Assembly (NCBI GenBank): GCA_034620365.1
Contig: JAQGEQ010000045.1
Coordinates: 434,001-498,000 of the forward strand
DNA from: Pegea sp. RAD2-039
Taxonomy: Eukaryota; Chordata; Thaliacea; Salpida; Salpidae
Length of the DNA stretch: 64,000 nucleotides
Direction of reading: 5' to 3'
Each line of letters starts with the position of its first letter. The first letter of the stretch is position 1. Shown in pieces: positions 1 to 64,000 of the stretch. The position numbers were made by a program, and so were the translations under genes. The notes under the pieces were generated by a model, which ran no database searches, had not been told where the DNA came from, and saw only the letters and a list, made by a program, of their open reading frames with translations.

Positions 1-1755
1 TTGTATACCTGGAGTGCGTAATAAATGCGTAAATAAATATTTAGCTCTACGTAAGCCTGATAATGACTAATAAAAACAACTTAAGATAGATATTAACGCA
101 CTAAATTATTCCTAAGTTTTAAAGTTGTTCAGAATATTTATTTCTATATTTATCAAAAAGTTCAGTTAAATTGATTGTGGGTTTGTTGGAAACTGCAGAC
201 AAAAGTTTAATTATTTCTTAGCCTAAAAACTTGTTTTACAAACGTTGGTTTGAGTGTTTGTAATGTAGACTCTAGAAAATTAGATCGTACTTATTTAGAA
301 ATAAAGAGTTATGTAGAAATAAAGTTTGGAAGTTACACTGATGTACTACTGGTAATTAATTAAACTTTTATATTAGCTTGGAATGTAAATTACAAATTCT
401 ATCTTCCCCCACAACATAGATTTATCCTTTCCTGTAAGCTATTTCTAGAGTTGTTCAAATACTTTGCACATTTTGTAGCTTTTCAGAGAAATGCAATTAT
501 CATTAAAGCTTTGAAAAACTTTGTCTATTGTCCAAACATCGTTTTGATAAGATCAATCGTTTCGATAATTTTCTAACCTTTTCATGTTGCAATTTGTCAT
601 TAAAAAAAATTATAAAACTTTTTTATATGAAATGTGATTTATTTAAATAGTTCGTTCGGTTTTTTACGCCTACAACCTTTAAAAAGATACTAAAAGCGCA
701 AACTGAAATAAATTGAAACTATTTAATTTACTAATACGTTTGATCTCTAGATATCTTATACTAAAGGATATTGATTTCTATAACAAAGTTCAATCTTGTA
801 TAAAACTAATAAGTAATATAAATTTTTAACAAACTGTTTATTTTTTTTAATGCTGAGCCTTTAACTTTTTAATTTAAAAATTCAATTCTGATATTCAGAT
901 GTATTCTTCTTCAAAGTATTTCTTCTGTACGAGTATTTAATTTGGTTTTTACAGTATTTTCATAAAATTGTATCTTTTATTTGTTATTGTAAATATATGA
1001 CATTGTTTAGAAAGTATTCAATGAAAGTAAATTATGAATTAACAAACACGTTTTAATTATTAATTTATAGTAGTAAAAAAATAGAATAATTTAATCTTGA
1101 ATATTATTAGAGATAATTATATTGAGTCATATTTATTTATTTATTTACAGTTTACTTTACATAAAAAGTTTTTCAAACTATTTGATAGATAATTTATTTT
1201 TTACATAATTATAAAAAGACTTGAATTTTAAAATAAAATGATATTTTAACTTAAATAATTATAATTTTTGTTGAAATTTATTTTGCTTAGTTTTCATTAA
1301 AATTGATAAATTAATTTCTTGTTGAATTGATATAAAAGAAGAAAGTAATTTGATTCATAGAATAGATATTTTGTTGTAAAATCTATTTTATAAAATAATA
1401 ATAGTTACTGTATAGTTTTAGTTTTGTTTTATTAACTCAAAAGTTCTATTTTTTTTATAATGCTTGTACCATGCTCTATTAGAAACTTACATTTTACAAT
1501 TATAAACATTTATTCATTTTTGGTTAGTTTAAACAATCATAAAATCATTCATCTCAAAAGTTGTTCATCTTAAAGTTGTAAATAGTTTAACTAATAAATC
1601 CTTCTTAAATTGTTACTTTTTATTATTTAGCTTTGAAAATATTTTATTTTAAGTATTGAAGAAGTTATTATTTGTATTTAAAATCAAAAAATTATTACTT
1701 TATTTTTGGCAACATTAATTTTTTATTTAATAAATGACTGCAGATAACATCTATA
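1..1755. other. AT-rich intergenic, left edge
   Basis: No gene, RNA or repeat could be supported here. The stretch is AT-rich with homopolymer runs and no open frame that looks coding on either strand. It ends in a pyrimidine-poor CTGCAG at 1738-1743 that could be a 3' splice site only 12 bases before the GINS2 start codon, so the last part may be a 5' leader intron or a trans-splice region. Confidence 0.5.
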
Positions 1756-2346
1756 ATGGATCCTGTGTTTAGAGATTCGATGGATTTAGGTGAAATTGAA
1801 TTTGTAGCTGAAAATCTGAAAACAAAGATAGTTCCAAATTTCACCTTAGAAAAAATCTACTTAATATCTGGTGATATTGGCCCATTTTACCCTGGACTAC
1901 AAATAGAGGTCCCTTTGTGGCTGGCCAAACACTTGTACAAGAACCAACAATGCAGAGTCCAACCCCCAGAATGGTTTAACTATGATACTATTTTTCAAGT
2001 TAGAGAAAATGAAAAATCAAGTGAAGAATTCACTAAACTACCTAACCCTCATTTTCATGAAATCTCCAAAACTTATCTTCTTTGCTGTGAAGAGCAAACG
2101 CCTCAAATTGATGAGATCAGGACCCTAATTAAAGATATATGGGATATTCGCTCATCAAAACTTCGAACTTCTATTACTAACTTCATTAAGCAGCAAGCTT
2201 CCCGTGCAAAAATCGATAACTTAACTAAATTTGAAATCAATCATATTGAACCATTTTTAGCCACTTGTCTTGATGAAATTCATCTGTCAAGACAGTTTGT
2301 TCAAAATGCCGAAAATAATTTATCATCTCAACAATCTGTCGACTAG
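1756..2346 (+). CDS. GINS2: GINS complex subunit 2 (PSF2)
   Basis: This is a single uninterrupted 196-codon frame encoding PSF2, a subunit of the GINS tetramer. In the nucleus GINS joins CDC45 and MCM2-7 to form the CMG replicative helicase. Family landmarks run the full length: EIEFVAENLKTKIVPNF near residue 13, IYLISGDIGPFYPGLQIEVP near 34-53, the PPEWF motif near 70, then DEIRTLIKDIWDIRSSKLR near 118. The helical end is typical of animal PSF2. Length is close to the usual ~185 residues. The ATG was chosen because the conserved N-terminus begins about ten residues later and no upstream in-frame ATG exists. No introns are present, unlike most neighbours. An AATAAA-like ATTAAATAAATG follows the stop. 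The identification is secure; expression is inferred. Confidence 0.97.
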   Translation: MDPVFRDSMDLGEIEFVAENLKTKIVPNFTLEKIYLISGDIGPFYPGLQIEVPLWLAKHLYKNQQCRVQPPEWFNYDTIFQVRENEKSSEEFTKLPNPHFHEISKTYLLCCEEQTPQIDEIRTLIKDIWDIRSSKLRTSITNFIKQQASRAKIDNLTKFEINHIEPFLATCLDEIHLSRQFVQNAENNLSSQQSVD

Positions 2347-2937
2347 TTACTGATTAAATAAATGTTTTTGTTGTTAGTGTATCTTACATCTGTTGTTTTT
2401 GTCAATAACTAATTTTTGGTGATTTATGGTTTGGTTTAAGACCAACTTAAAGGAATACAACATCAGAAATTGTTAAAAATCCATTTATAAATAGTTCTGT
2501 TGTCTGCTGTTCTAAAGAATAAACTTTAAGTAAGACAATAGAACAATAAGAAGCAAATATGTTAAGCGAATGTAACTGAAGGTAGCAGCTTTATTTGAAC
2601 AACAAAAACATATTTTTGATAATCTCAACAAAGGTACCTGAAACTACAACTCATATTTTCTACTACGATTAGATTAACAAATTTATTAACGAATATACGC
2701 AAATTATAAAGAAATAAAACCTTTTGAAAACGTGAACTCAACTTCAATTCAAACATGTGATAACTTCACAATTCTTAACAAACCTTAAGAAAAACTGACA
2801 AGAAACAGATATTATTTATAAAATTAATAGAAAAAAATCACAAAGTAAATTCTGATACTTCTGTTTTCATGAATCCACTGTAGTTTAGCCCAATACAATA
2901 GAATATGATATCTGAAGTTTGCTGCTTTGAAACACCG
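2347..2937. other. Convergent 3' region between GINS2 and UBE2A
   Basis: Holds the 3' untranslated regions of two convergent genes. ATTAAATAAATG just after the GINS2 stop and several AATAAA-like hexamers on both strands could serve as polyadenylation signals. Nothing else is recognisable. Confidence 0.5.
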
Positions 2938-3837
2938 TTAGCTTTCATCTTCACTTGTTCTCCAACTCATTTCAACAATTTTTAAAATCTTTTTTTCATA
3001 TTCACGACGATTATCAGTGTACAACAAAGCAGCACAGTTATTCGCAGGACTATTTGGATTTGGTTCATCTAAAAGAGACTGCAAAAAAAAATTCATCAAT
3101 TTCTAACAAAATATAAAAATAACAACAAACTTAATTGTTTATATTTTCTATTCTACAAAATTAACGAACCTGAATTGAGGTTAGAATTGATGAAACATCA
3201 TATGTAGGACTCCAACGGTTTTGAAGAATATCAATACATATACTTCCATCAGCATATACTAATTCAAAAAATATCCCATCAAAGTTTGAAATTCAGATTA
3301 AACCTTTTACTACTTAACCTAAATTTTAAAATTAAATCAAACCTTAATTATTAATGTCATATGCTAACAGCTGTTCGTGATTTAACACGTGGAGAGATAC
3401 AATGACTAAAATCTATTTATAGTTACATCAATTGAGAAAAAACACATGACAAAAAATAATCATAAAGTAGACTAACTTATACATCTCTACAATTAGATTT
3501 ACAAACAGATGAATATTACTTAATTAATTCTTTATGAGATTACAAACCATTAGGATGAAACATATCAGAAACAAATTTAACATTTGGTGGTCTATTTGGA
3601 TATTCTTCAGTAAATACAAGTTTTAATTTAAAGGTTCCATCTTCAAAAGGTGTTTCTTGTGGGCCAAATATCAAAGCATTCCAAACCATGATGTTATCTT
3701 CAGATGGAGCCCCACTAATGCCAGTTGGTGGGTCATCTTGGATTCTGAATATTTCAAAATAAAGAAAACTGAGAAATAACTTTAGAAATTTACTTTTTAA
3801 AATCTCTCATTAGACGTCTTCTAGCAGGAGTTGACAT
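2938..3837 (-). CDS. UBE2A: Ubiquitin-conjugating enzyme E2 A/B (RAD6)
   Basis: Four exons on the minus strand: 3794-3837, 3548-3744, 3170-3258 and 2938-3078, all with GT-AG introns and consistent phase, giving 156 residues against 152 in vertebrates. The N-terminus [15 protein letters not shown] is nearly invariant in RAD6 proteins. The active-site cysteine is Cys88 in [17 protein letters not shown], preceded by the HPN motif. RAD6 is the E2 that charges ubiquitin and works with RAD18 on PCNA and with RNF20/40 (BRE1) on histone H2B, so it acts mainly in the nucleus. The C-terminal tail is short and ends in DES, resembling the acidic end of animal RAD6. It could equally be called UBE2B, because vertebrates carry two co-orthologues of a single invertebrate gene. 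No abnormality was seen. Confidence 0.97.
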
Positions 3838-5284
3838 TCTTAATGTTTTAATTTTATCAAAAGTTCTTTTCTAGGATTAATTAAGAAAATTTCTACACAT
3901 CAAAAGATAAAACAAAAATGTTATTTTATAGAAACTAAAAAACTTCAGAAAAAGTTATATTTTGATACTAATTTTAAAAGAAGATCTTTTAAAAGCATTA
4001 ATCTTTTTTTACCTTTGGATCAACAAATATTTATTATAAATTAACAATATTTTATAAACATATATTATTATCTATTAACCAATATATATTTGGAAAAGTT
4101 TCATTCTTAATTTCAAAAAGTAAATCTTAAATCTAAAAGAGAAATAAATAAAAGAGAAAGCTCAGCAAAGAAATATGAAAAAAAAAACTTTAATTAAATT
4201 ATAATATTTTATTTTATTAAATTAAAAGATTTATAATAAACTTTTTCACTTTATTAGTTTGAAAAATAATGATAAGTATTTGTTTTTAATTAAGTTACTT
4301 TCAAAAAAATAAATTGGAAAAATAGTTAGGAAAGACAAATAAATCTTAACCAGCAAAATAGCTGAACTTGCAAAGAAATAGAATAAATTAAAACTCAAAA
4401 TGTTAACATAAAAATAGGTGCTACTAAAAAGTGACAACAAAATCATTTGACGGAAAATAATAATTATTCACAATATTTACTACTAATGAAATACTAAAAA
4501 ATATTTTCAAGAAAAATTATTTGATAAATATTAAATTAGTAATAGAAACGAAAAAGTTTTCTTTAGTTCTTGAAATAAACAATTACATCATTCTTAACAC
4601 ACTTGAGTGTTTACCATCTAAAAAACTTAAACTAAAAAACAAAAACAAATAAGGAAATTACTTATAAAAATACTTTTTTTAAGCAAGTCTCATGACTATT
4701 AAAAAAAAATTCTTATTGAAGTTTTAAATGATTACAAAAAATATAAATAAATTAAAAAAAATATTCTACTGTTAGTACACGCTGCTCCAAAAATAAATAA
4801 AGATGATGATACATTGAATAGACACAGTAACTTCGAAAAGGAAGAAGAAACTTTGAAAACTTTCCTGGAGCACATTCAGCATGGCCGTAATCAGCCATTA
4901 TTATTACTATTATGTTTGTACACAATAAAATCAAAACTGAAAATATCAGTAAGAACTACTAACTTTTAGAAATAATCTAAATCTTAAAATAAAAAAAACG
5001 ATTCATTGAAAGGCTACTATACTGCTGTTTAAACTTGATTTGTAAACCAGTGACGCTAATTCCCACCACATAGGGCCAAGCAGTTTTGGTTAACTCAGTA
5101 TCTCGAGTTATAAAAACCTTTGACCACCAGAGCAAACCAAGAAAGGTTTTTTATACAAACAAAGATTACTGATCAAAAGGCTGGAAACATTAGCTTAAAG
5201 TTGAGCTACCAAGTAAGAAGATGCTTTTAAAAATTAAGAAATATGTAAAAATTTACCAATTATTTCAAGGTATATGTTTAGTGT
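3838..5284. other. AT-rich intergenic
   Basis: No coding exon could be supported. Open frames here are low-complexity and lysine/isoleucine or phenylalanine rich, as expected by chance at this base composition. A less AT-rich stretch at about 5035-5150 precedes the SINE and may be an older repeat, but no family could be named. Confidence 0.45.
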
Positions 5285-5620
5285 GTGTTGCTCATCTGTG
5301 TGTTGTAGCGGTTAACCCTAATCCGCCTACTAAGCGAGAGGTTCCAGGCTCGAGCCCAGGTGGACACATATTTGAGACAAGGAAAAGTTAAGGGTAGAAG
5401 GGCCCGGTGAGTCTGGTTATTGACAATACTTCTAGGAGACGCAAAACTCCGAATTTAAAGCCGGAGTTGGAGCCTCGTAGACAGTTCGTCACTGTACTCA
5501 GTGTGGTTCTGGCAGCTCCTGCGACGCCAGCTGCATAACCTTGTTGGCATTAAGAGTGGAATCCTGCTGTATGGGCAGCAACTGGATATCCATAGCTTCT
5601 GCCCTGACATGCATTTGTAA
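5285..5620 (+). repeat. tRNA-derived SINE
   Basis: The head at about 5300-5360 carries both internal RNA polymerase III promoter boxes: TAGCGGTTAAC matches the A box and GGCTCGAGCCC matches the B box, spaced as in a tRNA. The body that follows is distinctly more GC-rich than its surroundings. Its part GACGCCAGCTGCATAACCTT at about 5522-5541, then TTGGCATTAAGAGTGGAATC, recurs in a related form at about 29970-30040. That makes it a dispersed family rather than a tRNA gene. I cannot assign it to a named SINE superfamily. The copy is old enough to differ substantially from the second one, and target-site duplications were not identified. Confidence 0.7.
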
Positions 5621-6889
5621 ATATATCTATGGCTGTTCTCGGTCGAAGCAGGTCAAAAAAATTGTTTACTAATTTATCGCTTATTGGCAACGTTTCAAAG
5701 TCAACATAGATGAAAGATACAATAAAAAAGCAAAAACATATTTAAAAAAAGCAATGAGATATGAATATGAAATAAGTAAGGTAGCCATCAAGGTTTTACA
5801 TCTTAGTTAAGAAAAAGCTCATCAAGAATTGAATAATTTGAAGTTGTTATGAAAAGTATGGAGAAAAGAGTTGTTGCACATACCCTTGTTCCTCATAGTT
5901 CACAAGTGGGGTTGAAAGGTTATTTCTATATCCTACTTACCCGGTTGTAAATGTTGGTGAACTTTGATGGATATCTAAACGTTTATTATTAAGAGGGCAG
6001 ATTTTATCGTTGTACACAACTGAATGACGAATATAAACTTTCCCAGAATAACAACAGCTTATCTAGGGTTTCGCCGTTATATTTCCACTTCGTACCAATA
6101 CCAGTAACTCCACCATATTTGAACTAGTTACAGAAATGAATAATAAAACACCTTTATATGACTAATAGCGTTGAAAGTCATAGCTTTATATTGTTACTGT
6201 ATGTTTAATTATATATTATAAAATATGATCCTACTAATAAAAAGGAAATATGATTCAGTTTTAGTCATTTGTTTGTTGTTATAACAGTTAGACTACAACA
6301 TTAAATCAATTATCCCTTAAACAAAGAAGGACTTGAATAAGATTATTTTATTTCTATTCTATTGCAAGAAATCCTAAGTTTGAAGCCTAGAAACTTTATT
6401 CTCAGTATTAGGATTACAGTTTGTTGGTAGATAAGTTTAAAATTAGCAGCTGACATGTTTTTAAAAGTTTACAAAGTTAATACATCATCAATTTATTTTT
6501 TATGTAGTCTAAAGATAATCTCAAAAATAACTTTTGTGGAAAAAAGTAAAAAATCTTGAAAAAAAAACTTTAATAGTTTAAATAGATAACAAGACCTTTT
6601 CGACTTTTCATGAATCTTAGTTATTAGTATGAGTTTTATCTCATTTTTATAGCTATAGTTTTGAATATACAAATAAACTTTGTAATTTAAATCTTTCTTT
6701 TAAACAGTTTTTATTGGAATAAATCACATAATATAAAGCAAAAACTTTGAAAGGTTTAAATTCGTGAACAAGTTTGATTTTAGTATCACTCAACACTTTT
6801 CAACTTTATTTCGAACAGCAAATAGAAAAGTTTAGAAAGTCGATACAAGTTACTTTAATAAAAAATCATTAATCTATCTTTGTAAGCTT
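5621..6889. other. Intergenic with one decayed coding-like patch
   Basis: Mostly AT-rich. On the minus strand at about 5830-6075 a patch is less AT-rich and reads like protein, including GKVYIRHSVVYNDKICPLN and, after a stop, NLSTPLVNYEEQGYVQQLF. A GGGTAAGT sequence near 5940 resembles a splice donor at the end of the first part. The RHSVVYNDKI string is faintly like a kelch repeat, but this is weak. I read it as a decayed coding remnant of unknown origin. The rest holds nothing recognisable. Confidence 0.3.
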
Positions 6890-7919
6890 TCATCTTTGTT
6901 TCGAAAAACTTGGTACCATTAAGCGATGAACCAAACCGTTCATAGGTTTCTTTCCCCCTTTCTTAAATTTATTACTTTTCTTTTTTGCTTCGTTTACGGC
7001 CCATTCCATCCCTTCAAGGACCCCATGTCCAGTGACCGCACAAGAAGGCTGTACCATATAAGTACGTTGGTTCATGGACTCAAGTCCAAATCTATAAAAA
7101 GCCAAATTTGTCAGAATGTGTGTTTGCGGGAGGTGTCCTCTTTCGCATTTATTGTAATAAATAAATAAAAATAAGATCGAATTTTATGCAGAAGTATTAT
7201 ATATTTATTATTTATATTTATATGAAAAGGTTCTAAGTTTTACAATTTAGCATAATTTCAAATAACAATGATTCAAAAATGTAACATAAGAAAATAGGAA
7301 AAGAGATTAAAAGAACTGGCAGTTATATTTTAAACATAAGTTTATATTTACACTGTTTTGATTTCAGGTGCTGAAGCCACTTCTTCCATATCTTGTTTAT
7401 TTGCATAGATTAATAAAATACTATCATCCATCAATGGATCAGATAAGACTGCTGATAAAGCGTCTCTAGATTCTTCTAGCCGTTGTCTTGTTTAAAATAA
7501 TTTAAAAATTCCAAATTTTTATTACAGAATTTTATTCTATAATTTTATAAAAATAAAAAAATATTTTAACAATCAAAGAAAAAACTCACCTGTCTGAAGC
7601 ATCAATAATATAAACAAGAATAGAAATATTTACATAATAATTTTTCCACATTAATCTGATCTTTTCTTGCCCACCAACATCCCACATAGTTAAAACTGTG
7701 TCTTTGATCTAAATTTCATTTGCATAAAGCCTAAAAACGTTGCAAAATACATAAAGTAACCTATTTCACCTTTATAGATTCCATATTATATCCAATTGTT
7801 GGTATCATATCAATTTTTCGACCATTTTTTATTTGATATAGTAAAGTGCTCTTTCCTGCAGAGTCTAGCCCCAATATAAGGACTTTAAGCTGTTTTTCTT
7901 TTGATACTAAATTACCCAT
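6890..7919 (-). CDS. ARF-like small GTPase (ARL4/ARL11/ARL14-like)
   Basis: Four minus-strand exons (7770-7919, 7590-7708, 7352-7486, 6890-7091) give 201 residues in one frame. [10 protein letters not shown] supplies a Gly2 for N-myristoylation. The P-loop GLDSAGKS spans residues 17-24, IPTIGYN carries the switch I threonine, WDVGGQ near 59-64 is the switch II motif of ARF proteins, and ANKQDM is the base-recognition motif. The last exon starts at [20 protein letters not shown], matching the C-terminal ARF strand and helix. It then adds a basic tail rich in lysine, as in the ARL4 group. The family works as a GTP-dependent switch at membranes. Intron 3 contains a short LINE 3' end. Stopping at the in-frame TAA after exon 3 would lose the last conserved strand, so the four-exon model is preferred. 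Which ARL subgroup is uncertain. Confidence 0.9.
7100..7172 (+). mobile_element. LINE 3'-end fragment in an ARL intron
   Basis: About 65 bases ending in TTCGCATTTATTGTAATAAA and a TAAATAAA tail match the 3' end of the longer LINE fragment at 49640-49712, including the AGAATGTGTGT block upstream. The copy is inserted antisense within intron 3 of the ARF-like gene and is severely 5'-truncated, a usual outcome of target-primed reverse transcription. Confidence 0.65.
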
Positions 7920-8333
7920 GGTGTTTAAATTTAAATCAGAAAAACTAGAATCTGTTTAAAAGAAAAAGCTTGGAGACACTCAGATAGAAAATAAGCTATT
8001 TATTATATTATGTAAAAATAATTTTATATCAGATATATAGCAAGTATAATATTGAATAAAGTTCTATACTTAAAAGATTATATAAAACATTTACAACTGA
8101 AATTGTTGTTAGAAAACTATATTTTACTAAAAAACTTATAAACTTTTTGGGCTTCAGATTAAGAATTTAAATAATTTGATATATAACTAAAATGGTGATT
8201 AATGAGATGATGTCATAATTGCTTGTATTGTTCGACGATGCAAAATTTCAAGAAAATTTTACTGATTGAGATGTTATGGCTGTAATCAGTTTTTAAATAT
8301 AAAAAAAAAGATTAGATACTTAAGTTTTCCGAA
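7920..8333. promoter_or_regulatory. Divergent promoter, ARL (-) and tetraspanin (+)
   Basis: The start codons of the two divergent genes are 414 bases apart, so this interval must carry both promoters or their 5' leaders. It is AT-rich. I recognise no specific factor site in it. Confidence 0.45.
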
Positions 8334-10198
8334 ATGAGGAAAGCAAGAAAGAGAAAAGAAACTATAAATAGAATTAACATTATTAGATATGGTTTTCTTT
8401 TATGTAATCTTTTGTACATGGTAAGTATTCTCGTTTAGATTATGGTTAATAGATCATACAAGACATAAAAATATATATTTTTTTAATTTTGGAAAAGTTA
8501 TTAGCTGACAGACCTTTTTAACTTAAAATAATTTTACAAATCTTATCTTATAAGCTTGATGTAACAGATACAAGCTAAAAAATCTAAAGTTTTAATGTCT
8601 TAATTTCTCTAAATAAGATTTGATTTAAGTTTCAACATTTAAAAAATAGTTAAGATTATTAAAGTAAAATTTCCAGGAAGTTATTTTTTACTAAAAAAAA
8701 ATTGATTATCTTACAAAGTAATCACAAGATTTATCATTTTTTTTATATTTAATCAGAACTTACCCTTAAAATAATCTTGTTGTGGTTTTGTAGGTCATAG
8801 GCTTACTGCTGTATGGTGTGAGTATGTGGATAAGGACACCAGGGGAAAATTGGGACTTGATAAAACTAGTCTCTACAGAAGCTACTTTAAACTATGCAAC
8901 GATGTGTTGTTGGTTGACTTATATAACAACAACTTCAATAGTTTTTGTGTCACTATTAGGGTGTTGTGGAACTCTTACTACAAATAAATACATTTTAGGA
9001 GCAGTAAGTTTAAATCTGTCATCTTACAGCCTAATTACAAAAACTTTTAGTTTTTTTTATGTCTAATTTTTCTCCTTATGATTCTTGGATTATTGAGTAT
9101 TTTTGGGTTTTTTGTGCGCGGACAGGCAAGTACATCTATCTCTTTTGAATTTTCAAAATTCACGATTTTTGTTTAGATTGCTTCTGATTTGGTCTATCAG
9201 CTTTCAGAGACCTTTATTCGTAGTTACCATGGCGACGAAGCAGCTAATTGGGAATCCCAGATTTGGAGACGTTTGCAGATTAATGTAAAAAATATTAAAT
9301 TTGAGTTAACTTCAATAAAAACATTTTTTTTAGTTTCAATGTTGTGGAGTTACTACTGAAAAGGGCTTTAGAGATTACAGTGACTTGGATATAGGTTTAT
9401 TTTTAGGCACAGAGCCATTATTGGGTGTTGAGTTTTGGAGAAATCATGAAAATGGTGAGAAAAGTTTTATTGAAATTCTCTAATAGAGCTTCTAAAAAGT
9501 TGACTTTTTAGAATAATCAATTTTTGAAGCAACTAATTCCTTATTGAAATATTTGTGATAAGAGAAATTTATAATTTTCTACAACAGTTTTTTATTTATA
9601 GAAACCAACTTTTGGCCAAAGAGCTGCTGTAATACCAAAGAATATTTCAACTGCAGTAAAACTGATCTTAGAAACTCAAGAAAAGTTTACCCAGAGGTGA
9701 AAACTGATCTTACTTGATAGTTTCTTTATTTTCATAAGATTCCAGGGTTGTAATGAATTAATTGGCAGTCGTATTCAAGGTGCCTTTGGAATAATTTCTA
9801 CATTATCAATCTTATTATGTATAATTCAGGTACGTTTTTTATGTTTGTATTAATTTGATGAGATAAAGCTGCTTAGAATGAACAATTAAAAGTAGACTGA
9901 TAATAAAGCAAAAATACTAATAAAATAATTATATAAATAAAGCTGTGGATATTTTAATTAATCTATAACAACAATTCAGTTTTAGTTTTTATATTTTTAG
10001 ATCCTTTATTTCGTGATTCTAAGGAAACTAGAATCTTCTACGATTCTATATCAACAAATTGAATATGATTTAGAAATTGATTGTGCAGAAACTGAATCAA
10101 GCATCAACAGTTCATCTATAAACTCAGAGCCTAGCTTGAACGTGCTGAAAAAATTTATTTCCAAACAATTTTCCAGAGTTCTTCCAGAAAGACATTAA
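8334..10198 (+). CDS. Tetraspanin
   Basis: Eight exons (8334-8420, 8794-9003, 9051-9125, 9177-9284, 9334-9454, 9602-9696, 9746-9829, 10001-10198) join in one frame of 325 residues. Four membrane segments are visible: around residues 16-40, 65-90 (ending GCCG), 100-121, and a last one beginning near AFGIISTLSILLCIIQ. Between the third and fourth lies the large extracellular loop with the diagnostic CCG at 163-165, then SCC, FNCS and GCNE cysteines. This is the tetraspanin pattern, a plasma-membrane organiser of protein partners. Intron 3 uses a GC donor (CAG|GCAAGT) rather than GT. The long first loop is absent, as usual, and the cytoplasmic tail of about 60 residues is long for the family. 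The subfamily cannot be assigned. The gene ends 91 bases from the convergent arginase stop. Confidence 0.93.
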
Positions 10199-10289
10199 AA
10201 TTAAAATCAAAAGATTTATTTAGAAAAAAAAACATTTTCAAGATAAACTGAAGAAAAAAATTTCAAATGCAGCACTTAGATCAAGAATT

Positions 10290-12344
10290 TCATAAATCGA
10301 GACGATTAAACTTTCTGTTCAGAGTGTTTCTCACACTTAAACCAATCGAGTGTGTGATTACATCTACAGCTATCTTAGCAGTAGCTTCAGCTTCTTGTTG
10401 GGTTCCTATCTTTGGATTAACTTCCACTAAGTCCATACACCGAAGACTTCCACTTCTGGCAACTTCTTCACCAATAAACATCGCTTCCCGGTAACTCAAG
10501 CCGCCCATAACTACGAAAATCAAATGTGAATGAGTGTGCCAAAGTTAAACTTGTATATATTTACCTGGAGTTCCGGTAGATGGCGCTATAGAGGGGTCAA
10601 TGGAATCAATATCAAAGCTTAAATGTAGTGAACGTGTCCCACTGAAGTTTTAAACATTTTGAATCAGTTTCAAATAAAAACTGTTTAATTATTTTTTAAG
10701 TTAGATGAACATTACGCAGTATGTTATAAGAAGCCAAATAAATCTTTTTTATATTTTTTGTGGTTAACATTAAAAAAATACTTCTTAAAATATCTGATTA
10801 TAAAAACATTAAAACAAAAACTAAATTTAAATAGAAAAAAAAGGAATTTCAATTTGGAATAAAAAATTTGAATTTTTATTATAATTAATGAAGGTTGTAA
10901 AGTTTTAAGATATCTTAATCGTCATCATTAAGATTAAGACAAATTACTCAAAATTTCTTACAAAGTCAACATTTTGTTTAACAAATAGTGTTTCCATTTA
11001 AAAATATTAAAATAATAATTAATGACAACATTATGACAGGAAACTTACAGAGGGTTTATCATATCCAATATTCTCTCAACACAATGTGCAATACCATTTC
11101 TATCAATTTCTCGAATACTAGAATGAGCAATGTTGTGTTCTCTCAAAAGAGATCTAAAAGATAGAAAATTAGAAGATATATTTCGTGGTTTCGACTCACA
11201 TCTCGCCCGGGTCGATATCTCTGATCGCGATGAAACCAATATTTGAAGACTTGAGCCTAAAAAGTTTCAGAAAAATTTTAATTAAATTTTAAAATAGCAA
11301 CAAAATATAAAAAATAAATCTTTAAATTTATATATACTATAAAATAAAAGATGCAAACGAACACGGGTTTACACCAACTGAAGCTCGGAATATCAGATCT
11401 CTGTAAAATATTTAAAGAAATCAAATTAAATAATGAAGTAAATAAAAAGTGTTTCCTCTTCAAAATTGAAAAAACTAACTTTCGATTGTAAAGCGTTCAT
11501 GATAAAGTGTAAAGGCATTCCATGTAGGTTTCCTGAACCAGTAGATCTTGGATGATTCATATCACAATGAGCATCGACCCAAAGGACACAAATATTTTCA
11601 TTAATTTGTCCATGACCATGAATTGACCCAACAGCTAAACTAGAAATTTCAGTGTTTCCGAATCAAAAATTAGAAACTTTTTAAAGGTTATCTTGTTGTT
11701 TTATAATTAATTTAATTCTTGATTAATTATTTTCTTAAATCATTATAAATAATATAATTATAATTTGTAAATAATTAATATTAATCTCAAACCTGTGATC
11801 CCCTCCTAATACGACTCCAACATCATTTTTCCTCAAAACTTGTTGGATTCCTTTAGAAATCTACACAAAGATTCAAAAAGACTCGAACTTTTGAAATCTC
11901 TATTTTACCCTTTCATTCGAGTTACCACAAAGATGAGGATTTCTTAAAGGAGAAGCACAATTTTGATTATCAAAATAATCCCCTGCCTCCGGAACAATCA
12001 AATCAAACGGGATCGCTCCATGATCTCTAACAGAGACCCCTAAAACATCACAGATCACAATGTGTCTTTTACAAGATTAATTGATACCTTCATAACCTTC
12101 AAACTTTTCTTTCAAGCCAGCTCTTCTAATTGCTTCAGGCCCCAATTCAACTCCAGATTTTGGCTAAAAAATCTTTACAATTAGAAATGGTCACTAAAAA
12201 AGTCCTACTTACCTGTCCACACCTTATGGGCGCGTCAATTAGCCCAACTGTGATTGGTTCATTAGTTTTCTGGTTGAAAAATCTGCAACTGTTTTGACTA
12301 GTTCTAAGCAGATGAAGATTTCTTAGAAGATTTTTAAGAAGCAT
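10290..12344 (-). CDS. ARG2: Arginase, mitochondrial (type II-like)
   Basis: Ten minus-strand exons: 12213-12344, 12088-12163, 11909-12039, 11793-11860, 11480-11639, 11363-11400, 11200-11256, 11049-11153, 10565-10641 and 10290-10510. They join in frame to 354 residues. Arginase splits arginine to ornithine and urea using a two-manganese centre. The metal ligands are all present: His135 in GGDHSLAVG, Asp158/His160/Asp162 in WVDAHCDMN, and Asp267/Asp269 in SFDIDSIDP. SGNLHG and GGLSYREA are also family blocks. The first ~22 residues are basic and amphipathic without acids (MLLKNLLRNLHLLRTSQNSC), as in a mitochondrial presequence. The name ARG2 therefore rests on location, not on proven orthology. 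A TGACGTCA site lies 128 bases upstream. A decayed relative of exons 9-10 is found at 14816-15012. Confidence 0.95.
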
Positions 12345-12471
12345 TTTGACTAGAGCACAAAATGAGAATACGTTTTAAAATTCGTTATTCAAACCATTCG
12401 TGATAAAAGCATTTTATCTTAAAACGTTTTCGATTAAAAAAGAAAAAAGGGAAATAGTATCTTCGCGTTTA

Positions 12472-12479
12472 TGACGTCA
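12472..12479. promoter_or_regulatory. CRE palindrome upstream of arginase
   Basis: A perfect TGACGTCA octamer, the full cAMP-response/ATF site, lies 128 bases before the arginase ATG in otherwise AT-rich DNA. Its position in the presumed promoter makes a bZIP (CREB/ATF) input plausible. That role is inference; the octamer is unusually common in this window. Confidence 0.5.
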
Positions 12480-14815
12480 CAAGGCGTGCTGTTTACTGAT
12501 ATTCGCTCCTTTATATACAAGCTTTCAACTTTTTCTAATTTAGTTTTATAGATATAATTAATTGTTTCAAATTAATAGCAAAATTATATTTGATTAAATT
12601 TTATTGGTCTTTATACCATTTCATTTGATTAATTAGCAGCTTTTTAAACAAAGGATGAACACTTAAATAAATATTTGGATACAAATATACAGGAAAAAAT
12701 TAATAAACTTATATGCAAATTTAAAGAAGTCACTTATAATTTTTTCTGTTTAATAAAATTGTTTGAGTTTTCTATAAATATTTTTTAATTTGAAATATAT
12801 ACTGTAAACTAAAAAAATTGCTTCAATAATATTTAGATAATATTAATTAAAAGCTCTAAAAATAAAGCCAAAACTCAAATTATCTTATCTATTATGGAAT
12901 TGAATTTATTTACTATAAAATCATTTGAAGTACTTTTATAACTAATCTTTTCAAAAATCACTAAACCGTATCAACACTGAGTTTGTTATAAACTGATAAA
13001 TTTAGTATACTCTATAAAATAAGTTAAAAATAACACCAATATATATATCTAAGTCTCAGAAAATATTACAAACTTAAATAAAAACTTCTACTTAAATCTG
13101 TATTTACAAAAATTTATATCTACTGATAAAAGAGCTCATAAAACTTAATGATAAGAATTCTGTTTTACTGTTTATAAAAAATCTGCTGCTTTCACAGAGT
13201 TTTTATAGTCAACTGCTGTTAGCTCTTTTTTCTAATTTAGCAGCAGACATCCTTGTATAACGCTGTTGTATTATTGCGTCATCAGCGTGATCTTATTGTA
13301 GTTTATCAAACTAAACACAAGCTACAAGTATTTGGAAGAAATTATTTAAAAGAAATAACTTAAAAACCAGTTTAATTTGAAAATAGTTTGGTTAAAATAA
13401 ACTTGAAAAATAAACTTTATCTTATTTCTATTTTTTAAGAATATTTTTTATTTCCTTATTAGTCGGAAGAAAAACAGTTTTAGATAAAAATAACTTTATG
13501 ATTTACTCAAAAAATTTGCTTTAAAGAAAATAAACAAACATTAAAAATAAAAGTATAAATACAACAAAAGCTTTTAAGAACTTCAATTATACGAAATAAG
13601 AATTACAAAAAAGATAAAAATCAATACTTTTAAAATGGCTTTTAAGTCAATAAAAAAATAACCATTAAAAATAAAAGACAAAAAAGTTTAGGTTACTTTC
13701 AAAGGACAAAAAGTAATTGATATACTTAATTTTAATAAAATATTTTAGATATAAATTTTAAAGATGGAAAAAACATTTCTACATTTAAATTTTTTACTGT
13801 AAAAATGAATAAAATAGAAACTGAAACTGCTGCACACATAATACAAATTAAATAATACAAATTACTTAAAAAAAATGATTACAAACTATAAATTTTGCAT
13901 AACAACAAAATTTCATAATAAAATTGCAAATTAATTTCAAAATTTTTTATTAAAAAAAAAATTGTAAAAACAAAACAGCTAAAAAATAAACCTTATTTTA
14001 TCAGTTTAAATCATGTGTCAATATGAAACAGTAAAATATTTTATCGCTGACGTAAATGTCTTGATACGTCATTCTCGTATAGTTAATATATTTAATGTTG
14101 TTGCTAGTCGCCTTATTAATTTGAATAAAGCTCGATATAATGAGTCATTATCATTACACCATGTAAGCTGTTTACATTTATGTTTAATATATAGAAGACA
14201 ATATCAGTTAAATTAGCTTTTGTAGCTCCAAAAAATTAGTTTGCTTCTTTAAGTCAATAAAAATAAGCCTATTACTTCAATTTCACTGTAAAAAATAAAA
14301 AAATACAGACAATAAAACCAGTTAACCTCATAGAAAAATCTTAAATTCTATAAGATACCAGAAAAATACCAGAAATATTTAAACAAAAAACTTTAAATAA
14401 AAAAACTTTACAGCTTATTTGTTATTTCTAGTTATTTCTTTGCTTTGTTTTTTGTTGAAAATTTAACTTCATATCTTCACTTCAAGGATTACAAATTGAT
14501 GTATTTCAAACTAAATGAAAAGAAAACAGATTTTTTCATCAAATCATTTTCAGTTTATTAATTTGCTCTAAAAGTTGAGTTAGTTTTGTAGTATAGAGAA
14601 ACGACGTTCACCTTTAAATACCGCATAGTATACAAGATAAAAATCACAAAAAGAAGAAATGAACAGAATGCAAATAACACGACATGAAAACTGTTTTACA
14701 TATACTAAATTATTACATAAAAGTGCTCGACTACAAAACAATCTTTATATCAAGAGCTCTTCAAATATTTCGAGTGTTTTGTATAAATACTAATTTGCCG
14801 AGTTTTTCATGATGT
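12480..14815. other. AT-rich intergenic
   Basis: No exon, RNA gene or named repeat could be supported in about 2.3 kb. Short open frames are low-complexity. A GC-richer patch around 13190-13320 (a GCTGTTAGC and GCAGCAGACA neighbourhood) shows no clear feature. Confidence 0.45.
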
Positions 14816-15012
14816 AAGGTTTCATAAATCAAGACAGTTCTCTCACACTTAAGCTAACAGAGTGTTTGATGTCTCTTCAGTTTCTTGTTGGTCCTTTCCT
14901 GGTTCGCCCGTTAAACTAAACCTCTTCACTTAAAATTTATATCTGAGCTTTATTTAACTTTTCCGGTAGATGACGCTACAGAGGGATACATTTAATTAGT
15001 ATCGAAAAGCGA
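14816..15012 (-). pseudogene. Decayed arginase fragment (exon 9-10 region)
   Basis: Two blocks align to the arginase gene in the same orientation and order. The first, TTTCATAAATCAAGACAG near 14819 through TTTCTTGTTGG near 14880, matches exon 10 from 10288 to about 10400, with internal deletions. The second, TTCCGGTAGATGACGCTACA near 14960 and GAGGGATACATT, matches the exon 9 end around 10572-10610. Intervening sequence is shorter than in the gene and no open frame survives. It is best read as an old partial duplicate about 2.5 kb from the arginase start, now dead. It could be a fragment of a larger decayed copy whose remainder is no longer recognisable. Confidence 0.75.
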
Positions 15013-16873
15013 TTAACTTTTATTTTATGCAATAACCAAAAGCAAATGCTTTTATTATTGTTTTTTTCTTCTCTTAAAAAATATCATAAAGTATATATGT
15101 TTTAAATAAAATATAAAACTTTAATTATTATCAATAAAACTTTAAGACACTTTATTTAAGATAAACATCACTTAAATCTTTATTTACTAAAATCATATTT
15201 ATTTAAAATAAAAACTGAAAATGAATACTTTCAGAGATAAAATCTTGAAATAAAACTAAAGTTAATTTAATTTTTACTGCTTACATAAAGTATTTTTACA
15301 AAGTTAACTTCTTTTTTAAATTTAATTTAAATAGGCGAGATAATCTGTTTAAACTTGCTAAGATGTATAAGCTGAATATAAACGAACATTAATTTGAACT
15401 TGTCAACATTTCTTTGATCAAACTTTGAGATTATCATCTATGCAATTTGATTTTAACGCACCAGAGAAAGTTCAGATTTATGAAAATTCAGTTTTGCTAA
15501 AAAATTTTAGTTTTGTTTACTGACCATTATTTTAGTTACACCATTTCAATAACTTCAAATTTATTTTTAGAAATAATTAAAAGTAACCGATAAGACCCAA
15601 TCAAAAGCTTTCTGTAGGCTAAACTATCTTGTATCGTTGAGTCATCTAAAGTCAATTGTTTAAGTTTTGTATCTTTGATAACTTAAAAAGGCTTTTTTTC
15701 TATAAAAGAGAATTATTTGATGCAAAAAATAAAATTTATAAAGAAATGAAAAAAGAAAACATTGTATTAAAATTTAAACTATTTTAAAGCAAAGTATTGT
15801 GAACGATAATTGGCGTTTTAAAGAATTTAGATATAAAAACTAGCTTTCAATTAAATGAAATTTTATCAAAGTTTAAATATCAAGAATGTAGTCTTAAGCA
15901 AATTTCTATTTAAGTCTTATCGCCTTTTTAAAGGTCAAATTGGTAAGCATTCTAAACTAATCGATTTTTATAAAACATCATTAACTAACTACCTTTTTAA
16001 CTTGAAAAATAGTTTTCTATTTGAGACAATAAATTTTAAGCCCATAAGAGGTTATTTCTGTTTAATGTTGAGTATTAAATAACATGTGAAAATATAGAAT
16101 TTTGGTTGAAGTATTGGTTAAGTAGTTTTTAGGTTGATAATGGATTACAATTTAGGGTTTCTAAAGCTAAAAATATGTAAATTAGATATAATTTCAAAAC
16201 ATCAGATATTAACAATTTTTTTAAAATTTAATTTTTTAAAGCTCTATATAAAGATTTTGTATATTTTTTATTATTAGCTTGTATCTTTTCAAAATTTTTT
16301 GTGTTTACTATTTTTGTTGAAATTATGATATTTTGAGTTATATTTAATAATTATCATTATTTTTCAATTATTGAAATTATTTAATTTATATTGACAAATG
16401 TAAAAATTCAATTGTTATCTTTTTTGGTTTATTTGTTAATTTATTTATTAAAAATATTATGTTTGTCTAATAATTGAAAAGTTTTTAAGACTTATTATTT
16501 AAATTCTAAAAGAGAAAATTAACTTAACTAGCTTTTTTTTAAAGTTTTGAAACTATTTGAAGCAAAAATAGATGAATGTATATATGATCATATTATATGG
16601 TAGTATATAAATGAGAATATTTTATAATTTTGATAATCCTTTTAAAAAATATTCTTAGAATTAAAAATTATATTATATATATAAAGTAAATTTACATTTT
16701 ATAAGTTTTGATTTGCTGGTTTATGATTAATATTTTTATAATGATTATAAGATATATTATTAAATATTTTGTTGAACATTTATACTTTCATAAATAAACT
16801 TTTTAGATTCATTATTATATAATTAGATAAAATTATAGTTTTAAATTCATTTTCTTCATAAAAATTATTTCAA
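15013..16873. other. AT-rich intergenic upstream of POLR3E
   Basis: Contains a 75-codon open frame at 15855-16082 with no family resemblance, lysine/phenylalanine rich, which I take as chance. From 16100 to the POLR3E start the sequence is very AT-rich with TATATA runs. No promoter element can be singled out. Confidence 0.45.
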
Positions 16874-18235
16874 ATGGATTCTGATGATGAGGTTGTTGAA
16901 GAAATGAATGTTTTTCTAAATCCAAAACATGACATCTACTTCCTTCAATACCCTGGTAGACATGAAGATAACACCTTTCACAACCATGAGAGAATCTCAG
17001 CTCAAATTAAACCTCAAAACAAAAAACTTGAGATTACATCAGCAATTGAAATACTAAATTCAAACTATGATGAACAAGTCGGTGAAAATATTGCTAAAAG
17101 TGTTGACTCTTGTACTGGTGACTTCTACAAGAAACAAACGTTTGATAAACACACTGTCACTTCCTCTATTATCCCAAAGTCTTATTGCTCTTATTATGCA
17201 GCTGTACTAGGAGATGATGGCATTCATTTATCAGCTATCAAAGATATGATGAAGATGAAAACAAGTTTTGATTATATTGACATTGCAAAAGCAAGAGCTG
17301 AGATGGATGCTAAGAAGAAGAAAGATGAGGAAGAGTTTGACGCAAGTAGAGCGGTAAGAGTTCAGGCAAAGACACTGGAAAGTGATGTTGAAAAAATGGA
17401 ACGTCAAAAAAGTTATGATACTTATGAGAAAAAGTTGATGAAAGAAAGTTGGAGACAATTGAAAATAAATCAGGCAGATGATAGATTAATTGAAAAAGAA
17501 AAAAGCAAATTATTTTATAGTTACGAAAGAAATGAGTTAATGGAGATGGAAGAGATGATGAAGGCTTCATCTCTGACTTATGAATCTTACATGGATCTTT
17601 TAGCTCCTAAAATCGCTCTGACATTAAATAAAGAAGATGAGAAGAAGCAGTTAAAAGATTTAATGTTACAAGTCTTTAAAAACGCAAAGATACTTCAGTA
17701 TTCATCTCTAGTAGAAATAGTCGAGAGAAAAAACCTTGATCATTTGGATCAAGGTATCCTAAGAGCTGCTTTTGATTATTGTTTAATCATTAAAACTCGT
17801 TTAATCGTCAAAAGTGATGTCCTTTATCCTCCAAAGTCTAAATCGTATCTTAGAGGAATACCAAGTGAAGAAATGTGTAATTTAAGGGATTATATCCTAT
17901 CCTGTTTTGTGCAAGCTGACTATATCAATCGTATAAAACTTTGCCAAAAATTAAAGGAATATCCAAATGAAGAAATTAATAAAGTTCTTGAAGAGGTCGG
18001 AAGATTAGAACCAAATCATGGATGGTGTCTTCGTGTTTGTGAAGATATTGATTTTCCAAAGAAGTTCCAAAAAGCTTGTGAACGTCAAGATCTTCTGTGG
18101 ACGAATCGAATCAAATCGTTAAATGAAATCTTCAAAATAGATAATAATGACCATTTAGAATATATAAAAACTACCAAAGTAGAAAGTTACAAAAATATTA
18201 AAGTGGAAATCATGAATGGTGATAATGTCTCCTAA
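16874..18235 (+). CDS. POLR3E: RNA polymerase III subunit RPC5
   Basis: A single 453-codon frame. The start MDSDDEVVEEMNVFLNPKHD matches the acidic beginning and conserved VxEI/MxVxL block of RPC5. YFLQYPGRHED and SAQIKPQNKKLEI follow as in animal homologues, where they form the dimerisation module that pairs with RPC4 (POLR3D). The middle is charged and coiled-coil-like (residues ~130-240). IVKSDVLYPPKS near 300 and LWTNRIKSLNEIF near 410 match the winged-helix part. RPC5 with RPC4 aids initiation and termination by polymerase III in the nucleus. The human protein is about 700 residues; this one ends soon after the first winged-helix region and lacks the C-terminal extension. It has no introns. 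A cluster of TGACGTCA/CACGTG sites follows the stop. Confidence 0.9.
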   Translation: MDSDDEVVEEMNVFLNPKHDIYFLQYPGRHEDNTFHNHERISAQIKPQNKKLEITSAIEILNSNYDEQVGENIAKSVDSCTGDFYKKQTFDKHTVTSSIIPKSYCSYYAAVLGDDGIHLSAIKDMMKMKTSFDYIDIAKARAEMDAKKKKDEEEFDASRAVRVQAKTLESDVEKMERQKSYDTYEKKLMKESWRQLKINQADDRLIEKEKSKLFYSYERNELMEMEEMMKASSLTYESYMDLLAPKIALTLNKEDEKKQLKDLMLQVFKNAKILQYSSLVEIVERKNLDHLDQGILRAAFDYCLIIKTRLIVKSDVLYPPKSKSYLRGIPSEEMCNLRDYILSCFVQADYINRIKLCQKLKEYPNEEINKVLEEVGRLEPNHGWCLRVCEDIDFPKKFQKACERQDLLWTNRIKSLNEIFKIDNNDHLEYIKTTKVESYKNIKVEIMNGDNVS

Positions 18236-18604
18236 TACATGATGACGTCACGTGATTTTGTATGATGACGTAATCTGATGACATCATCTGACTAACTGAA
18301 TGTTTTTCAACAGTTTATTATTCATTGAATAAAATCTCTGATTTACTAATTTTGTGTTGAATTTACTTTCTGTAAACCAATTATTTGTAAAAATACGTGT
18401 AAAAGATTGATTTTTAAAGTTTTTTTTGCACAAATATTTACTGGTTTAGCTTCAGGCTAAAAGTGATTAAACGTAGTTGTGGTATTCGAAGAACTTTTAA
18501 TAAAGTTAATAATTTTATTTTTTCTGAATGTTCGACGCTACATTTAACACTTTTCAAAATTTTTGGAAAGTTAACCACGAACATTTCATAGAAGAAATAA
18601 GTTT
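18236..18604. other. POLR3E 3' flank with CRE/E-box sequence
   Basis: Immediately after the stop, TGACGTCA (18243-18250) overlaps CACGTG, followed by a TGACGTAA near 18266 and TGACATCA near 18278. The rest is AT-rich, with AATAAA near 18327 as a likely polyadenylation signal. Confidence 0.5.
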
Positions 18605-18754
18605 TTTACTTTTAATTATAAATAATGCTGAAATTATTTAAAATTTTAAGTTTTCAAATTGAAAAAAGCTTCTTAATCATAAACTACTTGTAATAAAAGT
18701 ATGGTTTCATAGTTTTTTAATTTATTTTTCAGTAATATTTCAACTTTATAAACT
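18605..18754 (+). repeat. Inverted repeat C, left arm
   Basis: About 150 bases that return as a reverse complement at 20128-20275 at roughly 85-90% identity by eye. The best core is AAGCTTCTTAATCATAAACT followed by ACTTGTAATAAAAGTATGG. The two arms enclose the two-exon gene at 19311-19932. No terminal motif or target-site duplication identifies a transposon family. Confidence 0.8.
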
Positions 18755-18780
18755 ATTAAAAAAAAATTATATATGTTGTA

Positions 18781-19093
18781 ATTTGAAAGCTTATGTTCAA
18801 AACTCTTGGTTCCATTTTAGTAGGTGAAAGAGTCAAGTTGTTTTACTAATAATCATCTTTAATTTTACTAGGCAACACTTATATAATCAAATCGGGTTAT
18901 GATTTATTAGAATAACACCTTTTTAGACCTTTAATTAAACAAAATTTATAGGTTTTAAACATTCCAACTCTAGAAGTCAATCGATTTTTAATTTTATTAA
19001 TATGTCTTATAAAGAACCATTCAACAGCTTTAATAACGCAACAAATTATTATACAAACTTATATCGTATTGGCTATATTCTTAATTGATTAAT
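18781..19093 (+). repeat. Direct repeat D, copy 1
   Basis: About 313 bases that recur in the same orientation at 23578-23893 with only a handful of differences. The unit begins near TTTGAAAGCTTATGTTCAAA and ends near GGCTATATTCTTAATTGA. It has no open frame. Its high identity suggests a recent duplication. Confidence 0.9.
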
Positions 19094-19310
19094 ATAAATA
19101 TCCATTCGTTCAATTTTCGTCAAGACATCTAAAGTATCAGTAAATTTAAGAGAATTAATAATTTCCTTTTTCAAATTTTTAAAAGTTTTTGAAGAATTTC
19201 TGAAATTTATATTGAAACATAATTAAAACTAAAATTATTTTACATAAAATTTACTTTTAAATGTAATTTATATACGAACATAACTTGTAAAATATTATAC
19301 AACTTTAAAA

Positions 19311-19932
19311 TTACTTCTCTTTCCACAAATTTAAGTTCTGTAAGAACCAATTTTGACGATGTTCTTTATTTTTTTCGGCAGGTTGACTACGATTTGCAAC
19401 ATATTTATTAACTTTTAAACCTAATTTTCTTAACAAAATTAGTTGTTTATTTTCTTCGCAATTTGTTGCTAGGCAATCGAAAAGCTTTTCGAAATATAGA
19501 TCTAAATCAAAATTTAAGTTTTTAGATATCTTTTTAAATAATTATAAAAAGCTACTTAAAAACAATGCTCTAGTTTAGAAACGTTTAAATTTGATGAAAA
19601 ATTAAACTTTAAATTCAAACATAATATTTTGAATTAATAATTTCATTTTAACCACCTTCCCATTCTGTTACCGAATGAACTAATCTTTCACAGACTCTAA
19701 CTTTTTCAGACTCTATAAAACTGCTTTTACTGTCTTTTAGCTCTTCTTCATTTTTCTGATCTTCATCTGTTGATTCTATAGTCTTCACCTCCCAGTTATT
19801 TTCAATTATATTATGGTCTTGATCATTTTTTAGACTGCATGACTTAAAGTTTTCATATTCAAAAATATTTTCTTCAAAATGTTTATTGGAAAAATGTTTA
19901 TCTGAATTTTTAATTGGATTTATGTTCGCCAT
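19311..19932 (-). CDS. Hypothetical acidic/basic protein, two exons
   Basis: Exon 1 is 19656-19932 and exon 2 is 19311-19501, joined by a GT-AG intron, giving 155 residues. The first ~75 residues are acidic and polar, probably disordered. The second part (SEKVRVCERLVHSVTEWEDL at the junction, then LFDCLATNCEENKQLILLRK) looks helical and ordered, and the end is basic with two tryptophans (NWFLQNLNLWKEK). The ATG has a purine context (AAAAATGG). I do not recognise the family. The join is supported because exon 2 is open, non-repetitive and in phase. The gene lies between the two arms of inverted repeat C, whose right arm is just upstream of its start. Read without splicing, the first frame stops after EWEGG. 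Confidence 0.6.
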
Positions 19933-20127
19933 TTTTTATTTTGAAATTACACAAATATTAAACTAACAAAAACTTCTCAAACATTAAAATTTCTTAATAA
20001 TCAAACTTACATTTGATTTTAAATCAAAATAATCCTGATGAAGACGCCCTTTATTATCTCACTATAGAGCTTATACCAATTAACTTTTGTTCCAATTTTT
20101 TCTTCAATAATTTCTTTTTTATAATAA

Positions 20128-20275
20128 TTTATAAAGTTTAAAGATTACTACAAAATAAAATTAAAAAATATGAAACCATACTTTTACTACAAGTAGTTTA
20201 TGATTAAGAAGCTTTTTTTAATTTGAAAACGTAAAAATTTTAAATAATTTTAGCATTATACTGAATAAAAGCTAG
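20128..20275 (-). repeat. Inverted repeat C, right arm
   Basis: Reverse-complement partner of 18605-18754. It starts about 195 bases upstream of the start codon of the enclosed minus-strand gene and ends about 140 bases before the left arm of the large trefoil palindrome. Confidence 0.8.
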
Positions 20276-20415
20276 AAAATTTTAGAGCATTATTTTGTTT
20301 GAATTTTCAGATAACAAATTTATTTATCATTTCCTAATTTGTAATAAAACTTAAAATCTATAAAATAGTACAACTGAGATATCATTTCAAATAATTACAG
20401 CTTTAAACGAGAAAT

Positions 20416-22953
20416 TTGATGTGGTTGCTTACAGGCAAAATAGTTTGTTTTCATCTTATTAAAAATAACCTTAAAGTAAGCTATGATTTTTAAATCAAAA
20501 GTTCATTTCAAATAAGTAAAACAGGTTTATATTTCCCATAAAATTTAAGTAAAAGTTATCTGATAATGAATAATAATTTAAAGATAATTTAAGTTTTCTG
20601 TCATCATAATAAAATAGTTTTAAACATTTTAAAAAACAAGCACCCACATTCATTGACATTTTTTTCCTTTTAAGTTCAATTAAAGTGACTTTACCCCAGG
20701 CTATTTCAAGGCTTTAAACAATTTTAACAAGCCAGTATTCTCTAGTTAAAGAAAGAGTATATAAAATAGGTATAAGCAGCATATCATGGTAGTTATATTA
20801 GTTTCTATTTTTATACTAGATTTTGTTATGTTCTAGAAGTAAATGTTTTTATATTCAACTTTGTTTAATTTAACATTTATTAAATGAGTTTTTCAAAGTT
20901 ATATTCGGAAGTAACAAATATTTAGTATCTGAAATACTCAATAACTGAATAACTAGACAGTTCTATAGATATATATTAGTAATCTATAATTACTGTGAAG
21001 TTGTTTATTTCTTAAACCTTTTGTACACTGGCATTTTAACTAGTTATCTCAGTAAATTTCGAATTTACGTCTAAACCATAGTATAATCTTTTCAATGTTT
21101 GTTGCAGTAACATTATAAAACAATTTTAAACATCAATTTGTTGGTTAAATAACTTCAAACGAATACTGTAAAAAATATCTTTTATTTAAATTATTTGAGT
21201 GTAATTCTGCATTTCAAATCATTTTTTTAATATTTATTCTATAAAAGGTTGTATCATATTAAAGTTTTTTTTTATTAGAAGGTTTTTCTTATAAGGTTAT
21301 CTGTAAAATGATTATTAAGTCTTTTCTTCTACTGTTTGTATGTATCTCTAATAGTTTTGGGATAAATCTGTATTGTAGAACTCCTCGGTTTCTTCGAAGT
21401 CCTTGCAAACGTTTTGAAATTATCCAAGTAGAAACACTCTGCTTAGCAAAGTAAGTAATTCAACTGATACTTAGGTAAGAAATATCTAAAATATTTTTAG
21501 AAGGCATTTGTGATTTTTCTACAGACCATGCTCTTATCACGCTCTTTCAAATCTTAGCACTTTTAAACATACTCCATTTACGATTAAATAAAAAATTTAA
21601 AAAAAACGTTATTTGTGATTTAGCATTCACTTAGTATTTAGCCTTAGGCTTGAAGTATTAGTAACATGATTTCAAATTTTTAGAGGTTGTTGTTTTGACG
21701 ACACACAATATGAAACACCCCTGAGATGTTATAAGCCAAGTACGTTTTACGATTATCATTTCTAATATTTATTTATTATTAATCTTGCAAAAGTTCAAAG
21801 GTTACTTTGAAGGTCAAAAGTTAAATCAGAAGAAAAAAATAAAAAAATAGAAAAGAAATTTGTAAAGAATTTTTTTATTTGCAACTCTATAAAATTGTTT
21901 TCTTACACAGGCGCCTCATTTCAATACCAACCGACAATACCTCCAAGTGCTTATGGAGCAGGTGAAATTATACATTTAGTAATTGCGATAATTCCAAAAT
22001 TATTTTTCAGAAATCAATAATTACCAAGGAAAGGTTTCTGGGACTTTGTTTAAAAGCTGTGCTTTTCCAATTAATAAGCCTTGTGGTAATTATTTTATAA
22101 CAAGGTATTGTTTATTTTTATTACTTTTAGTAAGTTTTAATTGCTAGCAAATACTTACTTATGAATTTGTTGAACTTTGAGTTCTAAATTATTTGATGGT
22201 TTCTCTTTACATTTCTCAGAGAGTCGTGCTTACGACAAGCTTGTTGTTGGGAAAATGGAAGATGTAAACAGTCCCTAATGTATGGTGAGTTTGCTTGAAA
22301 GAAAAAGAACAAAATATTAAATTAGAGTTTACAAGCTTTCCAAACAGTAATTAAATGCTCATATTAGCTTTTTTTTTTACAAAACTTCTCATTTAAAGAT
22401 TGAAGTTCCCAATTTGTACATCTTCACAAGATTTTTCTAACTTGAATAAATTGAAATTATAAAAAATTTTTTACTAATAGTTGTAAAGAACGAAGTTTAC
22501 GACCCCTGTTCTGGTAGTGTTTGCGCAGAAGGGGTATGTACTCCTGGAGGAAACTCTTATGTATGTGACTGTTCTAGCACAACTTGTTCTTTAGGGAGTA
22601 AGTCATCATTTGCTGATTTTTTTGATTTTGATTTATTTGTGATTTTAAGTTTTTTATTGAAAAAATTATCTCATCATTTGTCACTTTTCATTTCATTTCT
22701 TAATAATCAATCTGAAATACTTTTTGTAGCTTGTAGTATTGTTGACTTACCTAAATTAAGTGGTGGATATTGGAGTTATGGTGGAGTGACTACAATTTCT
22801 TTAGGATCCGATGTTAAATTCTTTTGTAACTCTGGTCTGCCTGCCTCAAATGACCCTGTCAGAAAGTGTGCGGCAGGTGGGGCCTATGACCCACCATTTG
22901 ATGATGGATCGCCCAACAACCCATCATGTGCTTAATCTCTAACTTTTTATCTT
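20416..22953 (+). repeat. Trefoil palindrome, left arm
   Basis: About 2.5 kb that returns as a near-identical reverse complement at 23897-26455. Outer edge: TGATGTGGTTG near 20418 pairs with CAACCACATCA near 26444. Inner edge: TGCTTAATCTCTAACTTTTT near 22930-22950 pairs with AAAAAGTTAAAGATTAAGCA near 23900. Differences are scattered small indels and substitutions, except for one dense patch in exon 4 of the enclosed gene. Confidence 0.95.
21308..22935 (+). CDS. Secreted trefoil-trefoil-EGF-CCP protein, copy 1
   Basis: Seven exons (21308-21450, 21684-21739, 21911-21961, 22011-22104, 22220-22284, 22481-22597, 22730-22935) encode 243 residues. Residues 1-18 (MIIKSFLLLFVCISNSFG) form a signal peptide. 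A P-type trefoil pattern follows: C23, C33, C45, C50, C51, C63, with the GCC triplet. A second trefoil-like set is C100, C108, C118, C123, C124, C130. An EGF-like module uses C146, C151, C156, C165, C167, C172. A CCP/sushi-like end uses C177, C208, C222, C242. The product should be extracellular. Trefoil proteins usually bind mucins or glycans, but the role here is unknown. The second trefoil has shorter end spacings than the canonical fold. This copy lies in the left arm of the palindrome, convergent with copy 2. It appears intact. Confidence 0.87.
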
Positions 22954-23577
22954 TGTACATACAGCAGTGCTTCAAATAAAATATGCTAAAACATATAATC
23001 CAAAGTTTTCCAAACATGAAACATCTTTTATTTTCGATGTGTCATAAAATAATCATCATCTTAAAATAATTATTGATCTATAATGAATTATATTTTAGAA
23101 ATACTTTCAACACACTTGCATATTAAAAACGACTATTTAATTTCAATGTTATTAATTTAATAAGTACTATCACTTAAAACCACGAAGTACATTGAAAGAT
23201 TTAACTTCGATTTATTTATTGTTCTATTTGCATTTAAGATTTAATATTTCATCTATATAAGAATTCACTAATATTTGTCATGTATATATTCTATTCGTAT
23301 ATTACATAGTACACTAATAATAAAAATAATTTCGCTATCATTCTTATTAGTTTTATAAACAAGATTAGAACATTGTGATTTAACCAGAAATTTCTATATA
23401 TCAGCCAATATACAACAAACCAGTAAATAGTTAAGATATTTCTGATATGATTTTTTAAATTCAAATTGTCCGGACTTATCAGGGCGAATAGCTCTTATAT
23501 AAAAGTAAATGAAATGAAAAATGCTTTTTATATTAATTTTTAACTTTCATTAAACATATTTTAATTGGAAAAGTTAT
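22954..23577. other. Palindrome spacer
   Basis: AT-rich DNA between the two palindrome arms, with the 3' ends of both trefoil genes pointing into it. AATAAA near 22976 is a likely polyadenylation signal for copy 1. No gene is seen. Confidence 0.5.
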
Positions 23578-23893
23578 AGTTTGAAAGCTTATGTTCAAAA
23601 TTCTTGGTTCCATTTTAGTATGTGAAAGAGTCAAGTTGTTTTACTAATAATCATCTTTAATTTTACTAGGCAACACTTATATAATCAAATCGGGTTATGA
23701 TTTATTAGAATAACAACTTTGTTAGACAATTAATTAAACCAAATTTATAGGTTTTAAACATTCCAACTCTAGAAGTCAATCGATTTTTAATTTTATTAAT
23801 ATGTCTTATAAAGAACCATTCAACAGCTTTAATAACGCAACAAATTATTATACAAACTTATATCGTGTTGGCTATATTCTTAATTGACTAATA
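23578..23893 (+). repeat. Direct repeat D, copy 2
   Basis: Second copy of the ~315-base unit at 18781-19093, same orientation. It ends within a few bases of the inner boundary of the right palindrome arm (23897), so its right breakpoint coincides with the palindrome junction. Confidence 0.9.
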
Positions 23894-23896
23894 TTT

Positions 23897-26455
23897 AAGA
23901 AAAAGTTAAAGATTAAGCACATGATGGGTTGTTGGGCGATCCATTATCAAATGGTGGATCATAGGCCCCACCTGCCGCACACTTTCTGACAGGGTCATTT
24001 GAGGCAGGCAGACCAGAGTTACAAATGAATTTAACATCGGATCCTAAAGAAATTGTAGTCACTCCACCATAACTCCAATATCCACCACTTAATTTAGGTA
24101 AGTCAACAATACTACAAGCTACAAAAAGTATTTCAGATTGATTATTAAGAAATGAAATGAAAAGTGACAAATGATGAGATAATTTTTTTAATAAAAAACA
24201 TAAAATCATAAATAAATCGAAATCAAAAAAGTCAGCAAATGATGACTTACTCCCTGAAGAACAAGTTGTGCTAGAACAGTCACATACATAAGAGTTTCCT
24301 CTAGGAGTACATACCCCTTCGTCGCAAACACTACCAGAACAGGGATCGTAAACTTCGTTCTTTATAACTATTAGTAAAAAAATTTTCATAATTTCAATTT
24401 ATTCAAGTTAGAAAAATCTTGTGAAGATGTACAAATTGGGATCTTCAATCTTTAAATGAGAAGTTTTGTAAAAAAAAAGCTAATATGAGCATTTAATTAC
24501 TGTTTGGAAAGCTTGTAAACTCTAATTTAATATTTTGTTCTTTTTCTTTCAAGCAAACTCACCATACATTAGGGACTGTTTACATCTTCCATTTTCCCAA
24601 CAACAAGCTTGTCGTAAGCACGACTCTCTGAGAAATAAAAAGAGAGACCATCAAATAATTTAGAACTCAAAGTTCAACAAATTCATAAGTAAGTATTTGC
24701 TAGCAATTAAAACTTACTAAAAGTAATAAAAATAAACAGTACCTTGTTATAAAATAATTACCACAAGGCTTATTAATTGGAAAAGCACAGCTTTTATAAA
24801 AAGTTCCAGACAATTGTTTTTTGTAATAACCAATTTCTGAAAAATAATTTTGGAATTATCGCAATTACTAAATGTATAATTTCACCTGCTCCATAAGCAC
24901 TTGGAGGAATCGTCGGTTGGTATTGAAGTGAGGCGCCTGTGTAAGAAAACAATTTTATAGAGTTGCAAATAAAAAAATACTTTACAAATTTCTTTTCTAT
25001 TTTTAATTTTTTTCTTCTGATTTAACTTTTGACCTTCAAAGTAACCTTTGAACTTTTGCAAGATTAATAATAAATAAATATTAGAAATGATAATCGTAAA
25101 ACGTACTTGGCTTATAACATCTTAGGGGTGTTTCATATTGTGTGTCGTCAAAACAACAACCTCTAAAAATTTGAAATCATGTTACTAATACTTCAAGCCT
25201 AAGGCTAAATACTAAGTGAATGCTAAATCACAAATATCGTTTTTTTTTAATTTTCTATTTAATCGTAAATGGAGTATGTTTAAAAGTGCTAAGATTTGAA
25301 AGAGCGTGATAAGAGCATGGTCTGTAGAAAAATCACAAATGCCTTCTAAAAATATTTTAGATATTTCTTACCTAAGTATCAGTTGAATTACTTACTTTGC
25401 TAAGCAGAGTGTTTCTACTTGGATAATTTCAAAACGTTTGCAAGGACTTCGAAGAAACCGAGGAGTTCTACAATACAGGTTTATCCCAAAACTATTAGAG
25501 ATACATACAAACAGTAGAAGAAAAGACTTAATAATCATTTTACAGATAACCTTATAAGAAAAACCTTCTAATAAAAAAAAACTTTAATATGATACAACCT
25601 TTTATAGAATAAATATTAAAAAAATGATTTGAAATGCAGAATTACACTCAAATAATTTAAATAAAAGATATTTTTTACAGTTTTCGTTTGAAGTTATTTA
25701 ACCAACAAATTGATGTTTAAAATTGTTTTATAATGTTACTGCAACAAACATTGAAACGATTATACTATGGTTTAGACGTAAATTCGAAATTTACTGAGAT
25801 AACTAGTTAAAATACCAGTGTACAAAAGGTTTAAGAAATAAACAACTTCACAGTAATTATAGATTACTAATATATATCTATAGAACTGTCTAGTTATTCA
25901 GTTATTGAGTATTTCAGATACTATATATTTGTTACTTCCGAATATAACTTTGAAAAACTCATTTAATAAATGTTAAATTAAACAAAGTTGAATATAAAAA
26001 CATTTACTTCTAGAACATAACAAAATCTAGTATAAAAATAGAAACTAATATAACTACCATGATATGCTTCTTATACCTATTTTATATACTCTTTCTTTAA
26101 CTAGAGAATACTGGCTTGTTAAAATTGTTTAAAGCCTTGAAATAGCCTGGGGTAAAGTCACTTTAATTGAACATAAAAGGAAAGAAAATGTTGAATCGGA
26201 GTGAACTTGATTTTCAAAATTGTATGTTTGAAATAAAGTTTTAAATAAAAACTATTTTATTATGATGACAGAAAACTTAAATTATCTTTAAATTATTATT
26301 CATTATCAGATAACTTTTACTTAAATTTTATGGGAAATATAAATCTGTTTTATTTATTTTAAATAAATTTTTGATTTAAAAATCATAGCTTAATTCAAAG
26401 TTATTTTTAATAAGATGAAAACAAACTATTTTGTCTGTAAACAACCACATCAAAC
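23897..26455 (-). repeat. Trefoil palindrome, right arm
   Basis: Reverse-complement partner of 20416-22953, carrying a complete second trefoil gene with all exon boundaries conserved. By eye the arms differ at only a few percent of positions, and introns are as similar as exons, which suggests a recent event or continuing gene conversion. Confidence 0.95.
23913..25538 (-). CDS. Secreted trefoil-trefoil-EGF-CCP protein, copy 2
   Basis: The minus-strand twin has exons 25396-25538, 25107-25162, 24886-24936, 24743-24836, 24563-24627, 24251-24367 and 23913-24118, each the same length as in copy 1, giving 243 residues. All trefoil, EGF and CCP cysteines are kept, as are the signal peptide and splice sites, so it should be functional. 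Against copy 1 the scattered changes are few: F to L in exon 3; A to D, G to R and L to S in the EGF exon; F to I and D to N in the CCP exon. The exception is residues 86-98 at the start of the second trefoil, where about half the residues differ. Its transcription would converge on copy 1. Confidence 0.87.
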
Positions 26456-27960
26456 AACAAAAACATTCTAAAATGATGACAACAAACAACTGGACTCGAT
26501 TTTAATATGCAACTTTTCAAAAGTTTTAAAACTTAAACTAGTTAGGATTCATAAACTTTTTCATAAATTTCCATTTGAGAAGCTACTTTGAGAGTTTTTC
26601 TTTTTCAACTTATATTTTTGTAAACACTTTTTGAACATAAAAATTAAAATAAATATTTTTAGAGTATATTTGAAACTTTATTTTATAAACAAATCAGTGC
26701 CTGAGGGCGTCAAATATTTATCTGACTTTGAAACCCAAAATTAATCCTTTATATAAACTATTTTCATGAAACAAACTTACTTCAAAAATGTTTATTTATC
26801 AACTTAAAGTTACATTTTTTAAACCCAAAACTTGTTTTTTTAAACATTAAAGCCACCAAAAAGATATTTTGAGATACAATTTAAAGATTTATCAAATAAG
26901 ATCTTGTCTGTTAAATGATTTTGTAGGTTTCTCAGTTACTATTATGAATCTCTTTTTATTTCTTCTGAACTTTTTTGTAACTTTCTTATAAAATTGCTTT
27001 TTTGCGAGATTATAAGATAGAAGCAAAATAATTTTTTCGGCAATTTTATTATGTTTAGAATAAATCTGATTAAACCATAAGAGTTGTTATCATAGCTTTT
27101 ATCAGTATTTTAAATCGATATGGTTGAATTATTTTTAACAAATATTAAAAATATTTTCTAATGTTTTATATGATTATCAATTATTTTTTTTAATTAAGAA
27201 AAACTTATGATAATTTTAATTAAATCGTAGATTTGTTATATTTAAAGATTTGTTTTAAGAAAATTTAAACAAGCCTAGATTGTTATATGCTTAAAATATA
27301 AGTTATAGGAGTAGAAAGAAGTAAAAACCAATTTTATTTTAATGAAGCATTTGGTGAAAAATGATTTATGTTAAATTTGAAGTTGAATGATTTTGTTCAA
27401 TAAAATAAATATTTTAAAACCAAAGAAAGAGACTTTCTCTCTTATATAACTCTCTTTTTAAGTGAACAGCTTTTAAAAAAAGAGATTTTTAGAGAAATAT
27501 AGTTTATAAGACGATTTTAAACCTACAATAACCTAAAAATTTTAATAGTATCAAATAAGGTTATTCCCCAATTATTAATATAAGACAGACAAGTAGTTAG
27601 CTGCTAATGTCTAAGACTGATTTTAAATTTCATCTGGTCTTCGAAACTGCAGAATATCGCGCGTTATAACAACACGAAGAGTATCCTACTTGTAAGTAAA
27701 TAGTGCCCCACGACCAATTCGTGAAACGTAAAAAGCTATATGAGTGAACGCAGATAGAAAATCGATACTTTACTGAACTTGATGTCACTGTCCTATACAG
27801 CTGAGCTAGAACATTGATTGGTTGATCTAAGGAGTGGATTTGATATTCCTCAGCATGCAGGTCTCAAGTTCCTTCCATTTACTGATTCGGTTTCTAAATC
27901 TATAGAAAAAAAAGAAAGATTGAAACAATTCTTGGTTTATTTTAAAAATTTAATCAAAAT
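26456..27960. other. AT-rich intergenic
   Basis: Mostly AT-rich with no supported exon. From about 27600 the base composition rises and the sequence looks like an old repeat or decayed gene (for example around 27640-27900), but neither a family nor an open frame is identifiable. Confidence 0.4.
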
Positions 27961-28143
27961 TTTAGGTTCTGTTCACTGACTCTCTACTGCCTGTAAGCAA
28001 AATCATGTTTGCTGTTCACAAGTTGAACCTTTCGTTGTTGTTGTGGACTGTTATAAGCCCACCTACCACTCAGCTTATCCATTATTAGGCTCTAATTACA
28101 GTGGCCTGTCCACCAGTGACCTACGAACACATCGGACATATTA
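27961..28143 (+). pseudogene. Decayed trefoil-like exon
   Basis: On the plus strand the frame through 27988-28140 reads ACKQNHVCCSQVEP, then eight residues, then DCYKPTYHSAYP, and stops after LRTHRTY. Cysteine spacing CC-x11-CYKP is identical to the first trefoil of the intact genes (CC-x11-CYKP), and the tail is proline/tyrosine rich in both. The spacing before CC is five instead of four, and an in-frame TGA lies a few codons upstream. It lies 1.5 kb outside the palindrome. The likely reading is a dead third member of the local trefoil family; a chance resemblance is possible. Confidence 0.4.
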
Positions 28144-29939
28144 AAAGGTTTAATTATTTACAGAAAAATTGTTTAATTTTTCAGTACGAAGTCTGTAAAT
28201 GATTATTTAAATTTCTTCTCATAATTTTATAACTGTTTTAAATACAAAAGTTTGTTGCTACATTTAAGATTAGTAACAAAAGTCAAACTAAATTTCCAGC
28301 CATGTTTAAAGGTTTTATTTATTTTATTCAACGCATGACTGCAGATCACAAATTCTACTCTGTTATAGCGAACAAGGAAAAGTAATATGAGTGGAAAGGT
28401 TTCATGTTTAAGTTTAATATAATTAATCTAGTAGTAGATAGAAAATGAGAAAAGAAAATAAAGAAACTGGTTTATAATGTCATCTATAAGTTTTAATTTT
28501 TTAACAAACTTATAGAGTGATGAACTGTTGTCACAAATCTTACTTTCTCTGTAATCGTGCCACTTATTAACTTTCAATTTCATAGTTCGTAAACTTAAGC
28601 TTGTGTTGTGCTTGATTCAAATTTCTGACTTTAGATTTTTTGCATTGAATATGCTTTTCATTCAACAATAGTTAAATATCGGAGCTTTAACAACTCAAAC
28701 AAGAAAATGAGTTTTTAGTGAAGCACATCTTTCAACAAGTTGAAATTCTCATGAAATTTTCACTTTAAGGAGGGTAGATAGAAGTTATTAGAGACTATAT
28801 TACTGCATTTGCAGATTGATTAGATTGAAAGAAACAACAGAACGATCGAAGGTGGAAGAGAAGGGAAATTGACTGACCAGAATATGTTGCTGAGGATGAC
28901 AGAATAGAAAATCTACATGACTCTTTGAATAAGAGTCTTTAATACATTAATTTATAGAATCAGTAAAATTAAGAAGTCACTCAAGCATAGAGAAATAGTC
29001 CAATCTGTAAAAATCAAAATCTCCTTATAAGTAAAATTTGAATATTACTAATAATATTGAGATCTATTTTGAGACGTCAAAGAGACGATATAAATGTGAA
29101 TTTTTATTCCAAGTTAAAAAGGTCGAATAAAATAACTTCAAAATTGTTTTTGAAAAGTGGGAAAGAATGTAAACTTTTATAAAATAAGCAAACATATTCG
29201 CTTCTTCGTCGATCATGTCAAGTTTTGAGAGACATACCATTGAGCTCGATATCTTATTAGATAGCCAGGACTCGACTGGGAACAACAGGTCAGTTCAGAT
29301 AACGGGACACAAGGTCTTTGCCATAGATCCGATGTTATGTAAGTCAGATAGCACTAGTAGTATCAATCTCAATTGAGGAGCTTGTTGACAAGAAAGGACT
29401 TCTTATCACTCTTCTAAGTCATTTAGGCAGTTTCCATTCTTCAAGTGGTTGTGGGTTAAACACGGTTAGTTTGGTCAGAGTATTTGATGCTGAGGTTCAT
29501 GAAGTTGCTCATGATGGTTTGTTATTGGAACCATCTCAACGATTGATGTCATCCTTTTAAAGAAGTTTGAAATTTTGATCATCTGAATGAGAGGAAGTTG
29601 AAGCGTTTTAAGATTCGGAATTTCAGCCTGGAGTTTTTGCTGATGTGATGTTTAAGGAAATTGTTTCATCATCAAAGAAACTTGATTCAGTTTTACTTCA
29701 AATTCATTTTAGCCACATCAGTATATGAGAACTTCTGAGCTTGGATCTTTTCTTAAAAACATCACTTCTTTGAATTATGTTTTTAATCTCAGTATAAATC
29801 TTGAAGGTTATTACATAGCGGAATTACTTCTATTTGATTTAAAGAACATTTTATAATAAACCAAATAGAATTTGGTGGAAATTTTATAATACTATTTAAG
29901 AGTTTAATTTATTATTTAGAAGGAAAACTTCTGAAGCTG
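28144..29939. other. Intergenic with decayed coding-like stretch
   Basis: About 29280-29800 is less AT-rich than its surroundings and has long but broken open frames on both strands. For example, the plus strand has VFDAEVHEVAHDGLLLEPSQ and the minus strand has TVFNPQPLEEWKLPK. I cannot name the source; an old transposable element or dead gene is likely. The rest is AT-rich with nothing recognisable. Confidence 0.35.
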
Positions 29940-29954
29940 TCAACTTCATCAATT

Positions 29955-30065
29955 GGTTCGTAGCTAGTCGCTAGGACGCCAGCTGAGCGTAGCTGCATAC
30001 CTTGTTGGCGTGGAGAATGGAATCCTGCTGCTTTTGGATCTCCATAATTTCTACCGTGGCTTACA
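29955..30065 (+). repeat. SINE tail fragment
   Basis: GACGCCAGCTGAGCGTAGCT followed by TTGGCGTGGAGAATGGAATC and CTGCTG matches the body of the SINE at 5285-5620 in order, with a ten-base internal difference. The tRNA-derived head is missing here, so this is a 5'-truncated or partly deleted copy. Confidence 0.6.
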
Positions 30066-31803
30066 ACTTAACCATTTTTGTAGCAAGTCATGATGATACA
30101 CTAAAAATAATTTTCTAAACACTAAACAATCATTTTTCAAAAAAGTTTTTAGAAAGTTGTTTGTATCTTTCAATTTACATGAAACTTTTTAACTAATTTA
30201 AACACTAAAAGTGTCAAATAGACATAAAGTAAACCTCTTCTTCTTCTTATACAGCAATTCGTTGATTAGTCTTTTCCTGTCACTATCATATCAGAAGATC
30301 TTAGAGTATATTCTTCTAATACCATATTGTAATCACAATAACTTTAATCATTGTTTACAAAAATAAAAAGTTTATAGACCACAGAAAGATAACTTTTCTT
30401 TCAACTTTAGAAAAGAATATAGAATTGTCTATTCATGGGAAACCCATCTAACAGTAAAAAATGATAGAACTGGGGAAATAGTAATACATTAAAAGTATCT
30501 TTTTCTAAATAGAACCTAAAAAACTGAAAGAATTTACAAATAAATTATATAATGAGTTATACTTTGTTAAACAGTATTACTTCAAATATCAGTTTTTAGG
30601 TTCAGTTTGAAACTTTTTGTACCATTGTGGATCAAAAGTATTTATATAAATCATACAGAAACACTTTCTTATGTTTGTTAAACAAAATTGATTTTGGAAA
30701 TAAACAGTAACAGCTATTATTTGAAAAAATATTCAACTTTTAGCAGCAACTATTTTGTCAATTAATTTTCACTTAGTAAAATAAACGTTTTATTATCATT
30801 TATAATCATAATATTTATATGATAATGTTAATATTTATCAGTATTTATTGGTACATTTTCAATCACGTCAAAGATTTTTTTAGAAGAAAAATGTGGCTAC
30901 CAAAAGGTGGCGCAATTCTAGAAGTAGTCTTTTGGTTCTTTCGTACTAATTTCTCATCCTAGTTTTATTAGCCAAAGAATACCTTAAAAGCCGTAAATCG
31001 ACTAAATTGGCTTTTTCTAAATAAGATTTGAATAATCTCCACTTTAATGCAGTGATTTTTTTAAATGCTGCTTTGAAAGTCGAATAAATTCATTTTTTTA
31101 TTAGAAGCTGACAGCAGCATTTTAGAAGAAAACTTTGTCACGTGACTAAACATTATCACTTGGCGCTTATACCGAAAACTTTGTCACGTGACCAACTCAT
31201 TTTCAACTTTTTTGATTAATTATTAGTTTATTTACTAAAAGTATTCATCATGCCAAAGTTTTGTAAAGTTCTTAAAAAAAAACTGTCTTTTTTTTTGCTT
31301 AATTTTGGGTTTTTCGAAATTATTTATTATAAACTGCTAATAATGTTTAGAAGAATTTATCTGTGGTTCACTGAGAACCAAAAGTTAAATTTAAAAACAA
31401 ATAATTTAGCAGATTAAGAAAAAAGAATTTTATATTTAAAAGGCATTAAAACTTGTAAAATATAACTTCAAATTGTTCTTTTCTCTAAACTATTTAAATC
31501 TTTTGTTTTTATTTCTCGAAAACTTTTGAAGTAATTTTCAAATGGCAAAAATGAAAATGAATAAACTTTCAAATGTTTATTTTTTGTAAATAGCAGCAAG
31601 TTGTTTGACTTCTAAACAAACCAATAATTTTATAGATACAGTAAAAAGCGGAAATTAAATTATCTGAAGCGCAAATCTTACAATTTAATTCTCAAAATAA
31701 AAATCAAATTAAAATATCAACAAATCTTATTGAAGAATTAAAGATAGATCACATGATTACGTATGAAGATGATGACGTATGAAAGCAAGTTTCCAAGGAG
31801 ACA
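30066..31803. other. Intergenic with twin GTCACGTGAC palindromes
   Basis: AT-rich. The notable part is a 19-base direct repeat, GAAAACTTTGTCACGTGAC, at 31128-31146 and again at 31174-31192, each ending in the GTCACGTGAC E-box palindrome. No gene is seen. It lies downstream of the minus-strand GTPase gene. Confidence 0.5.
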
Positions 31804-34800
31804 CTAACGTCTCCTAACTACAGGTCTCATATCTCCTACACTCCTAGCTCTACAGAAGTCTGATGACGTCACTATTGATGACGTCACTGCTGGAGGTGAC
31901 TTCGAGAGGTAGGTGTTTTTGTTGCTGTCACAAACAAGCGAAATCGCGTTTCGTCTTCCCCTAGGGATCGATTTCGTCGACGATGCTTCTTCAGGCGATC
32001 GAGAACTTTGAATGATGGGTAAAGGTCTTTGGATGCAGCCGATAGAAGATTGAGATCTCACTGTCGGTATCTTATCTTGGAGTTTAACTGATGCTTTTCG
32101 GCGATTCGAAATTCGCGGAGTCCTCTTCGTAAATTCTCGCCATAAATCGATGTATAAATCGCGCGCGTCGTACATCGACTCTTTAACTGAAATCTCGCGG
32201 AAAATATGACATCCTAACTCCGCCGCTAACTTTTGTCCTTCCTCATGTCCAACCATACGTTCATGTTCCTCTAAATCACGTTTGTTCCCGACCAGCGCCC
32301 AACACGGCTGGAAGTTGTTCTTCATCCTGGAGTGGATGTAGCTCGCGATGAATTTCAATCGCGTCAGCTCGTCGAAGCTATATTTGTCGGTGACGTCATA
32401 AACGAAGATAAAACTTTCCCCCCATTTGCATTTATCCTCCAACAGCAAAGATTCGTCATCCTAAGAAGAAGAGACTTACTTAATTATGACGTCATTGCTT
32501 TGTCTTCTTTTCATCGAAAGTTGATGACGTCATTTTTTTAGTTTAAGTAAAATCGATTTTTTTAAATCAATTTTATTTAGGAAAATTTTAAATTTGATTT
32601 TGAAAGTTTATAAATTTGTAGAAAATAAATAATTTAGAGAATTGTTAATCTTATTAATTAAAATATTTTACTGAAAGCTTTTTAAAATACATTTTTGCTA
32701 GCAAGCAGATTTAATCCTGAATTATGCAAATTATTTTTAGACTTTGGTTTAAAAAATTGGCTGAAATTGATTTTTAATCTTTCATTGATTAGTAGCCACA
32801 TTTGATCGTTTACAAGAATCAGGAAATATTTGTGGGTAATTTTGTTGCGTTTAAAATCAATCTTATATTTGAACATAATTATTGTTATCATTTTAACATC
32901 AAAATTATTTCAGGTAATTTTCAGTGAAAAAAAGTTCTGACTTTTTACTATTAAGTATTTTTACATTAAAATTCTTTCAAATTTTTAAACTGTAATTGTA
33001 CTTTTTTAAAAAAAGAGGACTTAATCCTAACCTCAAGTCTAACCAAAGAGCTTTTCAATGTTGCTTTCATATTTTATGGGAATTTATAATCTTTAGGAAA
33101 ATAAGATTTTTCTTAACAATAGTTCAATTATTATCAAACTTAATCAGTTTTACTTTTGATTGCTGAATATAAAACCCATAATAGTGGTTTCTATTTTATA
33201 GGCTTCAAAAAATCAAAGAGTAAAACTTAAAACTGAAATTTATTGAAAACTTTGAAATCTAAATTTCAAAATTTTTTCATGAAACCTTTTATATCTAAAG
33301 ATATTTTTTTGTAATTTTTCTTTAATAAAATAATAAGATTTTGTTGAAAGCAATTTTCAATGGCATCTCAGAGAGCTTATTAAACAATCAAACTCTTTGT
33401 AGTGGTCAAAACATAAAATATTCAACCTGCCAGCGTTGCTCATTAAAATGATTGATTTATAAACCGATATAAGCGTACAAATTTAAATTATTGAACGGTT
33501 TTATCAGTATTTGCTTGTTAATTGATAATTATTTTCTTGTTGGTACTAGATATGTTTAAATAATTTTAGATTTAATTAATTTTGCATAAATTTGAAACTA
33601 AATTTAGAAGTCAACAAGACGATTTTTGGAAATATAATTTTAAATTATTAGCTTGATGATAATTAAGTTTGTAAAAATGATTTATACAATTTATTAATTT
33701 TAATCGTCAAACTTATTTTAGAAATATTTTTTTATGAATAATATTATTCAATTTGAAAATATAAATAGAAGTTACCAGTTAAAAAAATATAATTAAATTT
33801 CAAAATAAAATACTAATTTTAATTCTAACAAACAATTTATATAAAAGGAATATATTTTGTTAACATTTATATATATACAATATTTTTAATAAACAATGCT
33901 CTAAAATAATTTTATAAACATACATAAATAAATAAACTAGATAAACTATGAAATTAATTTGAATTGGGAACAAAACACAAAAGATAATTTAACTTTTGGA
34001 AATTGTATTTACTTCAAATTTTCTTTTTATTAAATCGAATTCAAAACTTTTAGATTCAATTTAATTTTAATGAAAAAATGTCTTTAGAAACGCAAATATC
34101 TGCGGCAGAGGACATGAAAAATTTATAGTTTTATTAACATAACCATTTAGCCTTGTTTTTTTAATGTTTCTTGTGTTGTTTCAATTCAAAAAATTTAATA
34201 TTAATAATAAAAATTATTCAGTTTATATAAATAAATGAAATTAAGATCCATAATTGTACTTTTACTGCTAAAAGTAACATCAATTTAATAAATTTTGAAC
34301 GTCGATAAAGTTATACAAACGAGCTACAATTAATTTTGTAGCAATTCTTGTAAAAACCTTCTAAATAATCTGATATATTTAACTAAATAAATTGTAATTG
34401 AAGAATAAAATAACAAACAAAAATGGTTTTAATTTTAAAGAAGCAGAATTTGAATAATTCAGGGTCTAACCTGTCCAGCCGCAGTGTCCAACACTTGAAA
34501 TTCGACAAGATTATCGTCCACTTGACACCAATGACAATATATAGTTTCTATTAAAACAAGAATTACTGGTTACATAAAAGTATTTTTGAACATTTATAGC
34601 AATTTAATAATCACCTAAGTTTGGTTCATAATCTCCAATATACCGATTTGTCATAAATCGGACCGTTAAAGCTGGAATAAAAACAAAATTAATATTTGGA
34701 ACAACTAATCCACAAAACTTTTAAGTTTTTGCACTTTTGTTTGACTTGAAATTTGAAACTTTTTGAATGTTGCGTTTCTTTAAATTTAGATTTTTTATTT

Positions 34801-36612
34801 GCAGAAATATTCAAATGAAAATTTGGTTTGTATGAAATTAAGGTTTTAAAATTGATTCCTCGTCTTACTTTTAATTGAATAACAGTTTATAACAAAATTA
34901 ATTTTTCGTTTGAAAGAAAATAAACAAAAAAATTAAAATCTTTAATTACCATAGCAAAAATAAAACTGTTTAATGTTATGATTAAAAAAAATTAAATTAA
35001 TGAAATGAACAAAATTTTAAAGTTTATTTTTATGGTTGTAAAACTATTTCAATCAAACTTTTCTAAATAAATTTATTTTATAAATTTTATATCTATAATT
35101 TTCTAAATATATTTTCTCAATTCTTGAATAACTTCAAAAATTATGAAAATAAATTTTATTGATTTCCTAAATATGCCAATTAGTAAAAATATATATATAA
35201 AAAGTTTTCATTCATTTCCTTCTGTTTATATTTAAATTTTTAAGTAAATATCTTAAGTATTTTTTCCAGTTCAACAAATTAATAACTCATTTTTCAAAAT
35301 ATTTTTCTTTCCAAAACAACATTAGCGTTAGAAAGCTTTTATCTAATATAGTAAACATGAGAGTTGAAATTGTTTATAATTGACAAGTAAAAGAAAAAGT
35401 TTAGTTAGATAAATTGTGACAAAAAAAAGTTAAATTATCTCAGCCAAAAACAACATCAAAAGTAAATACTTAGTAAAAATTGTTCACTAATGGATTATTA
35501 TCAAGTATTTAAATATGTACACTTTGTGTAAGACATCATACTGTAATATTATTTAATTATATGTTCACCTTATCACCTTTAGAACCTAAAAGAAACATTT
35601 ACAAACTAAAACCACTTGTTAAAGTGATATCAAATACCATCAAAACTGTTTTGGCTGAACTTTAGGGTTAAGTAAGTTTTGATTTTATCTCTAGACCAAA
35701 GTTATTGGTTTTTATTCCATATAAGCTTTTCTAATATATTAAATTTTAAATAAATATTAAAGTTTATTTTCTATGTTTTGTTGAAGATTATTCATTAATG
35801 GAATTATTGAGTTTGATTTTAAAAGTATGATTATTCCAATATTCTATTAAGCCAATGTTTACATCTTAAAAAAAGAAAAATTCTGTGAACTATCAGAGAT
35901 AAAAAGCAAATCTTATGTCAGTTATAAAACCAAAACTAATCTAGAAATATTCAAATTTAAAAAAAATTGTTTTGAAATTTTAGAATAAATGAATTTCCAC
36001 AAATCACTTTGGAAAGTTATCTTGGTATTTACTGTTTTGTTTTCAGGGTTTTTTTTTACAGTTTTCCAAGTTTACAACTTTTGTAAAATTGAAAGCTGAT
36101 ATTTTATCACCTTTAAAAAAAAGTTATAAACTTTAATTCAATATTAATGATAAAAATTATACTTTAATCGAATAATTAAAAACAGTTGTCATCATTATTT
36201 CAGAAAATTTTTACATATTTGCTTCTGTAGATCGCATTGTGGTTTTCTTTAATGTAATTTTGAGGCAAATTTTGGAGGGTGAACATTTTTCAGTTTAAAA
36301 ACAACTCAAATTAAATTTACTTTAAAAATTAAGTTACTATTTCAAGCGAAATCTTGATGTTGTGTCTCTCTTCAAATGTCACATCAATTTGCTAAATTAT
36401 CTTTGAAGTCAAGACACTTAATTACCTGTCTTTCCAACACCGCCTACTCCCAACACAACGATTCGAAAAGACTTCGTACCGGATGTTGCAAACCCGGTTG
36501 AAGGTGAAGATGCAGATGAAGTCCTTCTCATGACGTAATGATGACGTAACGGAAGATTAAGAAGTGTCGCGCTCATTGATTTACCAACGCTCAATGGCTT
36601 TATTTTTGACAT
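31804..36612 (-). CDS. RERG/RASL-like small GTPase
   Basis: Four minus-strand exons (36426-36612, 34615-34671, 34471-34547, 31804-32460) give 325 residues. Introns 1 and 3 are about 1.8 and 2.0 kb, the longest in the window, and AT-rich. After a ~48-residue serine-rich N-terminus come the P-loop GVGGVGKT (55-62), the effector region RYIGDYEPNLETIY, the switch II motif LDTAAGQ (101-107), FVYDVTDKYSFDEL, and the NKRD guanine-binding motif. These are closest to RERG/RASL11/RASL12. The usual DTAGQ is DTAAGQ here, one extra alanine. The C-terminal ~120 residues are basic and serine-rich with no CAAX box, as in RERG, so membrane lipidation is not expected. Several TGACGTCA octamers sit in and around exon 4. 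The exact subfamily is uncertain. Confidence 0.87.
31864..32532. promoter_or_regulatory. Cluster of five TGACGTCA palindromes
   Basis: Perfect octamers begin at 31864, 31879, 32391, 32487 and 32525, three within coding sequence of the GTPase exon 4 and two in the adjoining intron. Near-matches (TGACGTAA, TGACGTAT) lie at about 31777 and near exon 1 around 36530. This density is far above that expected at the local base composition. Whether they bind bZIP factors is unknown. Confidence 0.45.
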
Positions 36613-37631
36613 TTATTTATCCTGAAACTCCTCACCTGCATGCAAAATTAATTTCTTCATCATCATCTTAAAACTTAAATCATATTTTGTTGTTTAAATA
36701 AGTCTTTAAATTCAATTTTTTAAATTAAGAAATTTTTCACTTTAATCTGTTTAAACCAATCGACAAGATTTGAAGCAAACGTTTTTGTAATTATTTGTAA
36801 TTAAAATTAGAAATGTGTAGATTGAAATACATCAATGAGAATTTCCAAGCTTTTCTATTTATTTCTTTATTAAATAAAGTTTTTAAACTTCTCAATAACA
36901 ATCTTCTTCTCTTTAAAAGACTTTTATGATCTGAAATTAAAATATTTTAATTATAATTACAAAGAAAACTATAAAATCATTATAAGATAATTTCATTGCT
37001 CGTAAATCCCTGATAAATCTTTTTATCGTAATAATTAGCTGAGATAAATCAAATTATTTAATAGTTGTAATCGATTTAATAGTGTAAAAATTAATTAAAA
37101 TATCATGGGAATATTTGCTTTTGTTTATTGAACAAATGTTCCAATTATGATGAATAGTTTTCTTCTAAGTTTAAATTCTTTCAATATTTTTTCTCATTTT
37201 GTTTTATACTTCCAATTTATTCGAAAAATATAAGAAACAGAATTCAACTAAAGTGACAAACAGTCAGGGTTTCGTTTTGTTGGCAAATACAGAAATAATA
37301 AATAAACAGAATTCGTTCTTCAAAATGTCGACAGCAACACTGTTTACTGATAAAACGAAAGAATTTTTTAAAAATCTTTAAAAGTTTTAAGATTCAATTT
37401 TGATTAAAAGACTCACAAAAATCAATTAATTTAAAAACAATAAAAAAATTAGTTTAAAATGACTGATTATAATTAAAACTATTTATAATAACTAATTAAC
37501 GAAACTCAAACTAACTAAATAGTAAGTTAAGTAAATAGAGATTAGCAAACTGATCAATTTTCAGAAGTTAAATAAAAATGAAAAAAACAATTTGAAGCTG
37601 ATGAAATAAAAAAGGAAATATTTTCAAACTA
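36613..37631. other. AT-rich upstream region of the GTPase gene
   Basis: No exon is supported. A TTTCAG lies nine bases before the GTPase start codon and a GCAGGTGAGG donor-like sequence just beyond it, so a 5' leader intron or trans-splice acceptor is possible. The remainder is AT-rich. Confidence 0.45.
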
Positions 37632-37803
37632 ATCTAGATTGACAAGGTTCCCAAAAAAAGCTTTCTGTAGGTCTTCTTCTTTTTCAAACTTCTTCTCACG
37701 TTGCTCTCGCCGCATCATAGAGTCACAATTGTTTTTGTCACACTTGAAAGAACACGTCGTCACACTTGAGTGCACAGCGGTTCAGAAGGTCGATTGAATC
37801 CAT
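37632..37803 (-). pseudogene. Short broken reading frame, unknown
   Basis: A GC-richer patch on the minus strand starts ATG GATTCA (MDSIDLLNRCALKCDDVFFQV) and stops after 21 codons. In another frame it continues CDKNNCDSMMRREQREKKFE and ends AFFGNLVNLD. Around the break, TCAAGTGTGAC occurs twice, 22 bases apart, as if a short tandem duplication interrupted one ~50-residue frame. I do not recognise the protein. It may be a dying small gene or a real gene with an unusual junction, and the evidence is limited to composition and frame. Confidence 0.3.
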
Positions 37804-39971
37804 CGAAATGAGTTTAGATTCAACGCGACAATTTAGCAATTTTTATATTTATGGTTTTGAAGATTCTTAAATATTCATGATGTGAGTGAAAGAAATTCTT
37901 TTATTTATTACTCAGATATGAATTTATACGAAAGTCGAACTTTGGAATAATTTTGTATCTCTGATAAAAGATTAAAATACGAAATAAATTTTATAATAAT
38001 CAGAGTTGCGCCATCTAACGGAAATACAAAACATTTTTAGGTATAAACGTTTTTCAACTAGAAGTGTTTTGAATAGTTATCTAGTAACTTTAAACTAATT
38101 TATATTTTTAATTTTATTTTTATATATTTAAGTATCAGCAAATATACATATATTATCTTGTAAATGTGCTTATATCAACAATTAACCTATTTTGAAAAGA
38201 AGTTCTTAGATAAAAAGATTAAGTTTCAGCTTTTTTTTAACTTTAAATTAGCTTTTAATCTTAAAGTAACCCTTTGGAAAATAAAGATGCAATTATTAAA
38301 TAAAAAAAGATAACCATTGGAAATAGTAAGAATAAAAGTAGTCAAAACAATTACTTTAAATTATGTTTTCATATTCAATAATAAATTGATTAATAAAAAA
38401 AATATATAAAAATAAATAATGTTTAATTTTAATCTTAAAAACAAATTGTGTTTAGTTTAAACCTGTTAAAATATGAAAGAAAGGTGGATTTTAAAACAAA
38501 GCATTACTTATATTATAATTATTGGTTTGAAATAGTTTCGAATGATATATAAAGCTTTCAATTGTTTAAAATTGTTTCAATGTCAAATTAAAAGAAATAT
38601 TTTTAATATTTATATTTAAAAAAAGCATCAAATTTCCATTTCAAAATCACCATTAATATTTGTTTCAAAGTTTTAAAGAAGTAAATAAACATATCTTAAA
38701 AGAGAGTAAATAACTTAATGATTTTGAGTGAATTGTTACAAAATTGTAGTCAATTTTCACTAATTTTGTTCACAAGCTTAAAAACACAAGAAACTTTAAA
38801 AAATGTTTGAGAATAACAGCAAAAAGAATCTATTTCGTAATTTTATTAAATAAAAAAGGCTCAAAAATGTAAGATGATGATAAGCAACTTGCATTTCCAA
38901 ATCCATCTTTAGTTTAATGAAAATTTTTACTGTAACAAAAATACAATATTTTCAGCTTCTTATACAGACTTTCTACCACAGCACCAAAGTTTTCTTTTTG
39001 TTAAAACATTCTCTTTTTGGTTTAGTTGTGAAAAACTCTTTACTAATTATTCTACAAATTAAAGTGGTTATAATCAAAATATTATGAGATTTTTCAAATA
39101 ATATAAATATGTTTTTTATCTGATCTTAAACAAAATTAATTTTTAAATCTTTTTTATTTACTTGTTTGTGAATTCAGATAAAGTATTAGAACAAAAGTCA
39201 ACTGATGGATTATTCATCCATAAGTTCTCACTATTCAAACCATATTGATGATAATTATTATTATATATATTTGTATAATATGCAACAGCTGAAAACATGA
39301 TAATTTTCAAATTGATGAAAAAAGTTTGATTTTTTTAAAGTAGATATCTTTATTTAGCGGAGTTAGTTGATGAAAGTGAAACTGACTGCTGCCAAAAGTA
39401 TTTATAGTTTGGCTACATGGATAGACTAAAGGTGTTTTATTTCAATGATTTATTCCATTTGTCATTTTAACTTTTATTGATTGATAAGTTTACAAGTTTT
39501 TCTAAATAACAAAATCAATAAAATTATTTTTAAGGTGATAATAAGAAATTTATTTTTTATTAATGAATAATATTTTATGAATAAATGATAATTTAATTCT
39601 AAAAACTCAATAAATAATATCATTAAGTTTGTATTATGATGTTTGTAATAGAAATTTAAATAAACTAGTTTGGTGTTCAAAATATATCTCAGTTACAATA
39701 TTTTCATATTTTCGTTTATTACAAATCTTTTCTACAAAAGTATTATCTGAACCACAAGCTTTGTTAGTTTTGCTTTCAGATTGATTAACTTTTGTCATTT
39801 TCCTATGACAGGTTTTCTTATCTGACTGAAAGTTGACTAAATAAATGTTTTAGGAAATTAATTTTATTAAGTTTTTTATTTAAAACTATATGCCTAGTTA
39901 TTAGTTATATTACAGTTTGGTTTAGTAGTTTGAAAACAGTCGTAACCTAAATCTTTTGAAAATAGTTTAAA
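37804..39971. other. AT-rich intergenic
   Basis: About 2.2 kb of AT-rich DNA without a supported exon, RNA or repeat. The 68-codon minus-strand frame near 39474-39680 is low-complexity and is taken as chance. Confidence 0.45.
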
Positions 39972-40324
39972 TCAAAACTGTATGTCCTCTTCTTGTGCTG
40001 CAAAAAAACGATTTTTATTTTCTGTTTAAGTTAATTTTGAATGCTTTTACTTACGACTAAAATCGAGCATTTTGTAGAAAGATTCTTCGTCAACATATGA
40101 ATAATATCCCATAAAACCCCACAAAGAAACTCTTCTACTTGTAAGCTTATTTTCTTCCTTATTTCAAGTTACAAAAACATTTTAATTATTTCGAAGAGTT
40201 TAAAAGTTTAATTTGTATTGACTTACTTGTAAAATGGTTTATTTTTAGAATTTTGATCAACTTTTATTTCAGTTGTAGCTTCTAATGTTTTTGGGGATAG
40301 TCGGGGAACTGACTTAATTTTCAT
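39972..40324 (-). CDS. Hypothetical protein, three exons
   Basis: Exons 40227-40324, 40055-40137 and 39972-39997 with GT-AG introns give 68 residues beginning MKIKSVPRLSPKTLEATTEI and ending LDFSPQEEDIQF. The middle, RRVSLWGFMGYYSYVDEESF, is aromatic-rich and looks conserved rather than random. I do not recognise the family. The frame stays open upstream of the chosen ATG back to possible acceptors (TTTCAAG, TCACAG). This may therefore be the 3' half of the gene at 40593-41328, reached through a GTAACT donor inside that gene's last exon. Both models keep the frame. Which one is used cannot be settled from sequence. Confidence 0.5.
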
Positions 40325-40592
40325 CAGAAAGTTTGTTTGAAAATATTTCTGTGACTTGAAAGTTACAATTAATTGTTGTTTTTTAAATAACTTGTCAATA
40401 TTGAAATTAATAATAATAACACAAAAATTAGAAAGTTTGATATTTAAAACCATTAAAAATAACCCAAAGTTATAAATTTATATAAACATAAAATAATCCA
40501 ATATTTGGTGAAAGCTTAACTGGATTTATATAAAATTTCTTCACAAAAATAAAACAAACTAACATCTGATAAAACATTTAACTAAATATATA

Positions 40593-41328
40593 TTATAAAA
40601 AAGTTAGAAGCAAACTTTTTATCTGTTCTTCATCATTCAGTTTATCATTAGTTTCTTCTTTTGCAGGACTAAATTGTTTCCTGGTAACTTCATCATCAGT
40701 TACTGAAAAGGTCTCAATGCGTGTCTATAAAGAAAATCGAATTCTTATCATATTATTATGTTATAATGAAATAAAAATAAAATAATATTATTATTATTAT
40801 GGACATTATAAATTAATTTAGCAATATGAAAATAGTTTTAACCTAAATCTTTTGATAGTAAAATTTAACATACCTCACAAAATGTTTTCTTTCCATTACT
40901 TTATTTCTTGTCAAATACGAACTTGTCTGTTTTATTGGTTTTATATTTCTCAAATTTAGATCATTGCGTGACTTCTGCTGCAGAAAATAGTCTAAATATT
41001 ACAAGTTAATTAGACATTTTTTGCTGGATCTTACTCGCTTCATACTTTTAGAAGGATTGTAAACAAAGTCCTTTTCTGTAGTATCGTTGTAGTAACTTTT
41101 ACATCTTTCTAAAATTAATAAACAACTGAATTAGTAAAGAAATTAAAAATTTATTAGTAAGAAAATTAAATAAAAATGCTTTTACTGACTTGGTACACGT
41201 AGTCCGTTTAAACTTCGTTGAATTTTTAGCAATTCATATTTACAATGTTTACACCAGCGTGAAGCTAAACAATTTTGTTGCATACATAAGCTGGAAGCAT
41301 CTATAGAATCTCTTGGAGTAGAAACCAT
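40593..41328 (-). CDS. Hypothetical Cys-rich N-terminal protein
   Basis: Four minus-strand exons (41190-41328, 41035-41108, 40879-40977, 40593-40724) give 147 residues. The first 60 residues carry CMQQNCLASRWCKHCKYELL and RCKSYYND, a cysteine set that could bind zinc. The rest is basic, then acidic and polar. I do not recognise the family. Exon 3 begins at a CAGCAG tandem acceptor, so isoforms differing by one glutamine are likely. Its end uses the donor TTTT|GTGAGG, because the nearby GAG|GTATGT would break the frame. The gene may continue into the exons at 39972-40324. Confidence 0.5.
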
Positions 41329-42473
41329 AAATGAAATCTTAATTTTCTTTTTTTGTGAAAAGAAATATTTTATAGAAATTTATCGGCTTGCGATATGAAA
41401 TAGTCACTCTAAAATTGATAAAGTTAAACTTAATATTCGAATAGCGATAAAGCGATTATTACGTTATTATGATAATAAAATAAATGTATCGGTTACAAGG
41501 TTGCTAACCAATCTAGTTAAAAGTATAAAAATTTATTTTTCATTTAATTTTTCCTAATAAAATATTCAATTTTTACACAAACTTTTGTTTATTTAACTAA
41601 TTATATTTTAAGTTTTTAACAAATATCTTTTAAATAAATGGATCGTTAGCTTTTTTAAAGCAAATAGAAATTTTAATTAAGAATTAATTTATAGATTGAG
41701 ATATTAAAGAAAAAGTCTAGTTTTGACTTGAAAGTTGGAATCTCTGTCAGCTGGTACTTAAAGGTTACAATTCTAAATTTTGATTAATTTAAATTTATAA
41801 ATAATTTTAATGAGGCTACTTATTCAGTTACTCTGCAAAAGACAAACCTAAAAGTTGTTAAATTATAAAAAGCTCTAAAAATGACAGAACCAAAAGCTGA
41901 GGAGGTATACTGGATACGTTCTTTAACTAAAGCAGATATATTAGATAGCAGATAAAGATCATAAAATATGAGAAGCTGACATCAAATTGAAAAGTAGTTT
42001 AAGTTCAAAGCTAACAGACAACTACTCACAAATTTGTAGAACAAATCTTTGGAAGATTGGATGCATTGAGATTGTCTTTTCACCAAAACTCCCAGAACTT
42101 CATCAAACTCCCAGAACAACAGAGCTCTTTTAGAAAGTCTTGACGTCGTGAAAGTTAGTGATCTTTTCTTCTATTATCCAACAAAGAAACTGGAATGAAC
42201 TCTAAATGATAGAAATTTGTGAAGTGTCAACAATAAATTTCCAAAATGAAATATTTATTGAGATTTTGTAAATTCAAATTTTTCCAAGTTGCTGATGTAA
42301 ATTTCTTAAAATTGAGATTTAAAATCTTACAATTATAGTTGATCATAAAAACTTCAATCTAAGAATTAAACAATTTTAAACTACACAAGTAACTATTTTT
42401 CAATTTATGTTGTGCTTATTGTGGTTTACATAAAACTTTAAAGACCATCAATTTTGATCATTTTAAGTTTTTA
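41329..42473. other. Intergenic with decayed coding-like patch
   Basis: Plus strand 41881-42200 starts with ATGACAGAACC (MTEPKAEEVYWIRSLTKADI), stops after 24 codons, and is followed in other frames by coding-like pieces such as LTDNYSQICRTNLWKIGCIE. I read it as the remains of an unidentified gene. The rest is AT-rich. Confidence 0.3.
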
Positions 42474-43120
42474 GGTTTATTTAGAAAATGAATTTAGATT
42501 AATCAAAGATTTTAAATCAGTAACTATTCAATTTTTATTTTAAATGTAATGAAATTATCCTGGTTGCCAATTCAGAAGCTTCAATTATTTAAGTGAAAAC
42601 AGAAACCTCAAAACCAATTTCCTATCATTCAAATTTTATTTAATGTTTATATTAATCAAAAATCAGAAATTTGAACAACTTCAAAATATTATTTTTCTTT
42701 TTCTACTTTAGTTGAAAGTTGTCTTAAAATTTCCAAGTCTAGATAAATTTCTAATAATACAAATATTTTTAAGTATTTGTTTCATAAAGAACACTATATT
42801 AGTTTAAATTGTAGGTTTCTTTGGCTTATAATCAAAAAATGAACAACTTGTTGATGTGTTTAAATACTTTTAATTTTATAAACTACTCTAATTGTTGTTC
42901 CATTATTGCTATTAACATTATAAAGTTTTTTTTTAAATTTTGTTTTAATTAATTTCAGTGAAATATAAATTAGTAATTATCAGTGATGTAAACAAAATTA
43001 CAAAATATTTTGCAATTTGATAAAACTTTTTAATGTTTAATATTTTTTACATAATTTTCTTAAACTGTTTTCTTTTATATAGCTTTCATTTGGTTTAATT
43101 GCAAACTTTTTTTAGCTCAA
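42474..43120 (+). repeat. Kinase palindrome, left arm
   Basis: About 650 bases that return in reverse complement at 45653-46275. Matching landmarks include GGTTTATTTAGAAAATGAAT at the outer edge, TTGCCAATTCAGAAGCTTCA near 42565, and AAACTGTTTTCTTTTATAT near the inner edge. The arms are roughly 90% identical by eye with several small indels, older than the trefoil palindrome. No open frame lies in the arm. Confidence 0.9.
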
Positions 43121-44030
43121 AAATAATTTTTAGGACTTTTTAATGTCAGATATTTGCTAAAGAATTTTATTGATTATAATTTTTTTTATTGATTGATATT
43201 ATAACTTTCAAATGTAAGCTCAAAAACAGGTTTATTTCTAACTTAAACATAATTTTATTGTTTCGTTCACAGTTGTTTTAAAGTAATTGTTTATTAAAAG
43301 TATTTTACAAGCAGTGAGTCAGGCATATTCTATTTACTCTACTATTTCTATAAAATTAAGGTTTGTTTAATTCTAATAAATTCTATTTAAAAATTGTTGT
43401 AGCTTAAATATGTTTTTTTACAAATTTTACCATTAGTTTTATATTTCAAAAAATTTTGAGCAAGTAGTTAGCAATTTTAACGATAATAAGCAAATACAAC
43501 ATAATACTTGAAACACAATTTTTCAAACTTTCTAAATTTGTTGATTATTCACCAAACGTAAAATTAAAACGAATGATTTTTATTTAAAATTCTAAACATA
43601 AATTTATTCTTTTCAAACTCATATATCTAAATAAATAAGTAAAATTTGGTTTAAAAATGTTTTCTACAAAACTTATAAAACTTCAGATAAAGTTTTGAAT
43701 TATCTATAGAATTTTTACAAAAAGTTTTATATATATCAAACTAGATATTACAAGATGTTGACATGATAAAACTGTTACTAAATCGATCTTGAAATAAAAT
43801 GCTTTTCACTTTCAGTAACTCTAATTATTCAAACACTTTAGATTAAAAAACATTTCAGAAAAAAAGTTATTCAAAAATATTTTGTTGATAATTATAATAA
43901 TTTAGCTGGATAATTTGTACAAACTTAAATACAACTGTTAAAACTAAACACGGGTTTTAACTGCCATGTTTTCTGTTCTATCTAATTTAAATATATTCAA
44001 TTATATTTTTACAACTTAAGAAAAGATAAA
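43121..44030. other. AT-rich spacer upstream of the kinase
   Basis: AT-rich with no supported exon. It should contain the kinase promoter. ACTTAAG ends about 10 bases before the kinase ATG, a weak acceptor-like site. Confidence 0.45.
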
Positions 44031-44969
44031 ATGAATTTTGTTAAGTCTTCTAATTCGTCAAGATGTGGTAATAGAACAAGAAATCTTTGCAATAAAAATA
44101 TCGAATTACGATATGAGAGATTCAGTTTTCAACTGAAACAAAAAGATTTTGATGTTAAAAATCTTGTTCGTATCGGGATTGAAACTGATACCTCAATTGA
44201 TTTATATCAATTGAAAAAAGTTCAAATTATTGGAAAAGGGGGTTATGGAACAGTTTTTACTGCTATAGACTGTTCTACTAACAATCAATATGCTGTGAAA
44301 GTGATAAATGATTTAAAATATGAAAGATTTAAAGAAGAGGTAAAGCAGGAGTTAGAACTTGTAAAAGAACTGAATCATCCAAATATAATTAAAGTATATG
44401 ACTCTTTCATGACACCTAAGACTGGTTATTTAGTGATGGAAGCCTGTCTAGAGGGTGATCTGTTTTATCATATTACAGATTATTATCCTTTTAACAACAA
44501 CAAGATCAGATTATTTTCTTGGCAAATGGTCTCTGCTGTAAAATATCTTCATCATTTAAGTATTGCTCACCGAGATATCAAATCTGAGAACTTCCTGATT
44601 ACCAACGGAAGACTTAAGCTCTGTGATTTTGGGTTGGCAGGAAAGTTTCGAGATCGTTGCCTAGTAGGAATAGGAATAACAGAGTTTTCTTCCCCGCAAA
44701 TGATACAAAACAACTACGACCCTTTTAAAGCCGATATATGGGCTCTTGGGTGTGTCATATTTGAGTTGTGGTTTCTGATGCCCCCGTTTCTAAAGTGGAA
44801 GCTAAAAATTGCAGCTAAAAACTCAAAGATGCCAGAATTTGTGATTCCTAAGACGATATCATCAAGTTGTAGAGATCTTATGAAACATATGATTGAGTAT
44901 AAGGAAGAAAAGAGGTATGATATTGATCAAGTTTCTAACCATGAATGGTTCAGATGTGAAAGAGATTAG
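44031..44969 (+). CDS. Intronless Ser/Thr protein kinase (TSSK/CAMK-like)
   Basis: A single 312-codon frame with a complete protein kinase domain from about residue 60. The glycine loop is GKGGYGTV (68-75), the ATP lysine is Lys90 in YAVKVI, the helix C glutamate is in KQELELVKEL, and the catalytic loop is HRDIKSENFL (180-189). The metal-binding DFG is at 199-201, and DIWALGCVIFEL is subdomain IX. The activation segment ends FSSPQM instead of the usual APE. All catalytic residues are present, so it should be active. Overall form and lack of introns fit the testis-specific serine kinase group, whose members are often intronless, but assignment is tentative. The first ~55 residues are basic and unrelated to the domain. 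It lies centrally between the arms of an inverted repeat. Confidence 0.9.
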   Translation: MNFVKSSNSSRCGNRTRNLCNKNIELRYERFSFQLKQKDFDVKNLVRIGIETDTSIDLYQLKKVQIIGKGGYGTVFTAIDCSTNNQYAVKVINDLKYERFKEEVKQELELVKELNHPNIIKVYDSFMTPKTGYLVMEACLEGDLFYHITDYYPFNNNKIRLFSWQMVSAVKYLHHLSIAHRDIKSENFLITNGRLKLCDFGLAGKFRDRCLVGIGITEFSSPQMIQNNYDPFKADIWALGCVIFELWFLMPPFLKWKLKIAAKNSKMPEFVIPKTISSSCRDLMKHMIEYKEEKRYDIDQVSNHEWFRCERD

Positions 44970-45652
44970 TTGATAGCTAAAAAAGAAGATGATAAAAGAG
45001 GAGAATTCTGAATTAATAAATTTTACTTTAAGTGACTTTAATGGTTTTTGTTGAGATTTTGAATAAATCTTTTTTCAGTTAAAAGAAGTTTTCAAACAAA
45101 AACATTTTAATCTGTATATCTGAGTTTCTTGTTTGATTAAAACGTTTGAAGTTATTGAATCTGTAACAGAGTAATCACTAATATTTGAAGCAATGTTTAT
45201 TCCTGACTTATTTTAAATCACTTGACTTGTGAAATATTTTCAGGATATTTTAGGTTTTATTTTGTTTCTTTAACAAATTTCAAATATTACTGAAATCTTT
45301 CAAAATTTGATCTTCTCAAAACTTCCATCTTTACCTTTTTCATCATATTTACATTCGGTGAAAACTTATCACTAATAAAGCTTTTAATCAATTTTTAATA
45401 TTAGATTAGCAAATTAATTGTAATTTTCGATTTCTAAAATTTACACACAACATATATATATTACAACAATATATTTATAACATTTAAATAAGTTAATTTA
45501 AATTACAGATAATGAAAGTATTAAAGAAAAACAAATAAAAGATAAGAAATTTGTTTTATATAAATGAGATTAAATGAATTGAATTATAAATCTAAATATA
45601 GTAAAAAAATATTTTTAAACTTCTTAATAAATAAACTTATGTAAAATTATTC
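44970..45652. other. AT-rich spacer downstream of the kinase
   Basis: Holds the kinase 3' region: AATAAA-type hexamers near 45014 and 45062 are likely polyadenylation signals. Nothing else is recognised. Confidence 0.45.
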
Positions 45653-46275
45653 TTGAGCTAAAAAAGCAAATGAAAGAGATATAAAAGAAAACAGTTTAAG
45701 AAAATTATGTAAAAAATATTAAACATTAAAAAGTTTTATCAAATTGCAAAATATTTTATTTACATCACTGATAATTACTAATTTATATTTCACTGAAATT
45801 AATTAAAACAAAATTTAAAAAAAAACTTTATAATGTTAATAGCAATAATGGAACAACAATTAGAGTAGTTTATAAAATTAAAAGTATTTAAACACATCAA
45901 CAAGTAGTTCATTTTTTTATTATAAGCCAAAGAAACCTACAATTTAAACTAATATAGTGTTCTTTATGAAATAAATACTTAAAAATATTTGTATTATTAG
46001 AAATATATCTATACTAGGAAATTTTAACACAACTTTCAACTAAAGTAGAAAGAGAAAAATAATATTTTGAAGTTGTTCAAATTTCTGATTTTTGATTAAT
46101 ATAAACATTAAATAAAATTTGAATAAGGAAATTGGTTTTGAGGTTTCTGTTTTCACTTAAATAATTGAAGCTTCTGAATTGGCAACCAGAATAATTTCAT
46201 TACATTTAAAATAAGATTTTAAAAGTAACTAATTTATAATCTTTGATTAATATAAATTCATTTTCTAAATAAACC
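45653..46275 (-). repeat. Kinase palindrome, right arm
   Basis: Reverse-complement partner of 42474-43120. Together the arms and 2.5-kb spacer form a 3.8-kb unit centred on the kinase gene. No target-site duplication is evident at the outer edges. Confidence 0.9.
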
Positions 46276-46807
46276 AACAATAGTAAAGTAAATAGATTAG
46301 TTTCATTATTATTACTAAAATATATTATAAATTATTATTTCAGAAGTAACTGATAACCTCTAATAATGTTGTATAAAGTTGTTGTTAAACTGTTTTAAAA
46401 CAATCTGGTGTCTAAAACCAGTTCATTAAAAACTTTCAAATATTATTTGGTTGAAGAAATCTATTATTAAATGGTCCATTAAAGAAACTAGAAGTTTCTC
46501 TCATCATCTTTTAGATAAATAAGATAAAAACTAACTTTACTTACTTTACAAATTCTTGAAAAATAATTCAGAAGCAAATAAAATGGAATTTAATTTATAA
46601 AAATTTTAGATCATTTTTCAATTGAGTAAAAGCTTGTTTTAAAGTTTTAATTTTTTTTATTATTATTTTTTAATCTATAACAACAAACCTGTCGAAACCT
46701 TTTTTTAACAAAAGTCTTCAATACAATATTTTTGTGACTGAAAGCTTTATTAATGATTTATCTTAATAAATATTCACATTAAGCTTTCTCAGTTGTTTTG
46801 AGATATG
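46276..46807. other. AT-rich intergenic
   Basis: Lies between the kinase palindrome and the end of the SSUH2-like gene. No feature beyond AT-rich sequence is seen. Confidence 0.45.
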
Positions 46808-48372
46808 TCAGCCACATATAACATCCAACTTTCCACCAACAATCCAAAAAGACTTCAATGAAGAAGCAATCATACATTTTGCTTCAATCACAGGAACGTT
46901 ATGAAGTCTTGATTTCTAAAAATGATGAATGATTATTAAATGAATACAAATATATCCGATGAAACTTAATTTTGAAGCATTTCTTTTTATCATTATTGTA
47001 GGTAGTTTGGTGATATCTACAAAAGTTTATAACTTTTCATCTAATAAGTCTTATTTGTCTTAATTAAATTAGAATTATTGTTTGTCATAAGAACTTGAGT
47101 TTCAGTTTGTAGATTAACGTTTTTAGTACACTGTCAAGTGGTCTGATGAGCGATTCTTCTAGAAGTTAATAAAAGTATCTCGAAAAAAGTTAAATTAATT
47201 TACAAAGATCTTGTATCCATCAGGAACTTGTGCCTCAACATATCTATATCGTTCAAACAGAAGTTTTCCTTCAGCTTTTTCAATCAACATCAACAAGTTC
47301 TTAGTTTTCTGTTCATCTCCAGATATCACAGGAACATTTTTGGATAGTACTTGAACACGTTTTTCTAAGCTAATAAATATTTTTAACTCAATCCTAATGA
47401 CATTAACTTGATTTATACTTTATGTTATTCATGATTCCGATTCCTTTACAAGATTCACACGGTGACAGTTTTTTCCTGAAACTTTCTCCTTTTCTGATGA
47501 AATAATTGGTTAAAATATTTAATATAATTAATAATTGGTTAAAAAGCATAAAGCTCATAATTAGGTAACAGATCTTTTATTTTCATTTGAAGTAGGCATC
47601 AGGTTATATAGCAGCCTTTATTCAATCTTATATAAAATTCAAACCAAACTTACAGTACTTGATAACAACCACAATATGAGCATCTGATACTACCAAAATA
47701 ACAGAACTTCTCCTGTAAAAAATGGATTTATATCTGAGGCTTTAACGGCTTTAATACAAATTGTATTACTCTTATGGCTCGATGACATTTATAGCAGTTG
47801 AAAGCGTTCTGTTGCAGCATCTCAATGAAACCAGTAGCATTACAACTGTAATAGTAGACTCAAGTGTTAACTACAAACTTTTAAGTTTATTACTACTTAC
47901 AAGGAACAGTCAAGTAGGGTGACTTTTTTGATACTGATCTCAGTTTCACGCCTTCTCATAGATTCAAGATCATTTTTATTCATCAAAATATTCCAGTTAC
48001 ACAAAATAGTCTCCTAAATAAAAAAGAATTTAAAATAACTAAAAAAAAAACGAAGGAAAATAAACCTTCTGGACAAAAAACTGGTCCAGACTCTTAATTT
48101 CGATGTTATCCATTAAGAATGCTCCATTAAAAAACTGTACCAATGATTCTTTTATATGCACGGGTTTTATGTTTGGTATTTCACTTCGTACAAAAAATAT
48201 AGTTACTAACATCAAACATAGTAGAAAGAAGTACAAACCTTAATACACCAGAATCTTGTAAATGCTTGATGATAAGTTGTTGCTCATTTCTTAATTGTTG
48301 ACCAGTTAAAAGTGCTGGGTTAGAATCCCAAATAATCTCATCTTTGACTATAAAAGTTGGCTGTTGGTTCAT
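46808..48372 (-). CDS. SSUH2: SSUH2-like protein with DnaJ-type zinc fingers
   Basis: Eight minus-strand exons: 48239-48372, 48066-48183, about 47901-48013, 47770-47845, 47654-47712, 47408-47475, 47204-47364 and 46808-46915, joining to 278 residues. The middle has four CxxC pairs in DnaJ cysteine-rich style: CSFCNATG, CYKCHRAI, CSYCGCYQ and CESCKGIG, the last a perfect CxxCxGxG. After it, KAEGKLLFERYRYVEAQVPD aligns in pattern with the conserved post-finger block of ssu-2 homologues. The last exon, with SRLHNVPVIEAKCMIASSLK and SFWIVGGKLDVICG, resembles their final beta strands. SSUH2 proteins are poorly understood and in vertebrates have been linked to tooth formation. The human protein continues ~20 residues beyond this end. 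Exon 7 could also read through to a stop at 47195, which would omit exon 8. Confidence 0.75.
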
Positions 48373-49189
48373 ACTATCTGTAAATTTATCAAACTACTTA
48401 TTTGGTTTGTGTAAAGTAAAAAAATGAAGCTTGGAAAAGTAAGAATAAAACAACTCTTGCATAATAAATCTTTTATTGATCATAAGATATTCAATTTTTT
48501 CTCTCTCTATTAATCAAAGATACAAATTGATAATAATTTCAGTCTCAAGTATATACACTTTTTTTCTGCCCTTATTCTATGCCTCGCTGAAACAAATAGC
48601 TCTGCAATTTATGACAATAATAACTTTAGTTTCAAAACGTTTTCTCGAAATAACATATTGCACAAAGATCTTCTTTTGATCAGCTATTATCTTGCTTTAT
48701 TGGTTCTCAACAAATTATCTAACTACTTTTTTAAAGATTAACAAAAAGTTTCCAATACTTTTCTTGAAGTTTTAAGTGTTCCCAAGGCATCATAATTGGC
48801 TTCAATTTCCATAGTGATATTTTGCATACTGATGACAAGCTCCAAGTATGACGCAGTTTATATACTGGCTTTGCTATTTATCTTGCTAAAACATTAAAAT
48901 ATCATGTCTAAGCATAACAACTTTTGTTTATGAATGGATGATATTATCGAAAGAAAAATATAAAACTGTTAAATATCTGGAAATTTAAAAATATTTTCTT
49001 TAAAATTTGTAGATAAGTTGTGTGTTTAAGCGACAAAATCAAACAAAAAAAACTTCAGTTGTTTTGACTTCAAGTTGAAAATTTGTTAATATTAAAGGTA
49101 AATTTTAAGTGAAGTACTAAGAAATTAACCTTTATACAAAATCAATTTGCATCTAATTCTTATGAAATAAAAATAAAACTTTAATATGA
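48373..49189. other. Intergenic with a short open frame
   Basis: The minus-strand frame 48738-48827 reads MQNITMEIEANYDALGTLKT and stops after 29 codons. A TATATAAA lies about 30 bases upstream of its ATG, and composition is coding-like. It may be an exon or a tiny gene, but no family is recognised. The rest is AT-rich. TTTACAG ends five bases before the SSUH2-like start. Confidence 0.3.
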
Positions 49190-49715
49190 CTTAATTCTTA
49201 TTTTTAAGATTATCCACAGTTTAGTTGACCTTCAGTTTGATGATTTCTTTTCCATTAGTGCTTTCCTCAAGTTATATCAGCTCAGACGACACATATTACA
49301 TCTTAATAAGCCCATATTACCTAATAATCTAGTTATATCTACTATATCTACTATATCACCTGGTTCATTAGTCAGAGCAAATTTTTTCTCATACCGCACA
49401 ATTAGTACATGTAATCAGCTGCCATCAGATATTGCCATGTCAGAATCACTCGCGTTGTTCAAGCAGAAGTTGAACCGTTTTAATATTACCAGCATTATCA
49501 TTTCTAAGCTATGATTTTTTTTCTCTTTTTTATATTATTAGCAATCTATGTAATTGTTCACTGTTATATGCTTTGAGTGATATCGAAATGCCATGTGTTA
49601 CATCTTTTACCTTCTATATTTCTAACTTAACAGATGTTATTGGTGAGAATGTGTGTTAGCGAGAGGTACTCTCTTCAGGTACCCTCCTTCGCATTTATTG
49701 TAATAAATAAATATA
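49190..49715 (+). mobile_element. 5'-truncated LINE, 3' end with RT C-terminus
   Basis: The frame running to the TGA at 49512-49514 matches the end of a CR1/L2/Jockey-type reverse transcriptase ORF. HSLVDLQFDDFFSI comes first, then FSYRTISTCNQLPSDI and ALFKQKLNRF, the usual W/CNxLPxxI and F+xxL signature of that region. A ~200-base 3' untranslated part follows and ends TTCGCATTTATTGTAATAAA plus a TAAATA tail. The reverse-transcriptase core and endonuclease are absent. The surviving frame is open over about 105 codons, so the insertion may be fairly young. A second copy of the 3' end is in the ARL intron at 7100-7172. Confidence 0.8.
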
Positions 49716-52700
49716 ATTAACAAAATTTGATACTTACTTCTAGGCCAACTAAGCAATTATCCATTTTCGAAATTTCTCGTGAGTATTTCAAAACATTTTA
49801 AGTTTGTTTGAAAGTTAAATGTTAGAAATTTAAGAAACTGAATTATACCTATATTTTTTATAAGTTATAATTATTTAATTAACTTCTTGTCTAAATGTGT
49901 AGCAATTTTAAAATAAATTGAATATTTTAAAGAGTAATCATGTTTACATTTAAGCTTTAAAAACAACTTTTTTTTTGACATTTAAGTTTTGAAAATGTTA
50001 TTCAAAACTTTGTTTAGGTTTTGTTAACTAAAGCATGAATAACTATTAAGATATTTATTATTTATTTAGAAGGAAATAAATCTATTTACAACTGATAAAA
50101 GCTCTTTAGAGAAAGTTATTCTTCTATTGTATTAAAATGTGTGTATTTATCTTAGTTTTATATTTAAAATTTTAGTTTTTTATAGGTTAAGTAATTAATA
50201 GTTTGATTAATTGATTATTCAAATTAGTATTTTTGCTAATAACTTTATAAGTTAAAGTTAAATGATTAAATTTTTATTTTTTAACAGTCTTTGTTATTTT
50301 CTTAGAGATTGAAGTTAATTTCTAATTCTAACATAAATTAAATTTGTCTATATTAATAGTTGTGTAGATAAATACGGAATTTGATATTTAATATTTTCAT
50401 AATCTGGTTTTTCTTGATATTAGTTTATAGATTAATTTTCAGATAGTACTTTCAATAAAAGAAAATATAATTATTATAATTACAGGCACAAATATAATAC
50501 ATAAATTTGTATAAAACGATAATTTAGAGATATCGATTTCAAAGAATTGAAGAATGAAGTATGAGAAAGTTCATAAATCAAGAAAAAGGTAAAAAATCAT
50601 TTAAGTATAAATTCTAATCTTTATCAATGGTCATAAAAAGTTTGTGATTTTTAAAGTTTATGGAAAGCAAATTATAAACTGATTTCTTTATTTATGGATC
50701 TTATCTTTTAAAATTTATGGTGATCAGCAGAGTTATTAATTTCCTTGTTTAATATATAATTATCCATTTCTAACTATGATAAGTTTAATCTGTTTATTTT
50801 CCAATTGTATAATCGTTCATTTAAATTTATTAATATAATATTTATTTGTCAATTTTTAATATATATAATCAACTTTAATTGATTTATATTTACAAAATTA
50901 AAACAAATATGGAAATAGTAATTAATTGTTTCTTCTATTAGTAGAAAATAGTTTCCAGAAGAACCAATACCAATTTCTCAGCATATAACTGGAGTTATTA
51001 TAGTTTGTTCATTTTGTTGATAATCTGAAAAGCCAATGAAGAAAACAATAATTAAAGCTTGTAAATCAAAATCTTGTTGCTATTGATGTTGATGTAAAAG
51101 TGAAGATTAGAACAAATTTATTATAAAACAAGTTAAGGTAATTAACAATTCTACAAATAGTATTTTTAACTGTTTAGTATGTAATAACTTATTAGATGTA
51201 TCTATAAATAAAGTTTTATTTTTAAACTTCTTGTTTATTACTTCATAACCATAACCATAGGAAATATTCATGTTTATTTAGTGGATAATTCTGTTTAAGA
51301 TTATTTATAACTTAATGTTTAAATGATTCATTTTTCACAAACCAAATTGTTTGCAGGATTTATGCTTTGTTGAATCAAAACACATTTCTGTGGTTATTCA
51401 ACTGGCAAAAGATTAAAGTTGAAAAACAACAGAGGAAATACTTCTGGTATTCTATAAAGGAGTCCATAGAAACATACTTTCGGTGGAGAGGTTACAAGAA
51501 AATATTTTGACAAAAAACGATTGTGGTCGATAAGAAATATTCGATTTGAAAAACCTCTAGAGACAAAAGTCTAAAGTTGACATTTGATGAAATGAATTTC
51601 AAATAATTTTCTTCAACGAATTGATTTACTGATGCAGATTTCGCTCTAAATTGCTTCTAACTCAAAATTTTATGTTTTTATTAAAAGATTTGTTGAAAAT
51701 ACAAATTCATTTTGTGATTAGTTTCTGATTCTAATTTTTGGCATTTTGCTGAAATTAAAATTTTGTTGTTTAATGCTGGACACTTAATTTTATACAATGA
51801 TTAGGTTAAAATGGAATTTGATGAGAATGGCCTGAACATTTATATTTTGATTTAATTAAACAATAAAGTTAAAAGATAATTTGTTTCTAAAAATGATAAA
51901 AATTTTTAGATTTCAAAAAGTTGTTTATTTTTTAATTTCTAAAAAGGTTAATAGAAGTGAATTTAAGATACTATGTATAATATTTGTATAATTTGGATAA
52001 GTAAGTTTGTAGCACTTTAAAATTTTATTAAGTAGGTAAAAATAAATCTTCTTAACATTTTTCATTTAAATCTTATCGGGAATTACAATTCCTTTTTTTA
52101 AATATTTAAACTTTAATACTATCTTTAATATATATAGCCGTTCACGGGTTAAGCAGGCCTTTTCATTATCATTAAATTAAAAAGCATTTTTGGAATTGAA
52201 ACAATCTTATTCAACATCTGATGCAGATAATAAATCATAGAATTGATGACCTCAAAATGGCTATAAAGAACTAAAAGTAGAAAGATCTTAAAAGCCACAA
52301 TTGAATAGAAAAATTGGAACAAGAAGAAAATGCCGATATTTATGTTAAGGATTGTAAAAAAATGAATTAAAGAAAATGCCACCTATTAACAAAATTACTC
52401 AAATCATTTTCTTTTTATGAAATTTATTTTTAATAACAGAATTCTTTATAGTAATAAAGTCGGAAAGATTTTAATCCTTATTAAAAATGCTAAAAACTTC
52501 CCGGATATCAGTAAAGTTCAACGGACTTCTGAAAACAAAAAAAAATCGTTAGGGAAATATTAAAATGATTAATTTTTAGTGTAAAATTTTAAGATGTTGT
52601 AAAATTGCTCAAATATAAGTATCTATATAACTTTCATTTCTGATTACATTATTTTGAGTATTTTCGTTGAAGACATTTTAGTTGTCGGCAAATTATTACT

Positions 52701-54040
52701 TTAAATAAATAATTGTAGTTTGATTACACAAATAACCCAATTTGGTTTAAGTCATAATGGTGCGAATATTATTTTTGTTTCGTGATTTACAGTACACAGG
52801 TAATAGGCAAAAATTAGTTTAAACGGTTTGTTGTCGTTACTAGGATATTAGAAAAAGCAGCGATGCAATTTCAAATTGATTTGTAAAAATAAAAGCTTCG
52901 AGTTGACGAAGATGGTAACTTGATTGTAATAATTTTTCTTATCCGAAAAATAGCTTTAAAAAGTTTCGAATTGAAGAAGCAAAGGCATATTACCTTTTGG
53001 TAATAACACTTTTGGTGGTTTAATGTTGGGAGTGACTATAAATTTATTCTTGTAATATTAGTACTAGGAACTTGCAAAGAAGTAGAAGTTAGCTCTTAAG
53101 TCAACATTCAAAGAAGAACTTTCTAGAACTTTCTAGAAAATCAGCACTCTAAAGTCAAATAAAAATTTTGAAGTCATGAGAGAAAGTATTCTATTTTAAT
53201 AACCAATGAAAGACTACTTATGTATTTGGCTTGACTTATAGGCGTGAACGAATTTTTATTAGAATGATCAAAATAAGAATTCATTAATCTTGATCCACCA
53301 ACTAAGCAACATTTTAAGCAGCTTTTATAGACTTAACACTTCTATAACATAATCCTTTTCAATTAATACTATTTTATATAGTGAAAAGGCTGAACAAATT
53401 ATATAAATTGATATACTACTCATAATAAAATCGTACACGTTTCTTCAGTAGGTGATATTATTTAAAAACTTGAGTCCAGCGTTAATTTATGAAGACTTTG
53501 AAAGTATAACTCCTATGGAATAGAGATAATGCTAAAGACTCTATGTTTTTACTTCACAGTCAACAAAATTTTTTTGCACAAAGATTGTAGTAAACAATTT
53601 TAAAAATAAAGCTACAGCCTCAGAACTTTTTACATTGTTATAATGATTTAACTATATTAAACAAAGTAAGTATAAAATGAAATGAAGTTAATTTTTTTGG
53701 AATGATACTCTTATAAATTAAACTTTGTTTCTTTATCTAAACCTTATAAGAGATAGAATGATTTCATTATAAGTGGCTGTATATTAGAGACAATTAAAAA
53801 ATTTTTTTTCAACTTAATAAAATTTGAACTATCGAACCAAACTTTACTTATAAATTAGACAAAATTTGTCGTATCTGAAATTCTTATTTTTTATTTAAAT
53901 GTTATTTTTCATAAAAGTAAGCATGTTGTTTTAACAAAACAGCCTAAATAAAACTTAAAATTATTTTGTTTCCAAATTTTATTTTCTAAAAATTGTTATG
54001 GTTTTACGGGCTAACTTTTCTGTTAATTTTTGTAGACTAT
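49716..54040. other. Gene-poor AT-rich region
   Basis: About 4.3 kb with no supported gene. A GC-richer patch near 51350-51620 is coding-like but broken. The minus-strand frame 52149-52382 is strongly hydrophobic but T-rich, so may be chance. A perfect heat-shock element lies at 53116-53138. Confidence 0.4.
53116..53138. promoter_or_regulatory. Perfect five-unit heat-shock element
   Basis: The 23 bases consist of GAA-CT-TTC-TA-GAA-CT-TTC-TA-GAA, five exact alternating inverted units of the HSF1 consensus nGAAn, with a further GAA at 53113. Five perfect units are strong for HSF trimer binding. The nearest gene is RPL41, about 1 kb downstream, which is not a heat-shock gene. It may belong to an unseen transcript or a transposable element. 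Confidence 0.55.
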
Positions 54041-54118
54041 GCTGCATGGTTCTTTCACTACCTTTCCGAACTTTGTAGCCGAGCTAGTCACAAGCTTTTA
54101 GTTTTATCTGAGAGCACC

Positions 54119-54870
54119 ATGCGCCTGAAGGTATATTTTAACTTTACTTATTTTACAATTTTTAATGTTTTATTGTAGCTATAGTTTTCACTAAAGGTTT
54201 TTACTAGATGTAGTTGTATAACAATTATATGTTGAAAGATTGCTTATTTTCATATTTGTTGGAAAGCAGTTAATCATTTTAACCTTTAAAAATTTTATAT
54301 CTACTTTTAAATTGTATAGTGTCATTTTTTATGTTGTCACTGTATGAATTAACTTGATGTACAAAATATAATGTAGCTATGCATTATTACTTTTATATAT
54401 TTTATTGTCAGTCAATGCCACTATTTCTTATATAATTGGCATTTTATATTCATCTAAAAACCAGATTCAATATATACTAATATTTAATTGGTTTTCTGTA
54501 CCAAGCAAATATAAAAGTATGAGGTTATATTTATATTAATTACATAATATCTTAGAATTATTAGATAACTTATGTTATTATTATATATATAATATATAAA
54601 TAATTTAAGATGAAATTAAGTCCAAATTATTATTTTTAGTATATAAAATACTAAATATATGATATATTAATGATATAATTAAGAATTTTTTAAAAATTTA
54701 TAAATAGTTTATATATCAATATATTATATCATCCTTACACTTGATCAATTGATTTTGAATATATCGAATATTATATTAAATTTTCAACTTGAATTTTTTT
54801 TTAGTGGAAAAAGAAACGTATGCGACGATTGAAGCGAAAGCGCCGTAAGATGCGAGCAAGATCCAAGTAG
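54119..54870 (+). CDS. RPL41: 60S ribosomal protein L41
   Basis: Two coding exons, 54119-54130 and 54805-54870, are separated by a 674-base GT-AG intron and encode 25 residues. These are MRLK from the first exon and WKKKRMRRLKRKRRKMRARSK from the second. This is the whole of eL41, the smallest ribosomal protein, which sits at the interface of the subunits. The standard third residue is alanine (MRAK); here it is leucine, otherwise the match is nearly exact. The gene is invisible to length-based gene finders because its first coding exon is only 12 bases. A pyrimidine run, TTCTTTCACTACCTTTCC, 60-80 bases before the ATG could be the TOP-type start of the mRNA. ATAAACTAAATAAATCC follows the stop. 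Confidence 0.95.
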
Positions 54871-55249
54871 ATCTTTGCGATGATCTACGAAGCGAATTTT
54901 ATCTGTTTCATGAAAGCAGATGATGTTTGTCGAGATTGACTCGTCGGATTTAACTGACTTTTATAAACTAAATAAATCCTTCAAAATTGAGATTCTTGGT
55001 TATTTATTTCTTATAAAAAGTCTGATTTTATATCAGTTGAGTAGAAAGTTAAGGAAAAATAATTTCATCAGAAAAAAAAGTTGAAAGATTTGAAATAAAA
55101 CTTGTGCGAGAGGCTTTTTTACAATTATTGCAAGTAGCAAATTGTCCAGTTCTGAAAGCAGATAATTAAAAGGGTAAAAATTGAGTAAATAATTTTTTTG
55201 ATAGAAATAGAACCCTTAAATATATGAAAAAGTTGCTTTATTCTAATAT
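54871..55249. other. RPL41 3' flank
   Basis: Includes the RPL41 3' untranslated region with AATAAA near 54970. The rest is AT-rich with nothing else seen. Confidence 0.45.
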
Positions 55250-56000
55250 ATTATAGAGTTGCTATTATTTGCAAAGCCCTAAACGAAAATTTTGTTCAAA
55301 TTAGTCTTGGAAGTGATACTAGCTTTATGCATGCGGCTGATTTAGACATGAAAACTTTATATGACATTTTGTATGGGTTTTATTTAAATAAAAGAATAAA
55401 TCGTACTTGGCTCTTTGGATTTGATAAATATTGTGAAAACTCTTAATTTAACAAAAATAAGTCACTATGAACTTAGCCCAGAAAAAACGCTTAATTTAAG
55501 AGTTTAAAAGCTAACAAACTGATGCAGAACCATTTTGGTACGTAGTTTAGAGAAGGACATAATTGTAGGGCATGCAATCTTTTAATAAATTCTTCCAAAA
55601 AGTCGTGTATTACGAGAAAGGGGAAAACTGCGATGACCATCAAAGCCTAGTTAGAAGTATTTGTGCTCTAATAAGCTTTATGAAAAATTAAACTATGTCA
55701 TCGTGGATAATGAGTCAATTAAAGATGATAAGCTAAGAGAGGTTTACTGCTTCACGAGCAAAACTTAGCTTCTACGGATTCTAATCATGTGTGGCCTTGC
55801 TGTTTACCATATAATCGTTTGGTAGGGTTGAACCTAATGCTTGTTTATGGTGTAACAGATGATTTTAAGTGGGCTTATAGCGGCACATTTGATTAGAAGA
55901 TCTTTCGTACAGAATAAAGCAGTACTGTTCCGTGTTAGTTATCACTTATGTTTTGTGCGACTTATGATATGATAAAGCTCTTTTAAAGTTCATTACAATA
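55250..56000 (+). pseudogene. Decayed DNA-transposon transposase-like stretch
   Basis: This stretch is less AT-rich than its surroundings and carries broken frames that resemble the DDE domain of Tc1/mariner-like transposases. YVIVDNESIKDD near 55700 is like the VIVxDNASxH block with the second aspartate. About 30 codons on, WPCCLPYNRLVGLNLMLVYG recalls the LPPYxxxLNPIExVWG block. Spacing and order fit. Many stops and shifts break the frame, and no terminal repeats were found, so it is long dead. The family is tentative. Confidence 0.4.
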
Positions 56001-57306
56001 CCTTAATAAAAGTTATGAGTCGGTTCGATTCGTCCAATAAACTGTTTTATTTTTATCAAACAACTACTGGCACCATTTTTTGAGTTATTGCAGCTCTAAT
56101 TCTGGTTCGGGTTCTTCCTCCAACTATAAAACATTAGGAGTATTCTTGTTCATTTTCCTTTGAATTTGATAAAACGAGCTTTGAGCAAGGATTCTTTTGC
56201 TGCCCCGGAATCCCTCAATATTTTCCGGATTGCTGGTTGTGAATGTGACAGATAAATTTCTAAGATTTTTTAATTTTAGCAAATTTTTTTTCAAGAATTG
56301 TGAACTTATGGATTATTTTATATTAAATTATTTTGTATTACTTTTTATTATTTTCATATTTTTCCAAGATTAATTTTCATTATCAAATTTTTCATATTTC
56401 TAATCACTTTTTTGGATTTTATACAAGTTAGCCTTCTGGTGCATTTTGTAGGATATCTTATAGCTAATATTTTCATTGATTTGAAATCTTACTTTTGCTT
56501 TTTATAAAATTATTTTTTTTAAATATTTTTAAAGGATTTTTTGTGATAATTCGTTGATTTTTTTAATATCTGTATTAATATTATAATTTATTCTGTAATA
56601 CTAAACAGAATATGTGATTAGTTAGTATATATATAGTTTTTTAAATGATTTGTATATTTTGTAATTCTATTTTATTTCTAAACTTTCAATGAGTAATTAA
56701 TTTAAATTATTTATTTTAAAGAAATAGTTAAATAATTTTCTTGGTAGCTTTTTGGTAATATACTTTATTTTACTTATTTGGTAGTTAGTTAAAATCAATA
56801 GTTTTTTTGACCAGCTATTTTCTATAAATTATTTATTAGAATAATTTTTAGTGAAATCTATTTGAAAAATATTTTGTATATTGTATAACTTTTACTGTAC
56901 TTTCAGAAGTAACTGTTTTTCAGAAACATGTTTTTTATTATTTCAAATTAAACTACTCAAAAAAGTAAAACTAAAATATAATTTTAAAAAATTTAAAGTC
57001 TTTTTTATAAAGTTTTATTTCAGTTTAATTTTTTTAAAGTTATTATTTTTATTCTATGGATTATCTTTAAACTATATTTACCATATTATTATTAAATTAT
57101 CATATGATTATGTATAATTTTTTAATTTTTTTATATGTATTTATAGAATAGTAATTTTAAAACTCAATTTTATATCATAACTATCATTACAAAAATGTTT
57201 TTTACTAAAACCCATAATTTTAATAAAATGAATTTCATAAATTTTTTTTCATAAATTTTTTTTTTCATAAATTCATTTTCTTTAGATTGTTTAGCTATAA
57301 ATAAGT
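56001..57306. other. AT-rich upstream of ELL
   Basis: No exon is supported. Frames here are low-complexity. TTTCTTTAG ends 21 bases before the ELL ATG and could be a splice acceptor for a leader. Confidence 0.45.
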
Positions 57307-58932
57307 ATGAGTGCCGGATCATACAAGTTGATCCAAAATCTTGGAAAAGAACTTATAGAACTAAAGTTAACAGATTCCTGTGTAAAAGCAATTGAAAAAT
57401 TTGTTAAAATAGAAAAAACAGCTCACAGTTTAAACATTGACTTTTCCAAGGGGACATTAACAATTCCTGGTGAAGATGATTCTAATCCTCAAGTATATAA
57501 TTTTAAGCTGCTTAAAAATAACAACAAAGTTGTGGACTGTTATAAACTTGATGAAGAAATTTTGGAAGAAAATGTTATGCAACGTATGGGAAAAATAAGT
57601 ATGAGTATGAGAATTGGAGGTAAAGATGACTCTTATGTTGCTACTAAACGAAAAATGAACCTTGCAATTGAGAATGAGCAAAAGTCTGTTACAAAGGTTG
57701 TAAAAACAGTGATGAATTCCAAAAAAAGAAAAGCTAAAGCAATATCTCTGTTTGAAAATACTATATATAGGCCAAATAGGACAAGTTTTTTCAAAAAAGA
57801 AACTTTATTACAAGCACAAAAAAGTGCTAATGAAAAGAAACCGAAATTTGAAAAAGTTTTAAGTTCTGTATCATCAACTCAGCCTGTAAACAAATCTATA
57901 CCTGACAAAATTTCTGAAAGTTTGATTCATTTTCTAGCTTTAGCTCCTTCTTCCTTTTCTAAGTTATTTTTGAAATTTTCTAGTTTATTCGGACAACCAA
58001 ATAGACATACTTTTAAGCAAGAACTGCTAAAAGTTGCAAATGTTAATATTGGTGGACCAGAAACTACTTATAAATTGAAGGAATGCAATTATTCAAAAGT
58101 GAACACTAATTGGAAAAGTTATACAGAAAATGAAAAATTAATTCTAGAAGAAAGCTTAGAAAAATTAGAAAATAAAAAACTAGGAAATAACAACCTTAAA
58201 AGAAAACTTGAAACCCCTCCTTCCAAACCTTGTAAAGAAAAGAAAAGAGCTTTGGTGATGAAGAAGCAAATCCAACCATTAAAACCTAAAGTTACAAAAG
58301 CAGTTTTTCCATCTAGAAACTCATCAGTTGCCTCTTCATGTAAAGTCAATGACAAAACTAATAATAATCGTATAAAAATACTGGAATTACCAACTTTTCA
58401 GTCATCTTCTTCATCATCAAGTGAGTTAAAAAAAATAGAGAATGTGATGGCTGGGAAGAAAGCATCTTCAAGTAAGTCTGGACGTATTTTCCAAAGTAAT
58501 TTTAACTCAAAGTCTTCAAATGTTGAGAATGAATGTGACCAGAATATTACTAAGAATAATGTATTTCTGCAACCAAAATTGACTTTAAATGGTGACTATA
58601 AAAGTAAGTTTACTTCTATTACTACAGATAAACAAAGATATGAATATAAAGCAGTTTTTGATCAAGAATATAAACTGTATTTGCAATTACATAAAAAAAT
58701 TGCTAGTGCTTCTCAAAAATTTGAGGAATATCAAAAAAAGGTTAATGGTTTGCCATTATCTGAACTTTCCCAACTAAAGAAAACTATTTATGCTGAATTC
58801 AACAAATTGAAGAAAGACAAAGATTATAATGACTCCCGTGCAAGATATGATAACCTTCATGTAAAACTTGACTATATCAAAGGTTTAATACATGAATATG
58901 ATAAAAGCAAGCGTGAAAGAAAATTAAATTAA
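57307..58932 (+). CDS. ELL: RNA polymerase II elongation factor ELL
   Basis: A single 541-codon frame. The N-terminal ELL domain is seen in residues ~1-290, including VYNFKLL, a basic AIENEQKSVTKVV stretch, RPNRTSFFKKE, and a folded block LIHFLALAPSSFSKLFLKFS that matches the ELL winged-helix part. A polar, lysine/serine-rich linker follows. The last ~110 residues (YKSKFTSITTDKQRYEYKAV and onward) are the occludin/ELL homology domain, with KLKKDKDYNDSRARYDNLH and the final LDYIKGLIHEYDK helix. ELL raises the elongation rate of polymerase II and joins the super elongation complex and the snRNA-specific little elongation complex in the nucleus. Length is close to the family's ~600. It has no introns and its stop is 426 bases before the HTRA2 start on the same strand. 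Confidence 0.92.
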   Translation: MSAGSYKLIQNLGKELIELKLTDSCVKAIEKFVKIEKTAHSLNIDFSKGTLTIPGEDDSNPQVYNFKLLKNNNKVVDCYKLDEEILEENVMQRMGKISMSMRIGGKDDSYVATKRKMNLAIENEQKSVTKVVKTVMNSKKRKAKAISLFENTIYRPNRTSFFKKETLLQAQKSANEKKPKFEKVLSSVSSTQPVNKSIPDKISESLIHFLALAPSSFSKLFLKFSSLFGQPNRHTFKQELLKVANVNIGGPETTYKLKECNYSKVNTNWKSYTENEKLILEESLEKLENKKLGNNNLKRKLETPPSKPCKEKKRALVMKKQIQPLKPKVTKAVFPSRNSSVASSCKVNDKTNNNRIKILELPTFQSSSSSSSELKKIENVMAGKKASSSKSGRIFQSNFNSKSSNVENECDQNITKNNVFLQPKLTLNGDYKSKFTSITTDKQRYEYKAVFDQEYKLYLQLHKKIASASQKFEEYQKKVNGLPLSELSQLKKTIYAEFNKLKKDKDYNDSRARYDNLHVKLDYIKGLIHEYDKSKRERKLN

Positions 58933-59357
58933 TATTAACTTTATCATTTTTTTATATTTAAGATTGTCTTTGAGATTGTCTTTGAGAATAGACCACAGAT
59001 ATCTCTTGCTGAAAGCACCAATTGTATGTAGTGATTCAATTATTTATTAATAAAAACTCTTTTCAAGCTAAAGTAATTAAAAACTCTGAATATTAAGAAT
59101 CTATTCATCTTGTGTATTAGTACCATTGTAATTACATTTATTGCTTTCAGCATTGATATCTTTAGACTATTCTAAACTAATTTATTCTTGGATATTGGGT
59201 ATGGTTTTCCCTTATCAATTGTCACTGTTGCTTAGTTGAATGGCATGATTAGAATAAATCAATAAAACTAACCTTCTGTTGCATATGCTTCAAAAAGGAA
59301 AAGTTGTATCAATGTAATCTTGAAGTTCTTTTTGGGCAGAAAAATTTAAGATTATTG
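58933..59357. promoter_or_regulatory. ELL 3' region and HTRA2 promoter
   Basis: A tandem TTGTCTTTGAGATTGTCTTTGAGA lies near 58964-58987. An upstream ATG at 59285 opens an 11-codon frame before the HTRA2 start and could dampen translation. Nothing else is recognised. Confidence 0.4.
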
Positions 59358-61433
59358 ATGTCTGCTAATATCAATAAAATTTGGAAAAAATTTATCCTAA
59401 ATAAAACATGTTTTGATAAGATTTCTTCAGTACCACCTCTAAGAACCACTTGCCTAAGTTATACAAGCCACCATAAGCACTCCAATAGGGATGATCACTC
59501 AAATGGTGATCGATGGTTTGGATGGAGTGGTTTTCTTTTAGGATTCTTAGGAGCTTATGCCACGTTGAAGAACCGACAGTTTTCTAAACCCAGTTTTGCA
59601 GCCACTCCAATTATACCTGAGGTTAAAGCCACTAAATATAAAAGTGCTAGAGAAGAATTTAATTTTGTATCTCGAGTATTAGGAAGTGTTAGCTCCGCTG
59701 TGGTCAATATTGATGTAAAGCATATTTGCAGGTGAATTTTTTTATAATAATCATGACAACTAACTTTGAACTTATCATTTAAATAAGCTGTTTTTGTTTA
59801 AACTAAATTATATGTTTTTTAATCTTATTATAGATAAATTATTCTTTAAAACTCTTATTTATAGTTTCTTTTAAATTCTACTCTGTGTAATTATCACTTA
59901 ATCGAAATATATCTTTTAATTTTAGAGGTTTTTGCAATGAGCAACTTGAGATGACTTCCAACGGGTCCGGGTTTTTCATAAACTCTTCTGGCTTGTTAAT
60001 TACAAACGCCCATGTCGTTTACAATTCCAGAGCAGTGAGGGTCTGTAGATTTTATTTAAAAAAATGTAATTTTTTCCATTTATTTTAAAATATTTAAAAT
60101 TGTACTTTCTAAAAAAGTTTCATAATTCTGTAAACATAACAATTTTTATATAGAAGTTTTAGTGTAAGTCATATTCAATTATTTATTTTGAATTTATGTT
60201 AAAGGTGCGAATGAATGATGGTCGAGAATTTGCTGGTCGATTAGTGGCTGCGGATGAATCATTAGACTTAGCTGCTATCCAAGTTGATTGTGTGAGTTGA
60301 TAAACAAATAAATCTAGCTCTCTAAACTCATATTAAATACTTAGATTTAATATTTAATCATTTGCTGTAATCACATCTCATAAAATTCTAGGAAAATTCT
60401 CCATTCATAAAAATGGGAGTTTCAGAAGATATTATATTAGGAGAATGGGTAATTGCAATTGGAAGCCCTTTCTCCTTACAAAATACAGTAACTGCTGGTA
60501 TTGTAAGTAACACGTGTCGATCTGCTAAAGAGATTGGTTTAAATACTCGAAGTGATATAAGCTACATTCAAACTGATGCAAGTATAAATGTGAGTTTTTC
60601 TGATATCTATTTTGTTACATCAATAGATACTTTGTTACAGAGTGGCAACTCTGGTGGACCCTTATTGAATTTAGATGGTGAAGTCATTGGTGTGAATGCT
60701 TTGAAACTCCTCCAAAATGGAATCAGTTTTGCGATTCCGATTGATTTGGTGAAGAAGTTCCTGAAATCGATCGAAAGTTTGTTCGGATTTTCATTTATAT
60801 AGTAGCTAGTCATCTAAAGTTTCATTTGCTTTCAATCTAATGGCCCCAAAGATTAAGTGAATCTTAACCTTGTTGTAAAAATATTCAGATTTTTAAGATC
60901 TTTTATAACCAGATGGTAATATCTCAATTGAAAGATTCATTTGAAAGTTCCAAATATTCAAAAATTGTAAATTTATGTCAGAAAATAACTTCTTAAATAC
61001 AAATTTCTGATTCTAAACAAATTTTTTAACCAAAACATCTTTATAGAAAATAATTATGGCGGTCAAAGACATCTAAGACGCTGGGTTGGAATTAGAATGT
61101 TAACTCTCAACCAACAAATTGCTGACTATCTCGTACGAAATGTTCCAAAGATGAAACATATCCAACACGGAGTCTACATTCATTCTGTTGCTCAAAATTC
61201 TCCAGCACAAAAGTTTGTTGTTTGAAAAATTGAAATCTAAAAACTTTTTTGATTATAATTTCAGTGCTGGTCTTCAAGAAAAAGATATTATTGTCGAAGT
61301 AAATGGAAAGACTCTGTTATCTGCTCAACAACTAACAGATTGTATCTCTTCTAATGTGGTTCAATTGAATATAGTAGTTGTGCGAGGTGATAAGGTTTTA
61401 AGGATGACTATATTACCTGAAGATGTTATGTGA
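59358..61433 (+). CDS. HTRA2: Mitochondrial serine protease HTRA2/OMI
   Basis: Seven exons (59358-59731, 59926-60040, 60205-60291, 60392-60589, 60641-60776, 61047-61212, 61265-61433) give 414 residues. The first ~45 residues are basic, as in a mitochondrial presequence, and a membrane anchor spans about 53-71 ([18 protein letters not shown]). The trypsin-like domain carries the catalytic triad: His154 in TNAHVV, Asp184 in ESLDLAA, Ser262 in SGNSGGP. A PDZ domain follows from RRWVGIRML to the end, with [18 protein letters not shown]2 is a trimeric quality-control protease of the intermembrane space. The animal AVPS inhibitor-of-apoptosis-binding motif is not evident after the anchor (KPSFAATP stands there). 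The ATG at 59358 is the first in frame; the frame is open further upstream without an ATG. Confidence 0.95.
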
Positions 61434-61627
61434 TGTACCGGGAGATATAAAACATTTTTGAAGTCTTAAATATTTATGTCTTTAATCATGAATTTGTTAT
61501 TTTATTGAGTTTTCGAATCGTGCTGTTTTACTATATTCAAATTCTTACCGAGAATTTAATCTTGTTCTAATTGCTTGATTTTCTAGAAATGTTTTAATTT
61601 GATCTAGTTTGAATTTTGTTAATTTAA
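61434..61627. promoter_or_regulatory. Short HTRA2-RALBP1 intergenic region
   Basis: Only 194 bases separate the HTRA2 stop from the RALBP1 ATG on the same strand. It must hold the HTRA2 polyadenylation site and the RALBP1 start. TTTTCTAG near 61580 is an acceptor-like sequence. Such spacing could mean a shared transcript. Confidence 0.4.
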
Positions 61628-64000
61628 ATGTCCAATACAATTGGTTCATCAACCAGCGAAAGAAAGAAGACACCAGCTGAGAATCGTTACAAATCTTTTA
61701 ACGATGAAGCAAAAGAAGATGTGACCAGAACAAACACCAGCGAGAAACCATCTGAACCATCTCAAAACAAATCTCCACAGCAGCATGTTACTTTCCAGAC
61801 CTCAGCTAAAAAGTCAAAGCCTACAAGCAAGCTGTTTAAAAGACCTTCATTTTCAAAACGTCGGTGACATTTTTATGACTTTTTGAATTTATTATTTGAT
61901 GTTGGTTACAGCAAAAGGATTAAGACGAGAAAAGGCGGAAGTTACGTCACCAACGGATGAAAATCCTTCAAAAGATAAGAACAAAGAAGGCAAGAAAAAG
62001 TCCACCAGCCTACCACGTGACCTTAAAGTTTCGTTCAAGTTAGCATCTCTGAAATGATCTTTGTAAAGATCAACATTTTTGATCTCAAATCAAAATCTTT
62101 CACTTCAGAAAAGAGAAGACAAAAAATAAAAAGCGAACTTCATCAATTGAACTGGTTGAAGATGATGGAGGTAGGAACTAGCTCCTGTATCATCCCCTCT
62201 TCTCAAGATTACTCTTTCAGCATCCTCACTTTCTTCATCTTCTCTTCCTCCAATATTTGGACTACCATTGGATGAAGCGGTGGAACGGACTTGTTACCAT
62301 GACAACGTCAGTCTTCCTGCTGTTGTGAGGGATTGTATTGATGATATTGAAAGAAGAGGTCTCAAATATGAAGGAATTTATCGAATTTCTGGGGTTAAAT
62401 CAGCTATAGAAGAAGTCATATCACTTTACAATTGGTAAATAGGTTTGAGTTGATGATTTTTTAACTGATTCAAACTTAAATGAAGTGATGAGAGTCCTGA
62501 TCTTTCTGTTTATGATCCACCTACTATTGCTAGTGTCTTAAAAGCTTATTTACGAGATCTACCAACTCACATCTTAACCAGCGATCTGTTACCGGAGTTT
62601 GAAGACGCTTGTACTAAACCAACTAAAATTGAAAGAGTCCAGGTACAACACATCTTCATATAAACTGATTTTTTGATCACATTTGTGTCTACAGAGTTGC
62701 AAAACTCTCGTCAACAAGCTTCCATCTTGTAATCTTTCACTGATATCTTGGTTAGTTGCTCATTTCGATAAAATCATTCAAAATGAAAAAAACAGCAAAA
62801 TGAACATTCAAAACATTTCTATAGTCCTCAGTCCTACTTTAAACATCAGTCATCGGATTCTGAACATCTTTTTTTCTCATCAGTCAGTCAACATTTTCAA
62901 ATTCATTTTCTTCATTTCAAAACAATTTCATTTGTAGCAAAGATATTTTTCAAAATACTGAGATCAAGAAACTAGAAAAACCAATGAGATGGCTTGATTG
63001 GGAAAACCTCCCGAAGTTTCCATCCGATTATCAAGAGATTTCGAAAGAGATCTTTCGACAGGAGTTCTTTTTAAACCGTTTACACACTCAAGTGCAGGTT
63101 CTATATGTGAACAAGTATCAATTTGATGTTTAATTTGATAAAAACAGGCTGGATACGATCACAAGCTTAAAGATGAACGTTTATGGGAGGTACAACGGAT
63201 TCTAACTCAGTTGAAGAGATTAGTAAGTGTGGACACATGCTAGTTGACATATTTGATTGTTTTCTTGAATATCTAGAAAAGAAATATCGAAAGCAAACAG
63301 TCTCAATCTAAATTGAATAACTTGACACTTGAAAGACGAAATGCTGCTAACAAGCCACCTTCTGAAAAAGTTGCTGAATATTTAAAGATCAAAACATGAT
63401 TTAATACTCAATTATTTCAACAGATTACCGATCAGAAACTCGAATCAAAAGATTCAGATCAAGAAACAACAGAAGTAAAAGCTGATGTAGTTGAAGAAGT
63501 AGTGATGAAGGAAGAAGATGAGGATGAAGAAGTCATTGAACTTCTTTTAGAAGAAGAAAGAAAAGTCATGATTGAACAAGTCAGTTTTCTGAATTTAATT
63601 ATTGAATAAACTTTCTTCAAAATCTTTTTATCGACAGGAAGAACTGTTAGTGTTACAAAAAGATCTTAAAAATAAAGTGGAAGGCGAAGAAATGGAATTG
63701 AAGCGACTGGCAGAGGTCTTAAGAGACCTGGAAAGGTTTGTTCATCTATTCTAACTTTAAATCAGAATACTTTTAGTGTTTTGTAAGATTTTTTAAAATG
63801 TTTTTAGCAAAAATCAGACAAAACTAAACGGAGATATCAAGATAGAAGTTAAAGATTCAGGTAAACATCTTTTATTTGATTTATAAACCCAAAAAACTTT
63901 TAAAACATTGAAGGGAACTCACTAGCGGACTTTGCACTCCATACTGGAGATAATAACTTTGTTGTCGATGATGAATTTGAGAATATGTTACGTATTCGAG
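61628..64000 (+). CDS. RALBP1: RalA-binding protein 1 (RhoGAP), 5' part
   Basis: Thirteen exons are visible before the window ends: 61628-61859, 61912-62038, 62109-62170, 62221-62434, 62486-62642, 62695-62882, 62938-63097, 63148-63222, 63277-63369, 63424-63579, 63638-63735, 63808-63860, and 63914 onward. A basic, serine-rich N-terminus leads to the RhoGAP domain, which starts at PPIFGLPLDEAVER. Its arginine finger is in YEGIYRISG, then YLRDLPTHIL and KMNIQNISIVLSPT. The Ral-binding coiled coil follows, beginning near DERLWEVQRILTQLK, with an acidic VIELLLEEERKVM block. RALBP1 links RAL GTPases to CDC42/RAC inactivation, endocytosis and mitochondrial fission. Exon 1 must end at an unusual AAAAC|GTCGGT donor for the frame to continue; the nearby CG|GTGACA leads to a stop. 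The gene is cut by the window edge. Confidence 0.92.

Follow-up and report, generated by a model that had tools for sequence, protein, structure and literature searches.

Inverted pairs of paralogous genes are a known kind of locus, with examples in Caenorhabditis, Drosophila and Capitella. In the Caenorhabditis pairs (F44E5.4/F44E5.5 and the HSP16 locus), two homologues point away from or towards each other across a short spacer, with similar intergenic arms. They were compared over three species, the divergent pair being alike in all three and the HSP16 locus degenerate in C. briggsae (Zhao et al. 2007, PMC1803023). The Dlx pair of Capitella teleta comprises tail-to-tail close paralogues whose mosaic identity is attributed to gene conversion; the same text also lists the Hsp70, amylase and trypsin pairs of Drosophila (PMC3199776). 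The ampliconic palindromes of mammalian X and Y chromosomes are likewise gene-bearing inverted repeats round a spacer, and published abstracts place them above 10 kb in length and 99% in identity (PMC8981503, PMC5997626).

The window, a stretch of 64,000 nucleotides from Pegea sp. RAD2-039, holds two reverse-complement arms, a spacer and a whole homologous gene in each arm (Table 1), the composition of an inverted paralogous gene pair. The arms are identical at 2462 of 2560 alignment columns (96.2%), the remainder being 31 gap columns and the 67 substitutions found in 2529 aligned bases, and the arm-to-arm BLAST E-value of 0 means that the match is not due to chance. A preceding sequence-only reading had described a large palindrome with ~2.5-kb arms round a ~0.94-kb spacer and two convergent genes; the assembled sequence agrees, with a 951-bp spacer and the genes facing each other on the two strands. 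The same reading had given each arm seven exons of equal lengths, an open frame and intact splice sites, all of which is borne out. Exon lengths in both copies are 143, 56, 51, 94, 65, 117 and 206 nt (stop included), each gene runs from ATG without internal stop through 243 codons, and every intron is of the GT-AG type (6/6 per copy, 12/12 overall). By eye, the encoded protein begins with a signal-peptide-like N terminus. Arm similarity ends 13 bp past the stop codon, so that the upstream region is common to both copies and the 3' end is separate. Poly(A)-type motifs lie beyond the stops in mutually unrelated spacer sequence, AATAAA at 40 nt for gene A, ATTAAA at 80 nt and AATAAA at 116 nt for gene B. 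These data support an inverted duplication in which neither reading frame is broken.

Table 1. Coordinates of the palindrome, its two genes and the neighbouring copied stretches in the window.
Feature	Position	Strand	Description	Product or identity
Palindrome arm A	20415..22948	+	~890 bp 5' flank, gene A, 13 bp beyond stop	96.2% to arm B
Palindrome arm B	23900..26454	-	reverse complement of arm A	
Spacer, 951 bp	22949..23899	.	between 3' ends of genes A and B	
Gene A	21308..22935	+	exons 21308-21450, 21684-21739, 21911-21961, 22011-22104, 22220-22284, 22481-22597, 22730-22935	243 aa
Gene B	23913..25538	-	exons 25396-25538, 25107-25162, 24886-24936, 24743-24836, 24563-24627, 24251-24367, 23913-24118	243 aa
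Divergent block, gene A	22015..22050	+	14 differences from gene B; near exon 4 start, in the linker preceding the second trefoil-like part	
Divergent block, gene B	24797..24832	-	coordinates counted from exon-4 start 24836	
Outer end of arm A	20415..20720	+	16/303 substitutions, more divergent; poorly aligned stretch near 20621-20662	
Stretch X' in spacer	23573..23894	+	direct copy of stretch X (18775-19095), 5 bp from arm B	96.6%
Stretch X	18775..19095	+	direct copy of 23573-23894	
Inverted piece	18599..18765	+	ends ~10 bp before X	86.3% to 20115-20282
Partner of 18599-18765	20115..20282	-	just upstream of arm A	

The comparison with ampliconic palindromes made in the sequence-only reading proves loose, since arms of 2.5 kb at 96.2% identity fall short of the published length and identity and have no known sex-chromosome or germ-line link. 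In Capitella, identity is confined to the homeobox and the adjoining intron (PMC3199776); in the present pair almost all of the arm is alike, and the divergence lies in the outer end and one short block. Unlike the Caenorhabditis pairs (PMC1803023), genes A and B carry one exon block far more divergent than their introns, and a single genome is considered. The odd part of this locus is that one sharply divergent stretch of protein.

Outside the block, introns and exons are equally close, at 17 differences in 894 sites (1.9%) and 14 in 682 (2.1%), as the earlier reading had held for the genes as a whole. The interval 22011-22060 breaks this rule with 14 differences in 50 sites, and, taken as a whole, the coding sequence differs at a larger share of its sites than the noncoding sequence does (28/732 and 38/1785; Fisher P 0.019). 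A 36-bp stretch of exon 4 contains all 14 differences, which explain 8 of the 15 amino-acid differences between the two proteins; none of 5000 shuffles placed 14 substitutions in 45 bp. In the block codons, 85-97, synonymous and nonsynonymous sites have changed alike (3.5/8.0 and 10.5/31.0), and the block as a whole therefore seems to have a separate history, as far as 8.0 synonymous sites can tell. Divergence by part is ~1.7% over most of the arm and ~5% at the outer end. If the block is left out, the substitutions remain overdispersed (P 0.0012), and the outer end is conspicuous. If the outer 306 bp are excluded as well, the remaining 37/2178 do not depart significantly from an even spread (variance P 0.087; longest run P 0.55), so that most of the arm calls for no conversion; a split into two halves, chosen after looking, gives 12/1190 against 25/988 (P 0.007). 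The divergence is patchy and, to judge from the aligned arms, is not what a single recent event and uniform mutation would leave.

The likeliest cause, held with somewhat better than even confidence, is patchy gene conversion, which would have given a mosaic history to a probably functional gene duplicated locally in inverted orientation. Other results count against conversion. The block has no donor or template of at least 13 bp elsewhere in the window on either strand, and the GC rise that biased conversion might leave is absent in the noncoding arms (0.230 and 0.226, beside 0.228 in the spacer, 0.221 in the left flank and 0.277 in the right flank). A few words of 11 and 12 bp in the window match the block, as chance gives in AT-rich DNA. 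The arm and protein searches of the Pegea genome returned no third copy: the arm finds two matches, which are the two arms, and the protein query (E limit 10) finds 14, all within the two copies. Short-word blastn and tblastn over 16-30 kb, searching for a degraded third copy, gave only weak, chance-like matches. A single recent inverted duplication free of conversion, with the exon-4 block arising in a burst through diversifying selection or a single complex mutation, is a possible but clearly less probable account. One age of ~1.7% fits most of the arm, and a burst accords with the concentration of differing residues in the block; the outer end, likewise more divergent, does not fit this account. 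In its favour, amino-acid replacements in codons 98-243 nearly keep pace with silent changes (6.5/341 nonsynonymous against 2.5/97 synonymous sites); selection on amino acids alone is insufficient for a block whose synonymous sites changed as much, and a complex mutation has the same missing template against it.

Under 28 random substitutions, the stop-free frame survives in 27% of simulations; there are no coding indels where the noncoding rate predicts 2.9 (P 0.057), and untouched splice dinucleotides have P ~0.63 by chance. The product of open frame, absence of indels and intact splicing is ~1%, our own figure, which assumes independence. On these numbers the earlier claim of a functional pair, and not a dead copy, is plausible with moderate support. 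Codons 1-84 look constrained, with one nonsynonymous change in 196 sites against four synonymous in 56 (Fisher P 0.009); over the coding region minus the exon-4 block, constraint is marginal (P 0.02 or 0.10 depending on rounding). A decaying pseudogene that is not yet disabled is an unlikely explanation for one of the copies: the simulated frame survival and the weak constraint outside codons 1-84 would allow it, while the lack of coding indels, the 12 intact introns and a first stretch almost without replacement speak against it. Both genes probably still make protein.

The surroundings of the palindrome contain further copied stretches. A 321-bp direct copy (X') lies in the spacer 5 bp from arm B, for which multi-step template-switching would fit better than a simple flip. 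As to which of A and B is ancestral, every order of events considered implies a coincidence of breakpoints. Erroneous scaffolding can create artificial palindromes; a bdelloid study counts 19 palindromes in Adineta vaga and none in three other bdelloids (PMC7953838). That two haplotypes or a fold-back read were joined here as a false palindrome is improbable, though the ~2% over most of the arm is within the range of A. vaga allelic divergence, stated as 2.4% in that study. A fold-back artefact would have neither the unlike 951-bp spacer nor the extra direct X/X' piece with its own divergence, both the inner and the outer arm ends break sharply into unrelated sequence, and alleles so different in one 36-bp block would, in our judgement, be unusual.

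Inverted repeats of at least 100 bp at E 1e-8 are absent from two arbitrarily picked 40-kb stretches of the same 105.7-Mb genome (GC 27.9 and 30.2%; window 26.1%). The 104 kb round the palindrome contain two inverted repeats with arms above 500 bp, that of genes A and B and a second pair at 42474-46275, which encloses a kinase frame. Four weaker or shorter inverted matches of 136-330 columns occur in the same 104 kb, three of them between dispersed-repeat copies. A dispersed repeat or transposon was considered for the locus itself and rejected; in the genome nucleotide search, which skips simple repeats and very common words, arm, spacer and left flank have no match outside it. Many transposons end in inverted repeats. 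The possibility that the arms belong to a mobile element with long inverted ends is very remote: inverted ends as such would suit a transposon and the pair round the kinase frame is a second case nearby, but the arms contain a whole multi-exon gene and Pfam scans of the two proteins show no mobile-element domain.

Of the trefoil-EGF-CCP make-up proposed earlier, the trefoils and the CCP are borderline, trefoil 1 and the CCP reaching their cut-offs only when scanned apart, and the EGF-like part falls well short of its own. Against the curated Pfam cut-off of 21 bits, trefoil PF00088 scores 19.2 bits in each whole protein; trefoil 1 reaches 21.4 bits as an N-terminal piece (match 25-66; the last few residues of the query, outside the match, are inexact), and the second trefoil-like part alone 18.1 bits. 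The trefoil-like cysteine pattern includes a CC pair. Sushi/CCP PF00084 (cut-off 20.7 bits) scores 21.4 bits with exon 7 alone and is unreported in the whole-protein scan at E up to 1. The only EGF-like family listed is hEGF, at 12.8 bits against 29.3. The PDB search gives one match, a CCP protein (E 0.13), and the single-sequence fold of exon 7 is unusable (pLDDT 40.9). Among eight trefoil loci compared, out of 24 trefoil matches, the best tblastn match is to the multi-trefoil locus G000:C21:2388278-2389362 (L008); unlike genes A and B, its region also encodes putative thrombospondin type 1-like repeats. No second trefoil and sushi gene appears among the matches listed (24 trefoil; 150 sushi, 150 of 638 candidates being scored), which share two contigs with the nearest pair 134 kb apart, a result that says little since both listings omit genes A and B themselves. 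Among the papers retrieved on trefoil, sushi and EGF-like domains in secreted proteins, none concerns this make-up to judge by title and abstract opening. By analogy with trefoil and CCP relatives, one might guess that the secreted proteins bind glycans or matrix.

In the favoured history, a full gene, whose small, cysteine-rich product is probably secreted, would have been copied, with ~0.9 kb of upstream DNA, in inverted orientation beside itself. The copies would have come to lie tail to tail, each with its own 3' end and with the upstream region in common, and patchy divergence would then have accumulated in the arms. Gene conversion may have homogenised older arms while sparing the exon-4 block and the outer end, or it may have brought in the block from a third homologue that is no longer found. 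We infer both the conversion and this order of events. The outcome would be two proteins alike in the first trefoil-like domain and different in the linker before the second. A bolder reading, which we regard as rather doubtful, takes the palindrome to be old, its arms continually homogenised by conversion except for a 36-bp coding block held different by selection, the pair providing two specificities of one secreted recognition protein.

In conclusion, intact inverted gene pairs are a natural test of the rate at which duplicates diverge and of the reach of gene conversion, and this pair, with alike introns and one unlike coding block, could become a direct test, through comparison with one or two related species, of whether conversion spared a segment or imported the block. 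If the locus is ordinary, it is a clean, small case, in a compact animal genome, of a gene duplicated locally in inverted orientation. If selection does hold the 36-bp block different, the palindrome would keep a gene alike everywhere except in its variable segment.

The dominant inverted pair in the window, recovered by self-comparison, carries the same seven-exon gene in both arms, on opposite strands and with tails facing (gene A in arm A, gene B in arm B). Exon lengths are identical, all 12 introns are GT-AG (6/6 in each gene), and each gene reads open from its ATG through 243 codons to a stop; the two intact genes described in the sequence-only reading are borne out. The likeness between arms extends ~890 bp 5' of the ATG and ends 13 bp past the stop codon, which leaves the two genes with unrelated 3' ends and unrelated likely poly(A) signals. 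An arm query against the animal's own genome (105.7 Mb) gave two matches, both at the palindrome locus. In the surrounding 104 kb, two inverted repeats have arms >500 bp; another four inverted matches are weaker or shorter, at 136 to 330 columns, and three of these pair copies of a dispersed repeat. No inverted repeats of at least 100 bp occurred in two arbitrarily picked 40-kb stretches of the same genome, controls that total just 80 kb beside a window itself picked for its features. The palindrome looks like a genuine inverted gene duplication.

Features of the palindrome locus and related loci (window positions, or contigs C1, C14, C18 and C21 of the same genome, G000)
Feature	Position	Description
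Arm A (+)	20415-22948	96.2% to arm B over 2560 columns
Spacer	22949-23899	951 bp
Arm B (-)	23900-26454	
Outer 5' flank		16/303 differences, arm A vs B
Inner 5' flank		5/587 differences, arm A vs B
Introns		17/894 differences, arm A vs B
Exons without exon-4 block		14/682 differences, arm A vs B
Interval with exon-4 block	22011-22060	14/50 differences, arm A vs B, spanning 36 bp
Exon-4 block	22015-22050 (A), 24797-24832 (B)	
X	18775-19095	
X'	23573-23894	in spacer, 5 bp from arm B; direct copy of X, 96.6%
Small inverted pair	18599-18765 vs 20115-20282	about 168 bp, 86.3%; first ~10 bp from X, second directly upstream of arm A
Second inverted repeat	42474-43130 and 45643-46275	92.8%, 657 columns, around kinase frame; single short match outside own locus (72 bp, ~80%, C1)
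Protein kinase frame	43986-44969	327 codons, open throughout
Kinase relative	C18:1125171-1126016	one open frame, 74% DNA identity
Dispersed repeat family	7105-7174; 49180-49724; C14 ~505.9-515.6 kb (L039, L040)	several copies, 69 to 90% alike, both orientations
Multi-trefoil locus (L008)	C21:2386778-2389894	long open frame of repeats, some units nearly identical
Control-stretch locus (L048)	C21 ~1034352-1035171	direct repeats, short-offset overlaps, tandem-array pattern

Divergence is not even along the arms. Altogether 67 of 2529 aligned bases differ, coding sequence being more diverged than noncoding (28/732 vs 38/1785, P 0.019), and 14 differences inside 45 bp arose in 0 of 5000 shuffles. 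The earlier statement that introns are as alike as exons holds for exons without the block and fails in the interval around it. After removal of the block, substitutions remain overdispersed (P 0.0012), with the outer end standing out; after removal of both, an even spread fits the remaining 37/2178 (P 0.087 and 0.55), and the halves of the arm, split after the data were seen, show 12/1190 and 25/988 (P 0.007).

The exon-4 block codes for the linker preceding the second trefoil-like part and contains 8 of the 15 residue differences between A and B. Across codons 85-97, synonymous change (3.5/8.0, hence based on 8 sites) is as high as nonsynonymous change (10.5/31.0). Since amino-acid selection alone would leave synonymous sites unraised, the history of the block appears to be older. 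It could be a remnant missed by conversion or have been brought in from a diverged homologue; the window yielded no donor, and searches of the own genome with arm DNA and protein queries found no third gene copy.

For the complete coding sequence, dN and dS are 0.032 and 0.065. In codons 1-84, 1 of 196 replacement sites and 4 of 56 synonymous sites are changed (P 0.009); for all coding sequence outside the block the counts are 7.5/537 and 6.5/153 (P 0.02 or 0.10, depending on the rounding of halves). Frames would stay open by chance in 27% of cases, and the absence of coding indels has P 0.057; open frames are weak evidence of function, the missing indels somewhat stronger. Both genes are probably functional.

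As an outline drawn from cysteine spacing, the proposed architecture of two trefoils, EGF and CCP is fair; it follows an N terminus that by eye reads as a signal peptide. The first trefoil (residues 25-66) and the CCP, or Sushi, domain reach their cut-offs only when scanned apart: the trefoil scores 21.4 bits as a separate piece and 19.2 in each whole protein (cut-off 21), and exon 7 alone gives 21.4 for Sushi (cut-off 20.7), unreported in the whole-protein scan. The second trefoil-like part, at 18.1, and the EGF-like part, whose hEGF score is 12.8 (cut-off 29.3), fall below. None of the 24 trefoil matches in the genome lies near any of the 150 listed sushi matches; the nearest pair is 134 kb apart. 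With 150 of 638 sushi candidates scored and genes A and B themselves absent from both lists, a claim that this make-up is unique in the genome would be weak. Among eight trefoil loci compared, the multi-trefoil locus on C21 is the most similar; its repeats resemble the thrombospondin type 1 motif.

In the surroundings, RNA polymerase III subunit RPC5 is encoded upstream. The X/X' copy and the small inverted pair differ in divergence (P 5.7e-5), and the less alike inverted pair would be the older if rates are alike. Searches of the own genome gave no match to these pieces elsewhere. Several nearby pieces copied both ways, with junctions a few bases apart, would be in keeping with a template-switching rearrangement.

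The pair fits inverted paralogue pairs already described. In Caenorhabditis, such pairs have like arms, for which active maintenance has been inferred from several species (PMC1803023); the two Capitella Dlx genes stand tail to tail and show mosaic conversion, and that paper also names Drosophila Hsp70 and others (PMC3199776). Among parthenogen assemblies, 19 palindromes were counted in Adineta vaga and 0 in three other bdelloids, a count said to contain misassembly false positives (PMC7953838). The suggested likeness to ampliconic sex-chromosome palindromes is not upheld, as size and identity do not fit. The duplication probably has a mosaic history, and the sharply bounded divergent coding block is the one unusual feature of the pair.
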